Of a DNA stretch of 64,000 bases, positions 1-64,000 are shown piece by piece. The notes under the pieces were generated by a model. It made no database searches and was not told where the DNA came from. It saw only the letters and a list, made by a program, of their open reading frames with translations. The stretch is from an uncultured Alistipes sp. (lineage in GTDB: Bacteria; Bacteroidota; Bacteroidia; Bacteroidales; Rikenellaceae), in NCBI GenBank assembly GCA_944321945.1, contig CALUNE010000008.1:1-64000 (forward strand), written 5' to 3'. Numbering within the stretch: position 1 is the first letter of the stretch; the number at the start of each line of letters is the position of its first letter. The translations under genes and the position numbers were made by a program.

Positions 1-1922
1 GGCATGGCGCCCGAATCGAACCAGACGTCGATCAGGTCGGGTTCGCGGCGCATCGGCTCGCCCTTCGACGAGACGAGCACGATCGAATCGACGTAGGGGC
101 GGTGCAGGTCGATGTTTTTCGTGGAGTAGTTCTCCTTCGACATGTCGCCGACCTTGAAATTCTTGTAGGGGTTCTCCTTCATCACGCCGGCGGCGATCGC
201 TTTGTCGATCTCCTGCATCAGCTCCTCGATCGAACCGATGCACTTCAGTTCCGAGCGGTCCTCGGTGGCCCAGATCGGGAGCGGCGTGCCCCAGAAGCGC
301 GAACGCGAGAGGTTCCAGTCGTTGAGGTTTTCGAGCCACTTTCCGAAGCGGCCCGTACCGGTCGATTCGGGTTTCCAGCGGATCGTGCGGTTGAGTTCGA
401 TCATGCGCTCCTTGCAGGCTGTCGTGCGGATGAACCACGAATCGAGCGGGTAGTAGAGCACGGGTTTGTCCGTCCGCCAGCAGTGGGGATAGTTGTGGAC
501 GTGCTTTTCGATCTTGAAGGCCAGTCCGGCGGCCTTCATCTTCATGCAGATGTAGATGTCGAGCGACTCGGCGGCCTGGGCGGCCTTTTCGTCATACTTG
601 CCGTCGACGGTGAACTGCGGGTCGTAGGCATTCTTGACCCAGCGGCCCTCATACTCCTTGTAGGTGTCGACGTCGATGCATTCGCGGACGAACCGCTCGT
701 CCAGTTCGCTCATCAGATAGAACTTGCCCGTCAGGTCGACCATCGGGCGGGTTTCGCCCTTCCGGTTGATCATGAAGAGCGAGGGGATTCCGGCGGCACG
801 GGCCACGAAGGCGTCGTCGGCACCGAACGTCGGGGCGATGTGGACGATACCCGTACCGTCCTCCGTGGTGACGTAGTCACCTGCAATGACGCGGAAGGCC
901 TTCTGCGAGGCATCCTTCCAGTTGCCCGCTTCGTCCATCTCGACGGGCTTGACCCACGGCAGCAGTTGTTCGTACTGCATGCCGACCAGTTCGGGGCCCT
1001 TCCACTCGCCGACCACCTCGTAGGGGATCAGCTTGTCACCGGGCTTGTACTCGTCCAGCGCCACTCCTTCGGCCTTCTTGTTGAAGTGGGCGTTGAGCAG
1101 CGCCTTGGCCACCACGGCGGTCATCTTTTCGCCGGTGTAGGGGTTGTAGCTGCGCACGGCGACGTAGTCGATTTTCGGGCCGACGCAGAGGGCCGTATTC
1201 GAGGGCAGGGTCCACGGTGTGGTGGTCCAGGCCAGGAAGACGGGCGTGCCCCAGCCCTCCATTTCGGGTTTGGGGTTGCGGATGCGGAACTGGGCCACGA
1301 CCGTCGTATCCTTCACGTCGCGGTAGCATCCGGGCTGGTTCAGCTCGTGGGTCGAGAGGCCGGTTCCGGCGGCGGGCGAGTAGGGCTGAATGGTGTAGCC
1401 CTTGTAGAGCAGTCCCTTGTTGTAGAGCTGCTTCAGCAGCCACCACAGCGACTCGATGTACTTGTTGTCGTAGGTGATGTAGGGGTCGTCCATGTTGACC
1501 CAGTATCCCATCTTGCGGGTGAGGTTCTCCCACACGCCGGTAAACTCCATGACGGCCTTGCGGCAGGTGCGGTTGTACTCCTCGATGGAGATTTTCTTGC
1601 CGATATCCTCCTTGGTGATTCCGAGTTTCTTCTCGACGCCCAGTTCGACGGGCAGACCGTGGGTGTCCCATCCGGCCTTGCGGTGGACGAGATAACCCTG
1701 TTGGGTTTTGTAGCGGCAGAAGACGTCTTTGATGGTACGGGCCATGACGTGGTGGATGCCGGGCATTCCGTTGGCCGAGGGGGGACCTTCGTAGAAGACG
1801 AACGTCGGGTGGCCCTCACGGGTTTCGATGCTTTTGTGGAACGTGTCGTTGGCATCCCATTCGCCAAGCACGTCGGCGGCGGTTGCGGCCAGGTCGAGGC
1901 CTTTGTACTCCTTGAATTTCAT
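1..1922 (-). CDS. ileS: Isoleucyl-tRNA synthetase, 5' part (gene runs off the left edge)
   Basis: Class I aminoacyl-tRNA synthetase that charges tRNA-Ile in the cytoplasm. About 640 codons are present; the C-terminal part, including the KMSKS loop and anticodon-binding domain, lies outside the window. The N-terminus begins MKFKEYKGLDL, and the class I signature is seen as SANGMPGIHH (HIGH motif) near residue 50-60. The editing (CP1) domain follows, with the TWTLPSNTA segment. The reading frame is open throughout. The ATG at 1920-1922 is chosen because a TAnnTTTG promoter element lies about 42 bp upstream. The ABC exporter gene ends 178 bp upstream on the same strand. Confidence 0.95.
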   Translation of the reverse strand, partial: MKFKEYKGLDLAATAADVLGEWDANDTFHKSIETREGHPTFVFYEGPPSANGMPGIHHVMARTIKDVFCRYKTQQGYLVHRKAGWDTHGLPVELGVEKKLGITKEDIGKKISIEEYNRTCRKAVMEFTGVWENLTRKMGYWVNMDDPYITYDNKYIESLWWLLKQLYNKGLLYKGYTIQPYSPAAGTGLSTHELNQPGCYRDVKDTTVVAQFRIRNPKPEMEGWGTPVFLAWTTTPWTLPSNTALCVGPKIDYVAVRSYNPYTGEKMTAVVAKALLNAHFNKKAEGVALDEYKPGDKLIPYEVVGEWKGPELVGMQYEQLLPWVKPVEMDEAGNWKDASQKAFRVIAGDYVTTEDGTGIVHIAPTFGADDAFVARAAGIPSLFMINRKGETRPMVDLTGKFYLMSELDERFVRECIDVDTYKEYEGRWVKNAYDPQFTVDGKYDEKAAQAAESLDIYICMKMKAAGLAFKIEKHVHNYPHCWRTDKPVLYYPLDSWFIRTTACKERMIELNRTIRWKPESTGTGRFGKWLENLNDWNLSRSRFWGTPLPIWATEDRSELKCIGSIEELMQEIDKAIAAGVMKENPYKNFKVGDMSKENYSTKNIDLHRPYVDSIVLVSSKGEPMRREPDLIDVWFDSGAM

Positions 1923-1963
1923 ATCGACAGGCAAAAAATTTCGTTTCTTTTTCTGACAGTTGG

Positions 1964-1971
1964 CAAAGATA
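1964..1971 (-). promoter_or_regulatory. Predicted -7 element for ileS
   Basis: On the minus strand this reads TATCTTTG, matching the Bacteroidota primary sigma -7 consensus TAnnTTTG. It predicts a leader of roughly 35 nt before the ileS ATG. Confidence 0.6.
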
Positions 1972-2038
1972 GTAAAAAGATTGCAAAACGCCGCAATCTT
2001 CCCCGAATTCCGTCATTTGCCGTCGGGCGGAATACGAA

Positions 2039-2073
2039 TCCGGGCCTCTCTCCTTCATGGAAAGAGGCCCGGA
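2039..2073 (-). terminator. Hairpin downstream of the ABC exporter gene
   Basis: An 11-bp inverted repeat (2039-2049 with 2063-2073) lies 27 bp past the stop codon of the ABC exporter. The T-tract is poor, so it may be a weak or Rho-assisted terminator. Confidence 0.45.
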
Positions 2074-2099
2074 CGATGGGGTTGAGGAGCGGTCGGCGA

Positions 2100-3929
2100 T
2101 CAGTCGAAGGATTGCATTTCGATCAGTTTGGCATAGATTCCGTTGCGCTCCATCAGTTCGGCATGGGTGCCCTGTTCGGCGATCCGGCCGTGGTCGATGA
2201 CGATGATCTGGTCGGCGTTGTGGATCGTCGACAGACGGTGGGCGATGACCACCGACGTACGCCCCTTGAGCAGGTTGTTCAGCGCATCCTGGACGAGTTT
2301 TTCGCTCTCGGTGTCGAGGGCCGAGGTGGCCTCGTCTAAGATCAGGATGTCGGGGTTCTTCAGTACGGCGCGGGCGATCGAGAGGCGCTGGCGCTGACCG
2401 CCGGAGAGTTTCACGCCGCGGTCGCCGATGTTGGTGTCGTAGCCCTCGGGGCATTCGCGGATGAAGTCGTCGGCGTTGGCCACGCGGGCGGCTTCGACCA
2501 CCTCTTCGGGCGAGGCGCCGCGGCGGCCCATGGCGATGTTGTGTTCGATGGTGTCGTTGAAGAGGACGGTATCCTGCGCCACGACGCTCATGTGGGCGCG
2601 GATGCTCTCCTGCGAGTAGTCGCGCAGCGAGACGCCGTCGATCAGGATGTCGCCCGCCGTCGGGTCGTAGAAGCGCGGCAGCAGTTCGCTCAGCGTCGAC
2701 TTTCCGCCGCCCGAGGGGCCTACCAGTGCGACGGTCTGGCCGTGGCGGATTTCGAACGAGATGCCGTCGATCACCTCGCGCGAGCCGTCGTAGGAGAAGT
2801 GGACGTTGCGGAATTCGATGCGATCCTTCAGACCGGTGAATTCGCGGGCGTCGGGCTTGTCCTGGATTTCGGGTTTGGAATCGATGATCGAGAAGATGCG
2901 TTCGCCGGCGGCGATACCCTGGTTGATGTTGGCGAACTGGTCGATGAAGGTTCTGACCGGGCGGGTGATCTGCGAGAAGATGGCCACGAAGGCGATGAAG
3001 CCTCCGGGGTCGAGCGATCCGGCGGCCACGAGCGAGCCTCCGAAGACGAGGATCACGCCGACGGCCGTGATGCCGAGGAATTCGCTCATCGGCGAGGCCA
3101 GCTGCTGCCGGCGGGCCATCGAGAGGGTCAACCGGGCGAGGTCCTCGCTGATGTCGTAGTATTTCTGTTTGATGTAGTCGGTGGCGTTGTAGCTCTTGAT
3201 GACCTTGATGCCGGAGAGGGATTCGTCGAGCGTGGCGACCATTTCGCCCATGCGCTGCTGGTTGGTGCGGGCCGGGTGGCGGAGTTTCTTGACGATGTTG
3301 CCGATCAGCAGCGCCACGATCGGCAGGAAAAGCACCGAGAAGACGGCCAGTTCCCACGAGATGGCGATCATCATGACGATGTATCCGATGATCAGGAACG
3401 GTTCGCGGAACGAGACCTGCAGGGTGTTGGTGATGCAGAACTGTACGACGCCGACGTCGGAGGTGATTTTCGAGATGATGTCGCCCTTGCGCTGGTCGGA
3501 GAAGTAGCCGACGTTCATGTCCATGACGCGGGAGAACATCTCGTTGCGCATCTTCTGGAGCGTGCGGGTGCGCATGTTCTCCATGGTCCAGGCGCCGAGG
3601 TAACGGAAGAGGTTGCTCAGGAAGCTGATGATGATGGCGATGACGGCCAGCAGCAGCAGGACGTTCTGACGGTCGTACTCCTGGAAGAGGTGCGAGTAGG
3701 TGAAGTTGAAGAGCGTGGTCAGATACTCCTGGTTGAACTCTACGGGGGGCAGCTTGTCGACGTATTCGAACGAGTAGTTGGCGTCGAACATCGTGTTCAG
3801 GATCGGGATGATCAGCATGAACGTGAGCGAGTTGAACAGCGCGTAGAGGAGCGAGTAGAAGAAGTAGGGAATCGCGTATTTCTTGATCGGGCGGGCGAAG
3901 CCCAACAACCGCATGTAGGTCTTGAACAT
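2100..3929 (-). CDS. ABC exporter, fused permease and ATPase (MsbA-like)
   Basis: Inner-membrane half-transporter of the ABC exporter (type IV) superfamily, 609 aa, expected to work as a homodimer. Roughly residues 1-320 form the six-helix membrane domain, followed by a nucleotide-binding domain with Walker A GPSGGGKST (near residue 400), signature LSGGQRQRLS (near 510), Walker B ILILDEATSALD and the H-loop in VIAHRLSTI. This architecture is shared by lipid A/lipid flippases (MsbA) and drug exporters, and the sequence does not settle the substrate. Lipid genes lie elsewhere in the window, but nothing adjacent is informative. It starts at the ATG 3927-3929. Confidence 0.88.
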   Translation of the reverse strand: MFKTYMRLLGFARPIKKYAIPYFFYSLLYALFNSLTFMLIIPILNTMFDANYSFEYVDKLPPVEFNQEYLTTLFNFTYSHLFQEYDRQNVLLLLAVIAIIISFLSNLFRYLGAWTMENMRTRTLQKMRNEMFSRVMDMNVGYFSDQRKGDIISKITSDVGVVQFCITNTLQVSFREPFLIIGYIVMMIAISWELAVFSVLFLPIVALLIGNIVKKLRHPARTNQQRMGEMVATLDESLSGIKVIKSYNATDYIKQKYYDISEDLARLTLSMARRQQLASPMSEFLGITAVGVILVFGGSLVAAGSLDPGGFIAFVAIFSQITRPVRTFIDQFANINQGIAAGERIFSIIDSKPEIQDKPDAREFTGLKDRIEFRNVHFSYDGSREVIDGISFEIRHGQTVALVGPSGGGKSTLSELLPRFYDPTAGDILIDGVSLRDYSQESIRAHMSVVAQDTVLFNDTIEHNIAMGRRGASPEEVVEAARVANADDFIRECPEGYDTNIGDRGVKLSGGQRQRLSIARAVLKNPDILILDEATSALDTESEKLVQDALNNLLKGRTSVVIAHRLSTIHNADQIIVIDHGRIAEQGTHAELMERNGIYAKLIEMQSFD

Positions 3930-4051
3930 TCCGTAATGTTTGGAGGTTGCGCAATTTCACGCCGCAGGGAAGTCATCCGATCCGTAGGGGTGGAGCCGAT
4001 CCTGGGCAGGTCGGCGGGTGGGGACGGTCCCGGGCGGAAAACAATTTCGCG

Positions 4052-4059
4052 CAAATATA
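4052..4059 (-). promoter_or_regulatory. Possible -7 element for the ABC exporter
   Basis: The minus strand reads TATATTTG, a match to TAnnTTTG, inside an A/T-rich patch. It implies a long leader of about 120 nt. Confidence 0.4.
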
Positions 4060-4279
4060 AGCATAATTGCCCGAAAAGCGAAAAATGCACGAAAAATCGG
4101 GTAATTATCGGGCAAAAACGACGATCTGAAGGATGGTTGGCCAAGCCTTGTGCGGGGGTGTCTTGCGAGGACGGTGTTTTGGCGGGTTGTTCGATCCGGG
4201 CTTCGGGTTGTGGCGACCGGCAACATCTGTACGGGGCAGGGCGGGATCCGTCGGCGGCGATGTCCCGGTTGTCATTGAC

Positions 4280-4458
4280 GTTTCGGCCCGGCGGCGGTGT
4301 TCCGGCCGGCGGCGGTGTTCCGGCCGGCGGCGGTATTTTGGCCGGCGGCGGTATTTTGGCCGGCGGCGGTATTTTGGTCGGCGGCGGTATTTTGGTCGGC
4401 GGCGGTATTTTGGTCGGCGGCGGTATTTTGGTCGGCGGCGGTGTTTCGGCCGGCGGCG
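4280..4458. repeat. 18-bp minisatellite, nine in-phase copies plus one degenerate copy
   Basis: Nine head-to-tail 18-bp units run from 4297 to 4458, preceded by a degenerate copy at 4280-4296. The unit drifts from gtgttccggccggcggcg through gtattttggccggcggcg to gtattttggtcggcggcg and back, which shows recent expansion of the central form. The array is in the 575-bp gap between the rnhA 3' end and the ABC exporter. The rest of that gap (3930-4279 and 4459-4504) holds only the promoter element noted separately. The unit is six codons long and the array is open on the plus strand, so it creates long spurious ORFs. Confidence 0.95.
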
Positions 4459-4504
4459 ATGGGGCGTTGGATGGGGCGTCGGCTCTCCCTCCCTCCGGGT
4501 CGGG

Positions 4505-4963
4505 TTATTCGGGCTGGTAGCCTTCGTCCTCCGCCCAGTGGATGCGGTCGTTGGCGGCGGCTACGGCCAGCTGGTCACAGCGGTTGTTCTCGACCGTCTC
4601 GGCGTGGCCCTTGACCCAGACGAAACGGACGTTGTGGCAGCGGTAGATCCGCAGAAAGCGCATCCACAGATCGGGATTCTTCTTGCCGGCAAACCCCTTG
4701 CGGACCCATCCGAAGACCCACCCCTTCGTGACGGCGTCGACGACGTATTTCGAATCGGAGTAGATGACCACGTCGGCGCCCTGGACCTTGAGCGCTTCGA
4801 GGGCGACGCATACGGCCATGAGTTCCATGCGGTTGTTGGTCGTAAGGCGGAACCCCCGGGAGAGTTCCTTGCGGTGGGGGCCCGAGAGGAGGACGATGCC
4901 GTAGCCTCCGGGGCCGGGATTGCCGAGGGACGAGCCGTCGGTATAGATCGTGATGGATGGCAT
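4505..4963 (-). CDS. rnhA: Ribonuclease HI
   Basis: Cytoplasmic endonuclease that cleaves the RNA strand of RNA-DNA hybrids, removing primers and R-loops. The protein is 152 aa, the usual size of bacterial RNase HI. The catalytic acidic residues are visible in order: TDGSSLGNPG (Asp), RMELMA (Glu), YSDSKYV (Asp) and, near the C-terminus, NNRCDQLA (Asp). The handle region with basic residues (GWVRKGFAGKKN) is present. It sits alone between the valS terminator hairpin and an 18-bp minisatellite. The ATG at 4961-4963 gives the canonical N-terminus MPSITIYTDGS. Confidence 0.95.
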   Translation of the reverse strand: MPSITIYTDGSSLGNPGPGGYGIVLLSGPHRKELSRGFRLTTNNRMELMAVCVALEALKVQGADVVIYSDSKYVVDAVTKGWVFGWVRKGFAGKKNPDLWMRFLRIYRCHNVRFVWVKGHAETVENNRCDQLAVAAANDRIHWAEDEGYQPE

Positions 4964-5130
4964 GCTTCGCGTGGTGCGGTTGTACGGTTTCGGGTGTTAC
5001 GTGTCGGGGTCCGAGTGGCCCGGGTGTGCGGCAGCCCCCTCTGCTGGCCCGGGTCGTACGGCACTCGGCCTGACCCGGATTCGGGAGGGCGCGATTGTGC
5101 GGGGGCCGAATCCCGTGTTGCCCGGGTGCA

Positions 5131-5161
5131 ACAGGCCCCCGTCGCGAAGGCGGGGGTCTGT
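5131..5161 (-). terminator. Hairpin downstream of valS
   Basis: An 11-bp stem (5131-5141 with 5151-5161, one G-T pair) and 9-nt loop lie about 70 bp past the valS stop codon. There is no long T-tract, so termination strength is uncertain. Confidence 0.5.
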
Positions 5162-5229
5162 TCGGGCGATTGGTCGGATGCCGGCGGGGCTTTCGGCTGG
5201 GGCCGGGCCTCGCTTCCGGCCCGTGAGGG

Positions 5230-7857
5230 CTACTTCAGAGCGGCGAGCTGCTCCTTGAGCGCGGCGATCTTGGCCTCGGCATCGGCCTGCTTGGCGCGTT
5301 CGTTGGCCACGACCTTCTCGGGAGCCGACTGCACGAAGCGTTCGTTCGAGAGTTTCTTCATCACCGAGGCGAGGAATCCCTCGTAGTATTTCAGGTCGTC
5401 GGAGAGTTTCTTGATCTCGGCGGCGGTATCGATCTTGCCGGCCAGCGGCACGAAGTACTGCGTCGTCTTGACCAGGAAGGCGGCGGCCGTCGGATCCTTC
5501 TCCGTGACGGTCTCGATCGAGGAGAGGTTGGCCATCTTCATCACCACGGGGGCGAACTCCGCGGGGTAGTTTTCGTCGACGATGACATGCAGTGCGAGGG
5601 CCTCCTTCTGTGCCAGGTTCTTCTGGTTGCGGACGTTGCGCACCGAGGTGATGATCTCCTTCACCAGTTCGAAGCGGGCCAGCATCGCCTCGTCGACCTC
5701 GCCGGCCTGGGGCATCTGCGCCACGCAGATCGATTCGCCGTCGCGGCGCGGGGCGAGGGCCTGCCAGATCTCCTCGGTGACGAACGGCATGAAGGGGTGC
5801 AGCACGCGCATCAGCGCATCGAAATAGCCCTTCGTGGCCTCGAGCGTCTGAGCGTCGATCGGCTGTCCGTAGGCGGGTTTGACCATCTCGAGGTAGAGGC
5901 TCGAGAAGTCGTCCCAGAAGAGGCGGTAGACCTCCTTGAAGGCCTCCGAGATGCGGTACGAGCCGAAGTCCTCGTCGATCTGGCGGAGCGAGCGCGAGAG
6001 GGCCTCCCGGAACCAGGCGACGGCCAGACGGTTGTTTTCGCTCTGCTGTGCGGCGGCATCCACGGCCCAGCCGTTGACCAGCCGGTAGGCATTCCAGATC
6101 TTGTTGCCGAAGTTGCGGCCCTGTTCGCAGAGCGCCTCGTCGAACATCACGTCGTTGCCGGCCGACGAGCTGATGAGCATCGCCATGCGGACGCCGTCGG
6201 CGCCGTACTGGGCGATCAGGTCGAGCGGATCGGGCGAGTTGCCCAACTGCTTGGACATCTTGCGGCCGATCTTGTCGCGGACGATACCCGTGAAGTAGAC
6301 GTTGGCGAAGGGTTTGTTGTGGCGGTATTCATACCCGGCCATGATCATGCGGGCGACCCAGAAGAAGATGATGTCGGGGCCGGTGACCAGATCGTTGGTA
6401 GGGTAGTAGTATTCGATTTCGGGGTTGTGGGGGTTGCGGATTCCGTCGAAGACCGAGATGGGCCAGAGCCACGACGAGAACCACGTGTCGAGCACATCCT
6501 CGTCCTGGCGCAGATCGGCGAGCTGCAGCGACGCATCGCCGCTCTTCGTGCGGGCCTTCTCGAGGGCCTCTTCGGGCGTCGGGGCGACGACGAATCCGCC
6601 CTTGGGCAGGTACCACGCCGGGATGCGCTGTCCCCACCACAGCTGACGCGAGATGCACCAGTCCTTGATGTTCTCCATCCAGTAGCGGTAGGTGTTCTTG
6701 TACTTCTCGGGCACGAAGCGGATCTCATCCTCCAGGACGGCCTTCGTGGCGGGTTCGGCCAGCTCCTTCATCGAGAGGAACCACTGCATCGAGAGCTTCG
6801 GTTCGATGGCCACGCCCGTACGCTCCGAGTAGCCGACGTTGTTGGTGTAGGCCTCGACCTTCTCGAGCAGACCGGCGGCATCGAGATCGCCCTCGATCCG
6901 GCGGCGCACGTCGAAGCGGTCCATGCCGACATACAGGCCGACCTTGTCGTTGATCGTGCCGTCGTCGTTGAAGATGTCGATGGTCTCCAGACCGTATTTT
7001 TCACCGAGCATGTAGTCGTTCACGTCGTGGGCCGGGGTGACCTTCAGGGCGCCCGTACCGAACTCGATGTCGACGTACGTGTCGCGGATGACGGGGATCG
7101 AGCGGCCGACCAGCGGCACGATGACGCGGGCATCGGCGGGCAGATCCTGGTAACGCGGGTCATCGGGGTTGACGCACAGGGCCGTATCGCCGAGAATGGT
7201 CTCGGGGCGGGTCGTGGCGACGACGATCGTGCGGTCGGAGCCCTCGACCCGGTAGCGCAGGTAGTAGAGTTTTCCGTGCGACTCCTTGAAGACGACCTCC
7301 TCGTCCGAGAGGGCGGTCTGCGCGGCGGGGTCCCAGTTGACCATGCGCACGCCGCGGTAGATCTTGCCCTTGTCGTAGAGGTCGCAGAAGACGCGCAGTA
7401 CGCCTTCCGTGCGGATGTCGTCCATCGTGAAGCAGGTGCGGTCCCAGTCGCACGAGGCGCCGAGCTTGCGCAGCTGCTGGAGGATCACGCCGCCGTACTT
7501 CTCCTTCCACTCCCAGGCGTAGCGGAGAAACTCCTCGCGCGTGAGCGAGGACTTTTCGATTCCCTTTTCGCGGAGCATGGCGACGACCTTGGCCTCCGTG
7601 GCGATCGAGGCGTGGTCCATGCCGGGGACCCAGCAGGCGTTGCGGCCCGACATGCGGGCGCGGCGCACCAGCACGTCCTGCAGCGTGTTGTTGAGCATGT
7701 GACCCATGTGGAGCATGCCGGTGACATTGGGGGGCGGAATGACGATCGTATAGGGTTGCCGCTTGTCGGGCTCCGAGTGGAAGAGCTTGTGTTCGATCCA
7801 GTAGTCGTACCATTTGGATTCGATCTGCTGGGGGGCGTATTTGTCAGCGATTTGCAT
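5230..7857 (-). CDS. valS: Valyl-tRNA synthetase
   Basis: Class I synthetase charging tRNA-Val, 875 aa and complete. The HIGH motif appears as [11 protein letters not shown] (about residue 45-55), and the second signature as KMSKQLGNS, where the usual KMSKS Ser is Gln; I recall this as common in Bacteroidota ValS. The editing domain has [12 protein letters not shown]. The C-terminus is a coiled-coil arm rich in Lys, Glu and Ala ([12 protein letters not shown] and onward), which is specific to ValS. It is divergent from lon, with a 117-bp intergenic region carrying back-to-back promoter elements. Confidence 0.97.
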
Positions 7858-7892
7858 GGCTCGTAGGAGATTAAACGTTATTTCTGAAGTCG

Positions 7893-7900
7893 CAAAGTTA
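7893..7900 (-). promoter_or_regulatory. Predicted -7 element for valS
   Basis: The minus strand reads TAACTTTG (TAnnTTTG consensus), 36 bp from the valS ATG. It lies back to back with the lon element 44 bp away. Confidence 0.6.
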
Positions 7901-7943
7901 TTAACATTCTGTCAAAGATGAAATAAAATCTGCGAAAAAACGT

Positions 7944-7951
7944 TACCTTTG
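7944..7951 (+). promoter_or_regulatory. Predicted -7 element for lon
   Basis: TACCTTTG matches TAnnTTTG and lies 23 bp before the lon ATG. No heat-shock operator (CIRCE-like) was seen in the short leader. Confidence 0.6.
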
Positions 7952-7974
7952 CGAATTGTATATAGGAATATAGT

Positions 7975-10407
7975 ATGAACAAAAAAGATAAGATTGAAAA
8001 TGTGGAAGTGGACGATGTGAACCTCGTCCCCGAACTTCTTGACGGCAAACACCGCGTGATCCCTATCGTCACGGGCGGTGACGAACCGGTCGAGGAGGTT
8101 GAAGTCCCGGAGATCCTGCCGATTCTGACCCTGCGTTCGTCGGTGCTGTTCCCGGGCGCCATCACCCCCATCACGGTGGGGCGTGACAAGAGCATCTCGC
8201 TGGTGCGCGCCGTGAATGCCGAGGGCGGTATGCTGGGCGCCGTGCTGCAGCGTGAAAGCGAGGTCGAGGATCCCGCACCCGACGACATGTACAAGGTCGG
8301 AACGGCCGCGCGGATCATCAAGATCCTCGAGATGCCCAACGGCAACCTGACGGTGATACTCAACGGTCTGGAGAAGATCGAAATCACGGAATATATCTCC
8401 ACGGAGCCCTATTTCAAGGCCCGTGTGGTGGCGCTGCGCGACTCGACGCCCGATCTGAAGAGCATCGAGTTCGAGGCCCTGGTGGACTCGATCCGCGACG
8501 TGGCGCTCAACATCATCAACGTTTCGCCCTCGATGCCCAAGGAGGCGGCCTTCGCCATCAAGAACATCGACTCGAAACGCGGCATCATCAACTTCATCTG
8601 CTCGAACATGGAGCTCACGGACGAAGACCGGCAGTCGCTGCTCGAGGCGCCCGGCCTGCTGGCCCGTGCGCGCAAACTGCTCGAGATCCTGATCCGCGAA
8701 CAGCAGCTGGCCGAGTTGAAGAGCCAGATCCAGGAGCGCGTCAAGCAGGAGATCGACAAACAGCAGCGCGACTACTACCTGCAGCAGCAGATGCGCACGA
8801 TCCAGGACGAACTGGGCGACGGCCCCGATGCCGACATCGAGAAGATGCGCGAGGAGGCCAAGAAGAAAAACTGGCCGAAGGAGGTCGCCGAGACCTTCGA
8901 GAAGGAGTTGCAGAAGGTCGAGCGGCTGAATCCCGCCGTGGCGGAGTATTCGGTGCAGATGACCTACCTGCAGCTGCTGCTGGAGCTGCCGTGGAACGAC
9001 GTGACGAAGGACAATCTCGACCTGAAGTGCGCCCGCGAACAGCTGGACCACGACCACTTCGGTCTCGATGAGGTCAAGGAGCGAATCCTCGAACACCTGG
9101 CCGTCATCAAGCTGAAGGGCGATCTGAAGTCCCCGATTCTGTGCCTCTACGGCCCTCCGGGCGTGGGCAAGACGTCGCTGGGCAAGTCGGTGGCCACGGC
9201 CCTGGGCCGCAAGTTCGGCCGCATCTCGCTGGGCGGTCTGCACGACGAGTCGGAGATCCGCGGACACCGCCGCACCTACATCGGCGCCATGCCGGGCCGG
9301 ATCATCCAGACGATCAAACGGTGCGGTTCGTCGAATCCGGTGATCATCCTCGACGAGGTCGACAAGGTGACGGTCTCGAACCACGGCGATCCGTCGAGCG
9401 CCCTGCTCGAGGTGCTCGATCCGGAGCAGAACACCACCTTCCACGACAACTACATCGACATGGAGTATGACCTCTCGAAGGTGCTCTTCATCGTCACGGC
9501 CAACAACGTGGGCAACATCGCTCCGGCGCTGCGCGACCGTATGGAGATGATCAACATCCCGGGCTACCTGATCGAGGAGAAGGTACGCATTGCACAGGAT
9601 CACCTGCTGCCGAAGTTGCGCGAGGCCCACGGCATCCAGGCCGATCAGATGACGATGAGCGACGCGGTGATCGAACAGGTCATCTCGGGCTATACGCGTG
9701 AGGCGGGCGTGCGCTCGCTGGACAAGCATCTGGCGAAGATCGCCCGGGCGCGTGCCAAACAGATCGCCTTCGACGAGGAGTACCGTCCGGAGATCGCGCC
9801 GGAGGATGTCGAGAAGATCCTCGGCATGCCGAAGTTCCTGCGCGAGGAGTACGAGGTGGGCGGCATGACGGGCGTCGTGACGGGTCTGGCCTGGACCGAA
9901 GTGGGGGGTGACATCCTCTACATCGAGTCGTGTCTGACGCCGGGCAAGGGCCGCATCAGCCTGACGGGCAATCTGGGCGACGTGATGAAGGAGTCGGCGA
10001 CGATCGCCCACGAGTGGGTGATGGCCCACTACCGGGAGCTGGGCATCGACCCCAAGATGTTCGAAACGAACGACATCAACATCCACGTGCCGGAGGGTGC
10101 CATCCCGAAGGACGGCCCCTCGGCCGGTATTACGATGGTGACCTCGATCGTCTCGACCTACACGGGCCGCAAGGTGAAGGAGCGCATCGCCATGACGGGC
10201 GAGACGACGCTCCGCGGACGGGTGATGCCCGTGGGCGGCGTCAAGGAGAAGATTCTGGCCGCCAAGCGGGCCGGCATCACGGAGCTGATCCTCTCGGAGG
10301 ACAACCGCAAGGATATTTCGGAGATCAAGGCCGATTACGTCGAGGGGCTGACGTTCCACTATGTGCGTACGAACGACGAGGTGCTGGCGCTGGCCCTGGA
10401 AAAATAG
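7975..10407 (+). CDS. lon: ATP-dependent protease Lon
   Basis: Cytoplasmic AAA+ serine protease that degrades damaged and regulatory proteins, 810 aa. In order it has an N-terminal substrate-binding domain ([15 protein letters not shown]), a coiled-coil segment around residues 240-300, an AAA+ module with Walker A GPPGVGKT (393-400) and Walker [10 protein letters not shown], and the protease domain. The catalytic Ser is S716 in KDGPSAG and the Lys is K757 in GGVKEK. kdsB starts only 6 bp after the stop, so lon heads the Kdo operon. The start at 7975 follows an A/T-rich leader. Confidence 0.98.
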
Positions 10408-10413
10408 AGAACC

Positions 10414-11184
10414 ATGTCGCGGAGCTTCATTGCAATCATTCCGGCGCGCTACGCGTCGACACGCTTCCCGGCCAAGCCGCTGGCCCGGCTGGGAGGCAAA
10501 CCCGTCATCGAGCGGGTCTACGAACAGGTGGCCGGCGTGCTGGACGACGCCGTGGTGGCTACGGACGACGAACGGATCTACGAGGCGGTACGGGCCTTCG
10601 GCGGGCGGGTCGAGATGACCTCGACGGCCCACCGCAGCGGCACGGACCGCTGCTGGGAGGCCTACTGCAAGCAGGGACGCACGTACGACGTGGTGGTCAA
10701 CGTGCAGGGCGACGAACCCTTCATCCGCCGCGAACAGCTCGAGGCGGTGAAGCGTTGCTTCGACGATCCGGCGACGGACATCGCCACGCTGGTCAAACCC
10801 TTCACCGAGGCCGACGGACTGGCGGCGCTCGAGAATCCCAATTCGCCGAAGGTGGTCCTCGACGCACGGTCGCAGGCGCTCTACTTCTCGCGGTCGGTGA
10901 TTCCCTACCTGCGCAACGTTCCCCGCGAGGAGTGGCTCACCCGGCATACCTTCTACAAGCACATCGGGCTCTATGCCTTCCGGGCGGAGGTGCTGCGTGA
11001 GGTGACCTCGCTGCCGCAGTCGCCGCTCGAGGTGGCCGAATCGCTCGAACAGCTGCGCTGGCTCGAAAACGGTTATAAAATAGGTGTGGGCATCACGCAG
11101 GTCGAGACCGTGGGGATCGATACGCCGGAGGATCTGGCCCGCGCCGAGGAGTTCCTCAAACAGCATCCCGAATTCAACCATTGA
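10414..11184 (+). CDS. kdsB: CMP-Kdo synthetase (3-deoxy-manno-octulosonate cytidylyltransferase)
   Basis: Transfers CMP from CTP to Kdo, activating the sugar for the lipopolysaccharide inner core. The protein is 256 aa, the usual length. The N-terminal nucleotide-binding signature reads [15 protein letters not shown], and [11 protein letters not shown] carries the metal-binding Asp. [12 protein letters not shown] and [11 protein letters not shown] near the C-terminus are also typical of KdsB. It lies between lon (6 bp upstream) and kdsA (4 bp downstream), and together with kdsA and kdsD it covers three steps of Kdo supply. Confidence 0.97.
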
Positions 11185-11188
11185 CGCC

Positions 11189-11935
11189 ATGATATTCATC
11201 GCAGGACCCTGTGTCATCGAATCGGCCGAACTGCTCGACGCGGTCGCCGAACGGCTGGTGGCCATCAATCGCCGCCTGGGCACGCAGATCATCTTCAAGG
11301 CCTCGTTCGACAAGGCCAACCGTACGTCGATCGCCTCGTTCCGCGGACCGGGGCTCGAAAAGGGGCTCCGGATGCTCGCCGACGTGCGCGCGAAGTGGGG
11401 ACTCCGGCTCCTGACCGACATCCACGAATCGTGGCAGGCGGCACCGGTGGGCGAGGTGGTTGACGTGATTCAGATTCCGGCCTTCCTGTGCCGGCAGACC
11501 GATCTGGTGGTGGCTGCAGCCCGCACCGGACGGGTGGTGAACATCAAGAAGGCGCAGTTCCTTTCGGGGGCCGACATGCGCTACCCCTATGAGAAGGCCC
11601 GCGAGGCGGGTGCCCGGGAGGTGTGGCTGACGGAACGCGGCAACTCGTTCGGTTACAACAATCTGGTGGTCGACTTCCGCAACATCCCCGACATGCTGAA
11701 GATCGCGCCGACGGTCATCATGGACTGCACCCACTCGGTGCAGCGTCCCGGTGCCGCGGGCGGCAAGACGGGCGGCAACCGCGAATTCGTCCCGGCCATG
11801 GCGCATGCGGCCCGGGCGTTCGGCGCTACGGGCTACTTCTTCGAGGTGCACCCCGACCCGGACCGCGGGCTGAGTGATGCCGCCAACATGCTGCGGCTCG
11901 ATGATCTGGAACCTTTGATCGAATCTTTGCTATGA
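11189..11935 (+). CDS. kdsA: Kdo-8-phosphate synthase
   Basis: Condenses phosphoenolpyruvate with arabinose 5-phosphate to Kdo 8-phosphate. The protein is 248 aa, shorter than the roughly 265-280 aa of many homologues, because it starts directly at MIFIAGPCVIES. The core motifs FKASFDKANRTS, CTHSVQRPG and FVPAMAHAA are intact. The frame is open further upstream, but that would overlap most of the kdsB 3' end, so the ATG at 11189 just after the kdsB stop is preferred. Its stop overlaps the next ATG (ATGA at 11932), suggesting translational coupling with kdsD. Confidence 0.95.
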   Translation: MIFIAGPCVIESAELLDAVAERLVAINRRLGTQIIFKASFDKANRTSIASFRGPGLEKGLRMLADVRAKWGLRLLTDIHESWQAAPVGEVVDVIQIPAFLCRQTDLVVAAARTGRVVNIKKAQFLSGADMRYPYEKAREAGAREVWLTERGNSFGYNNLVVDFRNIPDMLKIAPTVIMDCTHSVQRPGAAGGKTGGNREFVPAMAHAARAFGATGYFFEVHPDPDRGLSDAANMLRLDDLEPLIESLL

Positions 11936-12906
11936 CAGAAATGACCGATACCCAAAAAACACAGGTTCTGGCGGTGGCCCGCAAGGCCCTGCATACCGAG
12001 ATGCTCTCGCTCAAGCATCTGGAGGAGTCGTTGGACGATTCGTTCGTGCGGGCCGTGGAGCTGATCCTGGCCAGCCGCGGCAAGTGCATCGTGACGGGCA
12101 TGGGAAAATCGGGCCTCGTGGGACGCAAGATCGCCGCGACGCTCGCTTCGACCGGCACGCCGAGTTTCTTCCTCCATCCGGGCGAGGCCTTCCACGGCGA
12201 TCTGGGCATGATCTCGAAGGAGGACATCATCCTGGCGCTCTCCTATTCGGGCGAGACGGACGAGATCCTGAAGATCGTGCCGTTCATCCACGCAAACGGC
12301 AACCATCTGGTTTCGATGACGGGGAATCCCGAATCGGCGCTGGCCAAGAACTCGGACGTGCATCTGAACGTGCGGGTCGAGGAGGAGGCCTGCATCCTGC
12401 ATCTGGCTCCGACGTCGTCGACCACGGCGCAGATCGCCATGGGGGATGCGCTGGCCGTTTCGCTGATGCAGCTGCGGGGCTTCACGAGCGTCGATTTCGC
12501 GCGCCTGCATCCGGGCGGAAGCCTCGGGCGCCGGCTGCTGATGACCGTGGGCAATGTCATGCGGGATCATGACCTGCCGGTCGTGGCGCCCGACTGCCCG
12601 GCCACGGAGATGATCCATGCCATCTCGAAGGGCGGTCTGGGACTGATCGTCATCTGCGAGGGCGACCGTATCGAGGGCATCGTGACCGACGGCGACGTGC
12701 GCCGCGCCATGGAGCGCCTGCGGGGCGAATTCTTCAACATCAAGGCGATGGATATCGCCACGCCGCACCCGAAGACGATCGCTCCGACCGAAAAACTGAT
12801 CGAGGCCGAAAAGATGATGACGCGCAACAAGGTGACTTCGCTGCTCGTTACGGACGAGGCGGGCAAACTGGTGGGCGTGATCCAGATCTACGACATCAAA
12901 CTTTAA
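11932..12906 (+). CDS. kdsD: Arabinose-5-phosphate isomerase (SIS plus tandem CBS)
   Basis: Interconverts ribulose 5-phosphate and arabinose 5-phosphate, the first committed precursor of Kdo. The 324-aa protein has an N-terminal SIS domain (GMGKSGLVGRKIAATLAST and SYSGETDE) and two C-terminal CBS domains (one around NVMRDHDLPVV, one around DIATPHPKTI). It is equivalent to KdsD/KpsF and is placed in the Kdo pathway by its neighbours kdsB and kdsA. The start overlaps the kdsA stop; a second ATG three codons later is the alternative. A strong terminator follows. Confidence 0.95.
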   Translation: MTEMTDTQKTQVLAVARKALHTEMLSLKHLEESLDDSFVRAVELILASRGKCIVTGMGKSGLVGRKIAATLASTGTPSFFLHPGEAFHGDLGMISKEDIILALSYSGETDEILKIVPFIHANGNHLVSMTGNPESALAKNSDVHLNVRVEEEACILHLAPTSSTTAQIAMGDALAVSLMQLRGFTSVDFARLHPGGSLGRRLLMTVGNVMRDHDLPVVAPDCPATEMIHAISKGGLGLIVICEGDRIEGIVTDGDVRRAMERLRGEFFNIKAMDIATPHPKTIAPTEKLIEAEKMMTRNKVTSLLVTDEAGKLVGVIQIYDIKL

Positions 12907-12940
12907 CTCCGCAGCCCTTTCGTGGGGGGGCAGGGAGATG

Positions 12941-12980
12941 AAAAGGCGGAACCCGTTACAAGGCGGGTTCCGCCTTTTTT
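12941..12980. terminator. Strong terminator after kdsD, possibly bidirectional
   Basis: A 13-15 bp stem (about 12941-12955 with 12964-12978, 8-nt loop) ends in a run of six T. A-rich sequence on the other side would also serve the convergent XRE regulator gene. Confidence 0.85.
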
Positions 12981-13011
12981 AGATGCGGCACCCCCCCCCT
13001 CGCGGATCCTT

Positions 13012-13212
13012 TCATTCGCCCTCTTCGAGTTGAAAGACGGCCTCGACGGGCTTTGCAAACACGCGGGCGATCTTCAGCGCCAGCAGGGTCGAGGGGATGA
13101 ACTTCCCGGCCTCGATGGCATTGATCGTCTGGCGGCTGACACCGACGGCATCGGCCAGCTGCTGTTGGGTCATGCGGACCTCGGCACGTTCGCCCTGGAT
13201 TCTATTCTTCAT
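13012..13212 (-). CDS. Small XRE-family helix-turn-helix regulator
   Basis: A 66-aa DNA-binding protein made almost wholly of one HTH_3 domain: MTQQQLADAVGVSRQTINA forms helices 2 and 3, followed by IEAGKFIPSTLLALKIA. It resembles the short YozG-type regulators commonly paired with a small membrane protein. Its start overlaps the 3' end of the upstream membrane protein gene by 11 bp, so the two are translated from one mRNA. A plausible role is autorepression of the pair; the inverted repeat at 13715-13732 could be its operator. Target genes cannot be read from the sequence. Confidence 0.85.
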   Translation of the reverse strand: MKNRIQGERAEVRMTQQQLADAVGVSRQTINAIEAGKFIPSTLLALKIARVFAKPVEAVFQLEEGE

Positions 13213-13648
13213 GTGAAGCCTCCTTTCTCAACCGCCACAGCATTGCTCGCTCGATCACGAGAAAGAGGACGGGCAGCAGGCAGAGATTGAAAATCATGAA
13301 GTAGAGGTAGGCAAGATCATACAGCATCAGGGCGGCAACCACGGCAATGCCGATTGTTGCGTAGAGGGCTGCCAGCAATGCGTTGAGCCGGATTCGGGCA
13401 ATGAGTTCGTCTTCGATGCGTTCGCGCGAGCAGGTGATCAGGAGTGATCCGAGCAGTACGCCGATCAGCGCGATGTTGTTGCACGCGGCATTGAGCGTGG
13501 GGCTGGTGGTCACGCCGTCGGCCAGCAGAAACGACGGAAATCCATTGAATCCGTCGATGGCCATCAGCAGGCCGAGCAGGACCGTAGGCAGAAAGACGAT
13601 CCATCCGATCCGCTGGAAGGGATGGGGCAGGAGGATGATTCCTTTCAT
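13202..13648 (-). CDS. Four-helix membrane protein of unknown function
   Basis: A 148-aa protein with about four hydrophobic segments: IVFLPTVLLGLLMAI, NNIALIGVLLGSLLI, LLAALYATIGIAVVAALML and FMIFNLCLLPVLFLVI. It has a short basic linker (SRERIEDELIARIRL) between helices 2 and 3 and no recognisable catalytic motif. The frame is open 31 codons upstream, but the ATG at 13646-13648 is preferred because the extension lacks hydrophobic or conserved character and covers A/T-rich probable promoter DNA. The gene overlaps the XRE regulator gene downstream, an arrangement I know from many Bacteroidota. It may be a stress or envelope sensor, but that is inference. Confidence 0.75.
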   Translation of the reverse strand: MKGIILLPHPFQRIGWIVFLPTVLLGLLMAIDGFNGFPSFLLADGVTTSPTLNAACNNIALIGVLLGSLLITCSRERIEDELIARIRLNALLAALYATIGIAVVAALMLYDLAYLYFMIFNLCLLPVLFLVIERAMLWRLRKEASHEE

Positions 13649-13714
13649 GGCTCTCGTTTTGTCGGTTCGTGCAGACTGTCGGAGGTGCGTACTGCTCCCG
13701 CCTGCTGCTGTAAA

Positions 13715-13732
13715 TGTAAAATAAACTTTACA
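13715..13732. promoter_or_regulatory. Inverted repeat, candidate operator of the XRE/membrane-protein pair
   Basis: tgtaaa, a 6-nt spacer and tttaca form a perfect 6+6 inverted repeat in an A/T-rich island 67 bp upstream of the membrane-protein start. Its size suits a dimeric XRE regulator. The assignment is inferred from position only. Confidence 0.35.
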
Positions 13733-13802
13733 AAATAGCAAGCAGAAGCGACAAAAAAGAGGGGCATCCGTTGTTGGATGGGAACTTTTGTCCGGATTGC
13801 GG

Positions 13803-14828
13803 TCAGAGATGTCCGATCAGGGCGTCGATGTGGCTCTCCTCGGTGGCCCAGCTCGTGACGAACCGTACGACGGATTCCGTCTCGCCGCGCGGGCCCCACA
13901 GTTCGAAGGTCGCGAAGCGGCTCAGACGGTCAATCTCACTGTTCGGCAGGACGAAGAACTGCTGGTTGGTCGGCGAATCGATGAAGAGCCGGTATCCCTT
14001 TGCGAGCAGGGCGGCCTTCAGCTTCAGGGCCGTCGTGACGGCCTGGCGGGCGATGCGCAGGTAGAGGCGGTCGGTGAAGAGCGTCTCGAACTGGAGACCC
14101 AGCAGCCGACCCTTGGCCAGCAGGGCGCCGTGCTGCTTGACGAGGGTGAAGAAGTGCGGCAGCAGTTCGGGGCGCGTGATGACGACCGCTTCGCCGAAGA
14201 GAGCTCCGGTTTTGGTGCCGCCGATGTAGAAGACGTCGTACAGCCGGGCTACGTCGTGCAGCGAGAGCGTGTTGCTCTCGGCGGCCAGGGCGTAGACGAG
14301 ACGGGCGCCGTCGAGGTAGAGCGGGATCGAGTGGCGGCGGCAGACGGCGTGCAGCGCCTCCATCTCGTCGAGACTGTACAACGTGCCGAATTCGGTGGGG
14401 TGCGAGAGGTAGAGCATCCCCGGAGCGACCATGTGGGGCCAGGTCTCATCGCGGTAGAACTCTTCGAGGTATCGTTCGACGTCGCAGGCGCGGATCTTGC
14501 CGTCGTGCGACGGGAGGGTGAGCACCTTGTGCCCGGCAGCCTCGATGGCACCGGCTTCGTGGACGTTGATGTGGCCCGATTCGGCAGCCAGCACCCCTTC
14601 GTGACGGCGCAGCAGACCGTCGATCACCGTGGCATTGGTCTGCGTGCCGCCCACGAGAAAGTGGACCTCGGCCTGCGGGGCATCGCAGGCCTGGCGGATC
14701 AGCTCCCGCGCATGAGCCGTATAGGGGTCGCATCCATAACCCGGGGTCTGCTCGAGGTTGGTGGACTGGAGGCGGCGCATCACCTCGGGGTGTGCCCCCT
14801 CCATGTAGTCGCAATCGAAATGAAGCAT
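13803..14828 (-). CDS. ltaE: Low-specificity L-threonine aldolase
   Basis: PLP-dependent enzyme splitting L-threonine or L-allo-threonine to glycine and acetaldehyde; 341 aa, in line with the family. It has the N-terminal CDYMEGAHPEVM segment, the catalytic His region GHINVHEAGAIE, LDGARLVYAL (PLP-binding Asp and Arg) and the Schiff-base lysine in IGGTKTGALFGE. The beta-eliminating lyase fold also includes tryptophanase-like enzymes, but these motifs and the length favour threonine aldolase. It lies 33 bp downstream of the PAS-like gene and may be cotranscribed with it. Confidence 0.88.
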   Translation of the reverse strand: MLHFDCDYMEGAHPEVMRRLQSTNLEQTPGYGCDPYTAHARELIRQACDAPQAEVHFLVGGTQTNATVIDGLLRRHEGVLAAESGHINVHEAGAIEAAGHKVLTLPSHDGKIRACDVERYLEEFYRDETWPHMVAPGMLYLSHPTEFGTLYSLDEMEALHAVCRRHSIPLYLDGARLVYALAAESNTLSLHDVARLYDVFYIGGTKTGALFGEAVVITRPELLPHFFTLVKQHGALLAKGRLLGLQFETLFTDRLYLRIARQAVTTALKLKAALLAKGYRLFIDSPTNQQFFVLPNSEIDRLSRFATFELWGPRGETESVVRFVTSWATEESHIDALIGHL

Positions 14829-14861
14829 GGATCGAAGCGTTGGATTTTGGATCTGAATGGA

Positions 14862-15197
14862 TTACTTTCGAATGTAGTGGGGCATCTCTTCGGGGATCTC
14901 CATCGAGAACTCCACAAGACCGCCGATTCGCCCCTCGTCGCGCCAGACGGTCTGGTAGATCAGCTTGCGGACGCCGTTTTTCTGGATGGTATAGACATTC
15001 CTGCCGCCGGTTTCGAGCAGCCGGCGGATGATTTCGCGCGAGCGGTCGTTGTGGCAGGGGAGGAGCGAGCGGCCCCTCACGTCGCCATTGACCGCCACGG
15101 AGCGGTTGTTCTGGTAGCAGACCGTGCCGTCGGTATCGCAGAGTGTGATGGCGCAGTCTGTTTCATCGGCCCACGAGGGCTTGTCGAACGGGATCAT
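14862..15197 (-). CDS. Single PAS-like domain protein
   Basis: A 111-aa protein that appears to be one stand-alone PAS fold: AITLCDTDGTVCYQNNRSV matches the PAS core strand-helix start, GRSLLPCHNDRSREIIRRL the middle helices, and KLIYQTVWRDEGRIGGLVEFS the closing beta strands. I recall single-domain PAS proteins with a CHxxR segment like this one in Bacteroidales. There is no output domain, so it could bind a small ligand or partner protein. It lies between the CLC channel gene (151 bp upstream) and the threonine aldolase gene, all on one strand. Confidence 0.65.
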   Translation of the reverse strand: MIPFDKPSWADETDCAITLCDTDGTVCYQNNRSVAVNGDVRGRSLLPCHNDRSREIIRRLLETGGRNVYTIQKNGVRKLIYQTVWRDEGRIGGLVEFSMEIPEEMPHYIRK

Positions 15198-15348
15198 GGT
15201 GTGCGGTGTTGTTTCTTCATGGTCGATTTCCGGCAGGGCTGCATGGGGATGTCTCCTCCGGCCGGGGATGCTGCGTTGCAGGCGGCGCGGACACTCGGAT
15301 CGTCTTCTCTCCGATCCAGGCCCGGCCCGTCAACGGCCCTTCTGTGGA

Positions 15349-17130
15349 TTACTGCTGGATCTTGACCAGCTGTTCGCGGTAGGCGTTCAGAATCCGCGAC
15401 TTGGAGATGAATCCCAGGTAGTGGTTCTGTTTGTCGACGACGGGCAGCATCCACGTGTGTTTGTCCTCGAACTTCTCCATGACGCCCTGGATGGCCTCGT
15501 GTTCGAGGATCTTGTCCGGCGGCGGGATCATGTAGTAGGAGATCGGACGTCCGTACTTTTCGGGTTTGAACATGTCCTCTCGCAGGTCGTCCAGCTGAAC
15601 CACCCCCAGCAGACGCCCGAAATTGTCGATCACGGGGAAGATGTTGCGCCGCGCCGTGGAGATGATGTGGACGATGTCGCCCAGGGTCATGTTCTCCTTG
15701 ATGCGCAGGAAGTCGGTCTCCATCAGATCCTCGAGCTTCAGGAAGACGAAGACCGACTGATCCTTGTCGTGGGTCAGCAGTTCGCCCTTCTGCCGGAGCT
15801 GCTTGGTGTAGATCGAGTCGGGGTCGAGGTAGTAGTCGACGGCGAACGAGATACAGGCGGTAATCATCAGCGGGATGAAGAGGCCGTAACCGTTCGAGAG
15901 TTCGGCGATGAGGAAGATCGAGGTCAGCGGGGCGTTCATCACGCCGGACATGACGCCGGCCATGCCGACCAGTGTGAACGAGACGATCGATACCTCCCAG
16001 TGGAAGAGCGAGTTGCAGATCAACGCCAGCGAAGCGCCCGTGAAGGCTCCGACGAACAGCGACGGGGCGAACGTGCCGCCCACGCCGCCGGCTGCATTGG
16101 TCGAGGCCATGGCGATGACCTTGAAGAACATCGTGGCGATGACGAAGAGGATGATCACCCAGTCGATGTCGCGGAAGCGGTAGAAGAGCGAGTTGTCGAA
16201 CAGCTCCTGCGCGTTGCCGTGCATCAGCGAGGTGAAACCCTCGTAACCTTCGCCGTAGAGGGGCGGGAAGACGAAGATCAGAATGCCGAGGATCGCGCCG
16301 CTCCAGATCCACTTCTTGTATTGCCGGTCGATCTTCTTGAAGAAGCCTCCGATGCGGGCATTCATCGAGGTGAAGTACCAGGCCATCAGTCCGCACAGCA
16401 CGCCCAGCAGGATGAAGAGCGGAATCTGCCACAGTTCGAAGGCATCCTCGGGGGCCAGCGTGACGGCCAGGATGGGGTCGAAGCCGCGGAACGTGAAGGC
16501 GATCGTGGTGGCGGTGATCGAGGCGATGAGCAGCGGGATGACCGACGCGGCGGTGATGTCGAGCATCAGGATCTCCAGCACGAAGACCACGCCCGTGATC
16601 GGGGCCTTGAAGATGGCGGCCAGGGCGGCGCCGGCGCCGCAGCAGAGCAGCAGCGTCGAGTGTTTGTAGTTGAGGCGGGCCAGACGGCTGACGTTCGAGC
16701 CGATGGCGGCGCCGGTCAGTACGATCGGGGCCTCGGGACCCACCGAACCGCCGAATCCGATGGTTGTGGCGCCGCCGACGATCGAGGTCCAGCAGTTGTG
16801 GGCGGCGATGCGGGAGTTGCGGCTCGACATGGCGTACAGCACGCGCGTGACGCCTTCGGAGATGTTGTCACGAACGATGTAGCGTACGAAGAGCGTAGCC
16901 AGGATGATACCCGCGGCGGGGTAGATCAGGAAGAGGAAGTGGGCGCTGTCGACGGGGAACCAGTTGGTCAGGCCGGTCTTGATGGCGTAGAGCAACATCT
17001 CGAAGAGATAGGTTCCCAGTCCGGCGAGCGCACCGACCACGACCGCCAGAAGCATCATCATCTGGCGGTTCGAGAGTCTGCGGGTCAGTCTCAGAAAGGC
17101 GGCGTAGATACGGTCGGCGCGGATCTCCAT
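15349..17130 (-). CDS. CLC-family chloride channel or transporter with CBS domains
   Basis: Inner-membrane voltage-gated chloride channel (CLC) family protein, 593 aa. Residues about 20-430 carry the many-helix CLC domain. GGSVGPEAPIVLTG is the counterpart of the GREGP segment, and it keeps the gating glutamate. NAAGGVGGTFAPSLFVGA is the second anion-pore motif. The last 150 residues hold two CBS domains (around METDFLRIKENMTLGDIV and YYMIPPPDKILEHEAIQ). Whether it is a channel or a Cl-/H+ antiporter cannot be decided. It starts 14 bp after trpS, so the two form an operon. Confidence 0.92.
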   Translation of the reverse strand: MEIRADRIYAAFLRLTRRLSNRQMMMLLAVVVGALAGLGTYLFEMLLYAIKTGLTNWFPVDSAHFLFLIYPAAGIILATLFVRYIVRDNISEGVTRVLYAMSSRNSRIAAHNCWTSIVGGATTIGFGGSVGPEAPIVLTGAAIGSNVSRLARLNYKHSTLLLCCGAGAALAAIFKAPITGVVFVLEILMLDITAASVIPLLIASITATTIAFTFRGFDPILAVTLAPEDAFELWQIPLFILLGVLCGLMAWYFTSMNARIGGFFKKIDRQYKKWIWSGAILGILIFVFPPLYGEGYEGFTSLMHGNAQELFDNSLFYRFRDIDWVIILFVIATMFFKVIAMASTNAAGGVGGTFAPSLFVGAFTGASLALICNSLFHWEVSIVSFTLVGMAGVMSGVMNAPLTSIFLIAELSNGYGLFIPLMITACISFAVDYYLDPDSIYTKQLRQKGELLTHDKDQSVFVFLKLEDLMETDFLRIKENMTLGDIVHIISTARRNIFPVIDNFGRLLGVVQLDDLREDMFKPEKYGRPISYYMIPPPDKILEHEAIQGVMEKFEDKHTWMLPVVDKQNHYLGFISKSRILNAYREQLVKIQQ

Positions 17131-17144
17131 GCGGGGCGGAGGGG

Positions 17145-18293
<1,149 letters not shown>

Positions 18294-18300
18294 TTAATCA

Positions 18301-18308
18301 CAAACATA
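18301..18308 (-). promoter_or_regulatory. Predicted -7 element for trpS
   Basis: The minus strand reads TATGTTTG (TAnnTTTG), 25 bp from the trpS ATG, in the trpS-oxyR divergent region. Confidence 0.6.
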
Positions 18309-18336
18309 CGAAAAACCGGATGCGGGACCTAAAAAA

Positions 18337-18368
18337 GTTGCGGGATATAGATTTATTTTATATCTTCG
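18337..18368 (+). promoter_or_regulatory. Predicted oxyR promoter
   Basis: A gttg at 18337-18340 is followed after 20 bp by TATCTTCG (18361-18368), one mismatch from TAnnTTTG, with the ATG 22 bp further on. The spacing suits the Bacteroides -33/-7 arrangement. Confidence 0.45.
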
Positions 18369-18390
18369 TGTTGGAAAATAAACGCCTTTT

Positions 18391-19293
18391 ATGACAATCA
18401 TTCAACTCGAATATCTGTTGGCGGTGGCCAACTGCGGGAGTTTTTCGCAGGCTGCCGAGCATTGTTTCGTCACGCAGCCGTCGCTGAGCATGCAGATCAA
18501 GTCGCTGGAGGAGGAGTTGGGCGTGGTGCTGCTCGACCGCTCGAAGAAGCCCGTCATTCCGACCGAGGCGGGACTGGTGGTGCTGGAGCGGGCCCGGGAG
18601 ACGATCAAGGCCTACAACTGCATCCGCGAAGCGGTGGCCGAACTGAAGGGCGAGACGGCCGGCAAGCTGCGTCTGGGTGTCATCCCGACCATTGCCCCCT
18701 ATCTGCTGCACAAGTTCATTCCGGCCTTCGTGCACGACTATCCGAAGGTCGAACTGGAGATCTCGGAGATGATCACCTCGGACATCGTCGAGGCATTGAA
18801 GCGTGACCGGATCGATGCGGCGCTGGTGGCCAGCGGAACGTGCGGCGAGGGAATCCTCGAGCAGGAGCTCTTCAACGACCGCTTCTATGCCTACGTGTCG
18901 CCCGAGAATCCGTTGTACGAGCGGCAGAACATCCGCATCGAGGATATCGATCTGAAGGATCTGGTGATTCTGAGCCCGGGCAACTGCATGCGCGATCAGA
19001 TCATCGAGTTGTGCCAGGCGCGGCGGACGATGCCGTCGCACTATTCGTTCGAGTCGGGATCGCTCGATACGCTGATGCGCATCGTCGACTGCACGCCGTG
19101 TCTGACGATTATCCCCGAAATGGCCATCGAGTATATTCCGGCCGAGCATCGGGATCAGCTGAAGACCCTTTGCAAGGGGGCTACGTCGCGCAAGATTGCC
19201 ATTGCGGTGCGACGCACCTATGTGAAGAATTCGATCATCAAGGCGTTGACCGATACGATTCTGTCGAGTGTCGGCGACACCCGGCCGGCATAG
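18391..19293 (+). CDS. oxyR: OxyR-type hydrogen-peroxide-responsive LysR regulator
   Basis: LysR-family activator of 300 aa. The N-terminal winged HTH reads FSQAAEHCFVTQPSLSMQI. The C-terminal effector domain contains the two redox cysteines at exactly the E. coli positions, C199 and C208, in NCMRDQIIELC. In the E. coli protein these form the peroxide-sensing disulfide. This makes OxyR far more likely than a generic LysR factor. No catalase, ahpC or dps gene is adjacent, so its targets lie elsewhere. It is divergent from trpS. Confidence 0.93.
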   Translation: MTIIQLEYLLAVANCGSFSQAAEHCFVTQPSLSMQIKSLEEELGVVLLDRSKKPVIPTEAGLVVLERARETIKAYNCIREAVAELKGETAGKLRLGVIPTIAPYLLHKFIPAFVHDYPKVELEISEMITSDIVEALKRDRIDAALVASGTCGEGILEQELFNDRFYAYVSPENPLYERQNIRIEDIDLKDLVILSPGNCMRDQIIELCQARRTMPSHYSFESGSLDTLMRIVDCTPCLTIIPEMAIEYIPAEHRDQLKTLCKGATSRKIAIAVRRTYVKNSIIKALTDTILSSVGDTRPA

Positions 19294-19328
19294 ACGCCGG
19301 GGCTTTTCCGGAGCCGATGGCCTTCGTC

Positions 19329-19358
19329 GGGACGAGGCGGTCTGGGACGAGGCGGTCT
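19329..19358. repeat. 15-bp direct repeat, two copies
   Basis: gggacgaggcggtct occurs twice head to tail (19329-19343 and 19344-19358), followed by a degenerate third copy. It lies in the 206-bp gap after oxyR. Confidence 0.85.
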
Positions 19359-19412
19359 GGGTCGAAACGGTCGGGACGGTCGGAGATTCCGAGTGAAGCT
19401 GGAGAGAGGAAA

Positions 19413-19451
19413 AAAGGGAAATCCCCGATGCCAGATCTGGCATCGGGGATT
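19413..19451 (-). terminator. Strong terminator of the 19500-20048 lipoprotein gene
   Basis: A perfect 32-bp palindrome (19420-19451) is followed on the minus strand by a run of six T. It could also stop oxyR transcripts arriving from the other side. Confidence 0.85.
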
Positions 19452-19499
19452 CGCGTGCAATTCATCCGGCCGGTTTCGGTTGGGGCCGGGCCGTCGTTG

Positions 19500-20048
19500 T
19501 CAAAACGGTGCGTTCTGCCTGACCGCCGTACCGGCCCATTCCACCCGCAGCGTGTTGCCGTCGGCGCAATTCAGTGAGATGCGGATGTCGAACCGGTCGC
19601 CGTTGCGGGTGACCGAGAGTGATCCTTCGGAGACCACCTCTGCAATGGGGTCTTCGTCGTAGTCGACCGTGAATCGCTCCGAGCCGTTGCGTGCACTTAT
19701 GTAAAGATAGGGCAGCGGGCGGGTTTGCGTATCGAGCGGTTGGGCCAGATTGATCGTCTGTCCGCAGAGCGACTCGGAGAGTTCGAACGAGAGATAGAAC
19801 TCCGGTTCGACGGCTCCCGGGGCCCCTTCCGGACCGAGAATCAGTATTCCGACCGTCTTGCCGGTCTCGATGTCGGCCGGTTCTTCGAGATAATAGACTC
19901 CGTGGATGGTTTCGCTTCGGTCGTTGATCTGGATCGTTCCGGACGGAACTCCCGGATCATCGGTTCCCGAATCGTGCTTGTCTTTCTTGCAGGAGGTTGC
20001 GGCAAGCAGTGCGGCCACGGCTACAGCCACGGCAAAAAGTCGTTTCAT
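19500..20048 (-). CDS. Lipoprotein of unknown function
   Basis: A 182-aa predicted lipoprotein. The signal peptide MKRLFAVAVAVAALLAATSC ends in a lipobox with Cys20, followed by a charged, flexible linker (KKDKHDSGTDDPG). The rest looks like an all-beta domain with alternating hydrophobic residues, including FYLSFELSESLCGQTINL and RFDIRISLNCADGN. The pair of Cys residues in the mature part could form a disulfide. I do not recognise the family. It is a single-gene transcript with its own promoter element (20099-20106) and strong terminator. Confidence 0.75.
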   Translation of the reverse strand: MKRLFAVAVAVAALLAATSCKKDKHDSGTDDPGVPSGTIQINDRSETIHGVYYLEEPADIETGKTVGILILGPEGAPGAVEPEFYLSFELSESLCGQTINLAQPLDTQTRPLPYLYISARNGSERFTVDYDEDPIAEVVSEGSLSVTRNGDRFDIRISLNCADGNTLRVEWAGTAVRQNAPF

Positions 20049-20098
20049 GACGGATTTGCGTTTTTGGGGTGTGAGAGTTTGGTGTAAGTTCAGTCAAA

Positions 20099-20106
20099 CA
20101 AAATTA
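20099..20106 (-). promoter_or_regulatory. Predicted -7 element of the lipoprotein gene
   Basis: The minus strand reads TAATTTTG (TAnnTTTG), about 50 bp upstream of the lipoprotein start. Confidence 0.5.
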
Positions 20107-20198
20107 TGAAAAATACCGAAAAATCGAACGCTTGCTCCGAAAAAGAGGCTTGTTTCGCGATTTTTGACCGGTTATTTTCAAATCTCGTTCTCTTTTCA

Positions 20199-20206
20199 TA
20201 CCTTTG
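20199..20206 (+). promoter_or_regulatory. Predicted -7 element of the rsfS-ftsH operon
   Basis: TACCTTTG matches TAnnTTTG and lies 27 bp before the rsfS ATG, in A/T-rich DNA. Confidence 0.6.
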
Positions 20207-20233
20207 CAAGGTTATATACATCTATTGAATCTT

Positions 20234-20584
20234 ATGGACAAACTGATCGAAACGATCGTCAGCGCGATTGAAGATAAGAAAGGCAAGAATATCGTATCGT
20301 TGGACCTGCGGGGATTCGACGGCGCCATCTGTTCCTATTTCGTGGTCTGCAATGCCGACTCCACCACGCAGGTGGCGGCCATCGCCGACGGCATCGAGGA
20401 GAAGGTCCTCGAGACGCTGGGCGAAAAGGTCTGGCGGATCGAAGGCCAGCAGAATGCCGTGTGGATCGCCATGGACTATGTGGATGTCGTGGTCCATATC
20501 TTCCAGACCGAACTGCGCAGTTTCTACCGCCTGGAGGAGTTGTGGGCCGATGCCCCGATGGTGAAATACGAATACGAAGAGTAA
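20234..20584 (+). CDS. rsfS: Ribosomal silencing factor RsfS
   Basis: A 116-aa protein of the DUF143/RsfS family, which binds ribosomal protein L14 and blocks subunit joining under starvation. Diagnostic segments are LDLRGFDGAICSYFVVCNA, VWRIEGQQNAVWIAMDYVDVVVHIF and the C-terminal FYRLEELWADA. The frame is open 10 codons upstream, but the ATG at 20234 matches the family start and follows a promoter element by a suitable distance. ftsH begins 6 bp downstream, as in many Bacteroidota. Confidence 0.95.
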   Translation: MDKLIETIVSAIEDKKGKNIVSLDLRGFDGAICSYFVVCNADSTTQVAAIADGIEEKVLETLGEKVWRIEGQQNAVWIAMDYVDVVVHIFQTELRSFYRLEELWADAPMVKYEYEE

Positions 20585-20590
20585 AAACCT

Positions 20591-22774
20591 ATGGCACAGA
20601 ATCAGAACAAGCATAACGGCAATCCGAAAATGAATATGCCGCGTCCCTCGCTGCTGTGGATTTACGGCGTGATTGCGGCACTGATCTTCGGATATTATCT
20701 CTTCAGCCCGTCGAACGACCGGCCCGTTGAGAGCGACTGGTCGACGGTGCGCGAAATGGTCGAGCGGGGCGAAGTCCTCAAGATCGAGGTTGTCAACCGC
20801 GACGAAGCCCAGGTCTACCTCACGCAGGAGGCGGCCGTGCGTTACCGCAACGATTCGACGGACCGTCGGTTCCGCCGTCTTCCCGAGAGCGGGGCGCAGC
20901 TGACCTTCACGATCGGCTCGGTGGATTCGTTCCGCGAGGATCTGCAGGGGGCCGAAACCCAGTCGGGGCACGACGTCCCGGTCATCTACCGCAACGAACG
21001 TAACGACTGGACCTCGATTCTGGTCAACCTGCTGCCGTGGATCCTCATCATCGGGGTGTGGATCTTCGTGATGCGCTCGATGGCCCGCGGTGCGGGAGCC
21101 GGGGGCGGCGGTGGCATCATGAACGTCGGCAAGGCCAAGGCGCAGGTCTTCGACAAGGACAACGCCAAACGTGTCACGTTCAAGGATGTGGCCGGTCTGG
21201 AGGAGGCCAAGGTTGAGATCATGGAGATCGTCGACTTCCTGAAGAAGGCCGACAAATACCGGGAACTGGGCGCCAAGATCCCGAAGGGAGCGCTGTTGGT
21301 GGGCCCTCCGGGAACGGGCAAGACCCTGCTGGCCAAGGCCGTGGCCGGCGAGGCGAACGTGCCGTTCCTGTCGATTTCGGGTTCGGATTTCGTCGAGATG
21401 TTCGTCGGCGTGGGAGCGTCGCGCGTGCGTGACCTCTTCGAACAGGCCAAGCAGAAGGCCCCCTGCATCGTCTTCATCGACGAGATCGACGCCATCGGCC
21501 GGGCCCGCGGCAAAAACGCCGGCTTCTCCGGTAACGACGAACGCGAAAATACGCTGAACCAGCTCCTGACGGAGATGGACGGCTTCCAGACCAATACGGG
21601 CGTCATTGTGCTGGCGGCCACGAACCGGGCCGACATCCTCGACAAGGCGCTCATGCGCGCCGGACGTTTCGACCGTCAGATCGAGGTGGGGCTCCCCGAC
21701 GTGAAGGAGCGCGAGGAGATCTTCAATGTCCATCTGCGGCCGCTGAAGCTCGATCCGCAGTTGGACCGTTCGTTCCTGGCGCGTCAGACTCCGGGCTTTT
21801 CGGGCGCCGATATCGCCAACGTCTGCAACGAGGCGGCCCTGATCGCGGCGCGTCACAACAAGAAATTCATCTCGAAGGAGGACTTCCTGGCGGCCATTGA
21901 CCGCATCGTGGGCGGTCTGGAGCGCAAGAACAAGATCATCTCCGACGACGAGAAGCGCGTGATCGCCTACCATGAGGCGGGTCACGCCACGGTAAGCTGG
22001 ATCCTGGAAAACGCCAGCCCGCTGATCAAGGTGACGATCATTCCGCGCGGCCGGGCGCTGGGTGCTGCCTGGTACCTGCCCGAGGAGCGTCAGATCACCA
22101 CGCGCGAGCAGATGATGGACGAACTGGCCGCGACGCTCGGCGGCCGCGTGTCGGAACAGCTGACCTTCGGCGAGATTTCGACCGGAGCGCTGAACGATCT
22201 GGAGCGCGTTACCAAGCAGGCTTACGCCATGGTGGCCTACTACGGCATGAGCGACGGGGTGGGCACGATCTCCTATTACGATTCGACGGGCCAGAGCGAC
22301 ATGTCGTTCACGAAACCCTACTCCGAGCAGACGGCCCAGCAGATCGATGCCGAGGCACGGCGCGTCATCGCCCAGGCCTACGCGATGGCCGAGAAGGTGC
22401 TCCGGGAGCATCAGGCGGGCGTGAAGGAGCTGGCCGAGCTGCTCCTGCAGCGTGAGGTGGTCTTCACCGAGGATGTGGAGCGGATTTTCGGCAAGCGGAA
22501 GAAGGATATCGAACGCGAGCGTCGCGAAGCCGAGGTCAAGGCTCATGCAGAACAGCCGGCGGACGGTACCTCGAAAATGTCGAGCGCGGATGCTGCCACG
22601 ACCCCGGCTCCGACCTCGGCAACCGCTGCGGCTCCGGCCTCCACGCCGTCTGTAGCGTCCGAATCCCAAACCGCGGATCGAGCCGCCAAGGCCGATCCGA
22701 AGCCGGAGGGAGATTCGGGAAAATCTGCCCCTGGATCTGCGTCGGCTGACGCCGGGACGGCAAAGCCCGAATAG
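20591..22774 (+). CDS. ftsH: ATP-dependent zinc metalloprotease FtsH
   Basis: Inner-membrane AAA+ protease that degrades misfolded membrane proteins and regulators, 727 aa. Two N-terminal transmembrane helices ([18 protein letters not shown] and [18 protein letters not shown]) flank a periplasmic domain. The AAA+ module has Walker A GPPGTGKT (238-245), Walker [13 protein letters not shown] and the SRH segment. The peptidase motif is HEAGH (461-465). The C-terminal 80 residues are low-complexity Ala, Pro, Ser and Thr, longer than in E. coli. cdsA follows at 43 bp. Confidence 0.98.
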
Positions 22775-22817
22775 CGAACGAACCAACCTGAACAGCCAAC
22801 TGTAACCTTCAAAACCG

Positions 22818-23666
22818 ATGAGTGACAAAATGAAGAATCTGCTGGTCCGCACCGCGAGCGGCGTCGTGCTTGCCGTGGTGGTCCTGGGGGCCATCGCCTG
22901 GTCGCAGTGGAGTTTCGGCGCACTGCTGGCACTGCTGACGATCGTGGGCATGACGGAGTTCTATGCGCTGGCCGAGGCGCGGGGCGATTCGCCGCAGCGA
23001 ATCATCGGACTGATTGCGGGCCTGGTGCTGCTGGCGCTGAATTTCGCCTTCGTCAGCGATGACATCCAGATTCTGGGCAGTGCCAGCGGAGCATTTGCCC
23101 GCGGCATGGCCTTCCTGCTGTTGCTGCTGCCCGTGATGTTCATCTGCGAACTGTTCCGCCGGCGGGAGAATCCGCTGGCCGACATCGCTACGACGCTTCT
23201 CGGTGTGGTCTATGTGGCAATGCCCTTCTCGCTGATGTGCTACTTCCCGATCGTGGCCAGCGAGACGTGGAGTCCCGGCGTGATGATGTTCTACATCTTC
23301 ATCATCTGGGCCAACGACGTCTTTGCCTATCTGGTGGGCATGACGATCGGCCGCCACCGACTCTTCGAGCGTCTCTCGCCCAAGAAGTCGTGGGAAGGCT
23401 TCTTCGGCGGGGTTATCGGAGCCGTGGCAATGGGCCTTGTTGCGGCGCGCGTACTCGATGGAGGCTATGTCGCATGGGCCGGACTGGCCTTCGTGGCCTC
23501 AATCACGGGCGTGCTGGGCGATCTGGTCGAGTCGATGTTCAAACGCGCGGCCGGCGTCAAGGATTCCGGTTCGCTGATCCCCGGTCACGGCGGCGTGCTC
23601 GACCGCTTCGACGCCATGCTGCTCTCGGCACCGTTCGTCTTCGTCTATATGCTTTTTGTCATGTAA
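22818..23666 (+). CDS. cdsA: Phosphatidate cytidylyltransferase
   Basis: Integral membrane enzyme making CDP-diacylglycerol from phosphatidic acid and CTP. The 282-aa protein has about eight hydrophobic segments, and the CTP-transferase signature is in the last third: SMFKRAAGVKDSGSLIPGHG followed by GVLDRFDA. WANDVFAYLVGMTIGRH and SPKKSWEGFFGG are also typical. Together with the adjacent psd it links to phosphatidylethanolamine synthesis. The stop is 18 bp before the psd start. Confidence 0.96.
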   Translation: MSDKMKNLLVRTASGVVLAVVVLGAIAWSQWSFGALLALLTIVGMTEFYALAEARGDSPQRIIGLIAGLVLLALNFAFVSDDIQILGSASGAFARGMAFLLLLLPVMFICELFRRRENPLADIATTLLGVVYVAMPFSLMCYFPIVASETWSPGVMMFYIFIIWANDVFAYLVGMTIGRHRLFERLSPKKSWEGFFGGVIGAVAMGLVAARVLDGGYVAWAGLAFVASITGVLGDLVESMFKRAAGVKDSGSLIPGHGGVLDRFDAMLLSAPFVFVYMLFVM

Positions 23667-23684
23667 CTCCTAATCGTACCGTAT

Positions 23685-24368
23685 ATGAGAATCAACAAGG
23701 AAGGATACAAGATCATCGGAATTTCGGGCGCAGTGTGCCTGCTGATCTGGTGGCTGTTCTACCGAATGCTGGTCAACGAATCGGGTGAAGCGCTGCTGTG
23801 GGGAGGTACGATCTTCCTGCTGCTCTTCTGGTTTTTCATCGTGGCCTTCTTCCGCGAGCCGCGGCGGGTGCGCATCCACGATGCCGATCTGGTCTTTGCG
23901 CCGTGTGACGGACGGGTGGTGGTGACCGAGGTGGTGCGCGAGACGGAGTATCTCCAGGAGGAGATGCTGCAGATCTCGATCTTCATGTCGATCACCAACG
24001 TCCACATGAACTGGGTTCCCGTAGGGGGCGTTGTGGAGTATTTCAAATACCATCCGGGCCGTTTTCTGGTGGCGTGGCACCCCAAGTCGTCGACCGAAAA
24101 CGAACGGACCACGACGGTGGTGAAGATGCCGTCGGGACAGCGGGTGCTGTTCCGCCAGATTGCCGGTCTGATCGCCCGGCGCATCGTCTCCTATATGAAG
24201 GTGGGCAACCCCGTCGAGCAGAACAGCGTCTGCGGATTCATCAAGTTTGGCTCGCGCATCGACGTACTGATTCCAAAGGACAGCGAACTGCTGGTCGAGA
24301 TCGGCGATCCGACCGTCGGCTCGCAGACCCCGATCGCCCGCCTGCGCAAGATGGAAGAAAAGGAGTAG
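23685..24368 (+). CDS. psd: Phosphatidylserine decarboxylase, short bacterial type
   Basis: Pyruvoyl-dependent enzyme making phosphatidylethanolamine from phosphatidylserine, synthesised as a self-cleaving proenzyme. The 227-aa length fits the compact archaeal/Bacteroidota-type form. Two N-terminal hydrophobic segments anchor it. The probable cleavage site is Gly-Ser in CGFIKFGSRIDVLIP near the C-terminus, corresponding to LGST in the E. coli enzyme. SIFMSITNVHMNWVPVGG is the conserved core. It lies in an operon with cdsA. Confidence 0.93.
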   Translation: MRINKEGYKIIGISGAVCLLIWWLFYRMLVNESGEALLWGGTIFLLLFWFFIVAFFREPRRVRIHDADLVFAPCDGRVVVTEVVRETEYLQEEMLQISIFMSITNVHMNWVPVGGVVEYFKYHPGRFLVAWHPKSSTENERTTTVVKMPSGQRVLFRQIAGLIARRIVSYMKVGNPVEQNSVCGFIKFGSRIDVLIPKDSELLVEIGDPTVGSQTPIARLRKMEEKE

Positions 24369-24372
24369 GCCG

Positions 24373-25479
24373 ATGAAAACGACGCCTCAGACCGTTCTGA
24401 AATTCATCGTGGGCGCGGCCATCGCCATGGCCGTGCTGTTTCTGGTCTGGTATTTCTCGTCGATCGTCGTTTATATTCTGGTCTCGGCAGTGTTGGCGGT
24501 GATGGGGCGTCCGTTGGTCAAACGGCTCTCCGATCTGCATGTGCGGGGATGGCGGGTGCCGCGCTGGCTGGCGGCCCTGGTGACACTGGCGGTGATCTGG
24601 GCCATCATCGCAGCCTGTATTTCGCTCTTCGTGCCGCTGGTCTTCAACAAGATCAACCAGTTCGCGCATGTCGATCTTACGGCCGTCGTCGAGAGCATCG
24701 GCGAACCCATCGCCCGTGTTCAGCACGATCTGCAGCGCCTGTTCGCCATGCCCGAAAGCACCTTCTCGCTCTCCGAGGAGCTGACGGCAGCGCTGCGGCA
24801 GATCATCGATCTGGATTCGATCAACCGGATCTTCTCGTCGATTGTCGGCATCGTGTTGTCGTCGGTGATCGCCATCTTCTCGATCTCGTTCATCACCTTC
24901 TTCTTCCTCAAGGAGGAGGGGCTCTTCTATGCCATGGTTACGGCCGTTTTCCCGGAACACTACCACGAAAACATCACCCGTGCGCTGGATTCGGTGACAC
25001 TGCTGCTCGGACGCTACTTCACGGGCATCCTCTCGGAGAGCCTGCTGCTGATGATCGCCGTGTCGCTGGTGATGATGGCCTTCGGCATGAAGACGGCCGA
25101 CGCTGCCTTCATCGGGCTGATCATGGGCATCATGAACGTCGTGCCGTATGCCGGGCCGCTGATCGGCGGCATCCTCTCGGTACTGGTGGGCATCGTGACG
25201 CCGATCGCCGACCATCCAGTCGGCCATACGGTGCTGGTGATCGTCTGTTCGCTGCTGGTCATCAAGGGAATGGACGACTTCATCCTCCAGCCGACGCTCT
25301 ATTCCGAACGGGTCAAGGCCCATCCGCTGGAGGTCTTTCTGGTGATTCTGATCGCCGGATCGCTGGCCGGTATTCTGGGCATGCTGCTGGCCATTCCCTC
25401 CTATACGGTGCTGCGGGTCTTCGCCAAGGAGTTCTTCTCGCAATTCAGCCTGGTACGCAAACTGACCGAAAAGATCTGA
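24373..25479 (+). CDS. AI-2E family (PerM-like) membrane transporter
   Basis: A 368-aa polytopic protein of the AI-2 exporter/PerM family, with about seven or eight transmembrane helices. The early part has two helices (AIAMAVLFLVWYFSSIVVYI and WLAALVTLAVIWAIIAACI), then a soluble segment of about 80 residues, and the conserved GLIMGIMNVVPYAGPLIGGI loop in the second half. Substrates vary in this family (AI-2, Na+/H+ exchange, unknown), so no function is claimed. It starts 4 bp after psd and overlaps the next gene (TGATG). Confidence 0.88.
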   Translation: MKTTPQTVLKFIVGAAIAMAVLFLVWYFSSIVVYILVSAVLAVMGRPLVKRLSDLHVRGWRVPRWLAALVTLAVIWAIIAACISLFVPLVFNKINQFAHVDLTAVVESIGEPIARVQHDLQRLFAMPESTFSLSEELTAALRQIIDLDSINRIFSSIVGIVLSSVIAIFSISFITFFFLKEEGLFYAMVTAVFPEHYHENITRALDSVTLLLGRYFTGILSESLLLMIAVSLVMMAFGMKTADAAFIGLIMGIMNVVPYAGPLIGGILSVLVGIVTPIADHPVGHTVLVIVCSLLVIKGMDDFILQPTLYSERVKAHPLEVFLVILIAGSLAGILGMLLAIPSYTVLRVFAKEFFSQFSLVRKLTEKI

Positions 25480-25850
25480 TGGAACGGGTGGTGATCGAAG
25501 GGGTGGTGGAGCATGGACGTCGTCTGGGGCGCGAATTGGGCTTCCCGACGGCCAATCTGGCGGTGCCGGCCAATCTGGGGCTCGAGGACGGGGTCTACCG
25601 TTCACGGGCACTGATCGACGGCCGCTGGTACGATGCCCTGTCGAATCTGGGGCGCAACCCCTCGGTGGGCGGTACGGAACGCCGGCTGGAGACACATGTG
25701 CTTGACTTTGCGGGCGAACTGTACGGGCTGTGCCTGCGGGTCGAACTGATCGAACGGCTCCGTGGCGAGCGGCGTTTTGCCTCCGTCGAGGAGCTGCGTG
25801 AACAGATCGCACGCGACCGCGAGGCCGTGCTGCGTCGGTTGAAGGGTTAA
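25479..25850 (+). CDS. Stand-alone riboflavin kinase domain
   Basis: A 123-aa protein equivalent only to the C-terminal, ATP-dependent riboflavin kinase half of RibF, which phosphorylates riboflavin to FMN. The signature GRELGFPTANLAVP is near the start, then EDGVYRSRALIDG, NLGRNPSVGG, ETHVLDFAGELYG and a closing helix FASVEELREQIARD. The N-terminal FAD synthetase domain is absent. The frame is open far upstream inside the AI-2E transporter gene but without homology there; the ATG at 25479 overlaps that gene's stop. A full RibF probably exists elsewhere. Confidence 0.88.
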   Translation: MERVVIEGVVEHGRRLGRELGFPTANLAVPANLGLEDGVYRSRALIDGRWYDALSNLGRNPSVGGTERRLETHVLDFAGELYGLCLRVELIERLRGERRFASVEELREQIARDREAVLRRLKG

Positions 25851-25903
25851 CCGAATGAGGAACGGTGCCGCCGTGCCGCGTGCGCCGAAACGGATACAAC
25901 ACT

Positions 25904-25911
25904 TAAATTTG
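25904..25911 (+). promoter_or_regulatory. Possible -7 element for ahcY
   Basis: TAAATTTG matches TAnnTTTG and lies 7 bp before the ahcY ATG, which would leave almost no leader. It may equally be the ordinary A/T-rich start-codon context, with ahcY read from the upstream operon. Confidence 0.35.
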
Positions 25912-25918
25912 AAACGAT

Positions 25919-27328
<1,410 letters not shown>

Positions 27329-27363
27329 TCCCGCGGCGGATCGAACACCGCGGAATACCGAAC

Positions 27364-27401
27364 AAAAAGACCCCGGAAGCAACGGCCTCCGGGGTCTTTT
27401 T
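27364..27401. terminator. Bidirectional terminator between ahcY and the M16 peptidase gene
   Basis: A 14-bp stem (27364-27377 with 27388-27401) and 10-nt loop have an A-tract on one side and a T-tract on the other, fitting the two convergent genes. Confidence 0.9.
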
Positions 27402-27444
27402 CATCTCGGGCGGCCCGGTTCCGGACCGTCGTACGGAGAGGGGA

Positions 27445-30345
27445 TCAGTATCCGAAGATCTCCTCCTGCGAGACGGTGGTAATGGGGCCCAACGTCTTGA
27501 GGAAGTTCATGTCGAGGTTCTTGATATCGCCCAGAATGCCGTAGGTGTAGGGGCGATCCTTGACCCACTTCTGCTGCGTGGCCTTCACGTCGTCGAGGGT
27601 CATCGACTGCACCTTCTCGAAGATCTGCCGGTCGCGGTCTTCCGTGAGTCCGAGGCGGCGCAGTGCGAGGTAGGAGTTGAGTACGTTGATTCCGGTGGTG
27701 CGGTCCGTGCGCAGACGGGTCAGAATGGCATCCTTGGCGATCTGGAAGGCGGCCGGCGATTCGGGCATCTGGTTGATGATCTCGTCGAAGGCCTCGACGG
27801 CGGTCTGCATCTTGTCGTTCTGCGTGGCGATGAACGAGATGTAGGAGTAGCTGTCATCGGCGAACGAGGGCGATGCGAGCCATGCCGACGCCGTGTAGGC
27901 CAGGCCGCGTGCCTCGCGCATCTCCTGGAAGCAGATCGAGTTCATGCTGCCGCCGAAGTACTCGTTGTAGAGCGTGATGCCGGGATCGTTCTTCACGTCG
28001 AAGGCTTCGCCGCGGTTCGAGTACTGGAAGTAGTAGAGCTGGTTGGCATCGTACTGGGCCAGGATGACGCTGTTCTGCTCCGTGAGCTGTTTCTTCGGGT
28101 AGTGCTTCTCCAGCGGGGTGAGGTGTGCGGCGGCCTTGTGGTGATCGGCCAGGCTCTTGCGGACCTCGTCCCGGGTCATCGGGCCGTAGTAGAGCACCTC
28201 GTGCTGTTTGTTCAGCAGATCACGCACGCGGGCGATGAGCTCCTCCGATCCGAGGGCCTGCAGCTGTTCATTGGTGAGCGTCGTGCGGCGGATGAACTCC
28301 TCGCCGTAGATGAGGTAGGTCTGCAGGGCGGAGAAGTTCTTTGCCTGGCTGAGTTTGGCGTCGGCGCGCGACTTGATCAGATCCTGCTTGAGGTTCTCGA
28401 GGATCGCCTCATCGGCGACGGCCCCGTTGATCAGCCCCTCGACGATCTCCATGGCCCGTGGCATGTTCTCGCTCAGACCCGAGATCGAGATGGTGCAGGT
28501 GTTGCTGCCGGCGCGCATCGAGAACGAGCAGGCGATGTCGTACATCTGCGAGGCGATCTGTTCGGCCGACATGGCTTCGGTACCCAGGTAGCTCAGGTAG
28601 TCGAAGGCCAGTTCGAGGGCGGGATCGTTCTCGAAGCCCGTGTCGAAGATGTAGTTGAGCGTGAAGATGTCGTTCAGGTCGTTCTTCTTGTAGAGGACGT
28701 GGATGCCTTCACGCACGTCGAACTGCGACATGTCGTTCTGGTAGTCGACGAAGACCGGTTCGATGGGTTTCACCTCGGAGTTCTGGATTTCGGTCAGGAA
28801 GTCGCTCTGCTTGTCGCGGTTCGTGACGATCGGGGTGATCTTCGGGGCGGCGATCTTCTGGACGTTTCGGTCTTCACCCTCGCGTTTGAAGACGATGGCG
28901 TAGCTTTCGGGGCCGAGGTACTTGTTGGCCCAGTCGATGACATCCTGCTTGGTGATCTTCGACATGCGGTCGAGCTGAGCGACTTCGTCGGCCCAGTCCG
29001 TGCCGGCGATGAACGACTGCACGTACAGGTCGGCGCGCGAACCGTTCGATTCGAGCTCCTTCATCCGGTAGAGCTTGAAGTTGTTGATCGAGGCCTGGAT
29101 GAGCTCTTCGTCGAAGTCGCCCGAACGCAGCTTGGCCACCTCGCCGAGGAGCAGGTCGCGAACCTCCTCGAGCGACTGTCCGGCCTTGGGGCTGCCACCC
29201 ACGATGAAGGTGCTGTAATCGGGCTGGCCCGCGTAACCGCCGTAGGCCGAGAGGACCTTCTGCTGCTGGTTGAGATCCAGGTCGATCAGGCCGGCCTGAC
29301 CGTTGTTGAGAATGGCGCTGGCGATCTGTGCCACGTCGTTCGGGTCGGACGACGTGCCCGGCAGCCGCCATCCCATCTGGACGTTGGCCGCCTCCAGACC
29401 GTACACCTCGCGCACGATGGGCTCGGTGATGGGCTCTTCGGGCTTGATTTCGAGCTTCGGCAGGTTCTCGTTGGGCTGCATGTCGCCGAAGTACTTGTCG
29501 ATGGTGGCAATCACCTCGTCGGGGTTCAGATCACCCGACAGACAGATAGCCATGTTGTTCGGGACGTAGTAGGTCTTGTGGTAGTTCTTGACGTTGGTGA
29601 TCGAGGGGTTTTTCAGGTGCTCCTGCGTACCCAGCACGGTTTGTGTGCCGTAGGGGTGATGGGGGAACAGGGCGGCATCGAGGGCCTCCCAGACCTTGCG
29701 GTTATCCTTGGTCAGGGACATGTTCTTCTCCTCGTAGATGGTCTCCAGCTCGGTGTGGAAGCCGCGGATGACGGGGTTGCGGAAGCGGTCGGCCTGGATT
29801 TTGGCCCAATTGTCGACCTCGTTCGAGGGGATATCCTCCTCGTAGACGGTCATGTCCTGCGACGTGTAGGCGTTGGTTCCGTTGGCGCCGATGGCGGCCA
29901 TCAGCTTGTCGTATTCGTTCGGAATGGCGATCTTCGAGGCTTCGTAGCTGATCGAATCGATGCGGTGGTAGATGGCTGCGCGTTCGGCTTCGTCCTCCGT
30001 CTGGCGGTAGACCTCGAAGAGCTGTTCGATCTGGTCGAGCAGGGGCTTCTCGGCGGCATAGTCCGAGGTTCCGAAGTTGGGCGTGCCCTTGAACATCAGG
30101 TGTTCGAAGTAGTGGGCCAGACCGGTGGTTTCGGCGGGGTCGTTCTTGCCGCCGACGCGCACGGCTATGTAGGTCTGGATGCGGGGCGTCTCTTTGTTGA
30201 CGCTCATGTAGACCTTCAGACCGTTGGGAAGGGTGTAGATCCGCGTGTTCATCGGATCGCCTTCGACCGTCTCGTACTTGTATTTGCTGCAGGCAGCGGC
30301 GAGCAGCGCCACGACAACGACGGCCAGCGTGAGTAGTTTTTTCAT
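27445..30345 (-). CDS. M16 (insulinase/pitrilysin-type) zinc peptidase lipoprotein
   Basis: A 966-aa periplasmic or outer-membrane-anchored protease. The signal peptide MKKLLTLAVVVVALLAAAC has a lipobox with Cys19. The inverted zinc motif HYFEH (H78, E81, H82) sits in GLAHYFEHLMFKGTPNFG, with the distal Glu in ELETIYEEKNM. A second, inactive M16 half follows, giving the two-domain pitrilysin-like layout. It probably degrades oligopeptides. The DUF456 gene ends 16 bp upstream on the same strand, so the two share a transcript. Confidence 0.93.
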   Translation of the reverse strand: MKKLLTLAVVVVALLAAACSKYKYETVEGDPMNTRIYTLPNGLKVYMSVNKETPRIQTYIAVRVGGKNDPAETTGLAHYFEHLMFKGTPNFGTSDYAAEKPLLDQIEQLFEVYRQTEDEAERAAIYHRIDSISYEASKIAIPNEYDKLMAAIGANGTNAYTSQDMTVYEEDIPSNEVDNWAKIQADRFRNPVIRGFHTELETIYEEKNMSLTKDNRKVWEALDAALFPHHPYGTQTVLGTQEHLKNPSITNVKNYHKTYYVPNNMAICLSGDLNPDEVIATIDKYFGDMQPNENLPKLEIKPEEPITEPIVREVYGLEAANVQMGWRLPGTSSDPNDVAQIASAILNNGQAGLIDLDLNQQQKVLSAYGGYAGQPDYSTFIVGGSPKAGQSLEEVRDLLLGEVAKLRSGDFDEELIQASINNFKLYRMKELESNGSRADLYVQSFIAGTDWADEVAQLDRMSKITKQDVIDWANKYLGPESYAIVFKREGEDRNVQKIAAPKITPIVTNRDKQSDFLTEIQNSEVKPIEPVFVDYQNDMSQFDVREGIHVLYKKNDLNDIFTLNYIFDTGFENDPALELAFDYLSYLGTEAMSAEQIASQMYDIACSFSMRAGSNTCTISISGLSENMPRAMEIVEGLINGAVADEAILENLKQDLIKSRADAKLSQAKNFSALQTYLIYGEEFIRRTTLTNEQLQALGSEELIARVRDLLNKQHEVLYYGPMTRDEVRKSLADHHKAAAHLTPLEKHYPKKQLTEQNSVILAQYDANQLYYFQYSNRGEAFDVKNDPGITLYNEYFGGSMNSICFQEMREARGLAYTASAWLASPSFADDSYSYISFIATQNDKMQTAVEAFDEIINQMPESPAAFQIAKDAILTRLRTDRTTGINVLNSYLALRRLGLTEDRDRQIFEKVQSMTLDDVKATQQKWVKDRPYTYGILGDIKNLDMNFLKTLGPITTVSQEEIFGY

Positions 30346-30361
30346 AAATGAGGTTTATTGT

Positions 30362-30874
30362 TTAGAAAACGGTTGCAAGCCAGTTGCGCAGAGCGGGCCA
30401 CGTATCGGCCAGGATATGGATGAAGATGCCGATCGAGGCGATGAGTTTGATGCCGGTTCCGACGATGAACGAGAGGAACGATCCGCATCCCACGACCAGT
30501 GCCTTGGCAAAATCCTGCCGGTTGTTGAAGAGTTCGCCGACGACAGCGCCGAGGAAGGGGCCGAGGATGATCCCGACGGGCGGCAGGAGGAAAAATCCGA
30601 CGAAGACGCCGACGGTGGCGCCGATCGATCCGGCGCGTGAACCGCCGAAGCGTTTGGTCATCCAGGCCGGGAGGAAGTAGTCGGCGACGCTGACCGCCAC
30701 GCAGACGGCAAGCCATACCCAGAGGGCCGTGGCGCCAATCTGGGAGTAGGAGGTGAAGCAGGCGCACAGCAGGGCGCCGTAGGAGAGAATGGTTCCCGGA
30801 AGTGCCGGGACGATGCAGCCGGCGATTCCGAGAATCGCGAGCAGAAAGGCGCTTATCGACAGAAGAATATCCAT
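30362..30874 (-). CDS. DUF456 membrane protein
   Basis: A 170-aa integral membrane protein of the DUF456 family, function unknown. It begins MDILLSISAFLLAILGIAGC and contains the family Gly/Pro-rich stretch GCIVPALPGTILSYGALLC and, later, GFFLLPPVGIILGPFLGA. About four to five helices are predicted. The frame continues 11 codons upstream, but the ATG at 30872-30874 fits the promoter element at 30905-30912. It precedes the M16 peptidase gene by 16 bp. Confidence 0.85.
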   Translation of the reverse strand: MDILLSISAFLLAILGIAGCIVPALPGTILSYGALLCACFTSYSQIGATALWVWLAVCVAVSVADYFLPAWMTKRFGGSRAGSIGATVGVFVGFFLLPPVGIILGPFLGAVVGELFNNRQDFAKALVVGCGSFLSFIVGTGIKLIASIGIFIHILADTWPALRNWLATVF

Positions 30875-30904
30875 AGCGGCTTGGGGGCGGTAGTCCGATC
30901 GAGA

Positions 30905-30912
30905 CAAAGATA
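30905..30912 (-). promoter_or_regulatory. Predicted -7 element for the DUF456-M16 operon
   Basis: The minus strand reads TATCTTTG (TAnnTTTG), 31 bp from the DUF456 start. Confidence 0.6.
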
Positions 30913-30925
30913 GAATTTTAAATGG

Positions 30926-30954
30926 AAAAATCCCCCTTTTGAAGGGAGATTTTT
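30926..30954. terminator. Hairpin with A and T tracts upstream of the DUF456 gene
   Basis: An 11-bp stem with one mismatch (30926-30936 with 30944-30954) is flanked by A5 and T5. It could terminate panC-panD read-through on the minus strand, about 450 bp after panD. Confidence 0.6.
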
Positions 30955-31143
30955 CTATTGCTCGGCCCGACAGGCCGTTTTGGGGCGATTCGATGCTCCT
31001 TGATCATTAGCACTTCGGGACAGGCGTTTGGTCTGAGCCGGGATTGTCCGCCGCTTGGAGGGTTTCCTGCTTGCCTGCCGCTGCCCTCCATGGCACTCTT
31101 CGGTCTCCTTCTGTCCTCCTGAGGCTTCAGGGCTTTTCGGTGT

Positions 31144-31338
31144 CCCCTCTGTCCTCCTGTGGCTTCCTCTGCCCTCCTGTGACTTCCGGCGCTGTTCGGT
31201 GCCCTCCTCTGTCCTCTTGAGACCTCCTGTGACTTCCGGCGCTGTTCGGTGCCCCCTCTGTCCTCCTGTGGCTTCCTCTGCCCTCCTGTGACTTCCGGCG
31301 CTGTTCGGTGCCCTCCTCTGTCCTCTTGAGACCTCCTG
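31144..31338. repeat. 109-bp-period direct repeat in a low-complexity gap
   Basis: An 86-bp block at 31144-31229 recurs without change at 31253-31338, a period of 109 bp. Inside and around it, shorter elements such as cctcctgtgacttccgg and ctgtcctcctg recur many times, so the whole stretch 31080-31380 is a nested pyrimidine-rich minisatellite. It fills most of the 533-bp gap between panD and the DUF456 gene. A 157-codon open frame on the minus strand (30918-31391) is Arg/Gln/Gly-rich repeat translation and not a credible gene. The remaining gap sequence shows nothing else. Confidence 0.9.
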
Positions 31339-31407
31339 GGGCCTCCGGTACTTTTCGGGGTTCTTCGTCTTCCTGCGGTACTTTCCACCACCCGGCCCGG
31401 CTCCGGA

Positions 31408-31767
31408 CTATTCGATGAGGCGGTTGGTCGCCGTGTCGGGGAAGATGACCCAGGGGCGGAACTGCTTGGCGTCCTCGAAATCCATCAGGGCGTAGGAGGC
31501 GATGATGATGATGTCGCCGACCTGCACCTTGCGGGCTGCGGCGCCGTTGAGGCAGATGCAGCCGCTGTTGCGCGGCCCCTTGATGATGTAGGTTTCGAAG
31601 CGTTCGCCGTTGTTGTTGTCCATGATCTGGACCTTTTCCCCCTCGATCATGTTGGCGGCCTCGAGCAGGGCCTCGTCGATGGTGATGCTGCCCACGTAGT
31701 TGAGATCGGCCTGGGTGACCGTCACGCGGTGGATCTTCGATTTGATGACTTCGATCTGGAATTTCAT
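31408..31767 (-). CDS. panD: Aspartate 1-decarboxylase
   Basis: Pyruvoyl enzyme making beta-alanine for pantothenate synthesis, 119 aa (family about 115-140). The self-cleavage site Gly-Ser is in [48 protein letters not shown] and the C-terminal strand are all typical. The upstream in-frame codons belong to panC sequence, so the ATG at 31765-31767 is used; it overlaps the panC stop codon by one base (TAATG), implying coupled translation. This is one of the two pantothenate precursor routes joined by panC. Confidence 0.96.
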
Positions 31768-32603
31768 TATCGGATACGGATGTTGTCGATTAAACGGATG
31801 TCGCCGGCCTGTACGGCGATGCAGCCCTGGATGCGTTCGCAGTCGTCCCAACTGTGGACCTCCTGCATCGTGCGGGCGTTGACCGACTGGTAGTAGATGA
31901 CCTTGAGCAGGGGATTGCTCTCGACCTCACGTACGACCCACTCCTTCAGGGCCTGGGGATCGAGCCTCTTCGACATCTCGACGGCGCGGCGCAGCGTGGC
32001 GTAGATATGGGGAGCGGCGGCGCGGTGGGGGGCATCGAGCAGCTGGTTGCGTGACGAGAGGGCCAGTCCGTCCTCACCGCGGACGATCGGGCATTCGACG
32101 ATCTGAACGGGCAGGTGCAGCTGTTCGACCATGGCGCGGATGACGGCGATCTGCTGGAAGTCCTTCTCGCCGAAGTAGGCGCGGGCCGGGCGCACGATCG
32201 AGAAGAGCCGGCTGACGACCTGGGCCACTCCGTTGAAGTGTCCGGGGCGTGTGGCTCCCTCCATGACCTTGTCGACCTGACCGAAGTCGAAGACGCGGGT
32301 GTCGGGTTCGGGGTAGATCTCCTCGACCGAAGGCATCAGCACGAAGTCGGCACCGGCATCGCGCAGCAGCGCTTCGTCGGCCTCCGGGGTGCGGGGATAG
32401 TGTTTCAGATCGTTCTTGTCGTTGAACTGCGTGGGGTTCACGAAGACGCTTACGACGACCGTTTGGTTTTCACGCCGGGCGCGTTCGACGAGCGAGCGGT
32501 GACCTGCATGCAGGGCACCCATCGTGGGCACGAAACCGATCCCGGACTGCTCCGTGCGATCGAGTTCGGCGCGAAGCTCTTTGACGCTTGTAAATACTTT
32601 CAT
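31767..32603 (-). CDS. panC: Pantothenate synthetase (pantoate-beta-alanine ligase)
   Basis: ATP-dependent ligase joining pantoate and beta-alanine, 278 aa as usual. The ATP-binding HIGH-like motif is in [16 protein letters not shown]. The pantoate/ATP-binding segments [28 protein letters not shown] and the second signature SSRNQLL are present. panD, which supplies beta-alanine, overlaps it at the 3' end. A promoter element lies 51 bp upstream, back to back with that of the DPP III gene. Confidence 0.97.
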
Positions 32604-32653
32604 CTCTTTTCGAATGAAAATGAATTCGTCTCACTCTGAAACGGATTGCGGGG

Positions 32654-32661
32654 CAAAGGTA
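32654..32661 (-). promoter_or_regulatory. Predicted -7 element for panC-panD
   Basis: The minus strand reads TACCTTTG (TAnnTTTG), giving a leader of about 45 nt. Confidence 0.6.
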
Positions 32662-32705
32662 GAAATTCCCGCAGACATAACGAAGGAAAATTTCAAAAAA
32701 TGCAC

Positions 32706-32713
32706 TATCTTTG
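32706..32713 (+). promoter_or_regulatory. Predicted -7 element for the DPP III gene
   Basis: TATCTTTG matches TAnnTTTG, 24 bp before the ATG at 32738. Confidence 0.6.
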
Positions 32714-32737
32714 ACGGAAACTAACGCCATACTGCGC

Positions 32738-34765
32738 ATGAAAAGGCTTTTTACCATTGCATCCATGACCCTTGTTTTACCTGTCATGACCTCGTGCGGC
32801 GACGCTTCGCAGAAGAGCGCGGCGCCGTGGATCGTCGATCGTTTCGACGACATCAAGGTTATCCGTTATGAAGTTCCGGGCTTCGAGACGCTTCCGCTCG
32901 AGCAGAAGGAGCTGATCTACTATCTTTCGGAAGCGGCCAAATGCGGTCGGGACATCCTCTTCGACCAGAACTGCGCGGCGAACCTTCCGGTGCGCCGGAC
33001 CCTCGAGGTGGTCTACGAAAACTACGCCGGCGACCGCTCGACGCCCGAGTGGAAGGCTCTGGAGAAGTATCTCAAGAAGGTGTGGTTCGCCAACGGCATC
33101 CATCACCACTATTCGAACGACAAGTTCACGCCCGAATTCTCGGAGGGTTACCTTCTGGACGTCATCGAGACGATTCCCGAGGAGAAGTTCGGCGACCTGA
33201 ACGCCCTGCGCAAGGAGGTCTGCCTGGCGATCTTCGATCCGTCGATGTATCCCACGCGCCTGAACCAGCGGGCGGGCGACGATCTGCTGCTCACCTCGTC
33301 GAGCAACTATTATAAAGGTGTCTCGCAGGCCGAGGCCGAGAGCTTCTATGCGGGCATGGCGGCGGCCGATGCGTCGGATCCCGAGCCGGTCTCCTACGGC
33401 TTGAACAGCCAGCTGGTGAAGGACGATGCGGGCAAGCTCGTCGAGCGTACGTGGAAGATCGGCGGCATGTACTCGGCTGCCATCGAGCGGATCGTCTACT
33501 GGCTCGAGAAGGCCGAGGCGGTGGCCCGCGAACCGCAGAAGTCGAACATCGCCGCGCTGATCGCCTACTACCGTACGGGCGACCTGAAGGAGTTCGACCG
33601 CTATAATATCGGTTGGGTGCGCGACACGGTTTCGAACGTCGACTTCGTCAACGGATTCATCGAAACCTACGGCGATCCGCTGGGCTTCAAGGCTTCGTGG
33701 GAGGCCAACGTGAACTTCGTCGATTCGGCGGCCTGCCATCGTACGGAGGCCATCTCGTCGAATGCCCAGTGGTTCGAGGACCACTCGCCCGTCGATCCGC
33801 AGTACCGCAAGAAGGTGGTCAAGGGGGTGTCGGCCAAGGTCATTACGGTGGCGATGCTGGGCGGCGACTGCTTCCCCTCGACGCCCATCGGCATCAACCT
33901 CCCGAATGCCGACTGGATCCGCAAGGAGTACGGCTCGAAATCCGTCACGATCGACAACATCACCTACGCCTACGACCAGGCGGCACACGGCAACGGCTTC
34001 AACGAGGAGTTCGTGCTGCGGGCCGAGGACCGCGAGCGGATGGACAAGTACGGCAAACTGGCCGATGATCTGCATACCGACCTGCACGAGTGTCTGGGCC
34101 ACGGTTCGGGACAGCTGGCTCCCGGCGTGACGGGCTCCGAACTGCGCAGCTACGGATCGACGCTCGAGGAGGCGCGTGCCGACCTCTTCGGCCTCTACTA
34201 CCTGGGCGACGAAAAGCTGGTCGAACTGGGGCTTGTTCCGTCGTTCGACGTGGCCAAGGCCGGCTACGCGCACTACGTGATAAACGGCTTGATGACGCAG
34301 CTGGCCCGCATCGAACCGGGCAAGAACGTCGAGGAGTCGCACATGCGCAACCGCAAGCTGATCTCGGAGTGGTGCTACGAGCAGGGCCGGGCCGACAACG
34401 TCATCGAGCTGGTCAAGCAGCAGGGCAAAACCTACGTGGTGGTCAACGACTTCGAGAAGCTGCGCATGCTGTTCGGCAAGCTGCTCCGCGAGGTGCAGCG
34501 CATCAAGTCCGAGGGTGACTACGAAGCTGGCCGGGAGCTGGTCGAGCGCTATGGCGTGCAGGTCGATCCGACGCTGCACAACGAGGTGCTGGAGCGCTAT
34601 GCGGCTCTCCATATCGAGCCCTACGGCGGCTTTGTGAATCCCGAATACGAACTGGTCGAGAAGGATGGACAGATCGTCGACGTGAAGATCTCCTACCCGG
34701 CCAACTACGTGGAGCAGATGCTCGACTATTCGAAGAACTACTCTTTCCTGCCGAACGTCAACTGA
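32738..34765 (+). CDS. Dipeptidyl-peptidase III (M49) lipoprotein
   Basis: Zinc exopeptidase releasing dipeptides from peptide N-termini, 675 aa. The family motif HEXXGH is seen as HECLGH (450-455) in LHECLGHGSGQL, with the third ligand Glu in LEEARADLFGLYY, as in bacterial DPP III. The N-terminus MKRLFTIASMTLVLPVMTSC is a lipoprotein signal, so the enzyme is probably periplasmic. A TTG-initiated frame extends nine codons upstream, but the ATG at 32738 gives the clean signal peptide. It is a single gene with its own terminator. Confidence 0.94.
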   Translation: MKRLFTIASMTLVLPVMTSCGDASQKSAAPWIVDRFDDIKVIRYEVPGFETLPLEQKELIYYLSEAAKCGRDILFDQNCAANLPVRRTLEVVYENYAGDRSTPEWKALEKYLKKVWFANGIHHHYSNDKFTPEFSEGYLLDVIETIPEEKFGDLNALRKEVCLAIFDPSMYPTRLNQRAGDDLLLTSSSNYYKGVSQAEAESFYAGMAAADASDPEPVSYGLNSQLVKDDAGKLVERTWKIGGMYSAAIERIVYWLEKAEAVAREPQKSNIAALIAYYRTGDLKEFDRYNIGWVRDTVSNVDFVNGFIETYGDPLGFKASWEANVNFVDSAACHRTEAISSNAQWFEDHSPVDPQYRKKVVKGVSAKVITVAMLGGDCFPSTPIGINLPNADWIRKEYGSKSVTIDNITYAYDQAAHGNGFNEEFVLRAEDRERMDKYGKLADDLHTDLHECLGHGSGQLAPGVTGSELRSYGSTLEEARADLFGLYYLGDEKLVELGLVPSFDVAKAGYAHYVINGLMTQLARIEPGKNVEESHMRNRKLISEWCYEQGRADNVIELVKQQGKTYVVVNDFEKLRMLFGKLLREVQRIKSEGDYEAGRELVERYGVQVDPTLHNEVLERYAALHIEPYGGFVNPEYELVEKDGQIVDVKISYPANYVEQMLDYSKNYSFLPNVN

Positions 34766-34786
34766 CACCGGCGGGAGGGCGGTTGC

Positions 34787-34816
34787 AAGGGGTCGGACGC
34801 GGGTCCGGCCCCTTTT
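34787..34816 (+). terminator. Terminator of the DPP III gene
   Basis: A 12-bp stem with one G-T pair (34787-34798 with 34803-34814), a 4-nt loop and a run of five T lie 22 bp after the stop codon. Confidence 0.85.
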
Positions 34817-34831
34817 TGCGTCAGAGACGGA

Positions 34832-34868
34832 TAAAAAATGAGGACGCACCCCGACCGGGGTGCGTCCT
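34832..34868 (-). terminator. Terminator of the rubredoxin gene
   Basis: A perfect 12-bp stem (34841-34852 with 34857-34868) and a gacc loop are followed on the minus strand by a run of six T, 22 bp past the rubredoxin stop. Confidence 0.88.
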
Positions 34869-34890
34869 GTCGTTTCCGATGATGCGGAAA

Positions 34891-35055
34891 CTATTCGGCA
34901 ACCTCCACGAACTGGTCCTTGCCGACGCCGCAGACGGGGCAAACCCAATCTTCGGGAATCTCCTCGAACGGCGTTCCGGGGGCGATACCTCCATCGGGAT
35001 CGCCGACTGCGGGGTCGTATACCCAGTCGCAGACTTCACAACGATACTTTTTCAT
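34891..35055 (-). CDS. Rubredoxin
   Basis: A 54-aa small electron-transfer protein with one Fe(Cys)4 centre. Both CxxC knuckles are present, [12 protein letters not shown] near the start and [13 protein letters not shown] near the end, with the conserved aromatic and Gly/Pro residues between them. The ATG at 35053-35055 is preferred over an upstream in-frame start because it gives the canonical [10 protein letters not shown]-terminus. It would serve oxygen or peroxide reductases in an anaerobe, but no partner is adjacent. Confidence 0.96.
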
Positions 35056-35114
35056 CTTTTTTCGTCTTTTAAATGGTGAATAATGGTTTTCGATATGCAA
35101 ATTGACTGCCGGGA

Positions 35115-35834
35115 TCACTCCGGCTTGTTTACGGTCTGAATGCCGGCAGCGGCGGCCTCGCCTCCGTTCTTCTCCAAAACGGCATCGGCTGCGTCGGCTG
35201 CCTGGTTTTGCGGGGAATGGCTTGTGTCGGGGAGTTTCCCGGACATTTCCCGGCCGGACGTTTCAGAAGTCCCGTCTCTCTTCTCTTCGGTTTCCTCGTC
35301 TTCCTCTTCATCCTCCTCGTCTTCCTCATCGGGCCGGTTTCCGCCGGGGGGTGTCAGTTCGGCTACGAGCCGGTCGGCATCCGTGCAGGAGACGTAGAGC
35401 CGATCTTCGTAGATGTCGGTGATCTCGACGAAGTTACGCCATTCGGAGGCGTAGATCCGCACGCGGTCGAGGCGTCTCAGATCGAGGAAGTGGCCGTAGT
35501 AGCCGAAGAATCCGTAGCCGCCGAAGATCGGGATGAGCCACTTCATGCGGCGGTTTTCGACGCGGCGGACCGAGGCGATCTCGTCACGACGGATCTCGGT
35601 AATGTCGAGCAGACAGCGGATCTCGACGCGGTCGTCCATGACGACGATCTTGCGCGGAATCGACAGGGCCATCAGGGCGATCAGCGCCACGATGAACGAG
35701 GTGAACCACGCCGAGAGATAACCGCCCTCGTAGAGGTGGTAGAGCGCCCAGCCCAGCAGGGCAAAGACGGCCAGATAGACGATCGATACGTAGATCGTCC
35801 GGCGGGAGAAGCGGTATTTGTAGATGCTCTGCAT
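35115..35834 (-). CDS. Membrane protein with PH-like domain and acidic C-terminal tail
   Basis: A 239-aa protein. Two N-terminal transmembrane helices ([19 protein letters not shown] and [13 protein letters not shown]) are followed by a beta-rich, PH-like domain ([18 protein letters not shown] to [15 protein letters not shown]), then a disordered tail with an acidic run [16 protein letters not shown]. The PH-like assignment is by pattern (bacterial membrane PH domains) and is not certain. The ATG at 35832-35834 is favoured over one 28 codons upstream, as hydrophobic character starts just after it. It follows ispD by 50 bp. Confidence 0.7.
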
Positions 35835-35884
35835 CGCGTGTTTCGGCTCTTGCGGATTGATTTCAAACGACGGATCCCGTCGGA

Positions 35885-36706
35885 TTATTGTTTGTCGGAG
35901 AGCGTTTGTTGCCCGCACGTCGGGGCAGCCTCCTGCCCGGGGCAGGTTTCAGCGGCATGGGTTGTCGGGGCGGGTTCTTCCGTGGGGTTGTCCGCATCGC
36001 CGGGTTCGTCCTCCCCTTCGCGGGCGGCAAGGAGGGCTTCGGCGATGAGGAAGTCCTCGGGGGTGGTGAGTTTCAGATTTCCGCGTTCGCCCCGTGCCAG
36101 GAAGACGGGATAACCGGCCGCCTCGACTACCGAGGCATCGTCGGTGAACTCCGGGCGGAAGTCTTGTTCGAGGGCTTCGCGCAGCAGCCAGCTGCGGAAG
36201 ATCTGCGGGGTCTGTACGATGCGCAGGCGACTGCGGTCGGTCGGATGCGACTTCGGGTCGGCGGCCTTCGGGTCGCCATCGATCTGGCGGAACGAATCGA
36301 CGGGCTCCACGACGGGAATGGCGGCACCGTAGGTGAGGGCGGTCTCCGCCACGCGGCGGATCATCTCCGTGGTTCCCAGCGGACGTACGCCGTCCTGCAC
36401 GGCGATCAGATCGGGATCGCTCCGCAGGGCCTTCAGACCGCAGCGGACCGAGTCGAAACGCTCCTTGCCTCCGGCTGTTACGTGGTGGCGGGCCACCTCG
36501 AAACGGGCCGTGAGGTCCCGCCAGAAGGGGATGTGCTGTTCGGGGAGGACGACGACGATCTCGGCGCCGGGCAGTGCCGCGGCGAAGCTCCCGATCGTAC
36601 GGGCCAGTACGGGCTGGCCGCCCAGCAGGCGGAATTGCTTGGGAATGCTTCCGCCCATGCGGCGTCCGCTGCCTCCGGCTACGATGATGACTCCGATACG
36701 TTCCAT
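35885..36706 (-). CDS. ispD: 2-C-methyl-D-erythritol 4-phosphate cytidylyltransferase
   Basis: Third enzyme of the non-mevalonate isoprenoid pathway, transferring CMP to methylerythritol phosphate. The nucleotide-binding loop reads VAGGSGRRMGGSIPKQF; VQDGVRPLG, QTPQIFRSWLL and FTDDASVVEAAG are typical. The protein is 273 aa, about 45 residues longer than usual, because of an acidic, Pro/Cys-containing C-terminal tail after AEALLAARE that has no family counterpart. ispE, two steps later in the same pathway, is at 61217. It lies 36 bp after the M23 peptidase gene. Confidence 0.94.
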   Translation of the reverse strand: MERIGVIIVAGGSGRRMGGSIPKQFRLLGGQPVLARTIGSFAAALPGAEIVVVLPEQHIPFWRDLTARFEVARHHVTAGGKERFDSVRCGLKALRSDPDLIAVQDGVRPLGTTEMIRRVAETALTYGAAIPVVEPVDSFRQIDGDPKAADPKSHPTDRSRLRIVQTPQIFRSWLLREALEQDFRPEFTDDASVVEAAGYPVFLARGERGNLKLTTPEDFLIAEALLAAREGEDEPGDADNPTEEPAPTTHAAETCPGQEAAPTCGQQTLSDKQ

Positions 36707-36742
36707 GTGTGTTTCTTGCGGGTCGCTCTGCGGGATGTCGGG

Positions 36743-38062
36743 TTATTTTTCGTCGTTTTTGTCGCTCTGCGCGGCGACGGGCGTTGTCGGGGCGGGCAGT
36801 TGCAGCGAATCGAGCTGTGTGATACGCTCTTCGGGCTTCACGTCGCCGTTCAGTTCGGCGATGATGCGGTCGCGGACGAACTCGAAGAGGGGACGGTTCT
36901 CCTTTGAGATGGGTTCGGCCGGTTCCGAGGGGATCTTCAGCGGATCGATCGGCTTGCCGTTTTTCCAGATGCGGTAGTCGAGGTGCGGGCCCGTCGAGGC
37001 GCCCGTCGAACCGACGTAGCCGATCAGCTGCCCCTGCGAGACGCGCGATCCCTTCGAGATGCCCTTGGCGAAGCGGCTCAGGTGGAGGTATCCGGTCTGT
37101 AGATTGCCTGCATGCTTGATCTTGAGGGTGTTGCCACCGCCGCCGCCCCAGCCTTTGAAGATCACCACGCCGTCGGCCACAGCATGTACGGGCGTACCTT
37201 TCGGTGCGGCGTAGTCGACGCCCGTGTGGGGACGGTAGACCTTGTAGATGGGGTGTTTGCGGGCGTAGGTGAAGCGCGAACTGATGCGCGAATACTTCAG
37301 CGGAGCTTTGAGCATCTGTTTGCGCAGACTGCCGCCGTCGGCCTCCCAGTACTGGATCTTGCCTCCCTGGCGGAACGGAATGGCGTAGAACTCCTTGCCG
37401 CTCTGGGTGAACTTGGCGCCCCAGATGCGGCCGATGCCGACCGAAACGGTGTCGTCGATGAAGCGTTCGTCGTAGATCACCGTGAAACTGTCGCCCTTCT
37501 GGATGCCGAAGAAGTCGACCGTCCACTGGTAGATGTCCTCCAGATCGGCGGCCAGGGCGTAGGGGAGATTCTGCTCCATGATGGCGCCCCAGAGCGAGGA
37601 GTTGATCACGGCGCTCTTTTTCGTGCGGCGGAGCGTGTACTCCTTGCAGTCCTTGCGCACGGAGACCGAGTCGTTGTCGTGGAACCCGAAGACGACGTAG
37701 TCGGTCACCGAGGATTCGTAGACCAGCCAGTCGAGGTGGGGGGCATAGAGCGAGTCTTCGTGGATGAAGGCCGTGTACTTGTGTCCGGCGCGGATGTTGC
37801 GCAGCGGGAAGATCTCCTTGGCGGCCTTGTCCAGACGGTCGACCTGGAGGGCCGAGATGCCGTACCGGTTGAGGATTCCGCCCATGGTCTGGCCGCTGCC
37901 GACCTCGCCGGTTTCGGTGCGGTAGTTATCAACGTTGATTCCGTAGAGGAGGTTTTCGGGGGCTTCCGTCTCGGCAGTCGTATCGTTTTCGGCGGCGTGG
38001 CGGCCGCAGGCCGTGGCTCCCACGAGGAGCAGGGCGCAGAGGAGTGTTCGCAGATTCTTCAT
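36743..38062 (-). CDS. M23 (LytM-type) cell-wall metallopeptidase lipoprotein
   Basis: A 439-aa peptidase, probably a peptidoglycan endopeptidase of the division/elongation type. The N-terminus MKNLRTLLCALLLVGATAC is a lipoprotein signal. The middle resembles the helical and LysM-like parts of MepM-type proteins (GGILNRYGISALQVDRL). The LytM domain has H279 and D283 in HTGVDYAAP. The final motif reads GPHLDYRIW: H360 is present, but the usual last zinc ligand His is Asp362. The ATG at 38060-38062 is chosen by the signal peptide. Confidence 0.9.
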   Translation of the reverse strand: MKNLRTLLCALLLVGATACGRHAAENDTTAETEAPENLLYGINVDNYRTETGEVGSGQTMGGILNRYGISALQVDRLDKAAKEIFPLRNIRAGHKYTAFIHEDSLYAPHLDWLVYESSVTDYVVFGFHDNDSVSVRKDCKEYTLRRTKKSAVINSSLWGAIMEQNLPYALAADLEDIYQWTVDFFGIQKGDSFTVIYDERFIDDTVSVGIGRIWGAKFTQSGKEFYAIPFRQGGKIQYWEADGGSLRKQMLKAPLKYSRISSRFTYARKHPIYKVYRPHTGVDYAAPKGTPVHAVADGVVIFKGWGGGGGNTLKIKHAGNLQTGYLHLSRFAKGISKGSRVSQGQLIGYVGSTGASTGPHLDYRIWKNGKPIDPLKIPSEPAEPISKENRPLFEFVRDRIIAELNGDVKPEERITQLDSLQLPAPTTPVAAQSDKNDEK

Positions 38063-38070
38063 AATCGAAG

Positions 38071-38078
38071 CAAAGATA
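38071..38078 (-). promoter_or_regulatory. Predicted -7 element of the M23 peptidase gene
   Basis: The minus strand reads TATCTTTG (TAnnTTTG) only 8 bp before the ATG, suggesting a leader of a few nucleotides at most. Confidence 0.55.
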
Positions 38079-38243
38079 CAAAAAAAAACGGTATGGGGAT
38101 GTCGTCGTCGGCGCTTTTCAGAGGGTGAATCCGAAAAACGCACCTGGGCGCATTCAGACGCTTCCCAGAGCCGATTCCGAAGCCTGCAGGGGCGGATTCC
38201 GCTCTGCCTTTTTGTGCCGCGCGGCCAGATTTAGAGCGCCGGG

Positions 38244-38275
38244 TTTGGCGATCCGGAGAATAATTGTTACCTTTG
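38244..38275 (+). promoter_or_regulatory. Predicted promoter of lpxK-punA-ssb
   Basis: TTTG at 38244-38247, a 20-bp spacer and TACCTTTG at 38268-38275 give the best full match in the window to the Bacteroides -33/-7 promoter. The ATG is 28 bp downstream. Confidence 0.75.
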
Positions 38276-38303
38276 AACGTGAACTGTTCAAACCGGTAGT
38301 ATA

Positions 38304-39347
38304 ATGCTCAAATGCCTGCTCGCACCTGCGGCCTTCCTCTATAAAATGGGGGTGACCATACGTCACCGCCTCTTCGACTGGGGCATCCTTAAGAGCGAGA
38401 AGTTCGACATCCCGATCATCTGCATCGGCAACATCACCGTCGGCGGCACGGGCAAGACCCCGATGGCCGAGATGGTGATCGCCTACATGTCGCAGATGCA
38501 CCGCGTGGCGCTCCTGTCGCGCGGCTACGGCCGCCGTACGAAGGGCTATCTCGAGGTGCGGTGCGATTCCCACTACCGGGACGTGGGGGACGAACCCCTG
38601 CAGATCAAGCTCAAGTTCCCGGAGACACTGGTGGTCGTGTGCGAGAAACGGGCGGATGCCATCCGCCGTATCCGCGCCGAACATCCCGAGGTGGACCTCA
38701 TCATCATGGACGACGGCTTCCAGCACCGCTACGTCGAACCGAAGGTCAACGTGGTGATGATTGATGCCACGCGCCCGGTGCAGCACGACCGCATGCTGCC
38801 CGAGGGAACATTGCGCGATCTGCCCGAGGAGCTGCACCGGGCCCATTACTTCGTCGTCACGAAGTGCCCCGAACACATGGCTCCGATCGACCGGCGGATT
38901 CTGAGCAAGGTGCTGATCCAGGTGGCCTACCAGCGGGTATACTTCACGCGTTTCGAGAGTTTCGTTCCCCAGCCGCTCTATGCCGACGAGGCGGCGAGCG
39001 GACAGCTGGCTCCGGGCAGCGAGGTGATCGCCCTGTCGGGCATCGGCAATCCGGGTCCCTTCCTGCGGTCGCTGCACGACCGCTACAAGGTGGTGGCGGA
39101 GATGACCCTCGACGATCACCACGTCTACAAGGTCCGGGACATGCACGCCCTGCAGGCGCTGCTCGTGAAACATCCCGGAGCGGTGATCGTCACCACCGAA
39201 AAGGATGCCGTCAAGATGACCAACCGCGCCAAGGTCCCCGAAGAGGTGCGCCGGGCGCTCTACTACCAACCGATCAATATTTCATTCATCGAGGATTCGG
39301 CAACGGATTTTCTGCAAAAACTGGAAAAAGATGTTAGAGGAAATTAA
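38304..39347 (+). CDS. lpxK: Tetraacyldisaccharide 4'-kinase
   Basis: Inner-membrane kinase that adds the 4'-phosphate to the lipid A disaccharide precursor, 347 aa. The N-terminal membrane-associated segment is followed by the P-loop NITVGGTGKTPMAEMV. Conserved segments include LSRGYGRRTKGYLEV, VDLIIMDDGFQHRYVEPKV and ALSGIGNPGPFLRSL. Its 3' end overlaps the purine nucleoside phosphorylase gene by 17 bp. It is a chromosomal companion to the Kdo genes at 10414-12906 but is not linked to other lpx genes here. Confidence 0.96.
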   Translation: MLKCLLAPAAFLYKMGVTIRHRLFDWGILKSEKFDIPIICIGNITVGGTGKTPMAEMVIAYMSQMHRVALLSRGYGRRTKGYLEVRCDSHYRDVGDEPLQIKLKFPETLVVVCEKRADAIRRIRAEHPEVDLIIMDDGFQHRYVEPKVNVVMIDATRPVQHDRMLPEGTLRDLPEELHRAHYFVVTKCPEHMAPIDRRILSKVLIQVAYQRVYFTRFESFVPQPLYADEAASGQLAPGSEVIALSGIGNPGPFLRSLHDRYKVVAEMTLDDHHVYKVRDMHALQALLVKHPGAVIVTTEKDAVKMTNRAKVPEEVRRALYYQPINISFIEDSATDFLQKLEKDVRGN

Positions 39348-40140
39348 ACAAACCGCAGCCTTCATCAAGGCGCATACGGGGGGCTTCACCCCCGAAGTGG
39401 GCATTGTCCTGGGTACGGGTCTGGGCGGCTTCGCCGATACGATCGACACGGCGTGGACGCTCGAATACAAGGATATTCCGGGCTTCCCGGTCTCAACGGT
39501 TCAGGGTCACAAGGGCCGTCTGATCTTCGGCCAGGTCGAGGGCCACAAGGTCGTGGCCATGCAGGGGCGCTTCCACTACTACGAGGGCTACACGATGCAG
39601 CAGGTGACCTTCCCGATCCGGGTGATGCAGCAGCTGGGCATCGGCCGTCTGTTCGTGTCGAATGCCTCGGGCGGCATCAATCCGACGTTCCGCGTGGGCG
39701 ACCTGATGGTCATCACCGACCATATCAACCTGCTGCCCAATCCGCTCATCGGCCACAACCTCGACGAACTGGGCCCCCGCTTCCCGGACATGCACAACTG
39801 CTACGACCGCGATCTGATCGCCCAGGCGACGCGCATCGCCGAAGAGGAGAATATCAAGCTCCAGTACGGCGTCTATGTCGGCGGTACGGGTCCGACGTTC
39901 GAGACGCAGGCCGAATACCGCTTCTACAAGGCCATCGGCGGTGATGCCGCGGGTATGTCGACCGTTCCGGAGGTGATCGTGGCACGGCACATGTCGATTC
40001 CGGTCTTCGGCGTGTCGGTGATCACGAACTGCGGACTGTCGGACGAGGTGGGCGACCACGAGGACGTCCAGCGTCAGGGCCGCAAGGCCGGCGCGAAGAT
40101 GGAGCTGCTTTTCAAACGCATGATCAAAAATCTGAAATAG
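39331..40140 (+). CDS. punA: Purine nucleoside phosphorylase
   Basis: Phosphorolysis of inosine and guanosine to base and ribose 1-phosphate; 269 aa, the trimeric PNP type. Visible motifs are VGIVLGTGLGGFADTI (phosphate loop), MQGRFHYYEGY (His/Tyr at the active site), SNASGGINPTFRVGD, the Glu-containing GPTFETQAEYRF and VSVITNCGLSD. It overlaps lpxK by 17 bp and precedes ssb by 3 bp, so all three share one transcript despite unrelated roles. Confidence 0.95.
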   Translation: MLEEIKQTAAFIKAHTGGFTPEVGIVLGTGLGGFADTIDTAWTLEYKDIPGFPVSTVQGHKGRLIFGQVEGHKVVAMQGRFHYYEGYTMQQVTFPIRVMQQLGIGRLFVSNASGGINPTFRVGDLMVITDHINLLPNPLIGHNLDELGPRFPDMHNCYDRDLIAQATRIAEEENIKLQYGVYVGGTGPTFETQAEYRFYKAIGGDAAGMSTVPEVIVARHMSIPVFGVSVITNCGLSDEVGDHEDVQRQGRKAGAKMELLFKRMIKNLK

Positions 40141-40143
40141 ACG

Positions 40144-40698
40144 ATGGTAAACAAGGTAATTCTGATCGGCAACGTGGGCATCGATCCCGAGGTCCGCACG
40201 CTGGAGGGGGGCACGAAGGTGGCCCGTCTGCGTCTGGCCACGACCGAACGCCTCTACGACCGGCAGTCGGGCGAGACGAAGGAACACACCGAATGGCATA
40301 CGATCACGCTGTGGCGGGGTCTGGCCGACGTGGTGGACCGTTACGTGCGCAAGGGCTCGCAGATCTATATCGAAGGGCGTCTGCGTACGCGCGAGTGGGT
40401 GGACAAGGATAACAACAAACGTACGTCGACGGAGATTCTGGCCGACGTGATGAATCTCTTGGGGCGTCGTTCGGACAATCCGGCTCCGAACAATCCGCAG
40501 GGGGGCTACCAGCAGGGGGGCTACCAGCAGGGGGGCTACCAGCAGAGCGGAGCTCAACCGGGCGGTTATCCGTCGGGAGGTTCCGCGCAGCCGGCTTCGG
40601 CCGGAGCCTCCTACCAGCAGCAGGCTCCGCAACCGCAACCGCAGCCGGCTTCGGCTCCGACCCCTCCGGAAGAGGATCCCGACGATCTGCCGTTCTGA
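40144..40698 (+). CDS. ssb: Single-stranded DNA-binding protein
   Basis: A 184-aa SSB. The OB fold occupies about residues 1-110 (MVNKVILIGNVGIDPEV, TEWHTITLWRGLADV, GSQIYIEGRLRTREWVD). The disordered linker is Gly/Gln/Pro-rich and includes three exact GGYQQ repeats encoded by a 15-bp tandem repeat (40501-40545). The acidic tip EEDPDDLPF binds partner proteins. It is the last gene of the lpxK operon and is followed by a terminator. Confidence 0.97.
   Translation: MVNKVILIGNVGIDPEVRTLEGGTKVARLRLATTERLYDRQSGETKEHTEWHTITLWRGLADVVDRYVRKGSQIYIEGRLRTREWVDKDNNKRTSTEILADVMNLLGRRSDNPAPNNPQGGYQQGGYQQGGYQQSGAQPGGYPSGGSAQPASAGASYQQQAPQPQPQPASAPTPPEEDPDDLPF
40501..40545 (+). repeat. 15-bp in-frame tandem repeat within ssb
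   Basis: Three identical copies of gggggctaccagcag encode GGYQQ three times in the SSB linker. Copy number could vary without a frameshift. Confidence 0.92.
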
Positions 40699-40721
40699 TC
40701 GGCGCCGCGTCTGAGAGGATC

Positions 40722-40754
40722 AACACCCCTGGCCAGTTTGGCCGGGGGTGTTTT
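40722..40754 (+). terminator. Terminator of the lpxK-punA-ssb operon
   Basis: A 13-bp stem (40722-40734 with 40740-40752), a 5-nt loop and four T lie 24 bp after the ssb stop codon. Confidence 0.85.
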
Positions 40755-40921
40755 CGTGAATGGCGGGTGCTGCAAGCGGCGGCGCGAGGTGTGTATGACG
40801 AGTTGCGGTTGCACCTTTCCCCGATGGATCGAATGCGGAATTGGCTGGATCGGGCACGGGTCTGGATCGCCCTTGGAGCGACCCGGAGCCGGCAGAAGGG
40901 TACGGACCGGAACGTCGGTGT

Positions 40922-41015
40922 GTGTGCCGGGCTGAAGGTGGACTGGGTGCGGCCCGGGGTGTTGAAGGGTTTCGGAGTGTGCCGGGCTGAAGGTGGACTG
41001 GGTGCGGCCCGGGGT
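40922..41015. repeat. 55-bp-period direct repeat
   Basis: A 39-bp block at 40922-40960 recurs at 40977-41015 with a 55-bp period. It abuts the 3' end of the LytTR regulator gene (stop at 41023). The rest of the 324-bp gap from the ssb stop (40755-40921) holds no recognised feature after the terminator. Confidence 0.9.
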
Positions 41016-41022
41016 TGTTGGA

Positions 41023-41790
41023 CTACCGGTTGAGCCACTGGCGGAACTCCTGCACACGGTCGGTGCTGACCAATGCCTCCTCGCCTTCGGGCAGCGGCGG
41101 CTGGAGCTGAACCTTGATGCGGCTTCCCGAGTAGCGGATCATTTCGCGAATGGACTCGAACGAGATGATGAACCGTCGGTTGATGCGGAAGAAGAGTTTC
41201 GGCGAGAGCTTTTCACTCAGTTCGGTGAGCGTGCGGTCGAGCAGATAATCCCTGCCGTCGTGGGTCACCAGATGCAGGTACTTGCCGTCGGCCATGAAGT
41301 AGGCGACCTCGTCGACGGTCACCGATCGCATCCGGGCGCCGATCTGCACCAGAAAACGTTCCTGATAGATCGGTTCGGCGCTGTTGGCGGCCGTATCGGT
41401 CGAGGCTCTGTCGTCTGCCGTCGAACTTCCGCCCAACCGGGCGAGCAGTCCCAGCTTGTCGATCGCACGGCGCAGATCCTCGCGCCCGAAGGGTTTGAGC
41501 AGGTAGTCGATTCCCTTGTTCTCGAAGGCTTTGAGCGTGTAGGTGTCGTAGGCGGTGATGAAGATCACCGGCACGCGGATCTCCGCCCGGCGGAAGATGT
41601 CGAAGCCGTTTCCGTCGCCCAGATGAATGTCCATGAAGATCAGATCGTGGTCGACGCGACCGACGAGTTCGGTGGCTTCGGCCACCGAGGCGGCCGTGGC
41701 AACCACCTCGATCTGGGGGGCCACCTCGGCCAGCGTGTTGGTCAGTTCGGCGACCGACAGCGGTTCGTCTTCGATGATGAGGGCTTTCAT
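41023..41790 (-). CDS. LytTR-family response regulator
   Basis: A 255-aa regulator. The N-terminal receiver domain has acidic E7-D8, phospho-acceptor D54 in IFMDIHLGDGNG, the Thr in IFITAYDTY and Lys in YLLKPFGRED. The C-terminal LytTR DNA-binding domain spans from RMRSVTVDEVAYFMADGKY through LTELSEKLSPKLFFRINRRF to the C-terminus. A Ser/Thr/Ala linker joins them. The start at 41788-41790 avoids a 12-codon extension over a terminator. The only LytS-type kinase in the window is at 49546-51060, across the SusCD locus; pairing is inferred. Confidence 0.92.
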   Translation of the reverse strand: MKALIIEDEPLSVAELTNTLAEVAPQIEVVATAASVAEATELVGRVDHDLIFMDIHLGDGNGFDIFRRAEIRVPVIFITAYDTYTLKAFENKGIDYLLKPFGREDLRRAIDKLGLLARLGGSSTADDRASTDTAANSAEPIYQERFLVQIGARMRSVTVDEVAYFMADGKYLHLVTHDGRDYLLDRTLTELSEKLSPKLFFRINRRFIISFESIREMIRYSGSRIKVQLQPPLPEGEEALVSTDRVQEFRQWLNR

Positions 41791-41806
41791 GGTGCGTAAA
41801 ATTACA

Positions 41807-41844
41807 AAAAAAAGGGCCCGGTGCAAAAACCGGGCTCTTTTTTT
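41807..41844 (-). terminator. Terminator after susD, before the LytTR regulator gene
   Basis: A 16-bp stem (41807-41822 with 41829-41844) has A and T tracts on both flanks. It lies 17 bp past the susD stop and only 17 bp before the regulator ATG, so the regulator is either expressed by read-through or from a promoter overlapping this hairpin. Confidence 0.85.
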
Positions 41845-41860
41845 GTACGGGGTGGCGCGA

Positions 41861-43222
41861 TCAGCTGTTCAGATCGGGATTGTTGTTGACGGCCGACTGC
41901 GGGAAAGGCAGCGTATAGCGCGAATCGTTGGGCTGGAGCGTGTAGGCGGAACCCTCGTACGAGTGGGTGATGGCGGGACGGGTCGTACGCCGCAGGTCGA
42001 GCCAGCGGTGGCCCTCCAACAGGAATTCCCGGGCCCGTTCGTCGGCCACTTCGCGGCGCAGCGCCTCGGCATCCAGCCCCTCGACTTTGTTCCGACGGGC
42101 CTCCATGGCTTCCGTTTTGAGCCGTCGTGCCTCGAGGTCGAGCAGATAGCCGCGCGCCTTGTCCAATTCGGCAGGGAGATACGAGCCGGCCTCGGCGGCA
42201 ATGAGGTAGAGCTCGGCCGCACGGATCGAAATGCGGTCCGACGACGAACGGTTGACCCCGTAGCGGGGCTGTTCGCTGCCTTCGATGGTCTTGGACTGCA
42301 GGTAGTTGAAACGCAGGTCGTTGGCCGTATCGAAGAGACTGACGATTCCGTCCGACAGCAGGCAGGCCCGGCGCAGATCGCCGTTTGCGGCGGCGAAGGG
42401 GCGGTCGAGAGCCAGAATCGACTCGGTCGAACCGGCCTGCCAGGGAAGCTGTGTCTTGTCGCTGACGGCGTTCAGATCGACAAGCGGATATTTCGCCAGC
42501 AGCGTGACGGCCGCATCGTAGGCCTCCTGCCAGCGCTGCATGTAGAGCAGCACGCGGGCCCGGAAGGCCGTGAGGGCATCGAGCGAGAAGCGGTAGTTGC
42601 GCGTGGCGTCGGGCTGCCGTTCGAGGCTCATCAGCGCTTCGGCCCGGGCGATGTCGTCGAGGATGTGTGCGTAGACGTTCTCGACGCTCGTCGGGCGGAA
42701 CTGCTGTTCGATGTCGATATGGCCCGAGAGGACGATTCCGCGGTCGGTCGAGGCCGTAGCGGGGTTGTAGGGCTGGCCGTAGAGGTTCACCAGCTGGAAA
42801 TGGTTGTAGGCCCGCAGGGCGTAGGCCTCGCCGAGGATCTGCTCCATCGGCTCCCCGGCATCGTCGACGTCGGCATCCCGGATGTTCTCGATGACGGCGT
42901 TGGCGTAGAAGATCGACTGGTAGAAGAACTGGTAGGGCAGCTCCTGCATCTGACTGCCGTACTGCCACGTGTAGTTGTAGCCCAGCGGCACGACGTCGCC
43001 GGCATTCAGGAAGGCGCCGGCATCGATCATCCCGACCTCGTCGGCCAGCAGGGCCGTGTAGGACTGTGCCTCGCCGAACGGATAGGCGTAGTAACCCGTG
43101 GTGAGCAGGGCGCGGAATTCGGAGGTCTTGTGGGGAATGACCTGCCCGACGGGCTCGATCTCGAGGTAGTTGCAGCCGGCTGTCGCGAGAGCCGCCAGAA
43201 GAATATATGCTCGTTTTTTCAT
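41861..43222 (-). CDS. SusD/RagB-family outer-membrane lipoprotein
   Basis: Surface nutrient-binding lid that works with a SusC-type TonB-dependent channel. The 453-aa protein has the lipoprotein signal MKKRAYILLAALATAGC, then the typical LEIEPVGQVIP start. TPR-like helices follow (EQILGEAYALRAYNHFQLV is the most conserved), and the C-terminal RagB/SusD segment has EFLLEGHRWLDLRRT. An ATG three codons downstream of a GTG is used as start. susC ends 12 bp upstream. With a protease gene alongside, peptides or glycopeptides are plausible cargo; no glycosidase is present. Confidence 0.94.
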   Translation of the reverse strand: MKKRAYILLAALATAGCNYLEIEPVGQVIPHKTSEFRALLTTGYYAYPFGEAQSYTALLADEVGMIDAGAFLNAGDVVPLGYNYTWQYGSQMQELPYQFFYQSIFYANAVIENIRDADVDDAGEPMEQILGEAYALRAYNHFQLVNLYGQPYNPATASTDRGIVLSGHIDIEQQFRPTSVENVYAHILDDIARAEALMSLERQPDATRNYRFSLDALTAFRARVLLYMQRWQEAYDAAVTLLAKYPLVDLNAVSDKTQLPWQAGSTESILALDRPFAAANGDLRRACLLSDGIVSLFDTANDLRFNYLQSKTIEGSEQPRYGVNRSSSDRISIRAAELYLIAAEAGSYLPAELDKARGYLLDLEARRLKTEAMEARRNKVEGLDAEALRREVADERAREFLLEGHRWLDLRRTTRPAITHSYEGSAYTLQPNDSRYTLPFPQSAVNNNPDLNS

Positions 43223-43234
43223 GTTTCGCACGTT

Positions 43235-46200
43235 TTAGAAGGTGATGTTCAGACCGACGGAGTAGCTTCGCGCCAGCGGTTGCGCATAGATGTTGCCGTA
43301 GGTCTCGGGATCGAAGTATCCGTCGTAGTTCGAGGCGATGACCAGCGGGTTGCGGGCCTCGAAGTGCAGCCGGAGACCAGCCATGTGCAGTTTGCGGGTG
43401 ATCTTCTCGGGGAAGGTGTAGCCGAGGCGGATGCTGTTCACACGCAGGTAGTTGATCCGGTGGTACCAGATGTCGAGATTCTGGAACAGGGCGCTGGCCC
43501 CCCAGCTGTTGCTCTGGTCGAGGATCCAGTAGTAGACGCGGTAGGGGTCGGGATTCTCGCTCCAGGTGTCACCCCACTGCGAGCCGTCGGACTGCCGGTT
43601 GCCGACCAGTGCCGGGTAGATTCCCGAGGGGTTCGCCGGCGACCAGATCTGCCGGACCTTGGTCGAATAGTTCTGTCCGGGGCTGGTGGCCGTCGGCGAG
43701 TAGAAGGGGGTCTCCTTGACGAGCTGGCCGATGACGAAGTTGCACGATACGGTGAGGTCGAACCCGCCGAAGTAGAAGCGGTTGTTGAAGCCGCCCGTCA
43801 GATCGGGGTTGAGCGACCCGATGTAGGAGAGGCGGTTGCGCACGTCCGAGATGTTCTGGTCCATGACCGGGCCGTAGACGAAGTATTCGGGAATCCCGAG
43901 TCCGAAGGGGTCGGTCTGTTCGAGACGGAAGTTGACGAACTCCTGCAGCGAGACCTTCTGCCCCTCCTTCCAGAACATCGGAATGCCGTTGGCGTCAAGT
44001 CCGGCGGTGCGCAGTGCGAAGACCGCCGCCGAGGAGTATCCCTCGAGCGAGGGGCTCCAGTCCTTGTCGTTGACCAGCACGCGGTCGACGCGGTCGGTGT
44101 TGTGGGCCAGGTTGATCTGCGTCTCCCAGCGGAATCCCGGGGTGCGGATGTTCACGGTGTTGATCGAGAATTCGATACCGCGGCTCGAGATTTCGCCGTA
44201 GTTGCTCGACGTGGTGACGAATCCCGTTTCGGTGGGGATCATGCGCGAGGTGATCAGATCCTTGCTGCGGCGGCCGTAGACCTCGAAGGTGAATCCGAGG
44301 CGGTTGTCCAGTGCGGCGAAATCGAGAGCCGTGTTCCAGGTATAGGTGGTCTCCCAGCGGAGGTTCTGGTTGGGCGGCGAGCTGACGTTGATGGCATCCT
44401 CGACGACACCTCCCGGGTTGCGCGTGGTCCATTCGCCGAGGATGTAGGGCGAGGTCGTGCGGTCGATGTTGCCCTGGGCGCCGTACGAGACGCGCAGCCG
44501 CAGGTTGTTCAGCCATCCGAGGTTGCGCAGGGCGTGTTCGCGGTTGATGTTCCAGGCGCCCGAGATTGACCACATGGGGTTGAACTTGTACTTGGGATCG
44601 ACACCGAAGAGGTTCGTGCCGTCGTAACGCATCGAGCCGAAGAGCGTGTAGCGGTTGTCGTAGGTGTACGAGGCCGTGAAGAAGTAGGAGAGGTAGCGGT
44701 TCTCGTAGAACGACCGCTGATACTGCCGGAAATAGGTGCTGTTGGCCAGATTGCGGCCGCTGTCGGTGGCCGGGAAGACGATCGGTTCGTTGGTCATCGT
44801 GCGGGGGTCGTAGCCGAAGCCCTTGGTGTGGACCGACGTGTTGGTCGTGGCGCGCATCTCCAGACCGGCCATCAGGTCGACTTCGTGACGTTCGGCGAAC
44901 GTACCCGAATATTCGGCCTGTGCCTTCCAGGTATACTGGGCCAGGTCGGCGTTCCAGTTCTGGATGATGCCGCCCTGGGGCATGTATCTCACGCCGTCGA
45001 TCACCGAGTAGAGGGCATACTTGCGCGTGAAGTAGGTATCCTCGCGGGCCATCTTCTCGGTGAACGAGTTGTCGACCTGCAGACCGAACTGCGTGAAGAG
45101 GCGCAGCCCCCGCACGGGACGGTACGAAAGGTCGAAGATCGACTTGATCGACCGCGTGCGGAGCGTGTAGGAGGTATTGGCGCGCTCCTCGAGGATGTTG
45201 AAGTCGAGCACGTTGTCGTTATCGCCCTGATAGGCGTTCATGTCGGGGTCGTAGGCGTAGCTTCCGTCGTCGTTCCAGGCGTTGAAGTAGGGGTTCACCG
45301 TGCGGCTGTAACGCGAGGGGTTGGCCAGCACGTCGGTATCCGAGACGTAGGAGCTGTTGCGGTTCTGGCCGATGAAGACCGAGGCTCCGAAGGTGAGGTT
45401 CTTCAGCAGGTCGTAGTCGGTCTTCATCGTGAGGTTGAGGCGCTCGAAGCCCGTCCCGACGGTCGTGCCCTCCTCGTTGTAGTAGCCTCCCGAGAGGTAG
45501 TAGCTGGCGCGGTTGCCGCCTCCCGAGAGGTTGAAGCTGTACTGCTGGTTGAGCGCCACGCGATAGATTTCGCGGCCCCAGTCGGTGCCGTCCGTGCGCA
45601 GGGCGTCGATTGCGCGGCGGGTTTCGGGCGAGAGGGCCCCGATGCCGCCCTGACGCAGGGCCGTGCGTTCGTCGGCCCGGTCCAGAATGCGGGCTACGCC
45701 GCCCATCGACGAGAGGTAGTTCAGACGTCCGTCGGCGGCCAGGGCCAGCTCGAAGTCGACCTTCTCGGAGGCGTTCATCAGATGGAGTTTCGAGAGGTCG
45801 GGACGGTCCGTGACGAAGAGCGACGCCGAGACGTTCACCCGCGTGGGCTGGTTGCGGGCGCCCTTCTTGGTGGTGATGATGATGACGCCGTTGGCGGCGC
45901 GGGCGCCGTAGATGGCCGTGGCGGCGGCATCCTTCAGCACGGTGATATCCTCGATATCGGAGGGGTTCAACCCGGCGATCGAGAGGTTGTAGAGGTTGTC
46001 GATGTTCTCTTTCGACGACCAGTCCGTGGGGATGTCGTTGCCCTCGAGCGGAATGCCGTCGAGCACCCACAGCGGATCGGTGTTGCCGTTGAGCGTCACC
46101 GTGCTGCGGATCTTGACCTTGCTGGCGCCGCCCGGGGCACCGGTCGTGGGGGTCGACGTCAGTCCGGCGATCGATCCCGAAAGCATCTCGCCGACACTGG

Positions 46201-46627
46201 CCACGCCGTCGCGCGTGATGTCCTCCATCTTGACGTTTGCGATCGAGGAGGTGAGTTTGCGCTTTTCGATGCGCTGGTATCCGGTGACGACGACGGCATC
46301 GACCTGATTCGACGTGGCATCGAGGCGGATCGTGAAGAGACTGCGGCCCGAGATGTCAACGGTTTGGGATTCATAGCCCAGGTAGCTGACGACGACCTTG
46401 TGAACGCTGGCCGGGAGGGTGAACTCGAATCGCCCCTCGTCGTAGGCGATGGTTCCCTGCGGGTTGTAATCCTTGGCCTGGGTCTCTTCGGGGGCGATGA
46501 AGACGGTGGCTCCGACGAGCGGCGAACCGTCGGCCCGGTCGAGTACCTGGCCCGTGATCTTCCGGGTCTGCTGTGCGGAGACAATGACCGGAACGATCAG
46601 CATGATGAGCGGAAGGAATCGTTTCAT
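43235..46627 (-). CDS. SusC/RagA-family TonB-dependent outer-membrane channel
   Basis: A 1130-aa TonB-dependent transporter. Signal peptide MKRFLPLIMLIVPVIVSA is followed by a carboxypeptidase-regulatory-like domain (KITGQVLDRADGSPLVGATV), the TonB box region VDAVVVTGYQRIEKRKLTS, the plug domain with the SusC signature AAATAIYGARAANGVIIITTK, and a 22-strand barrel ending in an aromatic residue (YSVGLNITF). It is the transport half of the pair with SusD downstream. The metzincin-type protease gene lies 154 bp upstream on the same strand. Confidence 0.97.
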   Translation of the reverse strand: MKRFLPLIMLIVPVIVSAQQTRKITGQVLDRADGSPLVGATVFIAPEETQAKDYNPQGTIAYDEGRFEFTLPASVHKVVVSYLGYESQTVDISGRSLFTIRLDATSNQVDAVVVTGYQRIEKRKLTSSIANVKMEDITRDGVASVGEMLSGSIAGLTSTPTTGAPGGASKVKIRSTVTLNGNTDPLWVLDGIPLEGNDIPTDWSSKENIDNLYNLSIAGLNPSDIEDITVLKDAAATAIYGARAANGVIIITTKKGARNQPTRVNVSASLFVTDRPDLSKLHLMNASEKVDFELALAADGRLNYLSSMGGVARILDRADERTALRQGGIGALSPETRRAIDALRTDGTDWGREIYRVALNQQYSFNLSGGGNRASYYLSGGYYNEEGTTVGTGFERLNLTMKTDYDLLKNLTFGASVFIGQNRNSSYVSDTDVLANPSRYSRTVNPYFNAWNDDGSYAYDPDMNAYQGDNDNVLDFNILEERANTSYTLRTRSIKSIFDLSYRPVRGLRLFTQFGLQVDNSFTEKMAREDTYFTRKYALYSVIDGVRYMPQGGIIQNWNADLAQYTWKAQAEYSGTFAERHEVDLMAGLEMRATTNTSVHTKGFGYDPRTMTNEPIVFPATDSGRNLANSTYFRQYQRSFYENRYLSYFFTASYTYDNRYTLFGSMRYDGTNLFGVDPKYKFNPMWSISGAWNINREHALRNLGWLNNLRLRVSYGAQGNIDRTTSPYILGEWTTRNPGGVVEDAINVSSPPNQNLRWETTYTWNTALDFAALDNRLGFTFEVYGRRSKDLITSRMIPTETGFVTTSSNYGEISSRGIEFSINTVNIRTPGFRWETQINLAHNTDRVDRVLVNDKDWSPSLEGYSSAAVFALRTAGLDANGIPMFWKEGQKVSLQEFVNFRLEQTDPFGLGIPEYFVYGPVMDQNISDVRNRLSYIGSLNPDLTGGFNNRFYFGGFDLTVSCNFVIGQLVKETPFYSPTATSPGQNYSTKVRQIWSPANPSGIYPALVGNRQSDGSQWGDTWSENPDPYRVYYWILDQSNSWGASALFQNLDIWYHRINYLRVNSIRLGYTFPEKITRKLHMAGLRLHFEARNPLVIASNYDGYFDPETYGNIYAQPLARSYSVGLNITF

Positions 46628-46737
46628 GGGAGTGTGAATCTATTAGTGAATTTTTCGTAAATTTCGTGTTTTTGACAGCAATTTTCGCCGTGCGGTTTCG
46701 GATCGTAAGCATCTGATGCTATCCCCCGAAGTCGGGC

Positions 46738-46769
46738 AAAGCCGTCTTTCCGGAGGGGAAGACGGCTTT
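46738..46769 (-). terminator. Hairpin between the protease gene and susC
   Basis: An 11-bp stem (46738-46748 with 46759-46769) is next to a second small hairpin (about 46726-46740). There is no T-tract, so it may attenuate or stabilise the mRNA rather than terminate it. It lies 12 bp past the protease stop. Confidence 0.4.
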
Positions 46770-46781
46770 GCGGCGCTTTCG

Positions 46782-49421
46782 TTACAACATTCTCAAGGCC
46801 TCCTTGAGTCTCAATTCGAGATCCCGGTAGTGGTTCCGGGTGGCGGTGTCGCCGCTCTGGCTGCGGCTCCGTACGACGGTGAGCAGCCTTCGCATTTCGG
46901 CCCGTTTGGCCGAGGTGGTCTCGCTGACCCGCTGCATGAGTTCGTAGCTGCGCTGGGTCTGCAGTCCGAGCTCCTCGGGGCGTGGCAGACGGGGCAGTTC
47001 GAGTTCCGGAGCCTGATGCATGAGGCAGCAGCCGCGACAGCCATCGTCAAGCGCGCTCGGAGCATCGTGGAGCGTTGCACCCAGCTTGGTGGTCTTCACC
47101 ATGGTGAGGTTCGACGAGACGATCAGCGCATCGACGTAGTTCTTCTGGCTCATGCGTTCGTAGAGCGTCAGCGAGCGTCCGCCCGGGCGGAGGAAGACCG
47201 CCTGCGTGATGCGGTCGAGCATCTCTTCGGGGGTGAAGGTCCCGTGGCCGCGGCCCTGCCGGGCCTCGATCTCGTACATGCGGAGCATGCGGCGGTCGTC
47301 GAGCAGTTCGTAGTAGACCTTGTACTGGAGTTCGCGGGCGAAGTTGTAGGGGGCGTACTCCATCTGACCGAAAGGCGATGTGCGATGCGGATAGCAGTGG
47401 TCCCAGGCCGCGGCGCCGAAGAGCCATTCGGGCAGCTGGAAGACCTCCTCGATCAGGTAGTCGACGCTGCGGCGCTGCATCTCGGCCGGCACCGGAACGT
47501 AACGGTCGATGTCGTGGCCCGTGACGACCTGGTTGAGGTAGAATCCGCCGACGTTGGTCTTCACGTGGTCGGCGTAGGTCAGCCATTGGAAGACGATCGA
47601 CATCAGAAAGCGTCCGGCTTCATATTGCAGTTCGCCTTCGCGGGCGGTCCACTCCTCAACATGGGGGATGATGCGCCGCAGATTGGCCAGTCCGTAGCGG
47701 CTGGCCCGCACGGCGTCGTCACCCAGATCCTCCGACTGTGCGCGTGGATCGATCCCCTCGCGCGACTGTTCGCCGTAGCGGTATGCGGGATCGTCCTCGT
47801 GTTCGCGCAGCCAGGCATTGAGCGTCGGCAGCTCTTCGTGGGGATCGTCGACATCGAGCCAGCGGTAGCCCCAGCGGATGGCGTGACGGTCGTAGGCGCC
47901 GATACGGGGCGTGAGCTGCGTGATGCCGTCCTCGGGCTGCGCCACGTAGTTGAAGCGGGCGTAGTCCATGATCGAGCTGGCCGTGCCGTGGGCATCGGTG
48001 TAGCTCTTCGAACGGAGCGAATCGACCGGCACGCAGTACGAGGCGGCGAAGTTGTGTTTCAGCCCGAGGCTGTGGCCCAGCTCGTGCGACGAGACGAACC
48101 GTACGGCATTGCCCATCAGCTCCGTAGGCAGCACGTTGGCGCGAGCCGCGGGGTCGACGGCACCCGTCTGCAGGCGAATCCACGAGTGGAGGATGCTCAT
48201 GACGTTGTGCCACCAGATGATGTCCGCTTCGATGATCTCACCGCTGCGCGGGTCGATGACCGAGGGACCCATGGCGTTGGCCAGCTCCGAGGCGGCGTAG
48301 GTCACCACCGAGTAGCGCACGTCGTCGATGTCGAAGTCGGCCTCCTCGTCGGGCCCGACTTCACGGGCCTGGATGGCGTTCCTGAAGCCGGCGGCCTCGA
48401 AGGCCTCCTGCCACTCTTCGATGCCGCGCTTGATGTAGGGCACCCAGACTTCGGGCGTGGCGGGATCGATCCACAGCACGATGGGCTTGGCCGGTTCGAC
48501 CAGTTCGCCACGCAGATAGCGTTCCCGATCCTCGGGGCGGGGTTCGAGCCGCCAGCGGTTGATGAAGGCCCGCTCTTCGGCCTTCTGCTGCGTATCGTTG
48601 AAGTAGAGGTGGCCGATCTCGAAGTAGCCCACGCGGTCGTCGGAAAAGCGCGGGCGCATCGGCTCGCGGTCGAGCAGCACCAGATTCGAGGTGATCTCGA
48701 CGGTGAGCGGCGTCGGTTCGCCCTCCTCGCCCGAGCGGTTGCCGGCGAGGATCGACTTGACGAGGATGTTGCGCGGGAAGGCCTTGACCGTGCCGATCTT
48801 CGAGAGTTCGCGGTTGACGCTGCCCGAGCGCAGTGCTCCGAAGAGGTCGTTGAAGCTCTTCTCGCTGCCGTCGAAGACCTTGTTGACCTTGACGATCACC
48901 GAGGTCGAATCGGCATTGTAGGCCTCGATCGGGAACTGTTCGATGACCGATTCGCGGTAGTTGTCCTTCACCGAACGGGCGATGCGGTCCGTTGCCGGGG
49001 CCGAGATGCGGGCGTCGCGCGTCGTGACCCATACCTTTTTATAAAGGGTATCCTTGTGGAAGCGGACGAGTTTCTCGCCGAATCCCATACCCTTGTTGAT
49101 CCCGGCATCGTTGAGCGCATAGGGGACGCCGGATATCTTGTTGACAACCAGGATGTCGCGTTCGAGCAGCGAGTCGGGAATCTCGAACCACAGATCGGTC
49201 CCCTTGCGGTGGACGTCGAACATGCCCCGGTCGGTCGAGGCCTCAAGGAGGATCTTCTCGTAGGGGCTCTTTTCGTTTTGGGTCGTATCGCCCGGTTGGG
49301 CGATCGCTTCGGACCGCTTCGACTTGCGCGGCTGACGCTTCCGGGCCTCGGCGGGAGCCGTGAGCAGGAGAAGCGCCGTCAGCACAAGCAGCGGCCGGAT
49401 GAATCCGCGTGTATCTCTCAT
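46782..49421 (-). CDS. Large zinc metalloprotease (DUF5117/DUF4953 type, metzincin motif)
   Basis: An 879-aa predicted periplasmic or secreted protease. Signal peptide MRDTRGFIRPLLVLTALLLL ends near APAEA, followed by a basic linker. The N-terminal domain (GMFDVHRKGTDLWFEIPDSL to RVGYFEIGHLYFNDTQQK) corresponds to the family I know as DUF5117. The extended zinc motif HELGHSLGLKH (H446, E447, H450, H456) defines a metzincin-like site. Such proteins are common in Bacteroidota but poorly characterised. Position directly upstream of susC-susD suggests it processes the substrate of that transporter. Confidence 0.88.
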   Translation of the reverse strand: MRDTRGFIRPLLVLTALLLLTAPAEARKRQPRKSKRSEAIAQPGDTTQNEKSPYEKILLEASTDRGMFDVHRKGTDLWFEIPDSLLERDILVVNKISGVPYALNDAGINKGMGFGEKLVRFHKDTLYKKVWVTTRDARISAPATDRIARSVKDNYRESVIEQFPIEAYNADSTSVIVKVNKVFDGSEKSFNDLFGALRSGSVNRELSKIGTVKAFPRNILVKSILAGNRSGEEGEPTPLTVEITSNLVLLDREPMRPRFSDDRVGYFEIGHLYFNDTQQKAEERAFINRWRLEPRPEDRERYLRGELVEPAKPIVLWIDPATPEVWVPYIKRGIEEWQEAFEAAGFRNAIQAREVGPDEEADFDIDDVRYSVVTYAASELANAMGPSVIDPRSGEIIEADIIWWHNVMSILHSWIRLQTGAVDPAARANVLPTELMGNAVRFVSSHELGHSLGLKHNFAASYCVPVDSLRSKSYTDAHGTASSIMDYARFNYVAQPEDGITQLTPRIGAYDRHAIRWGYRWLDVDDPHEELPTLNAWLREHEDDPAYRYGEQSREGIDPRAQSEDLGDDAVRASRYGLANLRRIIPHVEEWTAREGELQYEAGRFLMSIVFQWLTYADHVKTNVGGFYLNQVVTGHDIDRYVPVPAEMQRRSVDYLIEEVFQLPEWLFGAAAWDHCYPHRTSPFGQMEYAPYNFARELQYKVYYELLDDRRMLRMYEIEARQGRGHGTFTPEEMLDRITQAVFLRPGGRSLTLYERMSQKNYVDALIVSSNLTMVKTTKLGATLHDAPSALDDGCRGCCLMHQAPELELPRLPRPEELGLQTQRSYELMQRVSETTSAKRAEMRRLLTVVRSRSQSGDTATRNHYRDLELRLKEALRML

Positions 49422-49459
49422 TTTCCTATTGCCTTTTCGTGCGGGACGAAATCCGCATG

Positions 49460-49467
49460 ATGCAATA
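49460..49467 (-). promoter_or_regulatory. Possible -7 element of the protease-susC-susD transcript
   Basis: The minus strand reads TATTATTG, one mismatch from TAnnTTTG, within an A/T-rich tract 39 bp before the protease ATG. Confidence 0.35.
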
Positions 49468-49502
49468 ATAAAATTTTTTATTTAGAGGCGGAAATCTGCG
49501 GT

Positions 49503-49544
49503 TGTGAATGCCCGAATCGGGGGTGTGAATGGCCGATATGGGGG
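49503..49544 (-). promoter_or_regulatory. 21-bp-period direct repeat, candidate LytTR-regulator binding site
   Basis: The 8-mer tgtgaatg occurs at 49503-49510 and 49524-49531, and the surrounding 21-bp units match at 17 of 21 positions. LytTR regulators generally bind paired direct repeats spaced about two helical turns apart. The pair lies between the kinase stop codon and the protease gene, 36 bp upstream of the possible -7 element. The assignment is inference from spacing and context. Confidence 0.45.
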
Positions 49545-49545
49545 A

Positions 49546-51060
49546 TTATTGCTCTTCGGGCAAGAGCGGGAGCCGACAGCGGAAGAGCCCTTGCTCGATG
49601 CTGATCGAGATGTTCTGGTCGGTGTAGAAGCGGTAGACCGAGCGGATGCGTTCGAGCCCGACGCCGAGTGATTCGGGGGATTCGTTGTCGCGCGGCGTGC
49701 AGTTGTTCTCGATGAGCAGCGTTTCGCCCTCGGTGCGGATGCGGATGCGGAGCGGATTGCGTGTGGAGATGCGGTTGTGTTTCACGGCGTTTTCGACCAG
49801 CGTCTGAAGGCTCATGGCCGGGATCCGGCGGTTGCGCAGTGCGGGGTCGATGGCCGTGGTCAGTTCGAGGCTCTCGCCGAAACGGATCTGTTGCAGCGAG
49901 TGGTATTGCCACGTGAATTCGATCTCTTCGGCCAGCGTGGCGAGGATCTGCTTGCGGCGTTCCAGCACGCGGCGGTAGACCCGCGAGAGGGTGAGGGTGA
50001 ATTCGCGGGCCTGTTCGGGATTGCAGCGGATCAGCGCGTAGAGTGAGTTCAGCGAATTGAAGAGGAAATGCGGGTCGATCTGTTCGATGACCTGCTGCAG
50101 TTGCAGTTGGGCCGACTCCTGTTCCGAGAGGCGCCGCAGGGCATACTCCCGCCGCCAGCGGCGTTGTGCCAGGACGAGCAGCACGGCAAACAGCAGCACG
50201 GAGATCAGCGCCGTGAGGATGGTGTAGAGGTGAAAGTCGTCGATCTCCTGTTCGATGACCAGCCGGGGGATGCCGATTCCGGCCACCCAGCACTGCGAGC
50301 CCAGCCGAATGGGGTAGTAGATACGCTGTTCCTCGACGCCGAGGTAGTCGGAGAAGGCCTCCGTGAGGACCCTGCGACCCGTCGTCGTGGCCCTCCGAAA
50401 GGCTTCGCGAGAGGCTTCGTCCGTCAGCGTCTGTCCGAGCAGCAGGCTGTCCGGGTGGAATACGATCACTCCGTGAGGATCGAGCAGCATGGCCGAACTG
50501 CGGCTGTGCGGATGCTTTTCGGTCATGTAGGCGTAGAGTTTCGGCAGCGGGTAGTCGACTCCGCAGGTGCGTAACTGGCCTGCGGCGTTGCGGACCGTGC
50601 ACGTCAGCACCCAGATGCGGATACCTTCCCGTTCGACGATCGCGCTGCGGATTCCGCTGTCGGCTTTCGGGATGCGGCCGCTTCCGGTTGTGGTGAAGGC
50701 TCCGTCGCGCGAATAGCGGCGCAGAAGTCCGTCGCCGGGTTTTGCGAACCAGATGGCGTCGGCCTTGGCATCGACCTCGAGCAGCGTGGAGGTCAGAACC
50801 CGCAGTTCGCGGTCCGAGACGTCCGTATGCGTCCCCAGAAAGCGGGCCGAGGCGGTGAGGATCTTCTCCGTGCGGTCGAGTTCGGCCTGCAGCAGCAGGC
50901 AGTGCGATTCGCTGATCTCGGTGACGATGCGGTCGCTCATCTGTCCGGCACGGCGGTTGATGATCCGTCCGGTCAGCAGCACGCCGGCCGCGAGCAGCAC
51001 CAGCAGGATGGCTCCCGTGACGAGCAGACGTTCGCGATGGGTATGTTTTCGGTGTGGCAT
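49546..51060 (-). CDS. LytS-type sensor histidine kinase with periplasmic Cache-like domain
   Basis: A 504-aa membrane kinase. TM1 (LLVTGAILLVLLAAGVLL, about residues 12-30) and TM2 (TILTALISVLLFAVLLVLA, about 272-292) flank a periplasmic double-Cache-like domain (AMLLDPHGVIVFHPDSLLLG is the second repeat). The cytoplasmic part has a short coiled coil, the His_kinase domain with H331 in QIDPHFLFNSLNS and an ATPase with the N-box LVENAVKHN. This class partners LytTR regulators. It directly abuts the SDR gene upstream and precedes the protease gene. Confidence 0.93.
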   Translation of the reverse strand: MPHRKHTHRERLLVTGAILLVLLAAGVLLTGRIINRRAGQMSDRIVTEISESHCLLLQAELDRTEKILTASARFLGTHTDVSDRELRVLTSTLLEVDAKADAIWFAKPGDGLLRRYSRDGAFTTTGSGRIPKADSGIRSAIVEREGIRIWVLTCTVRNAAGQLRTCGVDYPLPKLYAYMTEKHPHSRSSAMLLDPHGVIVFHPDSLLLGQTLTDEASREAFRRATTTGRRVLTEAFSDYLGVEEQRIYYPIRLGSQCWVAGIGIPRLVIEQEIDDFHLYTILTALISVLLFAVLLVLAQRRWRREYALRRLSEQESAQLQLQQVIEQIDPHFLFNSLNSLYALIRCNPEQAREFTLTLSRVYRRVLERRKQILATLAEEIEFTWQYHSLQQIRFGESLELTTAIDPALRNRRIPAMSLQTLVENAVKHNRISTRNPLRIRIRTEGETLLIENNCTPRDNESPESLGVGLERIRSVYRFYTDQNISISIEQGLFRCRLPLLPEEQ

Positions 51061-51795
51061 CTATTCCCGGCTTCGGATCTTCAAACGTTCCCACACCCCT
51101 TGCGGGATGGCCCTCCACAGCGCGACCAGCAGTGCATACCGGCGGTCGATGACCACCCTGCGGCGGGGGTTGCGCAGTACCTCCATGATTCGGCGGGCCA
51201 CCTTTTCGGGACGCATCAGCAGGGGGTAGTGTCCGGTGGGTGAGAGTATCGGCGTGGCGACGAATCCCGGCCGGATATCCGTGAAGCGGATCGGGATCCC
51301 CTCCATGCGGGCCAACTGGGCCAGCGCGTCGATATAGGTGCTCTGCATGCGTTTGGTGGCCGAGTAGGCGGGGGCCGATCCGAGGCCCCGTGTCCCGGCG
51401 ACCGAGCTGATGACGGCGAGTTGCCCGCCGCCGGCCTGGCGGAAATAGCCGAATGCTGCCGTCACCATCCGCACGAATCCCTCGCCGTTGGTGCGGAGCG
51501 TCGACAGTTCGATGTCGGGTCTCAGGTCGGTGTTGCGGCTGCCGATTCCCGACGAATGGAGGTAGATGTCCATCCCGCCGAGGCGCTCGATGAGACGGGC
51601 CAGATGTTCTGCGGCATCGTCGCGGGTGATGTCCAGCGGTTCGATTTCGACCTGCCGGGGAGCTTCGGCGCGCAATGCTTCGAGGGCTTCGATACGGCGT
51701 CCGGCGGCACCCACGCGCCAACCTTCGCGGATACAGAGACGTGCGGTTTCCAGTCCGAGACCGGAGGTGGCACCTGTGATGACGATGCGTTTCAT
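51061..51795 (-). CDS. Short-chain dehydrogenase/reductase
   Basis: NAD(P)-dependent SDR of 244 aa. It shows the dinucleotide motif TGATSGLGLE at the N-terminus, the NNAG-like segment as HSSGIGSRN (atypical), catalytic Ser in AVISSVAG and YSATK with the catalytic Tyr and Lys. The C-terminal RPGFVATPIL is typical. The substrate cannot be told. The ATG at 51793-51795 giving MKRIVITGATSG is favoured over one eight codons upstream. The kinase gene begins immediately after its stop, so they are cotranscribed. Confidence 0.88.
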   Translation of the reverse strand: MKRIVITGATSGLGLETARLCIREGWRVGAAGRRIEALEALRAEAPRQVEIEPLDITRDDAAEHLARLIERLGGMDIYLHSSGIGSRNTDLRPDIELSTLRTNGEGFVRMVTAAFGYFRQAGGGQLAVISSVAGTRGLGSAPAYSATKRMQSTYIDALAQLARMEGIPIRFTDIRPGFVATPILSPTGHYPLLMRPEKVARRIMEVLRNPRRRVVIDRRYALLVALWRAIPQGVWERLKIRSRE

Positions 51796-51896
51796 GGCAT
51801 TCCCGGGTTTGGTTTTCATCGAACAAGATACGACATGTCGGTCGAATTTGCAACTTTTGCTCCGCGATTGGTTCGAAGCGGGTTGAGGGGCGATAA

Positions 51897-51917
51897 AAAA
51901 AGCCCCGCAGGGCTTTT
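51897..51917 (-). terminator. Terminator of the dCMP deaminase gene
   Basis: An 8-bp stem (51898-51905 with 51910-51917) and tight loop are followed on the minus strand by a run of T, about 110 bp past the deaminase stop and upstream of the SDR gene. Confidence 0.75.
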
Positions 51918-52025
51918 CGCAAGGGGTATCTCACCTCCCGATCTTCGTTCCGAAAACCGCTTCGGTCCGCAGGCTGCGATGAGACGGGGCCCGAGTGGCC
52001 GCATCCGGGGCAGGCCGGCAGCAGA

Positions 52026-52466
52026 CTAACCGATTTCCTCGGGCCTGTACTGCACGCATTCGATGCCTACGCGCCGCAACAGATCGAGCCCCTCCTCCGA
52101 GCGGTAATCTTCCGAGTAGACCACGCGCTTGATTCCGGCCTGAATGATCAGTTTCGAACATTCGATGCAGGGTGCCGCCGTGATGTAGAGGGTCGAGCCG
52201 TCGCAGTTGTTGGCCGACTTGGCGACCTTGGTGATGGCATTGGCTTCGGCGTGGAGCACGTAGGATTTGGTCTTGCCGTTTTCGTCCTCGCAGATGTTCT
52301 CGAAACCCGAGGGGGTTCCGTTGTAACCGTCGGAGATGATCATCTTGTCCTTGACAATCAGGGCTCCGACCTTCCGGCGTACGCAGTAGGAGTTCTCGGC
52401 CCATATCCGTGCCATGCGGAGATAGCGCAGGTCGAGTTGGTGCTGTTTTTCTTCCTGATAACCCAT
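52026..52466 (-). CDS. dCMP/cytidine-type deaminase
   Basis: Zinc deaminase of the dCMP deaminase (ComEB-like) family converting dCMP to dUMP, 146 aa. The zinc site is visible as HAEANAI (His and catalytic Glu) and PCIECSKLI (two Cys). SDGYNGTPSGFENICED is the substrate loop typical of dCMP deaminases, and YRSEEGLDLLRRVGIE closes the fold. A longer in-frame start at 52589 would lie inside a 70-bp repeat unit; the ATG at 52464-52466 giving MGYQEEKQHQ is preferred. No clear promoter separates it from secA, so read-through across the repeats is possible. Confidence 0.92.
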   Translation of the reverse strand: MGYQEEKQHQLDLRYLRMARIWAENSYCVRRKVGALIVKDKMIISDGYNGTPSGFENICEDENGKTKSYVLHAEANAITKVAKSANNCDGSTLYITAAPCIECSKLIIQAGIKRVVYSEDYRSEEGLDLLRRVGIECVQYRPEEIG

Positions 52467-52545
52467 GTTTTTCGGTTTGTAGGTTTTATGGAAAGGACCG
52501 GAAAGCCGCTTTCGGCGACCCTCCGGCCCGTTTCTTCCGGTCACG

Positions 52546-52892
52546 GGGCAACGGACCTTCCGGACCCCGTCGAAGTTCTCATCCCCCATAAAGGGGTTTT
52601 CTTAAAACCCTGGCAGGGCAACGGACCTTCCGGACCCCGTCGAAGTTCTCATCCCCCATAAAGGGGTTTTCTTAAAACCCTGGCAGGGCAACGGACCTTC
52701 CGGACCCCGTCGAAGCTTACATCCCCCACAAATGGGTTTTCTTAAAACCCTGGCAGGGCAACGGACCTTCCGGACCCCGTCGAAACTCACATCCCCCACA
52801 AATGGGTTTTCTTAAAACCCTGGCAGGGCAACGGTTCCGGACCCCGTCGAAGTTCTCATCCCCCACAAATGGGTTTTCTTAAAACCCTAGAG
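52546..52892. repeat. 70-bp tandem repeat, five copies, abutting the secA stop codon
   Basis: Units start at 52546, 52616, 52686, 52756 and 52826. Copies 1-4 are exactly 70 bp; copy 5 lacks 3 bp and runs into the secA stop codon (52887-52889). Units 1 and 2 are identical in nearly all positions, while 3-5 share changes. Each unit can fold a small hairpin (ccccataaagggg in copies 1-2, ccccacaaatggg in copies 3-5) and another around ggttttcttaaaacc. It fills most of the 420-bp gap between secA and the deaminase gene. Confidence 0.96.
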
Positions 52893-55800
52893 CCCCTTGC
52901 CGTGGCAATTTTTGTACTTCTTGCCCGAGCCGCAGGGACAGGGATCGTTGCGGCCGACCTTCTTCTCGACATGCAGCGGCATGGGTTTCTGACGCTCCTG
53001 CTGTCCGGCCTGAGCCGCAGCCTGCATGCGTGAAGCCTGCAGCTTGTTGACGTCGATCTTGGCACGGCGTTCACGCTCCTGCTGCAGGCGCTGTGCCTCT
53101 TCGGCGCTCTGCTCGCGCACGGGGATGTAGGCGCGGTCGAGGATCGAAAGCACCTCGCGGTTGACCTTGATGAGCATCTTCGAGAAGAGCCCGAAAGATT
53201 CGAACTTGTAGATCAGCAGCGGGTCCTTCTGCTCGTAGGTGGCGTTCTGCACGCTCTGACGCAGGTCGTCCATTTCGCGCAGGTGCTCCCGCCAGGCGTC
53301 GTCGATCGTCGTGAACATCACGATCTTCGAGAAGACCTTGTAGATTTCGGCACCGTCGGTCTCCTTGCAGCGGCGCAGGTTGACCGGCACGTTGTAGCCG
53401 AGGTGACCGTCCGTGATCGGGAAGTAGATGTTCGAATCCAGCTGATCCTTGCGGTCCTCGTAGATGCGCTCCATGACGGGCCGTACGGTGTCGGCCACGG
53501 CCTTGGCGCGGCGGGCGTAGGCCTCCTTGAGCGCCTTGACGATGGCTTCGACCAGCTCGTCGGGTTTGGCCGCCTTGTATGCAGCCTCGTCCATCGGCAG
53601 TTCGACAGCCACCTGACGGATCAGCTGCATGCGGAAGTCTTCGTAGTCGATGCCGCGGTTCTCCTCGACGAAGTTGTCGGCAAAGTCGTACATGATGTTG
53701 TTCAGGTCGATCTCGATGCGTTCGCCGTAGAGGGCATGGCGGCGGCGCGTGTAGATCACTTCGCGCTGCGAGTTCATCACGTCGTCGTATTCGAGCAGAC
53801 GCTTGCGGATACCGAAGTTGTTCTCCTCGACCTTCTTCTGGGCGCGCTCGATGGCCTTGGTCATCATGCCGGCCTGGATCACCTCGCCCTCCTTCAGACC
53901 CATGCGGTCCATCATCGTGGCGATACGTCCCGAGCCGAACAGACGCATCAGGTCATCCTCGAGCGAGACGAAGAACTGCGACGATCCGGGGTCGCCCTGA
54001 CGTCCGGCACGACCGCGCAGCTGGCGGTCGACGCGGCGGCTTTCGTGGCGCTCCGTGCCGATGATGGCCAGACCGCCCGCAGCCTTGACTTCGGGCGTCA
54101 GCTTGATGTCGGTACCACGGCCGGCCATGTTCGTGGCGATGGTCACCTGGCCCGAACGTCCGGCTTCGGCCACCACCTGTGCCTCGAGCGCGTGCTGCTT
54201 GGCGTTCAGCACGTTGTGCTTGATGCCGCGCAGCTTGAGCATGCGGCTCAGCAGCTCGGAGATTTCGACCGACGTCGTGCCGACCAGCACCGGACGTCCC
54301 TGGCCCACCAGCCGGACGATCTCCTCGATGACGGCGTTGTACTTTTCGCGTTTGGTCTTGTAGATGAGGTCCTGACGGTCGTCGCGGATCACGGGGCGGT
54401 TGGTCGGGATCACCACCACGTCGAGTTTGTAGATGCTCCAGAACTCCGAGGCTTCGGTTTCGGCCGTACCGGTCATGCCGGCCAGCTTGTGATACATGCG
54501 GAAGTAGTTCTGCAGCGTGATGGTGGCGAAGGTCTGCGTGGCGGCCTCGACCTTGACGTGCTCCTTGGCCTCGATGGCCTGGTGCAGGCCGTCCGAGTAA
54601 CGGCGGCCTTCGAGGATACGGCCGGTCTGTTCGTCGACGATCTTCACCTTGTTGTCCATCACCACATACTCGATGTCCTTCTCGAACATGGCGAAGGCTT
54701 TCAGCAGCTGGATCACCGTATGGACGCGTTCCGACTTGATGGCGTAGTCGTTGATGACTTCGTCACGCTTGGCGGCCTTTTCCTCGGGCGAGAGTTGGCT
54801 CTTTTCGAGTTCGGCCACCTCGGCGCCGATGTCCGGCAGCACGAAGAAACCGTCCTCGTTGAAGTATTTCGACAGCACCTCATGGCCCTTGTCGGTCAGT
54901 TCGACCGAATTGAGCTTCTCGTCGATGACGAAGTAGAGGTCGTCGGTAATCTCGGGCATGCGGCGGTTGTTGTCCTGCATGTAGATGTTTTCGGTCTTCT
55001 GCATGAGGGCCTTGATACCCTGCTCCGAGAGGTATTTGATCAGCGGCTTGTATTTCGGGAGACCCTTGTGGGCGCGGTAGAGCTTGATGCCGCCCTCTTC
55101 GGTCTTGCCGGCGGAGATCAGCTGACGGGCCTCGGCCAGCAGCTGCGTGACGAGATTTTTCTGCAGGTTGTAGAGATGATCGATGGCCGGGCAGTACTGC
55201 TCGAACATCTGGTCGTCGCCCTTGGGCACGGGACCCGAGATGATGAGCGGCGTACGGGCATCGTCGATCAGGACCGAGTCGACCTCGTCGACGATGGCGA
55301 AGTGGTGTTTGCGCTGCACGAGGTCCTTGGGCGACGAGGCCATGTTGTCGCGCAGGTAGTCGAAGCCGTACTCGTTGTTCGTACCGAAGGTGATGTCGGC
55401 CATGTAGGCTTTGCGGCGGGCGTCGGAGTTGGGCTGGGTGTCGTCGATGCAGGCCACCGAGAGTCCGTGGAATTCGTACATCGGCCCCATCCACTCGGAG
55501 TCACGCTTGGCCAGGTAGTTGTTCACCGTGACCATGTGGACGCCCTTTTTGGCCAGGGCGTTGAGGAATACGGGGAGTGTGGCCACGAGGGTTTTACCTT
55601 CGCCCGTCGCCATTTCGGCGATCTTGCCCTGGTGGAGCACCACGCCGCCGAACAGCTGTACGTCGTAGTGGATCATGTCCCACTTGACATCGTTGCCGCC
55701 GGCCATCCAGTGGGTGGCATAGATGGCCTTGTCGCCCTCGATGGTGACGAAATCCTTCGTGGCGGCGAGTTCGCGGTCGAAGTCGTTGGCCGTGACGACC

Positions 55801-56189
55801 ACCGTATCGTTCTGGGCGAATCGGCGGGCCGTATCCTTCATGATGGCGAAGGCCTCGGGAAGGATCTGATCGAGCTTTTCCTCGATGCGGTCGTCGATAC
55901 GCTTGGTTGTATCGTCGATCTCCTTGGAGATCTTCTCCTTCTCGTCGAGCGAAGTTTCGGGTTTTTCGAGGGCGGCCTTCAGTTCGACGATGCGGGCCTC
56001 GTCGGCGGCGATGTAGTCGGCGATCTGTTTCTTGAGGTCCTCGCTGCGGGCGCGGAGTTCGTCGTTCGAGAGGGCCTCGATCGACGGGTATACGGCCTTG
56101 ATTTTCTGCAGATAGGGTTCGATCAGTTTGCGGTCCTTGTCGGCTTTCGAGCCGAAGAGGGCTTTGATGATACTGGCAACTATATCCAT
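52887..56189 (-). CDS. secA: Preprotein translocase ATPase SecA
   Basis: Motor of the Sec pathway, 1100 aa, the enlarged form usual in Bacteroidota (E. coli about 900). It starts [22 protein letters not shown]1 has Walker [13 protein letters not shown] and the [19 protein letters not shown] segment; NBD2 has AGRGTDIKL and [15 protein letters not shown]. The C-terminal SEC-C zinc motif is [16 protein letters not shown]. An insert of about 150-200 residues lies between the Walker B region and the rest of NBD1. The ATG at 56187-56189 is favoured over an 18-codon extension. Its stop codon lies in the last 70-bp repeat. Confidence 0.97.
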
Positions 56190-56230
56190 ACGGGCTTTGT
56201 AATGATTTCGTGTTTTGGTTGTAAATCCTA

Positions 56231-56238
56231 CAAAGATA
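56231..56238 (-). promoter_or_regulatory. Predicted -7 element for secA
   Basis: The minus strand reads TATCTTTG (TAnnTTTG), 41 bp from the secA ATG. Confidence 0.6.
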
Positions 56239-56394
56239 CTCATTTTTCCGGGAATTACGAATAAATACGAAAAAATGGGACCCGGATTCGTTCACTTTTC
56301 TCTCGGCGGAACCCGCATGGAGGCATAAGGCGGCTTTAGGGGATGAGTGTCATGTCATTGCGGATTCGTGGCCCGGCCGTTGTCGAAGATGGCG

Positions 56395-56640
56395 TGGAAA
56401 CTGCCGCATCGGGCCCCGGATTTCGCGTACGTGCGGCGCCGGAATTGCATGTCAGCGTGATGCGCGGATTGCGAGCCATGAACTCCTTTGCGATCTGGGC
56501 CGAGGCATCGGTCGGGACAGTCGTCGATGACGATCGGTCTGAACGCGCCGGGGCGCTCCAGGCTGGTAGATTGTCGATGCTTCCGTTCGCGAAACGCTCC
56601 GCATTGTATGGGGCATGATGACGCGGACGCGCGGGTTGGC
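56395..56640 (-). pseudogene. Decayed N-terminal fragment of a family 2 glycosyltransferase
   Basis: Read on the minus strand in three shifting frames, the segment gives PRVRVIMP, then PYNAERF, then FRPIVIDDC, then TDASAQIAKEFMARNPRIT and GAARTRNPGPDAA. In that order they match the start of GT2 (GT-A) glycosyltransferases, which typically run VSVIMPxYNAERF, IVIDDCSTDAS, NxGxxxARNxGLDAA. At least three frameshifts separate the pieces, and the catalytic DSDD region and everything beyond is gone. No single open frame covers it. The rest of the 534-bp gap between secA and the DUF2851 gene shows nothing else besides the secA promoter element. Confidence 0.7.
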
Positions 56641-56723
56641 AGAGGCCGATTTCAGGGATGGGCGGCTGGTAGGGCGGGTTGGAGGATCCGGACGGTTTGA
56701 ACGGTAAACTTTTCGGCCGGGAG

Positions 56724-57698
56724 CTATGTTTCGGCGAAAATTTTTACCAGACGGCGCCCGACGGGACACGCCGCACACCGTTGGCGGGCGCAGTATTCGG
56801 TCGACAGCTGCAGCAGGGCCTGGCTTTCGAAGGCGTTGCGGGGACGAACGCCCGCGGCCGCCCATTCGCGGATGTAGCGGTTGTCCTCGGCCGGGAGGTT
56901 TTCGAGCAGCGAGAGGGCGCTGTCGCGCAGCCGTTCGCTGCGGGTGTAGCTTCCGTAGGCGAACTGCAGGACGACGACCAGATTGATGCCGATGATGTTG
57001 GCCTTGAAGGCGCCGATGCGTTTGGGCCGGGCGTCGCTTTCGGCGCCGGGGATGAAATGCGTGCGCCAATAGTCCGAGGCTTCGATGCCGAAGAGCGTGC
57101 GGACATCCTCCTCCCGGCGGCAGGCCATGGCGCGGTCCATGATGAATTCGTCCTGGGTGAAGAACTCAGCGGCCTGGGCCAGCCGCAGGACGGGATGGTT
57201 GGCCGGGCGGATCTCGGCCAGTTCCCATGCTGCGGCCTCCATCGGACGGATCTCATACTTGGCCGCCAGGTATTCGAAATTGCGGCGCAGATTGAGCGTA
57301 TATTCGTCGTTGTGATAGAGGTCCAGCAGCCCCGAGGCACCGAACAGCATCGCCTCGACGGCATGCGGAACCTTGCGTTCCCGCAGGACGATCTTGTAGG
57401 GAACACGTCGGGCCAGTTCGAGATAGGCCTCCTGGTTGCAACGGTCGCCCAGCGTGCGGAAGTAGAGCAGGTAGAAGGTCTGATTCCAGTTGTCGGCGGC
57501 TTCCGCGCGGAGGGCCTCGACGGTGCGCATCTTGCGGTCGAGGCGGTCGAAGATCAGCGCCGTGAAGAGCTCCGTGCGCTGCAGTTCGTCGAGCGAGGCG
57601 AGGAATCCGCCGCAGGCGTGTTCGCCGGCCCGGGCCTCGAGACGTTCGATCGTCCGCCGGACAGCGCGCTCCGGGGTATCGTCCTTCGCGCCGTTCAT
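56724..57698 (-). CDS. DUF2851 family protein, shorter than usual at the N-terminus
   Basis: A 324-aa protein of unknown function, recognised as DUF2851 from NWNQTFYLLYFRTLG, EAMLFGASGLLDL, EIRPANHPVLRLAQAAEFF and a Cys-rich end (YCARQRCAACPVGRR). Family members I recall are about 420-430 aa and begin with a further domain of roughly 100 residues that is missing here. The start is either the ATG at 57696-57698 or a GTG at 57704 overlapping the stop of the upstream gene. It is the last intact gene of a minus-strand cluster beginning at 61110. Confidence 0.75.
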   Translation of the reverse strand: MNGAKDDTPERAVRRTIERLEARAGEHACGGFLASLDELQRTELFTALIFDRLDRKMRTVEALRAEAADNWNQTFYLLYFRTLGDRCNQEAYLELARRVPYKIVLRERKVPHAVEAMLFGASGLLDLYHNDEYTLNLRRNFEYLAAKYEIRPMEAAAWELAEIRPANHPVLRLAQAAEFFTQDEFIMDRAMACRREEDVRTLFGIEASDYWRTHFIPGAESDARPKRIGAFKANIIGINLVVVLQFAYGSYTRSERLRDSALSLLENLPAEDNRYIREWAAAGVRPRNAFESQALLQLSTEYCARQRCAACPVGRRLVKIFAET

Positions 57699-57700
57699 CG

Positions 57701-58021
57701 TCACAGCATGTTGAGTTCGAGCAGCGCCTCTTCCGACATCATGCTCTTGTCCCAGACGGGGTCGAACGTCAGGATAACGTTCACCGACTTCACCCCCTTG
57801 ACCTTGGCCACCTGTTGGTTGACATCCTCGACGAGCATGTCGGCCATCGGGCAGTTGGGGGCGGTGAGGGTCATGCGGATCGTGGCCACGCCGTCGGGCG
57901 TGTAGTCGATTTCGTAGACCAGACCGAGATCGTAGATGTTGACCGGGATTTCCGGATCGTATATGTTCTTGAGCGTCGCGACGATCTCCTTTTCGACCTC
58001 AAGAATCTCTTCGGGTGTCAT
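57701..58021 (-). CDS. DUF59/MIP18-type iron-sulfur assembly protein (SufT-like)
   Basis: A 106-aa single-domain protein of the MIP18/DUF59 family, which assists iron-sulfur cluster maturation or insertion. Conserved segments are KNIYDPEIPVNIYDLGLVYE, TLTAPNCPMADML (with the family Cys) and VNVILTFDPVWDKSMMSEEA. The presence of sufE 70 bp upstream on the same strand supports a role in the SUF pathway. Similar proteins also occur in phenylacetate degradation (PaaD), but no such genes are nearby. Confidence 0.92.
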   Translation of the reverse strand: MTPEEILEVEKEIVATLKNIYDPEIPVNIYDLGLVYEIDYTPDGVATIRMTLTAPNCPMADMLVEDVNQQVAKVKGVKSVNVILTFDPVWDKSMMSEEALLELNML

Positions 58022-58091
58022 GTTTTTCGTTGTATTTCATTGTTTTGCGGAATCCGCCGTCGTGCTGGGACCGGCCAGAATCCGCCGGGCG

Positions 58092-58523
58092 TTATTTCGA
58101 CTCTTCGGCCTCGACCTTGGTCTCGAAGGCCAGCGCATAGAGGCGCATCTGCTTGATCATGGCCACCAGACCGTTGGCACGCGTGGGCGAGAGATTGGCG
58201 CTCAGGCCGATGCGGTCGATGAAGTAGAGCTCCGTGTCGAGGATCTCCCGGGGGGTCCGGCCGTTCAGTACGCGGATCAGCAGTGCGATGATTCCCTTGG
58301 TTATTATGGCGTCGCTGTCTGCCGCATAGTAGACGCGTCCGCCGTCGAGCCGGGCGTCGACCCACACGCGCGACTGACACCCCTGGATGAGGTACTGTTC
58401 GGTGCGGTGTTCCGGGGCGATCGGCGGCAGCGTTTCGCTCAGGCTGATCAGATAGTCATACTTGTCGAGCCAGTCGTCGAAGACCGAGAACTCCTCGATG
58501 ATTTCGTCCTGAATTTTATCCAT
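58092..58523 (-). CDS. sufE: Cysteine desulfurase sulfur acceptor SufE
   Basis: Accepts persulfide sulfur from SufS and passes it to the SufBCD scaffold for iron-sulfur cluster assembly; 143 aa, the family length. The sulfur-carrying Cys is in LIQGCQSRVWVDA. FDDWLDKYDYLISL and FIDRIGLSANLSPTRANGL are the other diagnostic stretches. The ATG at 58521-58523 (MDKIQDEIIEEF) is used, because upstream codons overlap the preceding gene. sufBCD and sufS are not in the window. It sits between the PafA-like gene and the DUF59 gene. Confidence 0.95.
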   Translation of the reverse strand: MDKIQDEIIEEFSVFDDWLDKYDYLISLSETLPPIAPEHRTEQYLIQGCQSRVWVDARLDGGRVYYAADSDAIITKGIIALLIRVLNGRTPREILDTELYFIDRIGLSANLSPTRANGLVAMIKQMRLYALAFETKVEAEESK

Positions 58524-58552
58524 CTTGTACGTTTGATTTTTGATTCTTGGTG

Positions 58553-60118
58553 TCAGAGGTCGGCAATCTCCTCGAGGGGGGTGCCTTCCGAGGCGGCGGG
58601 TTCGCGCACGCCGGCCACGCGGGCCAGGGTCGGGGCCAGGGAGGTCATCTCCACGCGGCGGTTCACGCGCAGCGGTCCGGCGCCCTTGCCGTAGAAGACG
58701 AGCGGCACCTCGGTGTCGTAGCCGTACATCGATCCGGACATCGACCAGCATCGCTCCTGCTCCTCGATCCAGCCGGGCATCAGGTTGAGGATCACGTCGC
58801 CCGAGCGGCGTGGGTAGAAGCTGTTCTGCATCATGCGGGCGTAACCGCTGCCGAAGTAGCTCGTGCGCATGGCCGTGGCGGCCAGGGCGTGCGACACGCC
58901 GCTGAACTGCATGGCGAAGATGGCCACCTCGTTCTGCACCTCGGCCAGATTCAGCCCCCGCTCGTAGATGAGGTTATGGTTCAGCCACAGCGATTTGTCG
59001 CCGTATCCGACCACCCAGTCGCCCGTGCCGTAGCGGACGTTGAGGAATCCGTTGACGATGACCTCGAACTGCCGGCTGTTGAAACGTTCGGCCACTTCGC
59101 GTCCGGCGTCGTAGGAGGGGCTGGTGCCGTGGTCCGAGGTGACGACGATCAGGGCGTTCGCATCCTTGACCTGTGCGAAGACGAAGGTCAGAAAGTCGGC
59201 CAGATCGCGGTCGAGCCGGTAGTACATGTCCTCGACCTCGACCGATTCGGGGCCGTAGGCCTCGGTGATGCGGCGCGGCGAGTCGAGGCAGATGTTCAGC
59301 AGATCGGGCACCTCGTCGGCTCCGAGGCGATATTGGGCGATGGCCTGCTTGGCCAGCCCCAGCACGGCGGTGTTGCCGGCCGGGGTGTAGAGCAGTCGTT
59401 CGTAGTCGTTCGTGAGTTTCAGACGCTGCTGACCGTCGGTATCCTCGTCGCGTTTGGTGCGGCCCGAGAGGATGATGTCGTGTTGACGCGTGTTGATGTA
59501 GCGGCTCTTTTCGAGCAGCGAGCGCCATTCGAGGCCGATGTACGAGAGGTTGTAGCGTTCGCGGTTGCTGCGTTCGATCCAGTCGGGAAGCTGTTCGGTG
59601 TAGTAGGGTGACGAGATCCAGTCGCAGCGCGTGGAGTCGAGCCAGAAGACCTCGCCGCCGCGTCCGGCCATCACGACGGCCGACAGCGCCTCGGCGGCGA
59701 TGGTGACGGCCCGGCTGCCGGGAGCCTGTTCGAGGAGCGTTTCGGCCAGCGTCGGGGCGATGCGCCGGTAGGCTCCGGGGCCCTGGCGGCCGTCGATGAG
59801 CCGGACCGTGCGGTTGGTTGTGTAGTCGACCCAGCGGGGTCCGATCACACCGTGGGTCGAGGGCATGGCCCCCGTGGCGAGTGTGGCCAGCGAAACGGGG
59901 GTTGTGGTCTGCTGGCAGTCGTAGCGGGCGTCGGTGTAGAGCGTGCCGCGTTCGGTGAGACGGCGGAAACCGTCGTCCGAGAAGTTGGCGGCGTAGCGAT
60001 CCAGATCGCCGGCGCGCATCGAGCCGATGACGATTTCGATGATCAGGCGGGGTTGTGCCGCGACGGGGCCGAAGGCCGTCAGAGCGGCTATGAGGAGCAG
60101 TGTGAGGCGCGTGTTCAT
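58553..60118 (-). CDS. PafA-like alkaline-phosphatase-superfamily protein lacking most catalytic residues
   Basis: A 521-aa secreted protein (signal peptide MNTRLTLLLIAALTAFGPVAA). It aligns along its length with PafA-type phosphatases, for example GFRRLTERGTLY, PSTHGVIG and VEVEDMYYRLDRDLADFL. However, the first metal Asp (VVDQM in PafA) is Gly in VIGSM, the DxxxH pair of the TDYVGH motif is replaced by RRITE, the Lys/Arg of KDR reads AEA, and the His before the final YDxxVPL strand is missing. The Thr nucleophile position and SDHG remain. It is probably catalytically dead or altered. Confidence 0.82.
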   Translation of the reverse strand: MNTRLTLLLIAALTAFGPVAAQPRLIIEIVIGSMRAGDLDRYAANFSDDGFRRLTERGTLYTDARYDCQQTTTPVSLATLATGAMPSTHGVIGPRWVDYTTNRTVRLIDGRQGPGAYRRIAPTLAETLLEQAPGSRAVTIAAEALSAVVMAGRGGEVFWLDSTRCDWISSPYYTEQLPDWIERSNRERYNLSYIGLEWRSLLEKSRYINTRQHDIILSGRTKRDEDTDGQQRLKLTNDYERLLYTPAGNTAVLGLAKQAIAQYRLGADEVPDLLNICLDSPRRITEAYGPESVEVEDMYYRLDRDLADFLTFVFAQVKDANALIVVTSDHGTSPSYDAGREVAERFNSRQFEVIVNGFLNVRYGTGDWVVGYGDKSLWLNHNLIYERGLNLAEVQNEVAIFAMQFSGVSHALAATAMRTSYFGSGYARMMQNSFYPRRSGDVILNLMPGWIEEQERCWSMSGSMYGYDTEVPLVFYGKGAGPLRVNRRVEMTSLAPTLARVAGVREPAASEGTPLEEIADL

Positions 60119-60144
60119 GGTTGCGGTTCGTATGAGCCGCAAAT

Positions 60145-61110
60145 TTACGAATTTATTTCGATACATTGTCTGAAAAGCGTGCTTTCGGCTCGAAAATCGA
60201 TTCCGGGCAGGGCGGCGATCCGTTCGAGCTGGCGGCGGCAGAAGGTGCGGTGGGCTTCGCTGCGGGGATTGCGCGGGCGGTGGGCTGCGGCGGCAACGAT
60301 CGCCTCGACCTCGGGAAGCAGCCGCCGGGCCTCGTCGTCGAGCAGCGCCTCGGTGAACCATTCCCACAGATAGGCGATGGCCTGCTGAGCGGGGTGGACC
60401 AGATCGTCGGCATAGAAACGGTAGTCGCGCAGATCGTCCAGAAGGATCTCGAAGGCCGGAAAATAGACCGCCTGCGGGAAGCGTTCCGTGAGGATTTCGG
60501 CTGCCAGGCGCAGTGTGGCCTTGCTTGCGGCATTGCCCGAGAGCCCGTCGCCGAGGTGTCGCACGGGGCTGACCGTCAGCAGCGTCCGTTTACCGGCCAA
60601 CGGTCCTTCGATGATCTCCGTGAGGCTTTCGACCACTTCGTCGACGGTCAGCCGTCGTCGCGAGAATTCGGCGGCGGGGCGGCGGTGACAGTTGGCCACG
60701 ACGTGTCCGTCGTGTTCGTAGACCCAGGCCGTGCCGAGGGTGAGGATCAAGCGGTCGGCCGTGCGGAGTGCTTCTGCTCCGGCCTGCCGGGCGGCGTTCA
60801 TGCGCTGCAGGGCCTCGTCGGCGGTCGGTGCCGAGAGGTCGCCGTGGAAATCGAAGTGGTACCAGAGCTCGCCGTCGAAGCCCAGTTCCTGACACGTGAC
60901 GGGTTGCGCGGCGGCATAGCTGCGGATCGCCTCGGCGATCGAGAGCGGGTTGAAGAGGATTCCCGAGGGGTTCTTCACGACGTGGAACTTTGCCGCGGCG
61001 AGGCGGTCGGCGATGTGCGAGGCGAAGCACGATCCGATGGCGAGGATGCGGTTGCGGTAGCCGATCCGCAGATCGGTGACGAGGGGTTCGATTTCGGTGC
61101 GGAATTTCAT
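60145..61110 (-). CDS. GSCFA-domain protein
   Basis: A 321-aa protein with the name-giving motif in RILAIGSCFASHIADRL near the N-terminus. LILTLGTAWVYEHDGHVV, LLTVSPVRHLGDGLSGNAASKA and the C-terminal DLVHPAQQAIAYLWEWF are further hallmarks. These features suggest a GDSL/SGNH-like hydrolase fold, with Ser in GSC and Asp/His in DDLVHP, but activity is unproven. The ATG at 61108-61110 (MKFRTEIEPL) lies 4 bp after a TAnnTTTG element. It heads a cluster with the PafA-like gene (26 bp downstream), sufE, the DUF59 gene and the DUF2851 gene. Confidence 0.9.
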   Translation of the reverse strand: MKFRTEIEPLVTDLRIGYRNRILAIGSCFASHIADRLAAAKFHVVKNPSGILFNPLSIAEAIRSYAAAQPVTCQELGFDGELWYHFDFHGDLSAPTADEALQRMNAARQAGAEALRTADRLILTLGTAWVYEHDGHVVANCHRRPAAEFSRRRLTVDEVVESLTEIIEGPLAGKRTLLTVSPVRHLGDGLSGNAASKATLRLAAEILTERFPQAVYFPAFEILLDDLRDYRFYADDLVHPAQQAIAYLWEWFTEALLDDEARRLLPEVEAIVAAAAHRPRNPRSEAHRTFCRRQLERIAALPGIDFRAESTLFRQCIEINS

Positions 61111-61114
61111 ACGG

Positions 61115-61122
61115 CAAAAATA
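61115..61122 (-). promoter_or_regulatory. Predicted -7 element of the GSCFA gene, next to its start codon
   Basis: The minus strand reads TATTTTTG (TAnnTTTG), with only 4 bp between it and the ATG; the mRNA would be leaderless or nearly so. Confidence 0.55.
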
Positions 61123-61204
61123 CGAATTTTGCGGCTCTTCCGAAAACACTGTGCCGAGTGGTGAAAATTTCGCCGGCAGAGGGTCTTTTTCACCTCTCTT
61201 TTCG

Positions 61205-61212
61205 TATCTTTG
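61205..61212 (+). promoter_or_regulatory. Predicted -7 element of ispE, next to its start codon
   Basis: TATCTTTG (TAnnTTTG) ends 4 bp before the ATG at 61217, predicting a leaderless mRNA if this promoter is used. Confidence 0.55.
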
Positions 61213-61216
61213 TGTC

Positions 61217-62029
61217 ATGATTCTTCGAGCAAACTGCAAAATCAATCTGGGCCTGGACATCCTGCGCCGCCGGGCCGACGGCTACCACGATCTGGAGACG
61301 GTGATGTTTCCCGTGCGGGGACTTTTCGATGAGGTGGAAGTCGTGCGCACCGGAACGACGGGTGCGGAGTTCCTCACCGAGGGGCTGGCGGTGGATTGTC
61401 CCGACGAGGAGAATATCTGTCTGAAGGCCTTCCGGCTGATGCACGACCGCTACGGCGTCGACGGTGTGCGGATCCGTCTGGTGAAGCGCGTGCCGTTCGG
61501 TGCGGGGCTGGGCGGCGGCTCGTCCGATGCCACGGCGGTGGTCGTGGCGCTCGACCGCCTGTTTGCGCTGGGGCTCTCCGAGGAGGAGCTGATCGCCCGG
61601 GCTGCCGAACTGGGCAGCGATACGGCCTTTTTCGTACGCAATACGCCGCAGCTGTGCACGGGGCGCGGCGAGGTGATGACCCCCTTTGCGCTGGATCTGA
61701 CGGGGATGACACTCGTGGTGGTCAAGCCCGACGAGGGGGTCTCGACGCGCGAAGCCTATGCCGGAGTACGGCCCCGGGTGCCGGTTGTGCCGTTGGCCGA
61801 ACGGCTGCGGCGCCCCGTGGCGGAGTGGCAGGGGCTGGTGACCAACGATTTCGAAGAGTCGGTCTTTCCGGTACATCCCGCCATCCGGGCCGTCAAGGAG
61901 CAGCTGCTTGAGGCTGGGGCGCTTTATGCTTCGATGTCGGGGAGCGGATCGGCCGTCTTCGGGCTCTTCGCCGGGCACGAAAAGGGCGAGGAGCTGCATG
62001 CGCTCTCGCCCTTCGTCTTTGAACTCTGA
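61217..62029 (+). CDS. ispE: 4-diphosphocytidyl-2-C-methyl-D-erythritol kinase
   Basis: GHMP-family kinase in the non-mevalonate isoprenoid pathway, acting one step after IspD (gene at 35885). The 270-aa protein starts ILRANCKINLGLDILRRRAD, has the ATP loop VPFGAGLGGGSSDATAVV, SDTAFFVRN and the C-terminal MSGSGSAVFGLF motif. The frame is open 47 codons upstream, but the ATG at 61217 matches the family N-terminus and a promoter element ends 4 bp before it. It is divergent from the GSCFA gene. No clear terminator follows in the 210-bp gap to rpiB (62030-62239), which otherwise shows only a small hairpin near 62132. Confidence 0.96.
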   Translation: MILRANCKINLGLDILRRRADGYHDLETVMFPVRGLFDEVEVVRTGTTGAEFLTEGLAVDCPDEENICLKAFRLMHDRYGVDGVRIRLVKRVPFGAGLGGGSSDATAVVVALDRLFALGLSEEELIARAAELGSDTAFFVRNTPQLCTGRGEVMTPFALDLTGMTLVVVKPDEGVSTREAYAGVRPRVPVVPLAERLRRPVAEWQGLVTNDFEESVFPVHPAIRAVKEQLLEAGALYASMSGSGSAVFGLFAGHEKGEELHALSPFVFEL

Positions 62030-62239
62030 AGCCGCCTTCCGGAACTCTTTGTCCGTATGGTGCCGCGAGGAGTTGTCCTTCCGGTTATCGTCGAATGCGG
62101 GGACCCGGCTTTCGTCGCGGGGTCTTCTCTGAGAGCCCGTCACGGGCTCCGGCTCGGAATTCCGAACCGACAGGCCGCTCACAAACAGGCCAATAGACCG
62201 ATTCGAGTGCGCCTTCCGCCCCTTCCTCTTACCGGCCGA

Positions 62240-62698
62240 CTATTTGCCGCTTTCGGCGGCAGGGGTCGGAACCGGAATCTTGGCGACCCGCTTCTCATGG
62301 CGTCCACCCTCGAACTGCGCCGCAAAATAGGCATCGAGCATCTGTACGGCTTCATCGTTGGTGATGAAGCGTGCCGGGAAGACGATTATGTTCGCATTGT
62401 TATGGCGGCGGATCAGCGAGGCGATCTCGGGATCCCAGCAGAGTCCCGCGCGGACCCCCTGATGCTTGTTCAGGGTGATGGCCATGCCTTCGCCCGAGCC
62501 GCACAGGGCTACGCCGCAGGCGACTTCGCCCTTCTCGACCGCTTCGGCCAGCGGATGCGCGTAGTCCGGATAGTCGACACTCTCCTCCGAGTGGGTTCCG
62601 AAATCCAGCACCTCGTAGCCCATGGCGTCGAGGTATCCTACCAGAAATTCCTTCATTTCATAGCCGGCGTGATCGCAGGCGATACCGATTTTTGTCAT
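62240..62698 (-). CDS. rpiB: Ribose-5-phosphate isomerase B
   Basis: Interconverts ribose 5-phosphate and ribulose 5-phosphate in the pentose phosphate pathway; 152 aa, the RpiB/LacAB type. Motifs are IGIACDHAGYEMKEFL at the start, ESVDYPDYAHPLAEAV, CGSGEGMAITLNKHQGVRA with the catalytic Cys, and HNNANIIVFPARFI. Ribulose 5-phosphate is also the substrate of KdsD in the Kdo operon. The ATG at 62696-62698 is used; the upstream frame covers promoter DNA. Confidence 0.96.
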   Translation of the reverse strand: MTKIGIACDHAGYEMKEFLVGYLDAMGYEVLDFGTHSEESVDYPDYAHPLAEAVEKGEVACGVALCGSGEGMAITLNKHQGVRAGLCWDPEIASLIRRHNNANIIVFPARFITNDEAVQMLDAYFAAQFEGGRHEKRVAKIPVPTPAAESGK

Positions 62699-62737
62699 CG
62701 TATCTCGAATTTTTGAGTTTTGTTCCGTTTCCGAACA

Positions 62738-62745
62738 CAAAGTTA
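62738..62745 (-). promoter_or_regulatory. Predicted -7 element for rpiB
   Basis: The minus strand reads TAACTTTG (TAnnTTTG), about 40 bp from the rpiB ATG. Confidence 0.55.
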
Positions 62746-62789
62746 GCGAAATATTTTTCCTGCGGCTGTTCCGAAGCGTCGAATTTGCG

Positions 62790-62797
62790 TATTTTTG
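62790..62797 (+). promoter_or_regulatory. Predicted -7 element of the DUF454 gene, next to its start codon
   Basis: TATTTTTG (TAnnTTTG) ends 4 bp before the proposed GTG start at 62802, a third case of this tight spacing in the region. Confidence 0.5.
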
Positions 62798-62801
62798 CGT
62801 C

Positions 62802-63167
62802 GTGAAGACACTTTTCATGCTTCTCGGCGCACTGGCGCTTCTGCTGGGGATCGTCGGCATTTTCGTGCCGCTGCTCCCGACGACGCCCTTTCTGCTGCTG
62901 GCGGCGGCACTTTGGGTGCGCTCCTCACCGCGGCTCTACGCCTGGCTGATCGCCCATCGCCGGTTGGGACCCTACATCCGTCATTTCCGCGAAAACCGCG
63001 CCATCCCGCTCCATGCCAAGATCCTCTCCGTGACGCTGCTTTGGACGTCGCTGCTTTACTGCATCTTCTCCGTGGTCGATGGCTGGTGGTGGGCACAGCT
63101 GTTGTTGCTGGGTGTGGCGGTCGGCGTCACGTGGCACATCCTTTCGTTCGCCACGCTGCGACGGTAG
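62802..63167 (+). CDS. DUF454 (YbaN-type) inner-membrane protein
   Basis: A 121-aa membrane protein of the DUF454/YbaN family, function unknown. The conserved opening LGIVGIFVPLLPTTPFLLLA is followed by SPRLYAWLIAHRRLGPYI and two further helices (LSVTLLWTSLLYCIFSVV and LLLLGVAVGVTWHILSF). The start is a GTG at 62802 (MKTLFMLLGALALLLG); the alternative ATG five codons later would shorten helix 1. It is divergent from rpiB and converges on the DUF4377 lipoprotein gene across 112 bp with no evident feature. Confidence 0.85.
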   Translation: MKTLFMLLGALALLLGIVGIFVPLLPTTPFLLLAAALWVRSSPRLYAWLIAHRRLGPYIRHFRENRAIPLHAKILSVTLLWTSLLYCIFSVVDGWWWAQLLLLGVAVGVTWHILSFATLRR

Positions 63168-63279
63168 GGCGTTTGCCCGGAGCGGTGAACCCCGACGGCC
63201 GTGACATCCCGCTTCGGGTTGTGGGGCCGGTGCGGCCGAACGCAACAGCCCGTTCTTGTCGCCACGGCCCTCCGCACCG

Positions 63280-63924
63280 CTATTCCGGCAGCCCTTCGGA
63301 TGCCTTCTCCTCGTCGGAAATCAGCTCCCGCAGGTCGTATTTCACGGTCCACGAATCGTCGTCGGTCAAGCTGTTCTTCGCTTCGTCGTACACGGCGACG
63401 GGCTGGATCCGCAACCGGTATTCGTGTCCGGGCGTGAAGTCGAAGCCCTCGATCTCCCACGGGAAAGCCTGCCACTGAGCATCTTCCCCGTACCGCAGGT
63501 CCCGGATCCAGTAGGCGGCCATCTGCGCATCGGCCCGCCGGGAGGCGACCATCACCTCGCAGACGGGGCTGAAAATCAGCGGATCGATCTCCTGGGCGGA
63601 TTCGGTCTGTGCGAGCTGCTCTTCCATCGTATAGCGTTCGCTGCGACCGTCGGCCGGCGGGTTGGCGATCCGGTCGATCCGCACCCGCAGGGTTGTCTGG
63701 CAGCCCGTCTTGAACGAGAAGCCCTCGATCGGGCCGGCAACGGTCTCCCATGAGGCGCTTGCTCCCTTGCGGACGATATAGGCCGGGACGTATCCGAAGC
63801 CCATGTTGATACCCGCCACGCCCTTTTCGGGGGCGACGGTCCAGATTTCGGTGCGCGAGGCATCGTCGTTGTTGCAGGCCCCCAATGCGAGGACGGCGGT
63901 CAGCAGGAGCAGTACTTTTTTCAT
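63280..63924 (-). CDS. Lipoprotein with two DUF4377 repeats
   Basis: A 214-aa lipoprotein. The signal peptide MKKVLLLLTAVLALGAC has its lipid-attachment Cys at residue 17. The mature part contains two similar halves, each ending in the same pattern: GPIEGFSFKTGCQTTLRVRI in the first and WEIEGFDFTPGHEYRLRIQ in the second. This pattern is the core of the DUF4377 family, which I know from META-domain heat-shock-like lipoproteins. Function is unknown. No promoter match was found in the 76 bp upstream before the window ends. Confidence 0.8.
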   Translation of the reverse strand: MKKVLLLLTAVLALGACNNDDASRTEIWTVAPEKGVAGINMGFGYVPAYIVRKGASASWETVAGPIEGFSFKTGCQTTLRVRIDRIANPPADGRSERYTMEEQLAQTESAQEIDPLIFSPVCEVMVASRRADAQMAAYWIRDLRYGEDAQWQAFPWEIEGFDFTPGHEYRLRIQPVAVYDEAKNSLTDDDSWTVKYDLRELISDEEKASEGLPE

Positions 63925-64000
63925 GGTGCTTTTTGAGTGTGAGGTTTTCCTTTAAACGGTCGTCTCGGGGCAATACTGCGTCGGAATGGAAACAAAAAAA

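Follow-up and report, generated by a model that had tools for sequence, protein, structure and literature searches.

SusC/SusD pairs in polysaccharide utilisation loci are usually under SusR, hybrid two-component or ECF/anti-sigma control. RagA is a peptide importer; to our knowledge, much less is known of non-glycan SusCD importers and their control.

RagAB of Porphyromonas gingivalis is a SusCD-type importer implicated in protein uptake, according to the available excerpt of PMC11817032. A 5TMR-LYT membrane sensor is ascribed to all LytS-like kinases in the accessible part of PMC10653868. In Escherichia coli, BtsS/BtsR and YpdA/YpdB each consist of a kinase and a LytTR regulator with a direct-repeat operator situated before a transporter gene, and for YpdB the bound sequence is GGCATTTCAT, directly repeated (PMC4847170, excerpt). 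The excerpt of PMC10197871, which concerns LytTR and SusD mutations in F. johnsoniae, gives no connection between LytTR and SusD.

The window analysed here, a stretch of 64,000 nucleotides from an uncultured Alistipes sp., carries a locus that also has a kinase, a LytTR regulator and a candidate direct-repeat operator. Unlike the two E. coli systems, which display a 5TMR-LYT sensor, the kinase here shows a periplasmic double Cache; the target is an outer-membrane SusCD importer together with a protease, and the kinase and regulator genes are usually found at opposite ends of the target operon. Like polysaccharide utilisation loci, the locus combines a SusC/SusD pair with a degradative enzyme of its own and a sensor encoded alongside, but no glycosidase, STN domain, ECF/anti-sigma protein or hybrid kinase was found among the locus proteins, and control is predicted to be by LytTR through a conserved direct repeat. 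With RagAB the locus has in common the SusC/SusD family and a proposed import of peptides. The locus is a real regulatory variant of the SusCD locus. It probably forms a self-contained, self-regulated uptake module in which a circuit from kinase to regulator to repeat would drive the protease and SusCD. The open-access literature searched, where text matches were partly weak, yielded no description of such a module.

Layout and gene order

The features of the locus, all on the minus strand, are as follows.

51061..51819, minus: SDR (short-chain dehydrogenase/reductase), adjacent to the module in Alistipes, outside the conserved unit
49546..51060, minus: sensor histidine kinase, periplasmic double-Cache N-terminus and PF06580 His_kinase domain, H-box IDPHFLFNSLNS
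49504..49531, minus: direct repeat CATTCAC-N14-CATTCAC with a 21-bp period, candidate regulator site from sequence comparison
49463..49470, minus: TATTATTG, candidate -7 element in the protease promoter, conserved in 9/9 aligned genus genomes
46782..49421, minus: DUF5118-DUF5117-DUF4953 protease, 879 aa, HELGHSLGLKH zinc motif, SIMDY Met-turn, non-lipobox signal peptide
46736..46771, minus: hairpin with a 13-bp stem and no T-run, between protease and susC, conserved in 9/9 aligned genus genomes
43235..46627, minus: SusC/RagA TonB-dependent transporter, CarboxypepD_reg and Plug domains
41861..43231, minus: SusD/RagB surface lipoprotein, lipobox ATAGC, probable ATG at 43222
41816..41835, minus: intrinsic terminator-like hairpin between susD and the regulator gene, conserved in 9/9 aligned genus genomes
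41799..41807, minus: TAATTTTAC, immediately 3' of the terminator and a candidate promoter element for the regulator gene
41023..41793, minus: LytTR-family response regulator, receiver and LytTR DNA-binding domains, ATG at 41793

Pfam/NCBIfam matches are Response_reg and LytTR, SusD-like_3 and SusD_RagB, TIGR04056, DUF5118, DUF5117 and DUF4953 ("Met-zincin"), PF06580, and SDR. Every gene of the original prediction was found at its claimed position on the minus strand. The gene set was correct, but the SDR gene lies beyond the extent then given for the locus and does not belong to the conserved unit. A domain scan of the six locus proteins showed no glycosidase, as had been claimed, nor any carbohydrate-active enzyme, which is a criterion for a polysaccharide utilisation locus; the locus proteins scanned also lack ECF/anti-sigma and hybrid kinase domains. 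The claim of a single kinase and a single LytTR regulator in the window holds as one LytTR gene and one PF06580 gene, the kinase scan being of the PF06580 family.

Of 180 genus genomes searched, the window's among them, nine have the kinase sensor, and in these nine the order SDR-kinase-protease-SusC-SusD-regulator is kept, although one contig ends past the regulator and one MAG regulator is split into two frames. The SDR gene abuts the kinase start codon in five of these nine. In the other four the two genes are separated, by a terminator-like sequence plus promoter-like TACATTTG in three (G053, G112, G109) and by a longer spacer in one (G023), which rules out the SDR as a member of the system. 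In G109 an 803-aa frame looked like a fusion of SDR and kinase, but it is in fact two frames. Outside Alistipes, the best 80 of at least 509 loci gave only weak SDR matches (25-30%), on the opposite strand, in L173, L174 and L213.

Of 80 protease loci taken from named genomes, 22 show the remaining order, kinase-protease-SusC-SusD-regulator; these 80 are the best-scoring of at least 509 confirmed protease loci, so the sample is tilted toward the query's own branch. The order ranges from Alistipes to the Flavobacteriaceae and is found in Alistipes, other Rikenellaceae, Sanguibacteroides, Butyricimonas, Odoribacter, Pedobacter, Filimonas, Pararcticibacter, Sinomicrobium oceani, Bizionia and Cellulophaga. 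Synteny supports the proposed grouping of kinase, protease, SusC, SusD and regulator as one conserved unit, and the conservation that was to be checked across Alistipes and Rikenellaceae is present in the nine kinase-bearing genus genomes and in other Rikenellaceae.

In 16 kb, 10 terminator-like sites were found versus 11.9 expected from shuffles. The hairpin at 41835-41816 is the terminator-like site that is conserved in 9/9 genus genomes (fold z -5.1). Behind it is TAATTTTAC, presumably a promoter element of the regulator gene, so the regulator can probably be made even while the operon is off. TATTATTG we take to be of the -7 promoter element type.

The kinase-regulator pair

The kinase gives a PF06580 match of 78.5 bits versus a cut-off of 25.2, and the PF06580 catalytic domain is present in 27/27 aligned kinases, the window's included. 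No 5TMR-LYT match (PF07694) was found at E 0.01 in any of the 27 kinases scanned; dCache_1 was found in 15 and sCache_3_2 in 9. The structure model of the sensor region displays a double-Cache fold, and together with the profile matches it upholds the Cache-like domain that had been proposed. The label "LytS-type kinase" fits the catalytic domain but not the sensor; with a Cache sensor in place of 5TMR-LYT, the protein is a PF06580 kinase with a Cache sensor and not LytS proper. The double-Cache domain would bind a small ligand in the periplasm, and the kinase would then phosphorylate the LytTR regulator, whose gene lies at the far end of the operon, as the linkage of the two suggests.

That kinase and regulator are each other's partners, in one system with the operon, is supported by their genomic distribution. 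The orthologous regulator adjoins the kinase in Leeuwenhoekiella L162 and Flavobacterium L172. In G385 the kinase is approximately 255 kb away, with protease-SusC-SusD-regulator and the repeat still present. L169 speaks against the partnership: the kinase and repeat are present and the regulator is absent within the stretch covered. The genome of the window (78% complete) has three other PF06580 kinases, each with a LytTR gene within approximately 1 kb. The fifth LytTR gene has no PF06580 kinase nearby, its contig ending about 3 kb further. Among the genomes examined, no closer partner for either protein was found in relatives. The module clade is weakly supported (93/34) in the regulator tree, which has 25 module rows; it omits L159, the G385 gene and the gene that is split in G112, and own-genome L009 was dropped at 19.6 bits.

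The direct repeat before the protease gene

New here is a 21-bp-period direct repeat at the protease promoter, with the consensus TTCACTCC-N13-TTCACTCC, which appears to be of the kind bound by LytTR regulators. The YpdB repeat GGCATTTCAT resembles GGCATTCAC at this locus, and we propose the repeat as the predicted binding site of the regulator, a prediction made from sequence. The regulator would bind the repeat seen before the protease gene and thereby activate protease, susC and susD.

It could be instead that protease-SusCD and the kinase-regulator pair merely travel together, with the pair controlling other genes (e.g. envelope homeostasis) and the repeat belonging to another regulator. 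Bacteroides has the same protease-SusC-SusD core with neither pair nor repeat, and the transporter can therefore do without the pair. In G583 a second exact repeat stands before a chemoreceptor gene and a gene with weak likeness to receivers, which may mean further targets for the regulator. However, the repeat tracks the pair: it is found in 24/26 loci with the pair and 0/48 without (best 80 of at least 509 loci, minus six), it is kept where kinase or regulator has moved (L172, L177, G385), and 8 of 9 exact matches over 15 genomes are at the module promoter. Mere co-travel is thus improbable.

In this count "with pair" means a kinase match above 60 bits no more than 600 bp upstream, plus L172 and L177, both added by hand once the repeat had singled them out; under the blind rule the figures are 22/24 with the pair versus 2/50 without. 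Six loci were left out: L154, L157, L176, L182 and L211 for the shortness of their upstream sequence, and L159 as a near-copy of L158. Counted as without the pair are Chitinophaga L163, L165, L166, L171 and L174, which show a kinase and a regulator of low similarity (25-28% identity) approximately 0.5-6 kb upstream, as well as L186, L192, L196 and L208 with a partial receiver match. The consensus was derived from the gaps of kinase-bearing loci, a circularity that a consensus-free scan answers in part. In that scan (best 80 of at least 509 loci) an 8-mer repeat at spacing 21 appears in 24/26 loci with the pair and in 5/50 without; other spacings from 9 to 40 give at most 4 of the 26 each, and shuffles a mean of 1.2 and a maximum of 5. 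L142 and L143 are below the consensus score (11 and 12 of 16), and in the consensus-free scan L143 and L167 fall short, at 6 of 8. Phylogenetically independent contrasts number only four, and 4/4 agree (sign test p 0.125).

The genome of the window contains one exact copy of the site. With two mismatches allowed the pattern is unspecific: over 15 genomes it matches 75 times, and its reversed form 33 times. A second own-genome candidate at C2:39772 was dismissed, as it has one mismatch and is within a reading frame. In L172 the protease and SusCD form separate units, and the repeat is found in front of both. As a sequence, the repeat is a candidate operator of LytTR regulators in the phylum Bacteroidota.

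Importer, protease and the signal sensed

The SusC/RagA TonB-dependent barrel (650 bits to TIGR04056) adjoins a SusD-family lipoprotein with a lipobox cysteine, as in SusCD pairs. SusC shows no STN domain at E 0.1 and the locus proteins no sigma/anti-sigma domains, so an ECF/anti-sigma mode of control is rejected. The closest solved SusC and SusD are those of the PDB 8ypt/8ypu complex, for which no paper was found in the literature searched. This SusC gives 821 bits with 8ypu versus 182 with RagA, and the best other PDB SusC chain apart from 8ypt/8ypu gives 232. The 8ypt/8ypu SusC in turn gives 2148 bits over 987 residues with that of the B. fragilis Q1F2 locus, a close relative that carries protease-SusC-SusD, but has neither the kinase-regulator pair nor the repeat.

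In the protease, residues H446, E447, H450, H456 and M485 are invariant (10/10 aligned), and the full metzincin motif HExxHxxGxxH with Met-turn is present in 78/78 relatives of at least 600 aa (best 80 of at least 509 loci). The best PDB profile match is to MMP-14 (E 0.011 across 30 residues), and the AlphaFold model (mean pLDDT 50) is too low for use. DUF4953, DUF5117 and DUF5118 are not mentioned in the open-access literature searched; the module gives proteases of this type a genomic context.

SusC shows no preference for RagA over other SusC chains in the PDB, so it is solely the protease that suggests a peptide or protein fragment as cargo, which SusD/SusC would carry across the outer membrane. 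The same circuit could serve a different cargo, e.g. a metal complex, a glycan or a glycopeptide, and the protease would then be needed to mature or release something. The near-equal distance of SusC from RagA and other chains would suit this, as would the literature's silence on the three DUFs and the GH20 hexosaminidase gene that adjoins the core in B. fragilis Q1F2. It appears unlikely, however, as the SusCD-linked protease keeps its metzincin motif intact in all of the relatives counted above and none of the six locus proteins is a glycosidase.

For a peptide cargo, the original prediction placed cleavage before import. The protease carries a plain signal peptide that lacks a lipobox, and a sorting tail is missing too; this makes the reverse order likelier, and the metzincin-type protease would probably cut imported cargo in the periplasm, and the Cache domain could sense the products of that cleavage. 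The kinase may instead respond to starvation or fermentation in general, much as BtsS responds to pyruvate. Many small molecules are ligands of Cache domains. The best known systems with this type of regulator answer to pyruvate (excerpts of PMC10653868 and PMC5552118), but the sensor here is a periplasmic double Cache and not a 5TMR-LYT membrane domain. Such a signal is a serious possibility, if somewhat short of an even chance.

A broader reading is held tentatively, as rather more doubtful than probable: a "protein utilisation locus" of ancient origin and phylum-wide spread, which would be for peptides what the polysaccharide utilisation locus is for polysaccharides, and whose Cache kinase/LytTR pair would rule essentially one promoter via a strictly 21-bp-spaced repeat and would sense its own protease's products after SusCD import. 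Pair and operator would have been gained or lost together, being lost or never gained in e.g. Bacteroides. Regulator, likely operator and target are predicted jointly across distant Bacteroidota families, so the regulation of a non-glycan SusCD system can be tested directly in strains that grow in culture; Butyricimonas synergistica DSM 23225, Pedobacter foliorum, Cellulophaga omnivescoria and Alistipes montrealensis are culturable and carry the module. In the genera searched, G052, G068, G081 and G071 (5.8-kb contig) have other DUF4953-type proteases, unaccompanied by this kinase.

Gene content and conservation of the locus

The reading frames of the locus lie where the original prediction placed them, and domain searches upheld their identities.

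Features of the locus, from reading frames and domain searches; the terminator has a fold z of −5.1
51819–51061, minus strand: SDR
51060–49546, minus strand: kinase, 504 aa
49421–46782, minus strand: protease, 879 aa
46627–43235, minus strand: SusC
43231–41861, minus strand: SusD
41835–41816, minus strand: terminator between SusD and regulator
41793–41023, minus strand: LytTR response regulator

The sensor part of the kinase (residues 1–304), used as query against 180 genomes of the genus, is present in nine, counting the window's own (a 2.2-Mb draft of 24 contigs, 78% complete). Within contig limits, the order SDR-kinase-protease-SusC-SusD-regulator is identical in all nine, and so are the flanks, formed on one side by SecA and a cytidine/deoxycytidylate deaminase and on the other by SSB, a phosphorylase and LpxK; the G023 contig stops past the regulator and the G032 contig starts past SecA. 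In the MAG Zagget8 (G112, L122 14635–15419) the regulator is split across two overlapping frames, either a sequencing error or a decayed gene.

A search of 393 genomes drawn from the order gave 61 sensor matches at E 0.001, consisting of the window's own, two whole-sensor relatives (G385 and G285, 27–29% identity) and 58 weak matches. The weak matches cover residues about 140–300 among the matches listed, and are as expected from a common Cache domain. G285 displays the kinase-protease-SusC-SusD-regulator order; in G385 the last four genes are together and the kinase is about 255 kb off on the same contig.

A protease-profile scan of named genomes provided 80 loci, the best 80 of at least 509 confirmed. 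The kinase-protease-SusC-SusD-regulator order is found in 22 of these 80: Alistipes (7), other Rikenellaceae (2), Sanguibacteroides, Butyricimonas (4), Odoribacter, Pedobacter (2), Pararcticibacter, Filimonas, Sinomicrobium oceani, Bizionia and Cellulophaga. Three further loci carry rearranged parts. The orthologous regulator directly adjoins the kinase in Leeuwenhoekiella (L162) and Flavobacterium (L172), and in L177 the two are together some kilobases off. A contig end truncates L148, and L169 shows the kinase with no regulator within the examined stretch. The kinase-regulator pair is not seen in the remaining loci, including those of Bacteroides, Phocaeicola, Chitinophaga and Riemerella, most of which contain the protease-SusC-SusD core. 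The locus is a conserved unit.

Other DUF4953-type proteases are found as tandem pairs in two genus genomes (G052 and G053), in stretches shared with SusC/SusD-like genes; these stretches (L099–L103) show no match to the module kinase or regulator. A contig filed as Paenibacillus (L195) has a Bacteroidales-type protease-SusC-SusD locus; the protease tree places it among Bacteroidales, and the contig is probably mis-binned.

Kinase and regulator

In its AlphaFold model (mean pLDDT 83, pTM 0.54, 27 sequences), the kinase has a double-Cache domain. The model's top Foldseek matches include many Cache-domain chemoreceptor structures and mmHK1 sensors, with target-normalised TM-scores mostly 0.5–0.7, mixed with poorly fitting multi-domain models. 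Sequence searches of the 27 kinases identify dCache_1 in 15 and sCache_3_2 in nine; the window's kinase gives a sub-threshold sCache_3_2 match only (E 0.0065). The Cache-like sensor predicted earlier is thus seen in the model. A domain search of the 27 kinases found no 5TMR-LYT domain, therefore the kinase is not LytS proper, and the name LytS-type does not hold in that sense.

In the assembled part of the window's genome there are four PF06580 kinases and five LytTR genes. Three of these kinases each lie within about 1 kb of a LytTR gene; for the remaining one, the module kinase, the nearest LytTR gene is the regulator at the other side of the operon. No PF06580 kinase is found near the fifth LytTR gene, though its contig stops about 3 kb further on. 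A tree built from 25 module regulators and 29 other LytTR regulators has one branch that sets the module regulators apart, with weak support (93/34). The two proteins had been proposed as partners, and no other, closer partner of either is found in the genomes examined.

The terminator overlaps a promoter-like element of the regulator gene (41799–41835), forming one highly conserved block in all nine aligned genus genomes. The hairpin loop contains a TTTTTG that stands 19 bp before TAATTTTAC and could serve as its −33 element. Since a conserved promoter-like element of its own follows immediately on the terminator, expression of the regulator is probably independent of the operon.

A direct repeat before the protease gene

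The kinase-protease gap, aligned over the nine genus genomes, shows a conserved direct repeat, with window copies GCCATTCAC and GGCATTCAC 21 bp apart and TATTATTGCATC about 33 bp after it. The form in other loci is TTCACTCC-N13-TTCACTCC, with three boxes in the same register in Pedobacter and G385. Among loci with the kinase directly upstream, 23 of 25 reach a consensus score of at least 13/16, against 2 of 52 among the others; in these two (L172, L177) the kinase and regulator sit at other places in the locus. With those relabelled, and loci with short upstream sequence or a near-copy excluded, the repeat is present in 24/26 loci with the pair versus 0/48 without; the blind rule gives 22/24 versus 2/50. 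A consensus-free scan (8-mers repeated at ≥7/8 identity, spacings 9 to 40) finds spacing 21 in 24/26 loci with the pair versus 5/50 without, and each other spacing in at most four with the pair; 200 mononucleotide shuffles gave a mean of 1.2 and a maximum of 5 of 26. Because of relatedness among the loci, only four phylogenetically independent contrasts exist, all of which agree (p 0.125). Flavobacterium L172 transcribes protease and SusCD as separate units, and each carries the repeat.

CATTCAC-N14-CATTCRC with up to two mismatches has 17 matches in the window's genome versus 1 for the reversed control pattern: one exact (49531–49504), one with a single mismatch, within a reading frame, and 15 with two. 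Exact TTCACTCC-N13-TTCACTCC occurs nine times in 15 other genomes, eight of them at the module promoter. Up to two mismatches give 75 matches there versus 33 for the reversed control, thus a site must be near-exact to be informative.

Regulators of the LytTR family bind to direct repeats. The YpdB binding site is given in PMC4847170 as a repeat of GGCATTTCAT. The repeat before the protease gene is likely an operator of the module. A second exact copy in the Bacteroidales MAG G583 (L283 9186–9214) lies ahead of two genes, one with a receiver-domain match below threshold and one for methyl-accepting chemotaxis, and marks a possible second target.

Protease, SusCD and proposed function

The metzincin-like motif predicted for the protease extends to its relatives: the full HExGHxxGxxH motif and Met-turn are present in all 78 of at least 600 aa among the 80 loci. 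The N-terminus of the window's protease resembles a plain signal peptide and lacks the lipobox-like match found in 7 of the 80 relatives. Since Pfam also finds no sorting tail, a periplasmic location is the simplest reading. Divergent to the protease-SusCD core of B. fragilis Q1F2 lies a GH20 hexosaminidase gene (L208 8121–9698), a hint of glycopeptides.

SusD shows a clear lipobox. The nearest solved relative of SusC is 8ypu/8ypt (821 bits), followed by a SusC homolog (232), RagA (182) and BT_2264 (112). SusC of the Q1F2 locus is a very close match to 8ypu (2148 bits); a literature search found no publication on 8ypu/8ypt.

Gene content, conserved order, the repeat and domain types are observed. 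In the most likely mechanism, the Cache domain of the kinase would bind a ligand, phosphotransfer would follow, and the regulator would bind the repeat, activating protease-SusC-SusD. SusCD would import the cargo, with cleavage in the periplasm.

Control of a transporter by a LytTR system is already known. SusCD-type peptide import has been proposed for RagAB and, with oligopeptides, for F. psychrophilum (PMC11817032 and PMC9723704, respectively). LytTR control joined with SusCD was not found in the open-access literature searched, PMC7440613, PMC11278836 and PMC10197871 among it, where one search was weak; no mention of DUF4953, DUF5117 or DUF5118 was found in the open-access literature searched. 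Against that literature, what is new is the combination of a kinase-LytTR pair with protease-SusCD and a conserved candidate operator.

A strong hairpin (46736–46771, 13-bp stem, no T-run, fold z −4.5) is situated between the protease and susC genes, its stem sequence kept in all nine aligned genus genomes. It may set the ratio of protease to SusC product, and is perhaps an mRNA processing or stabilising element.
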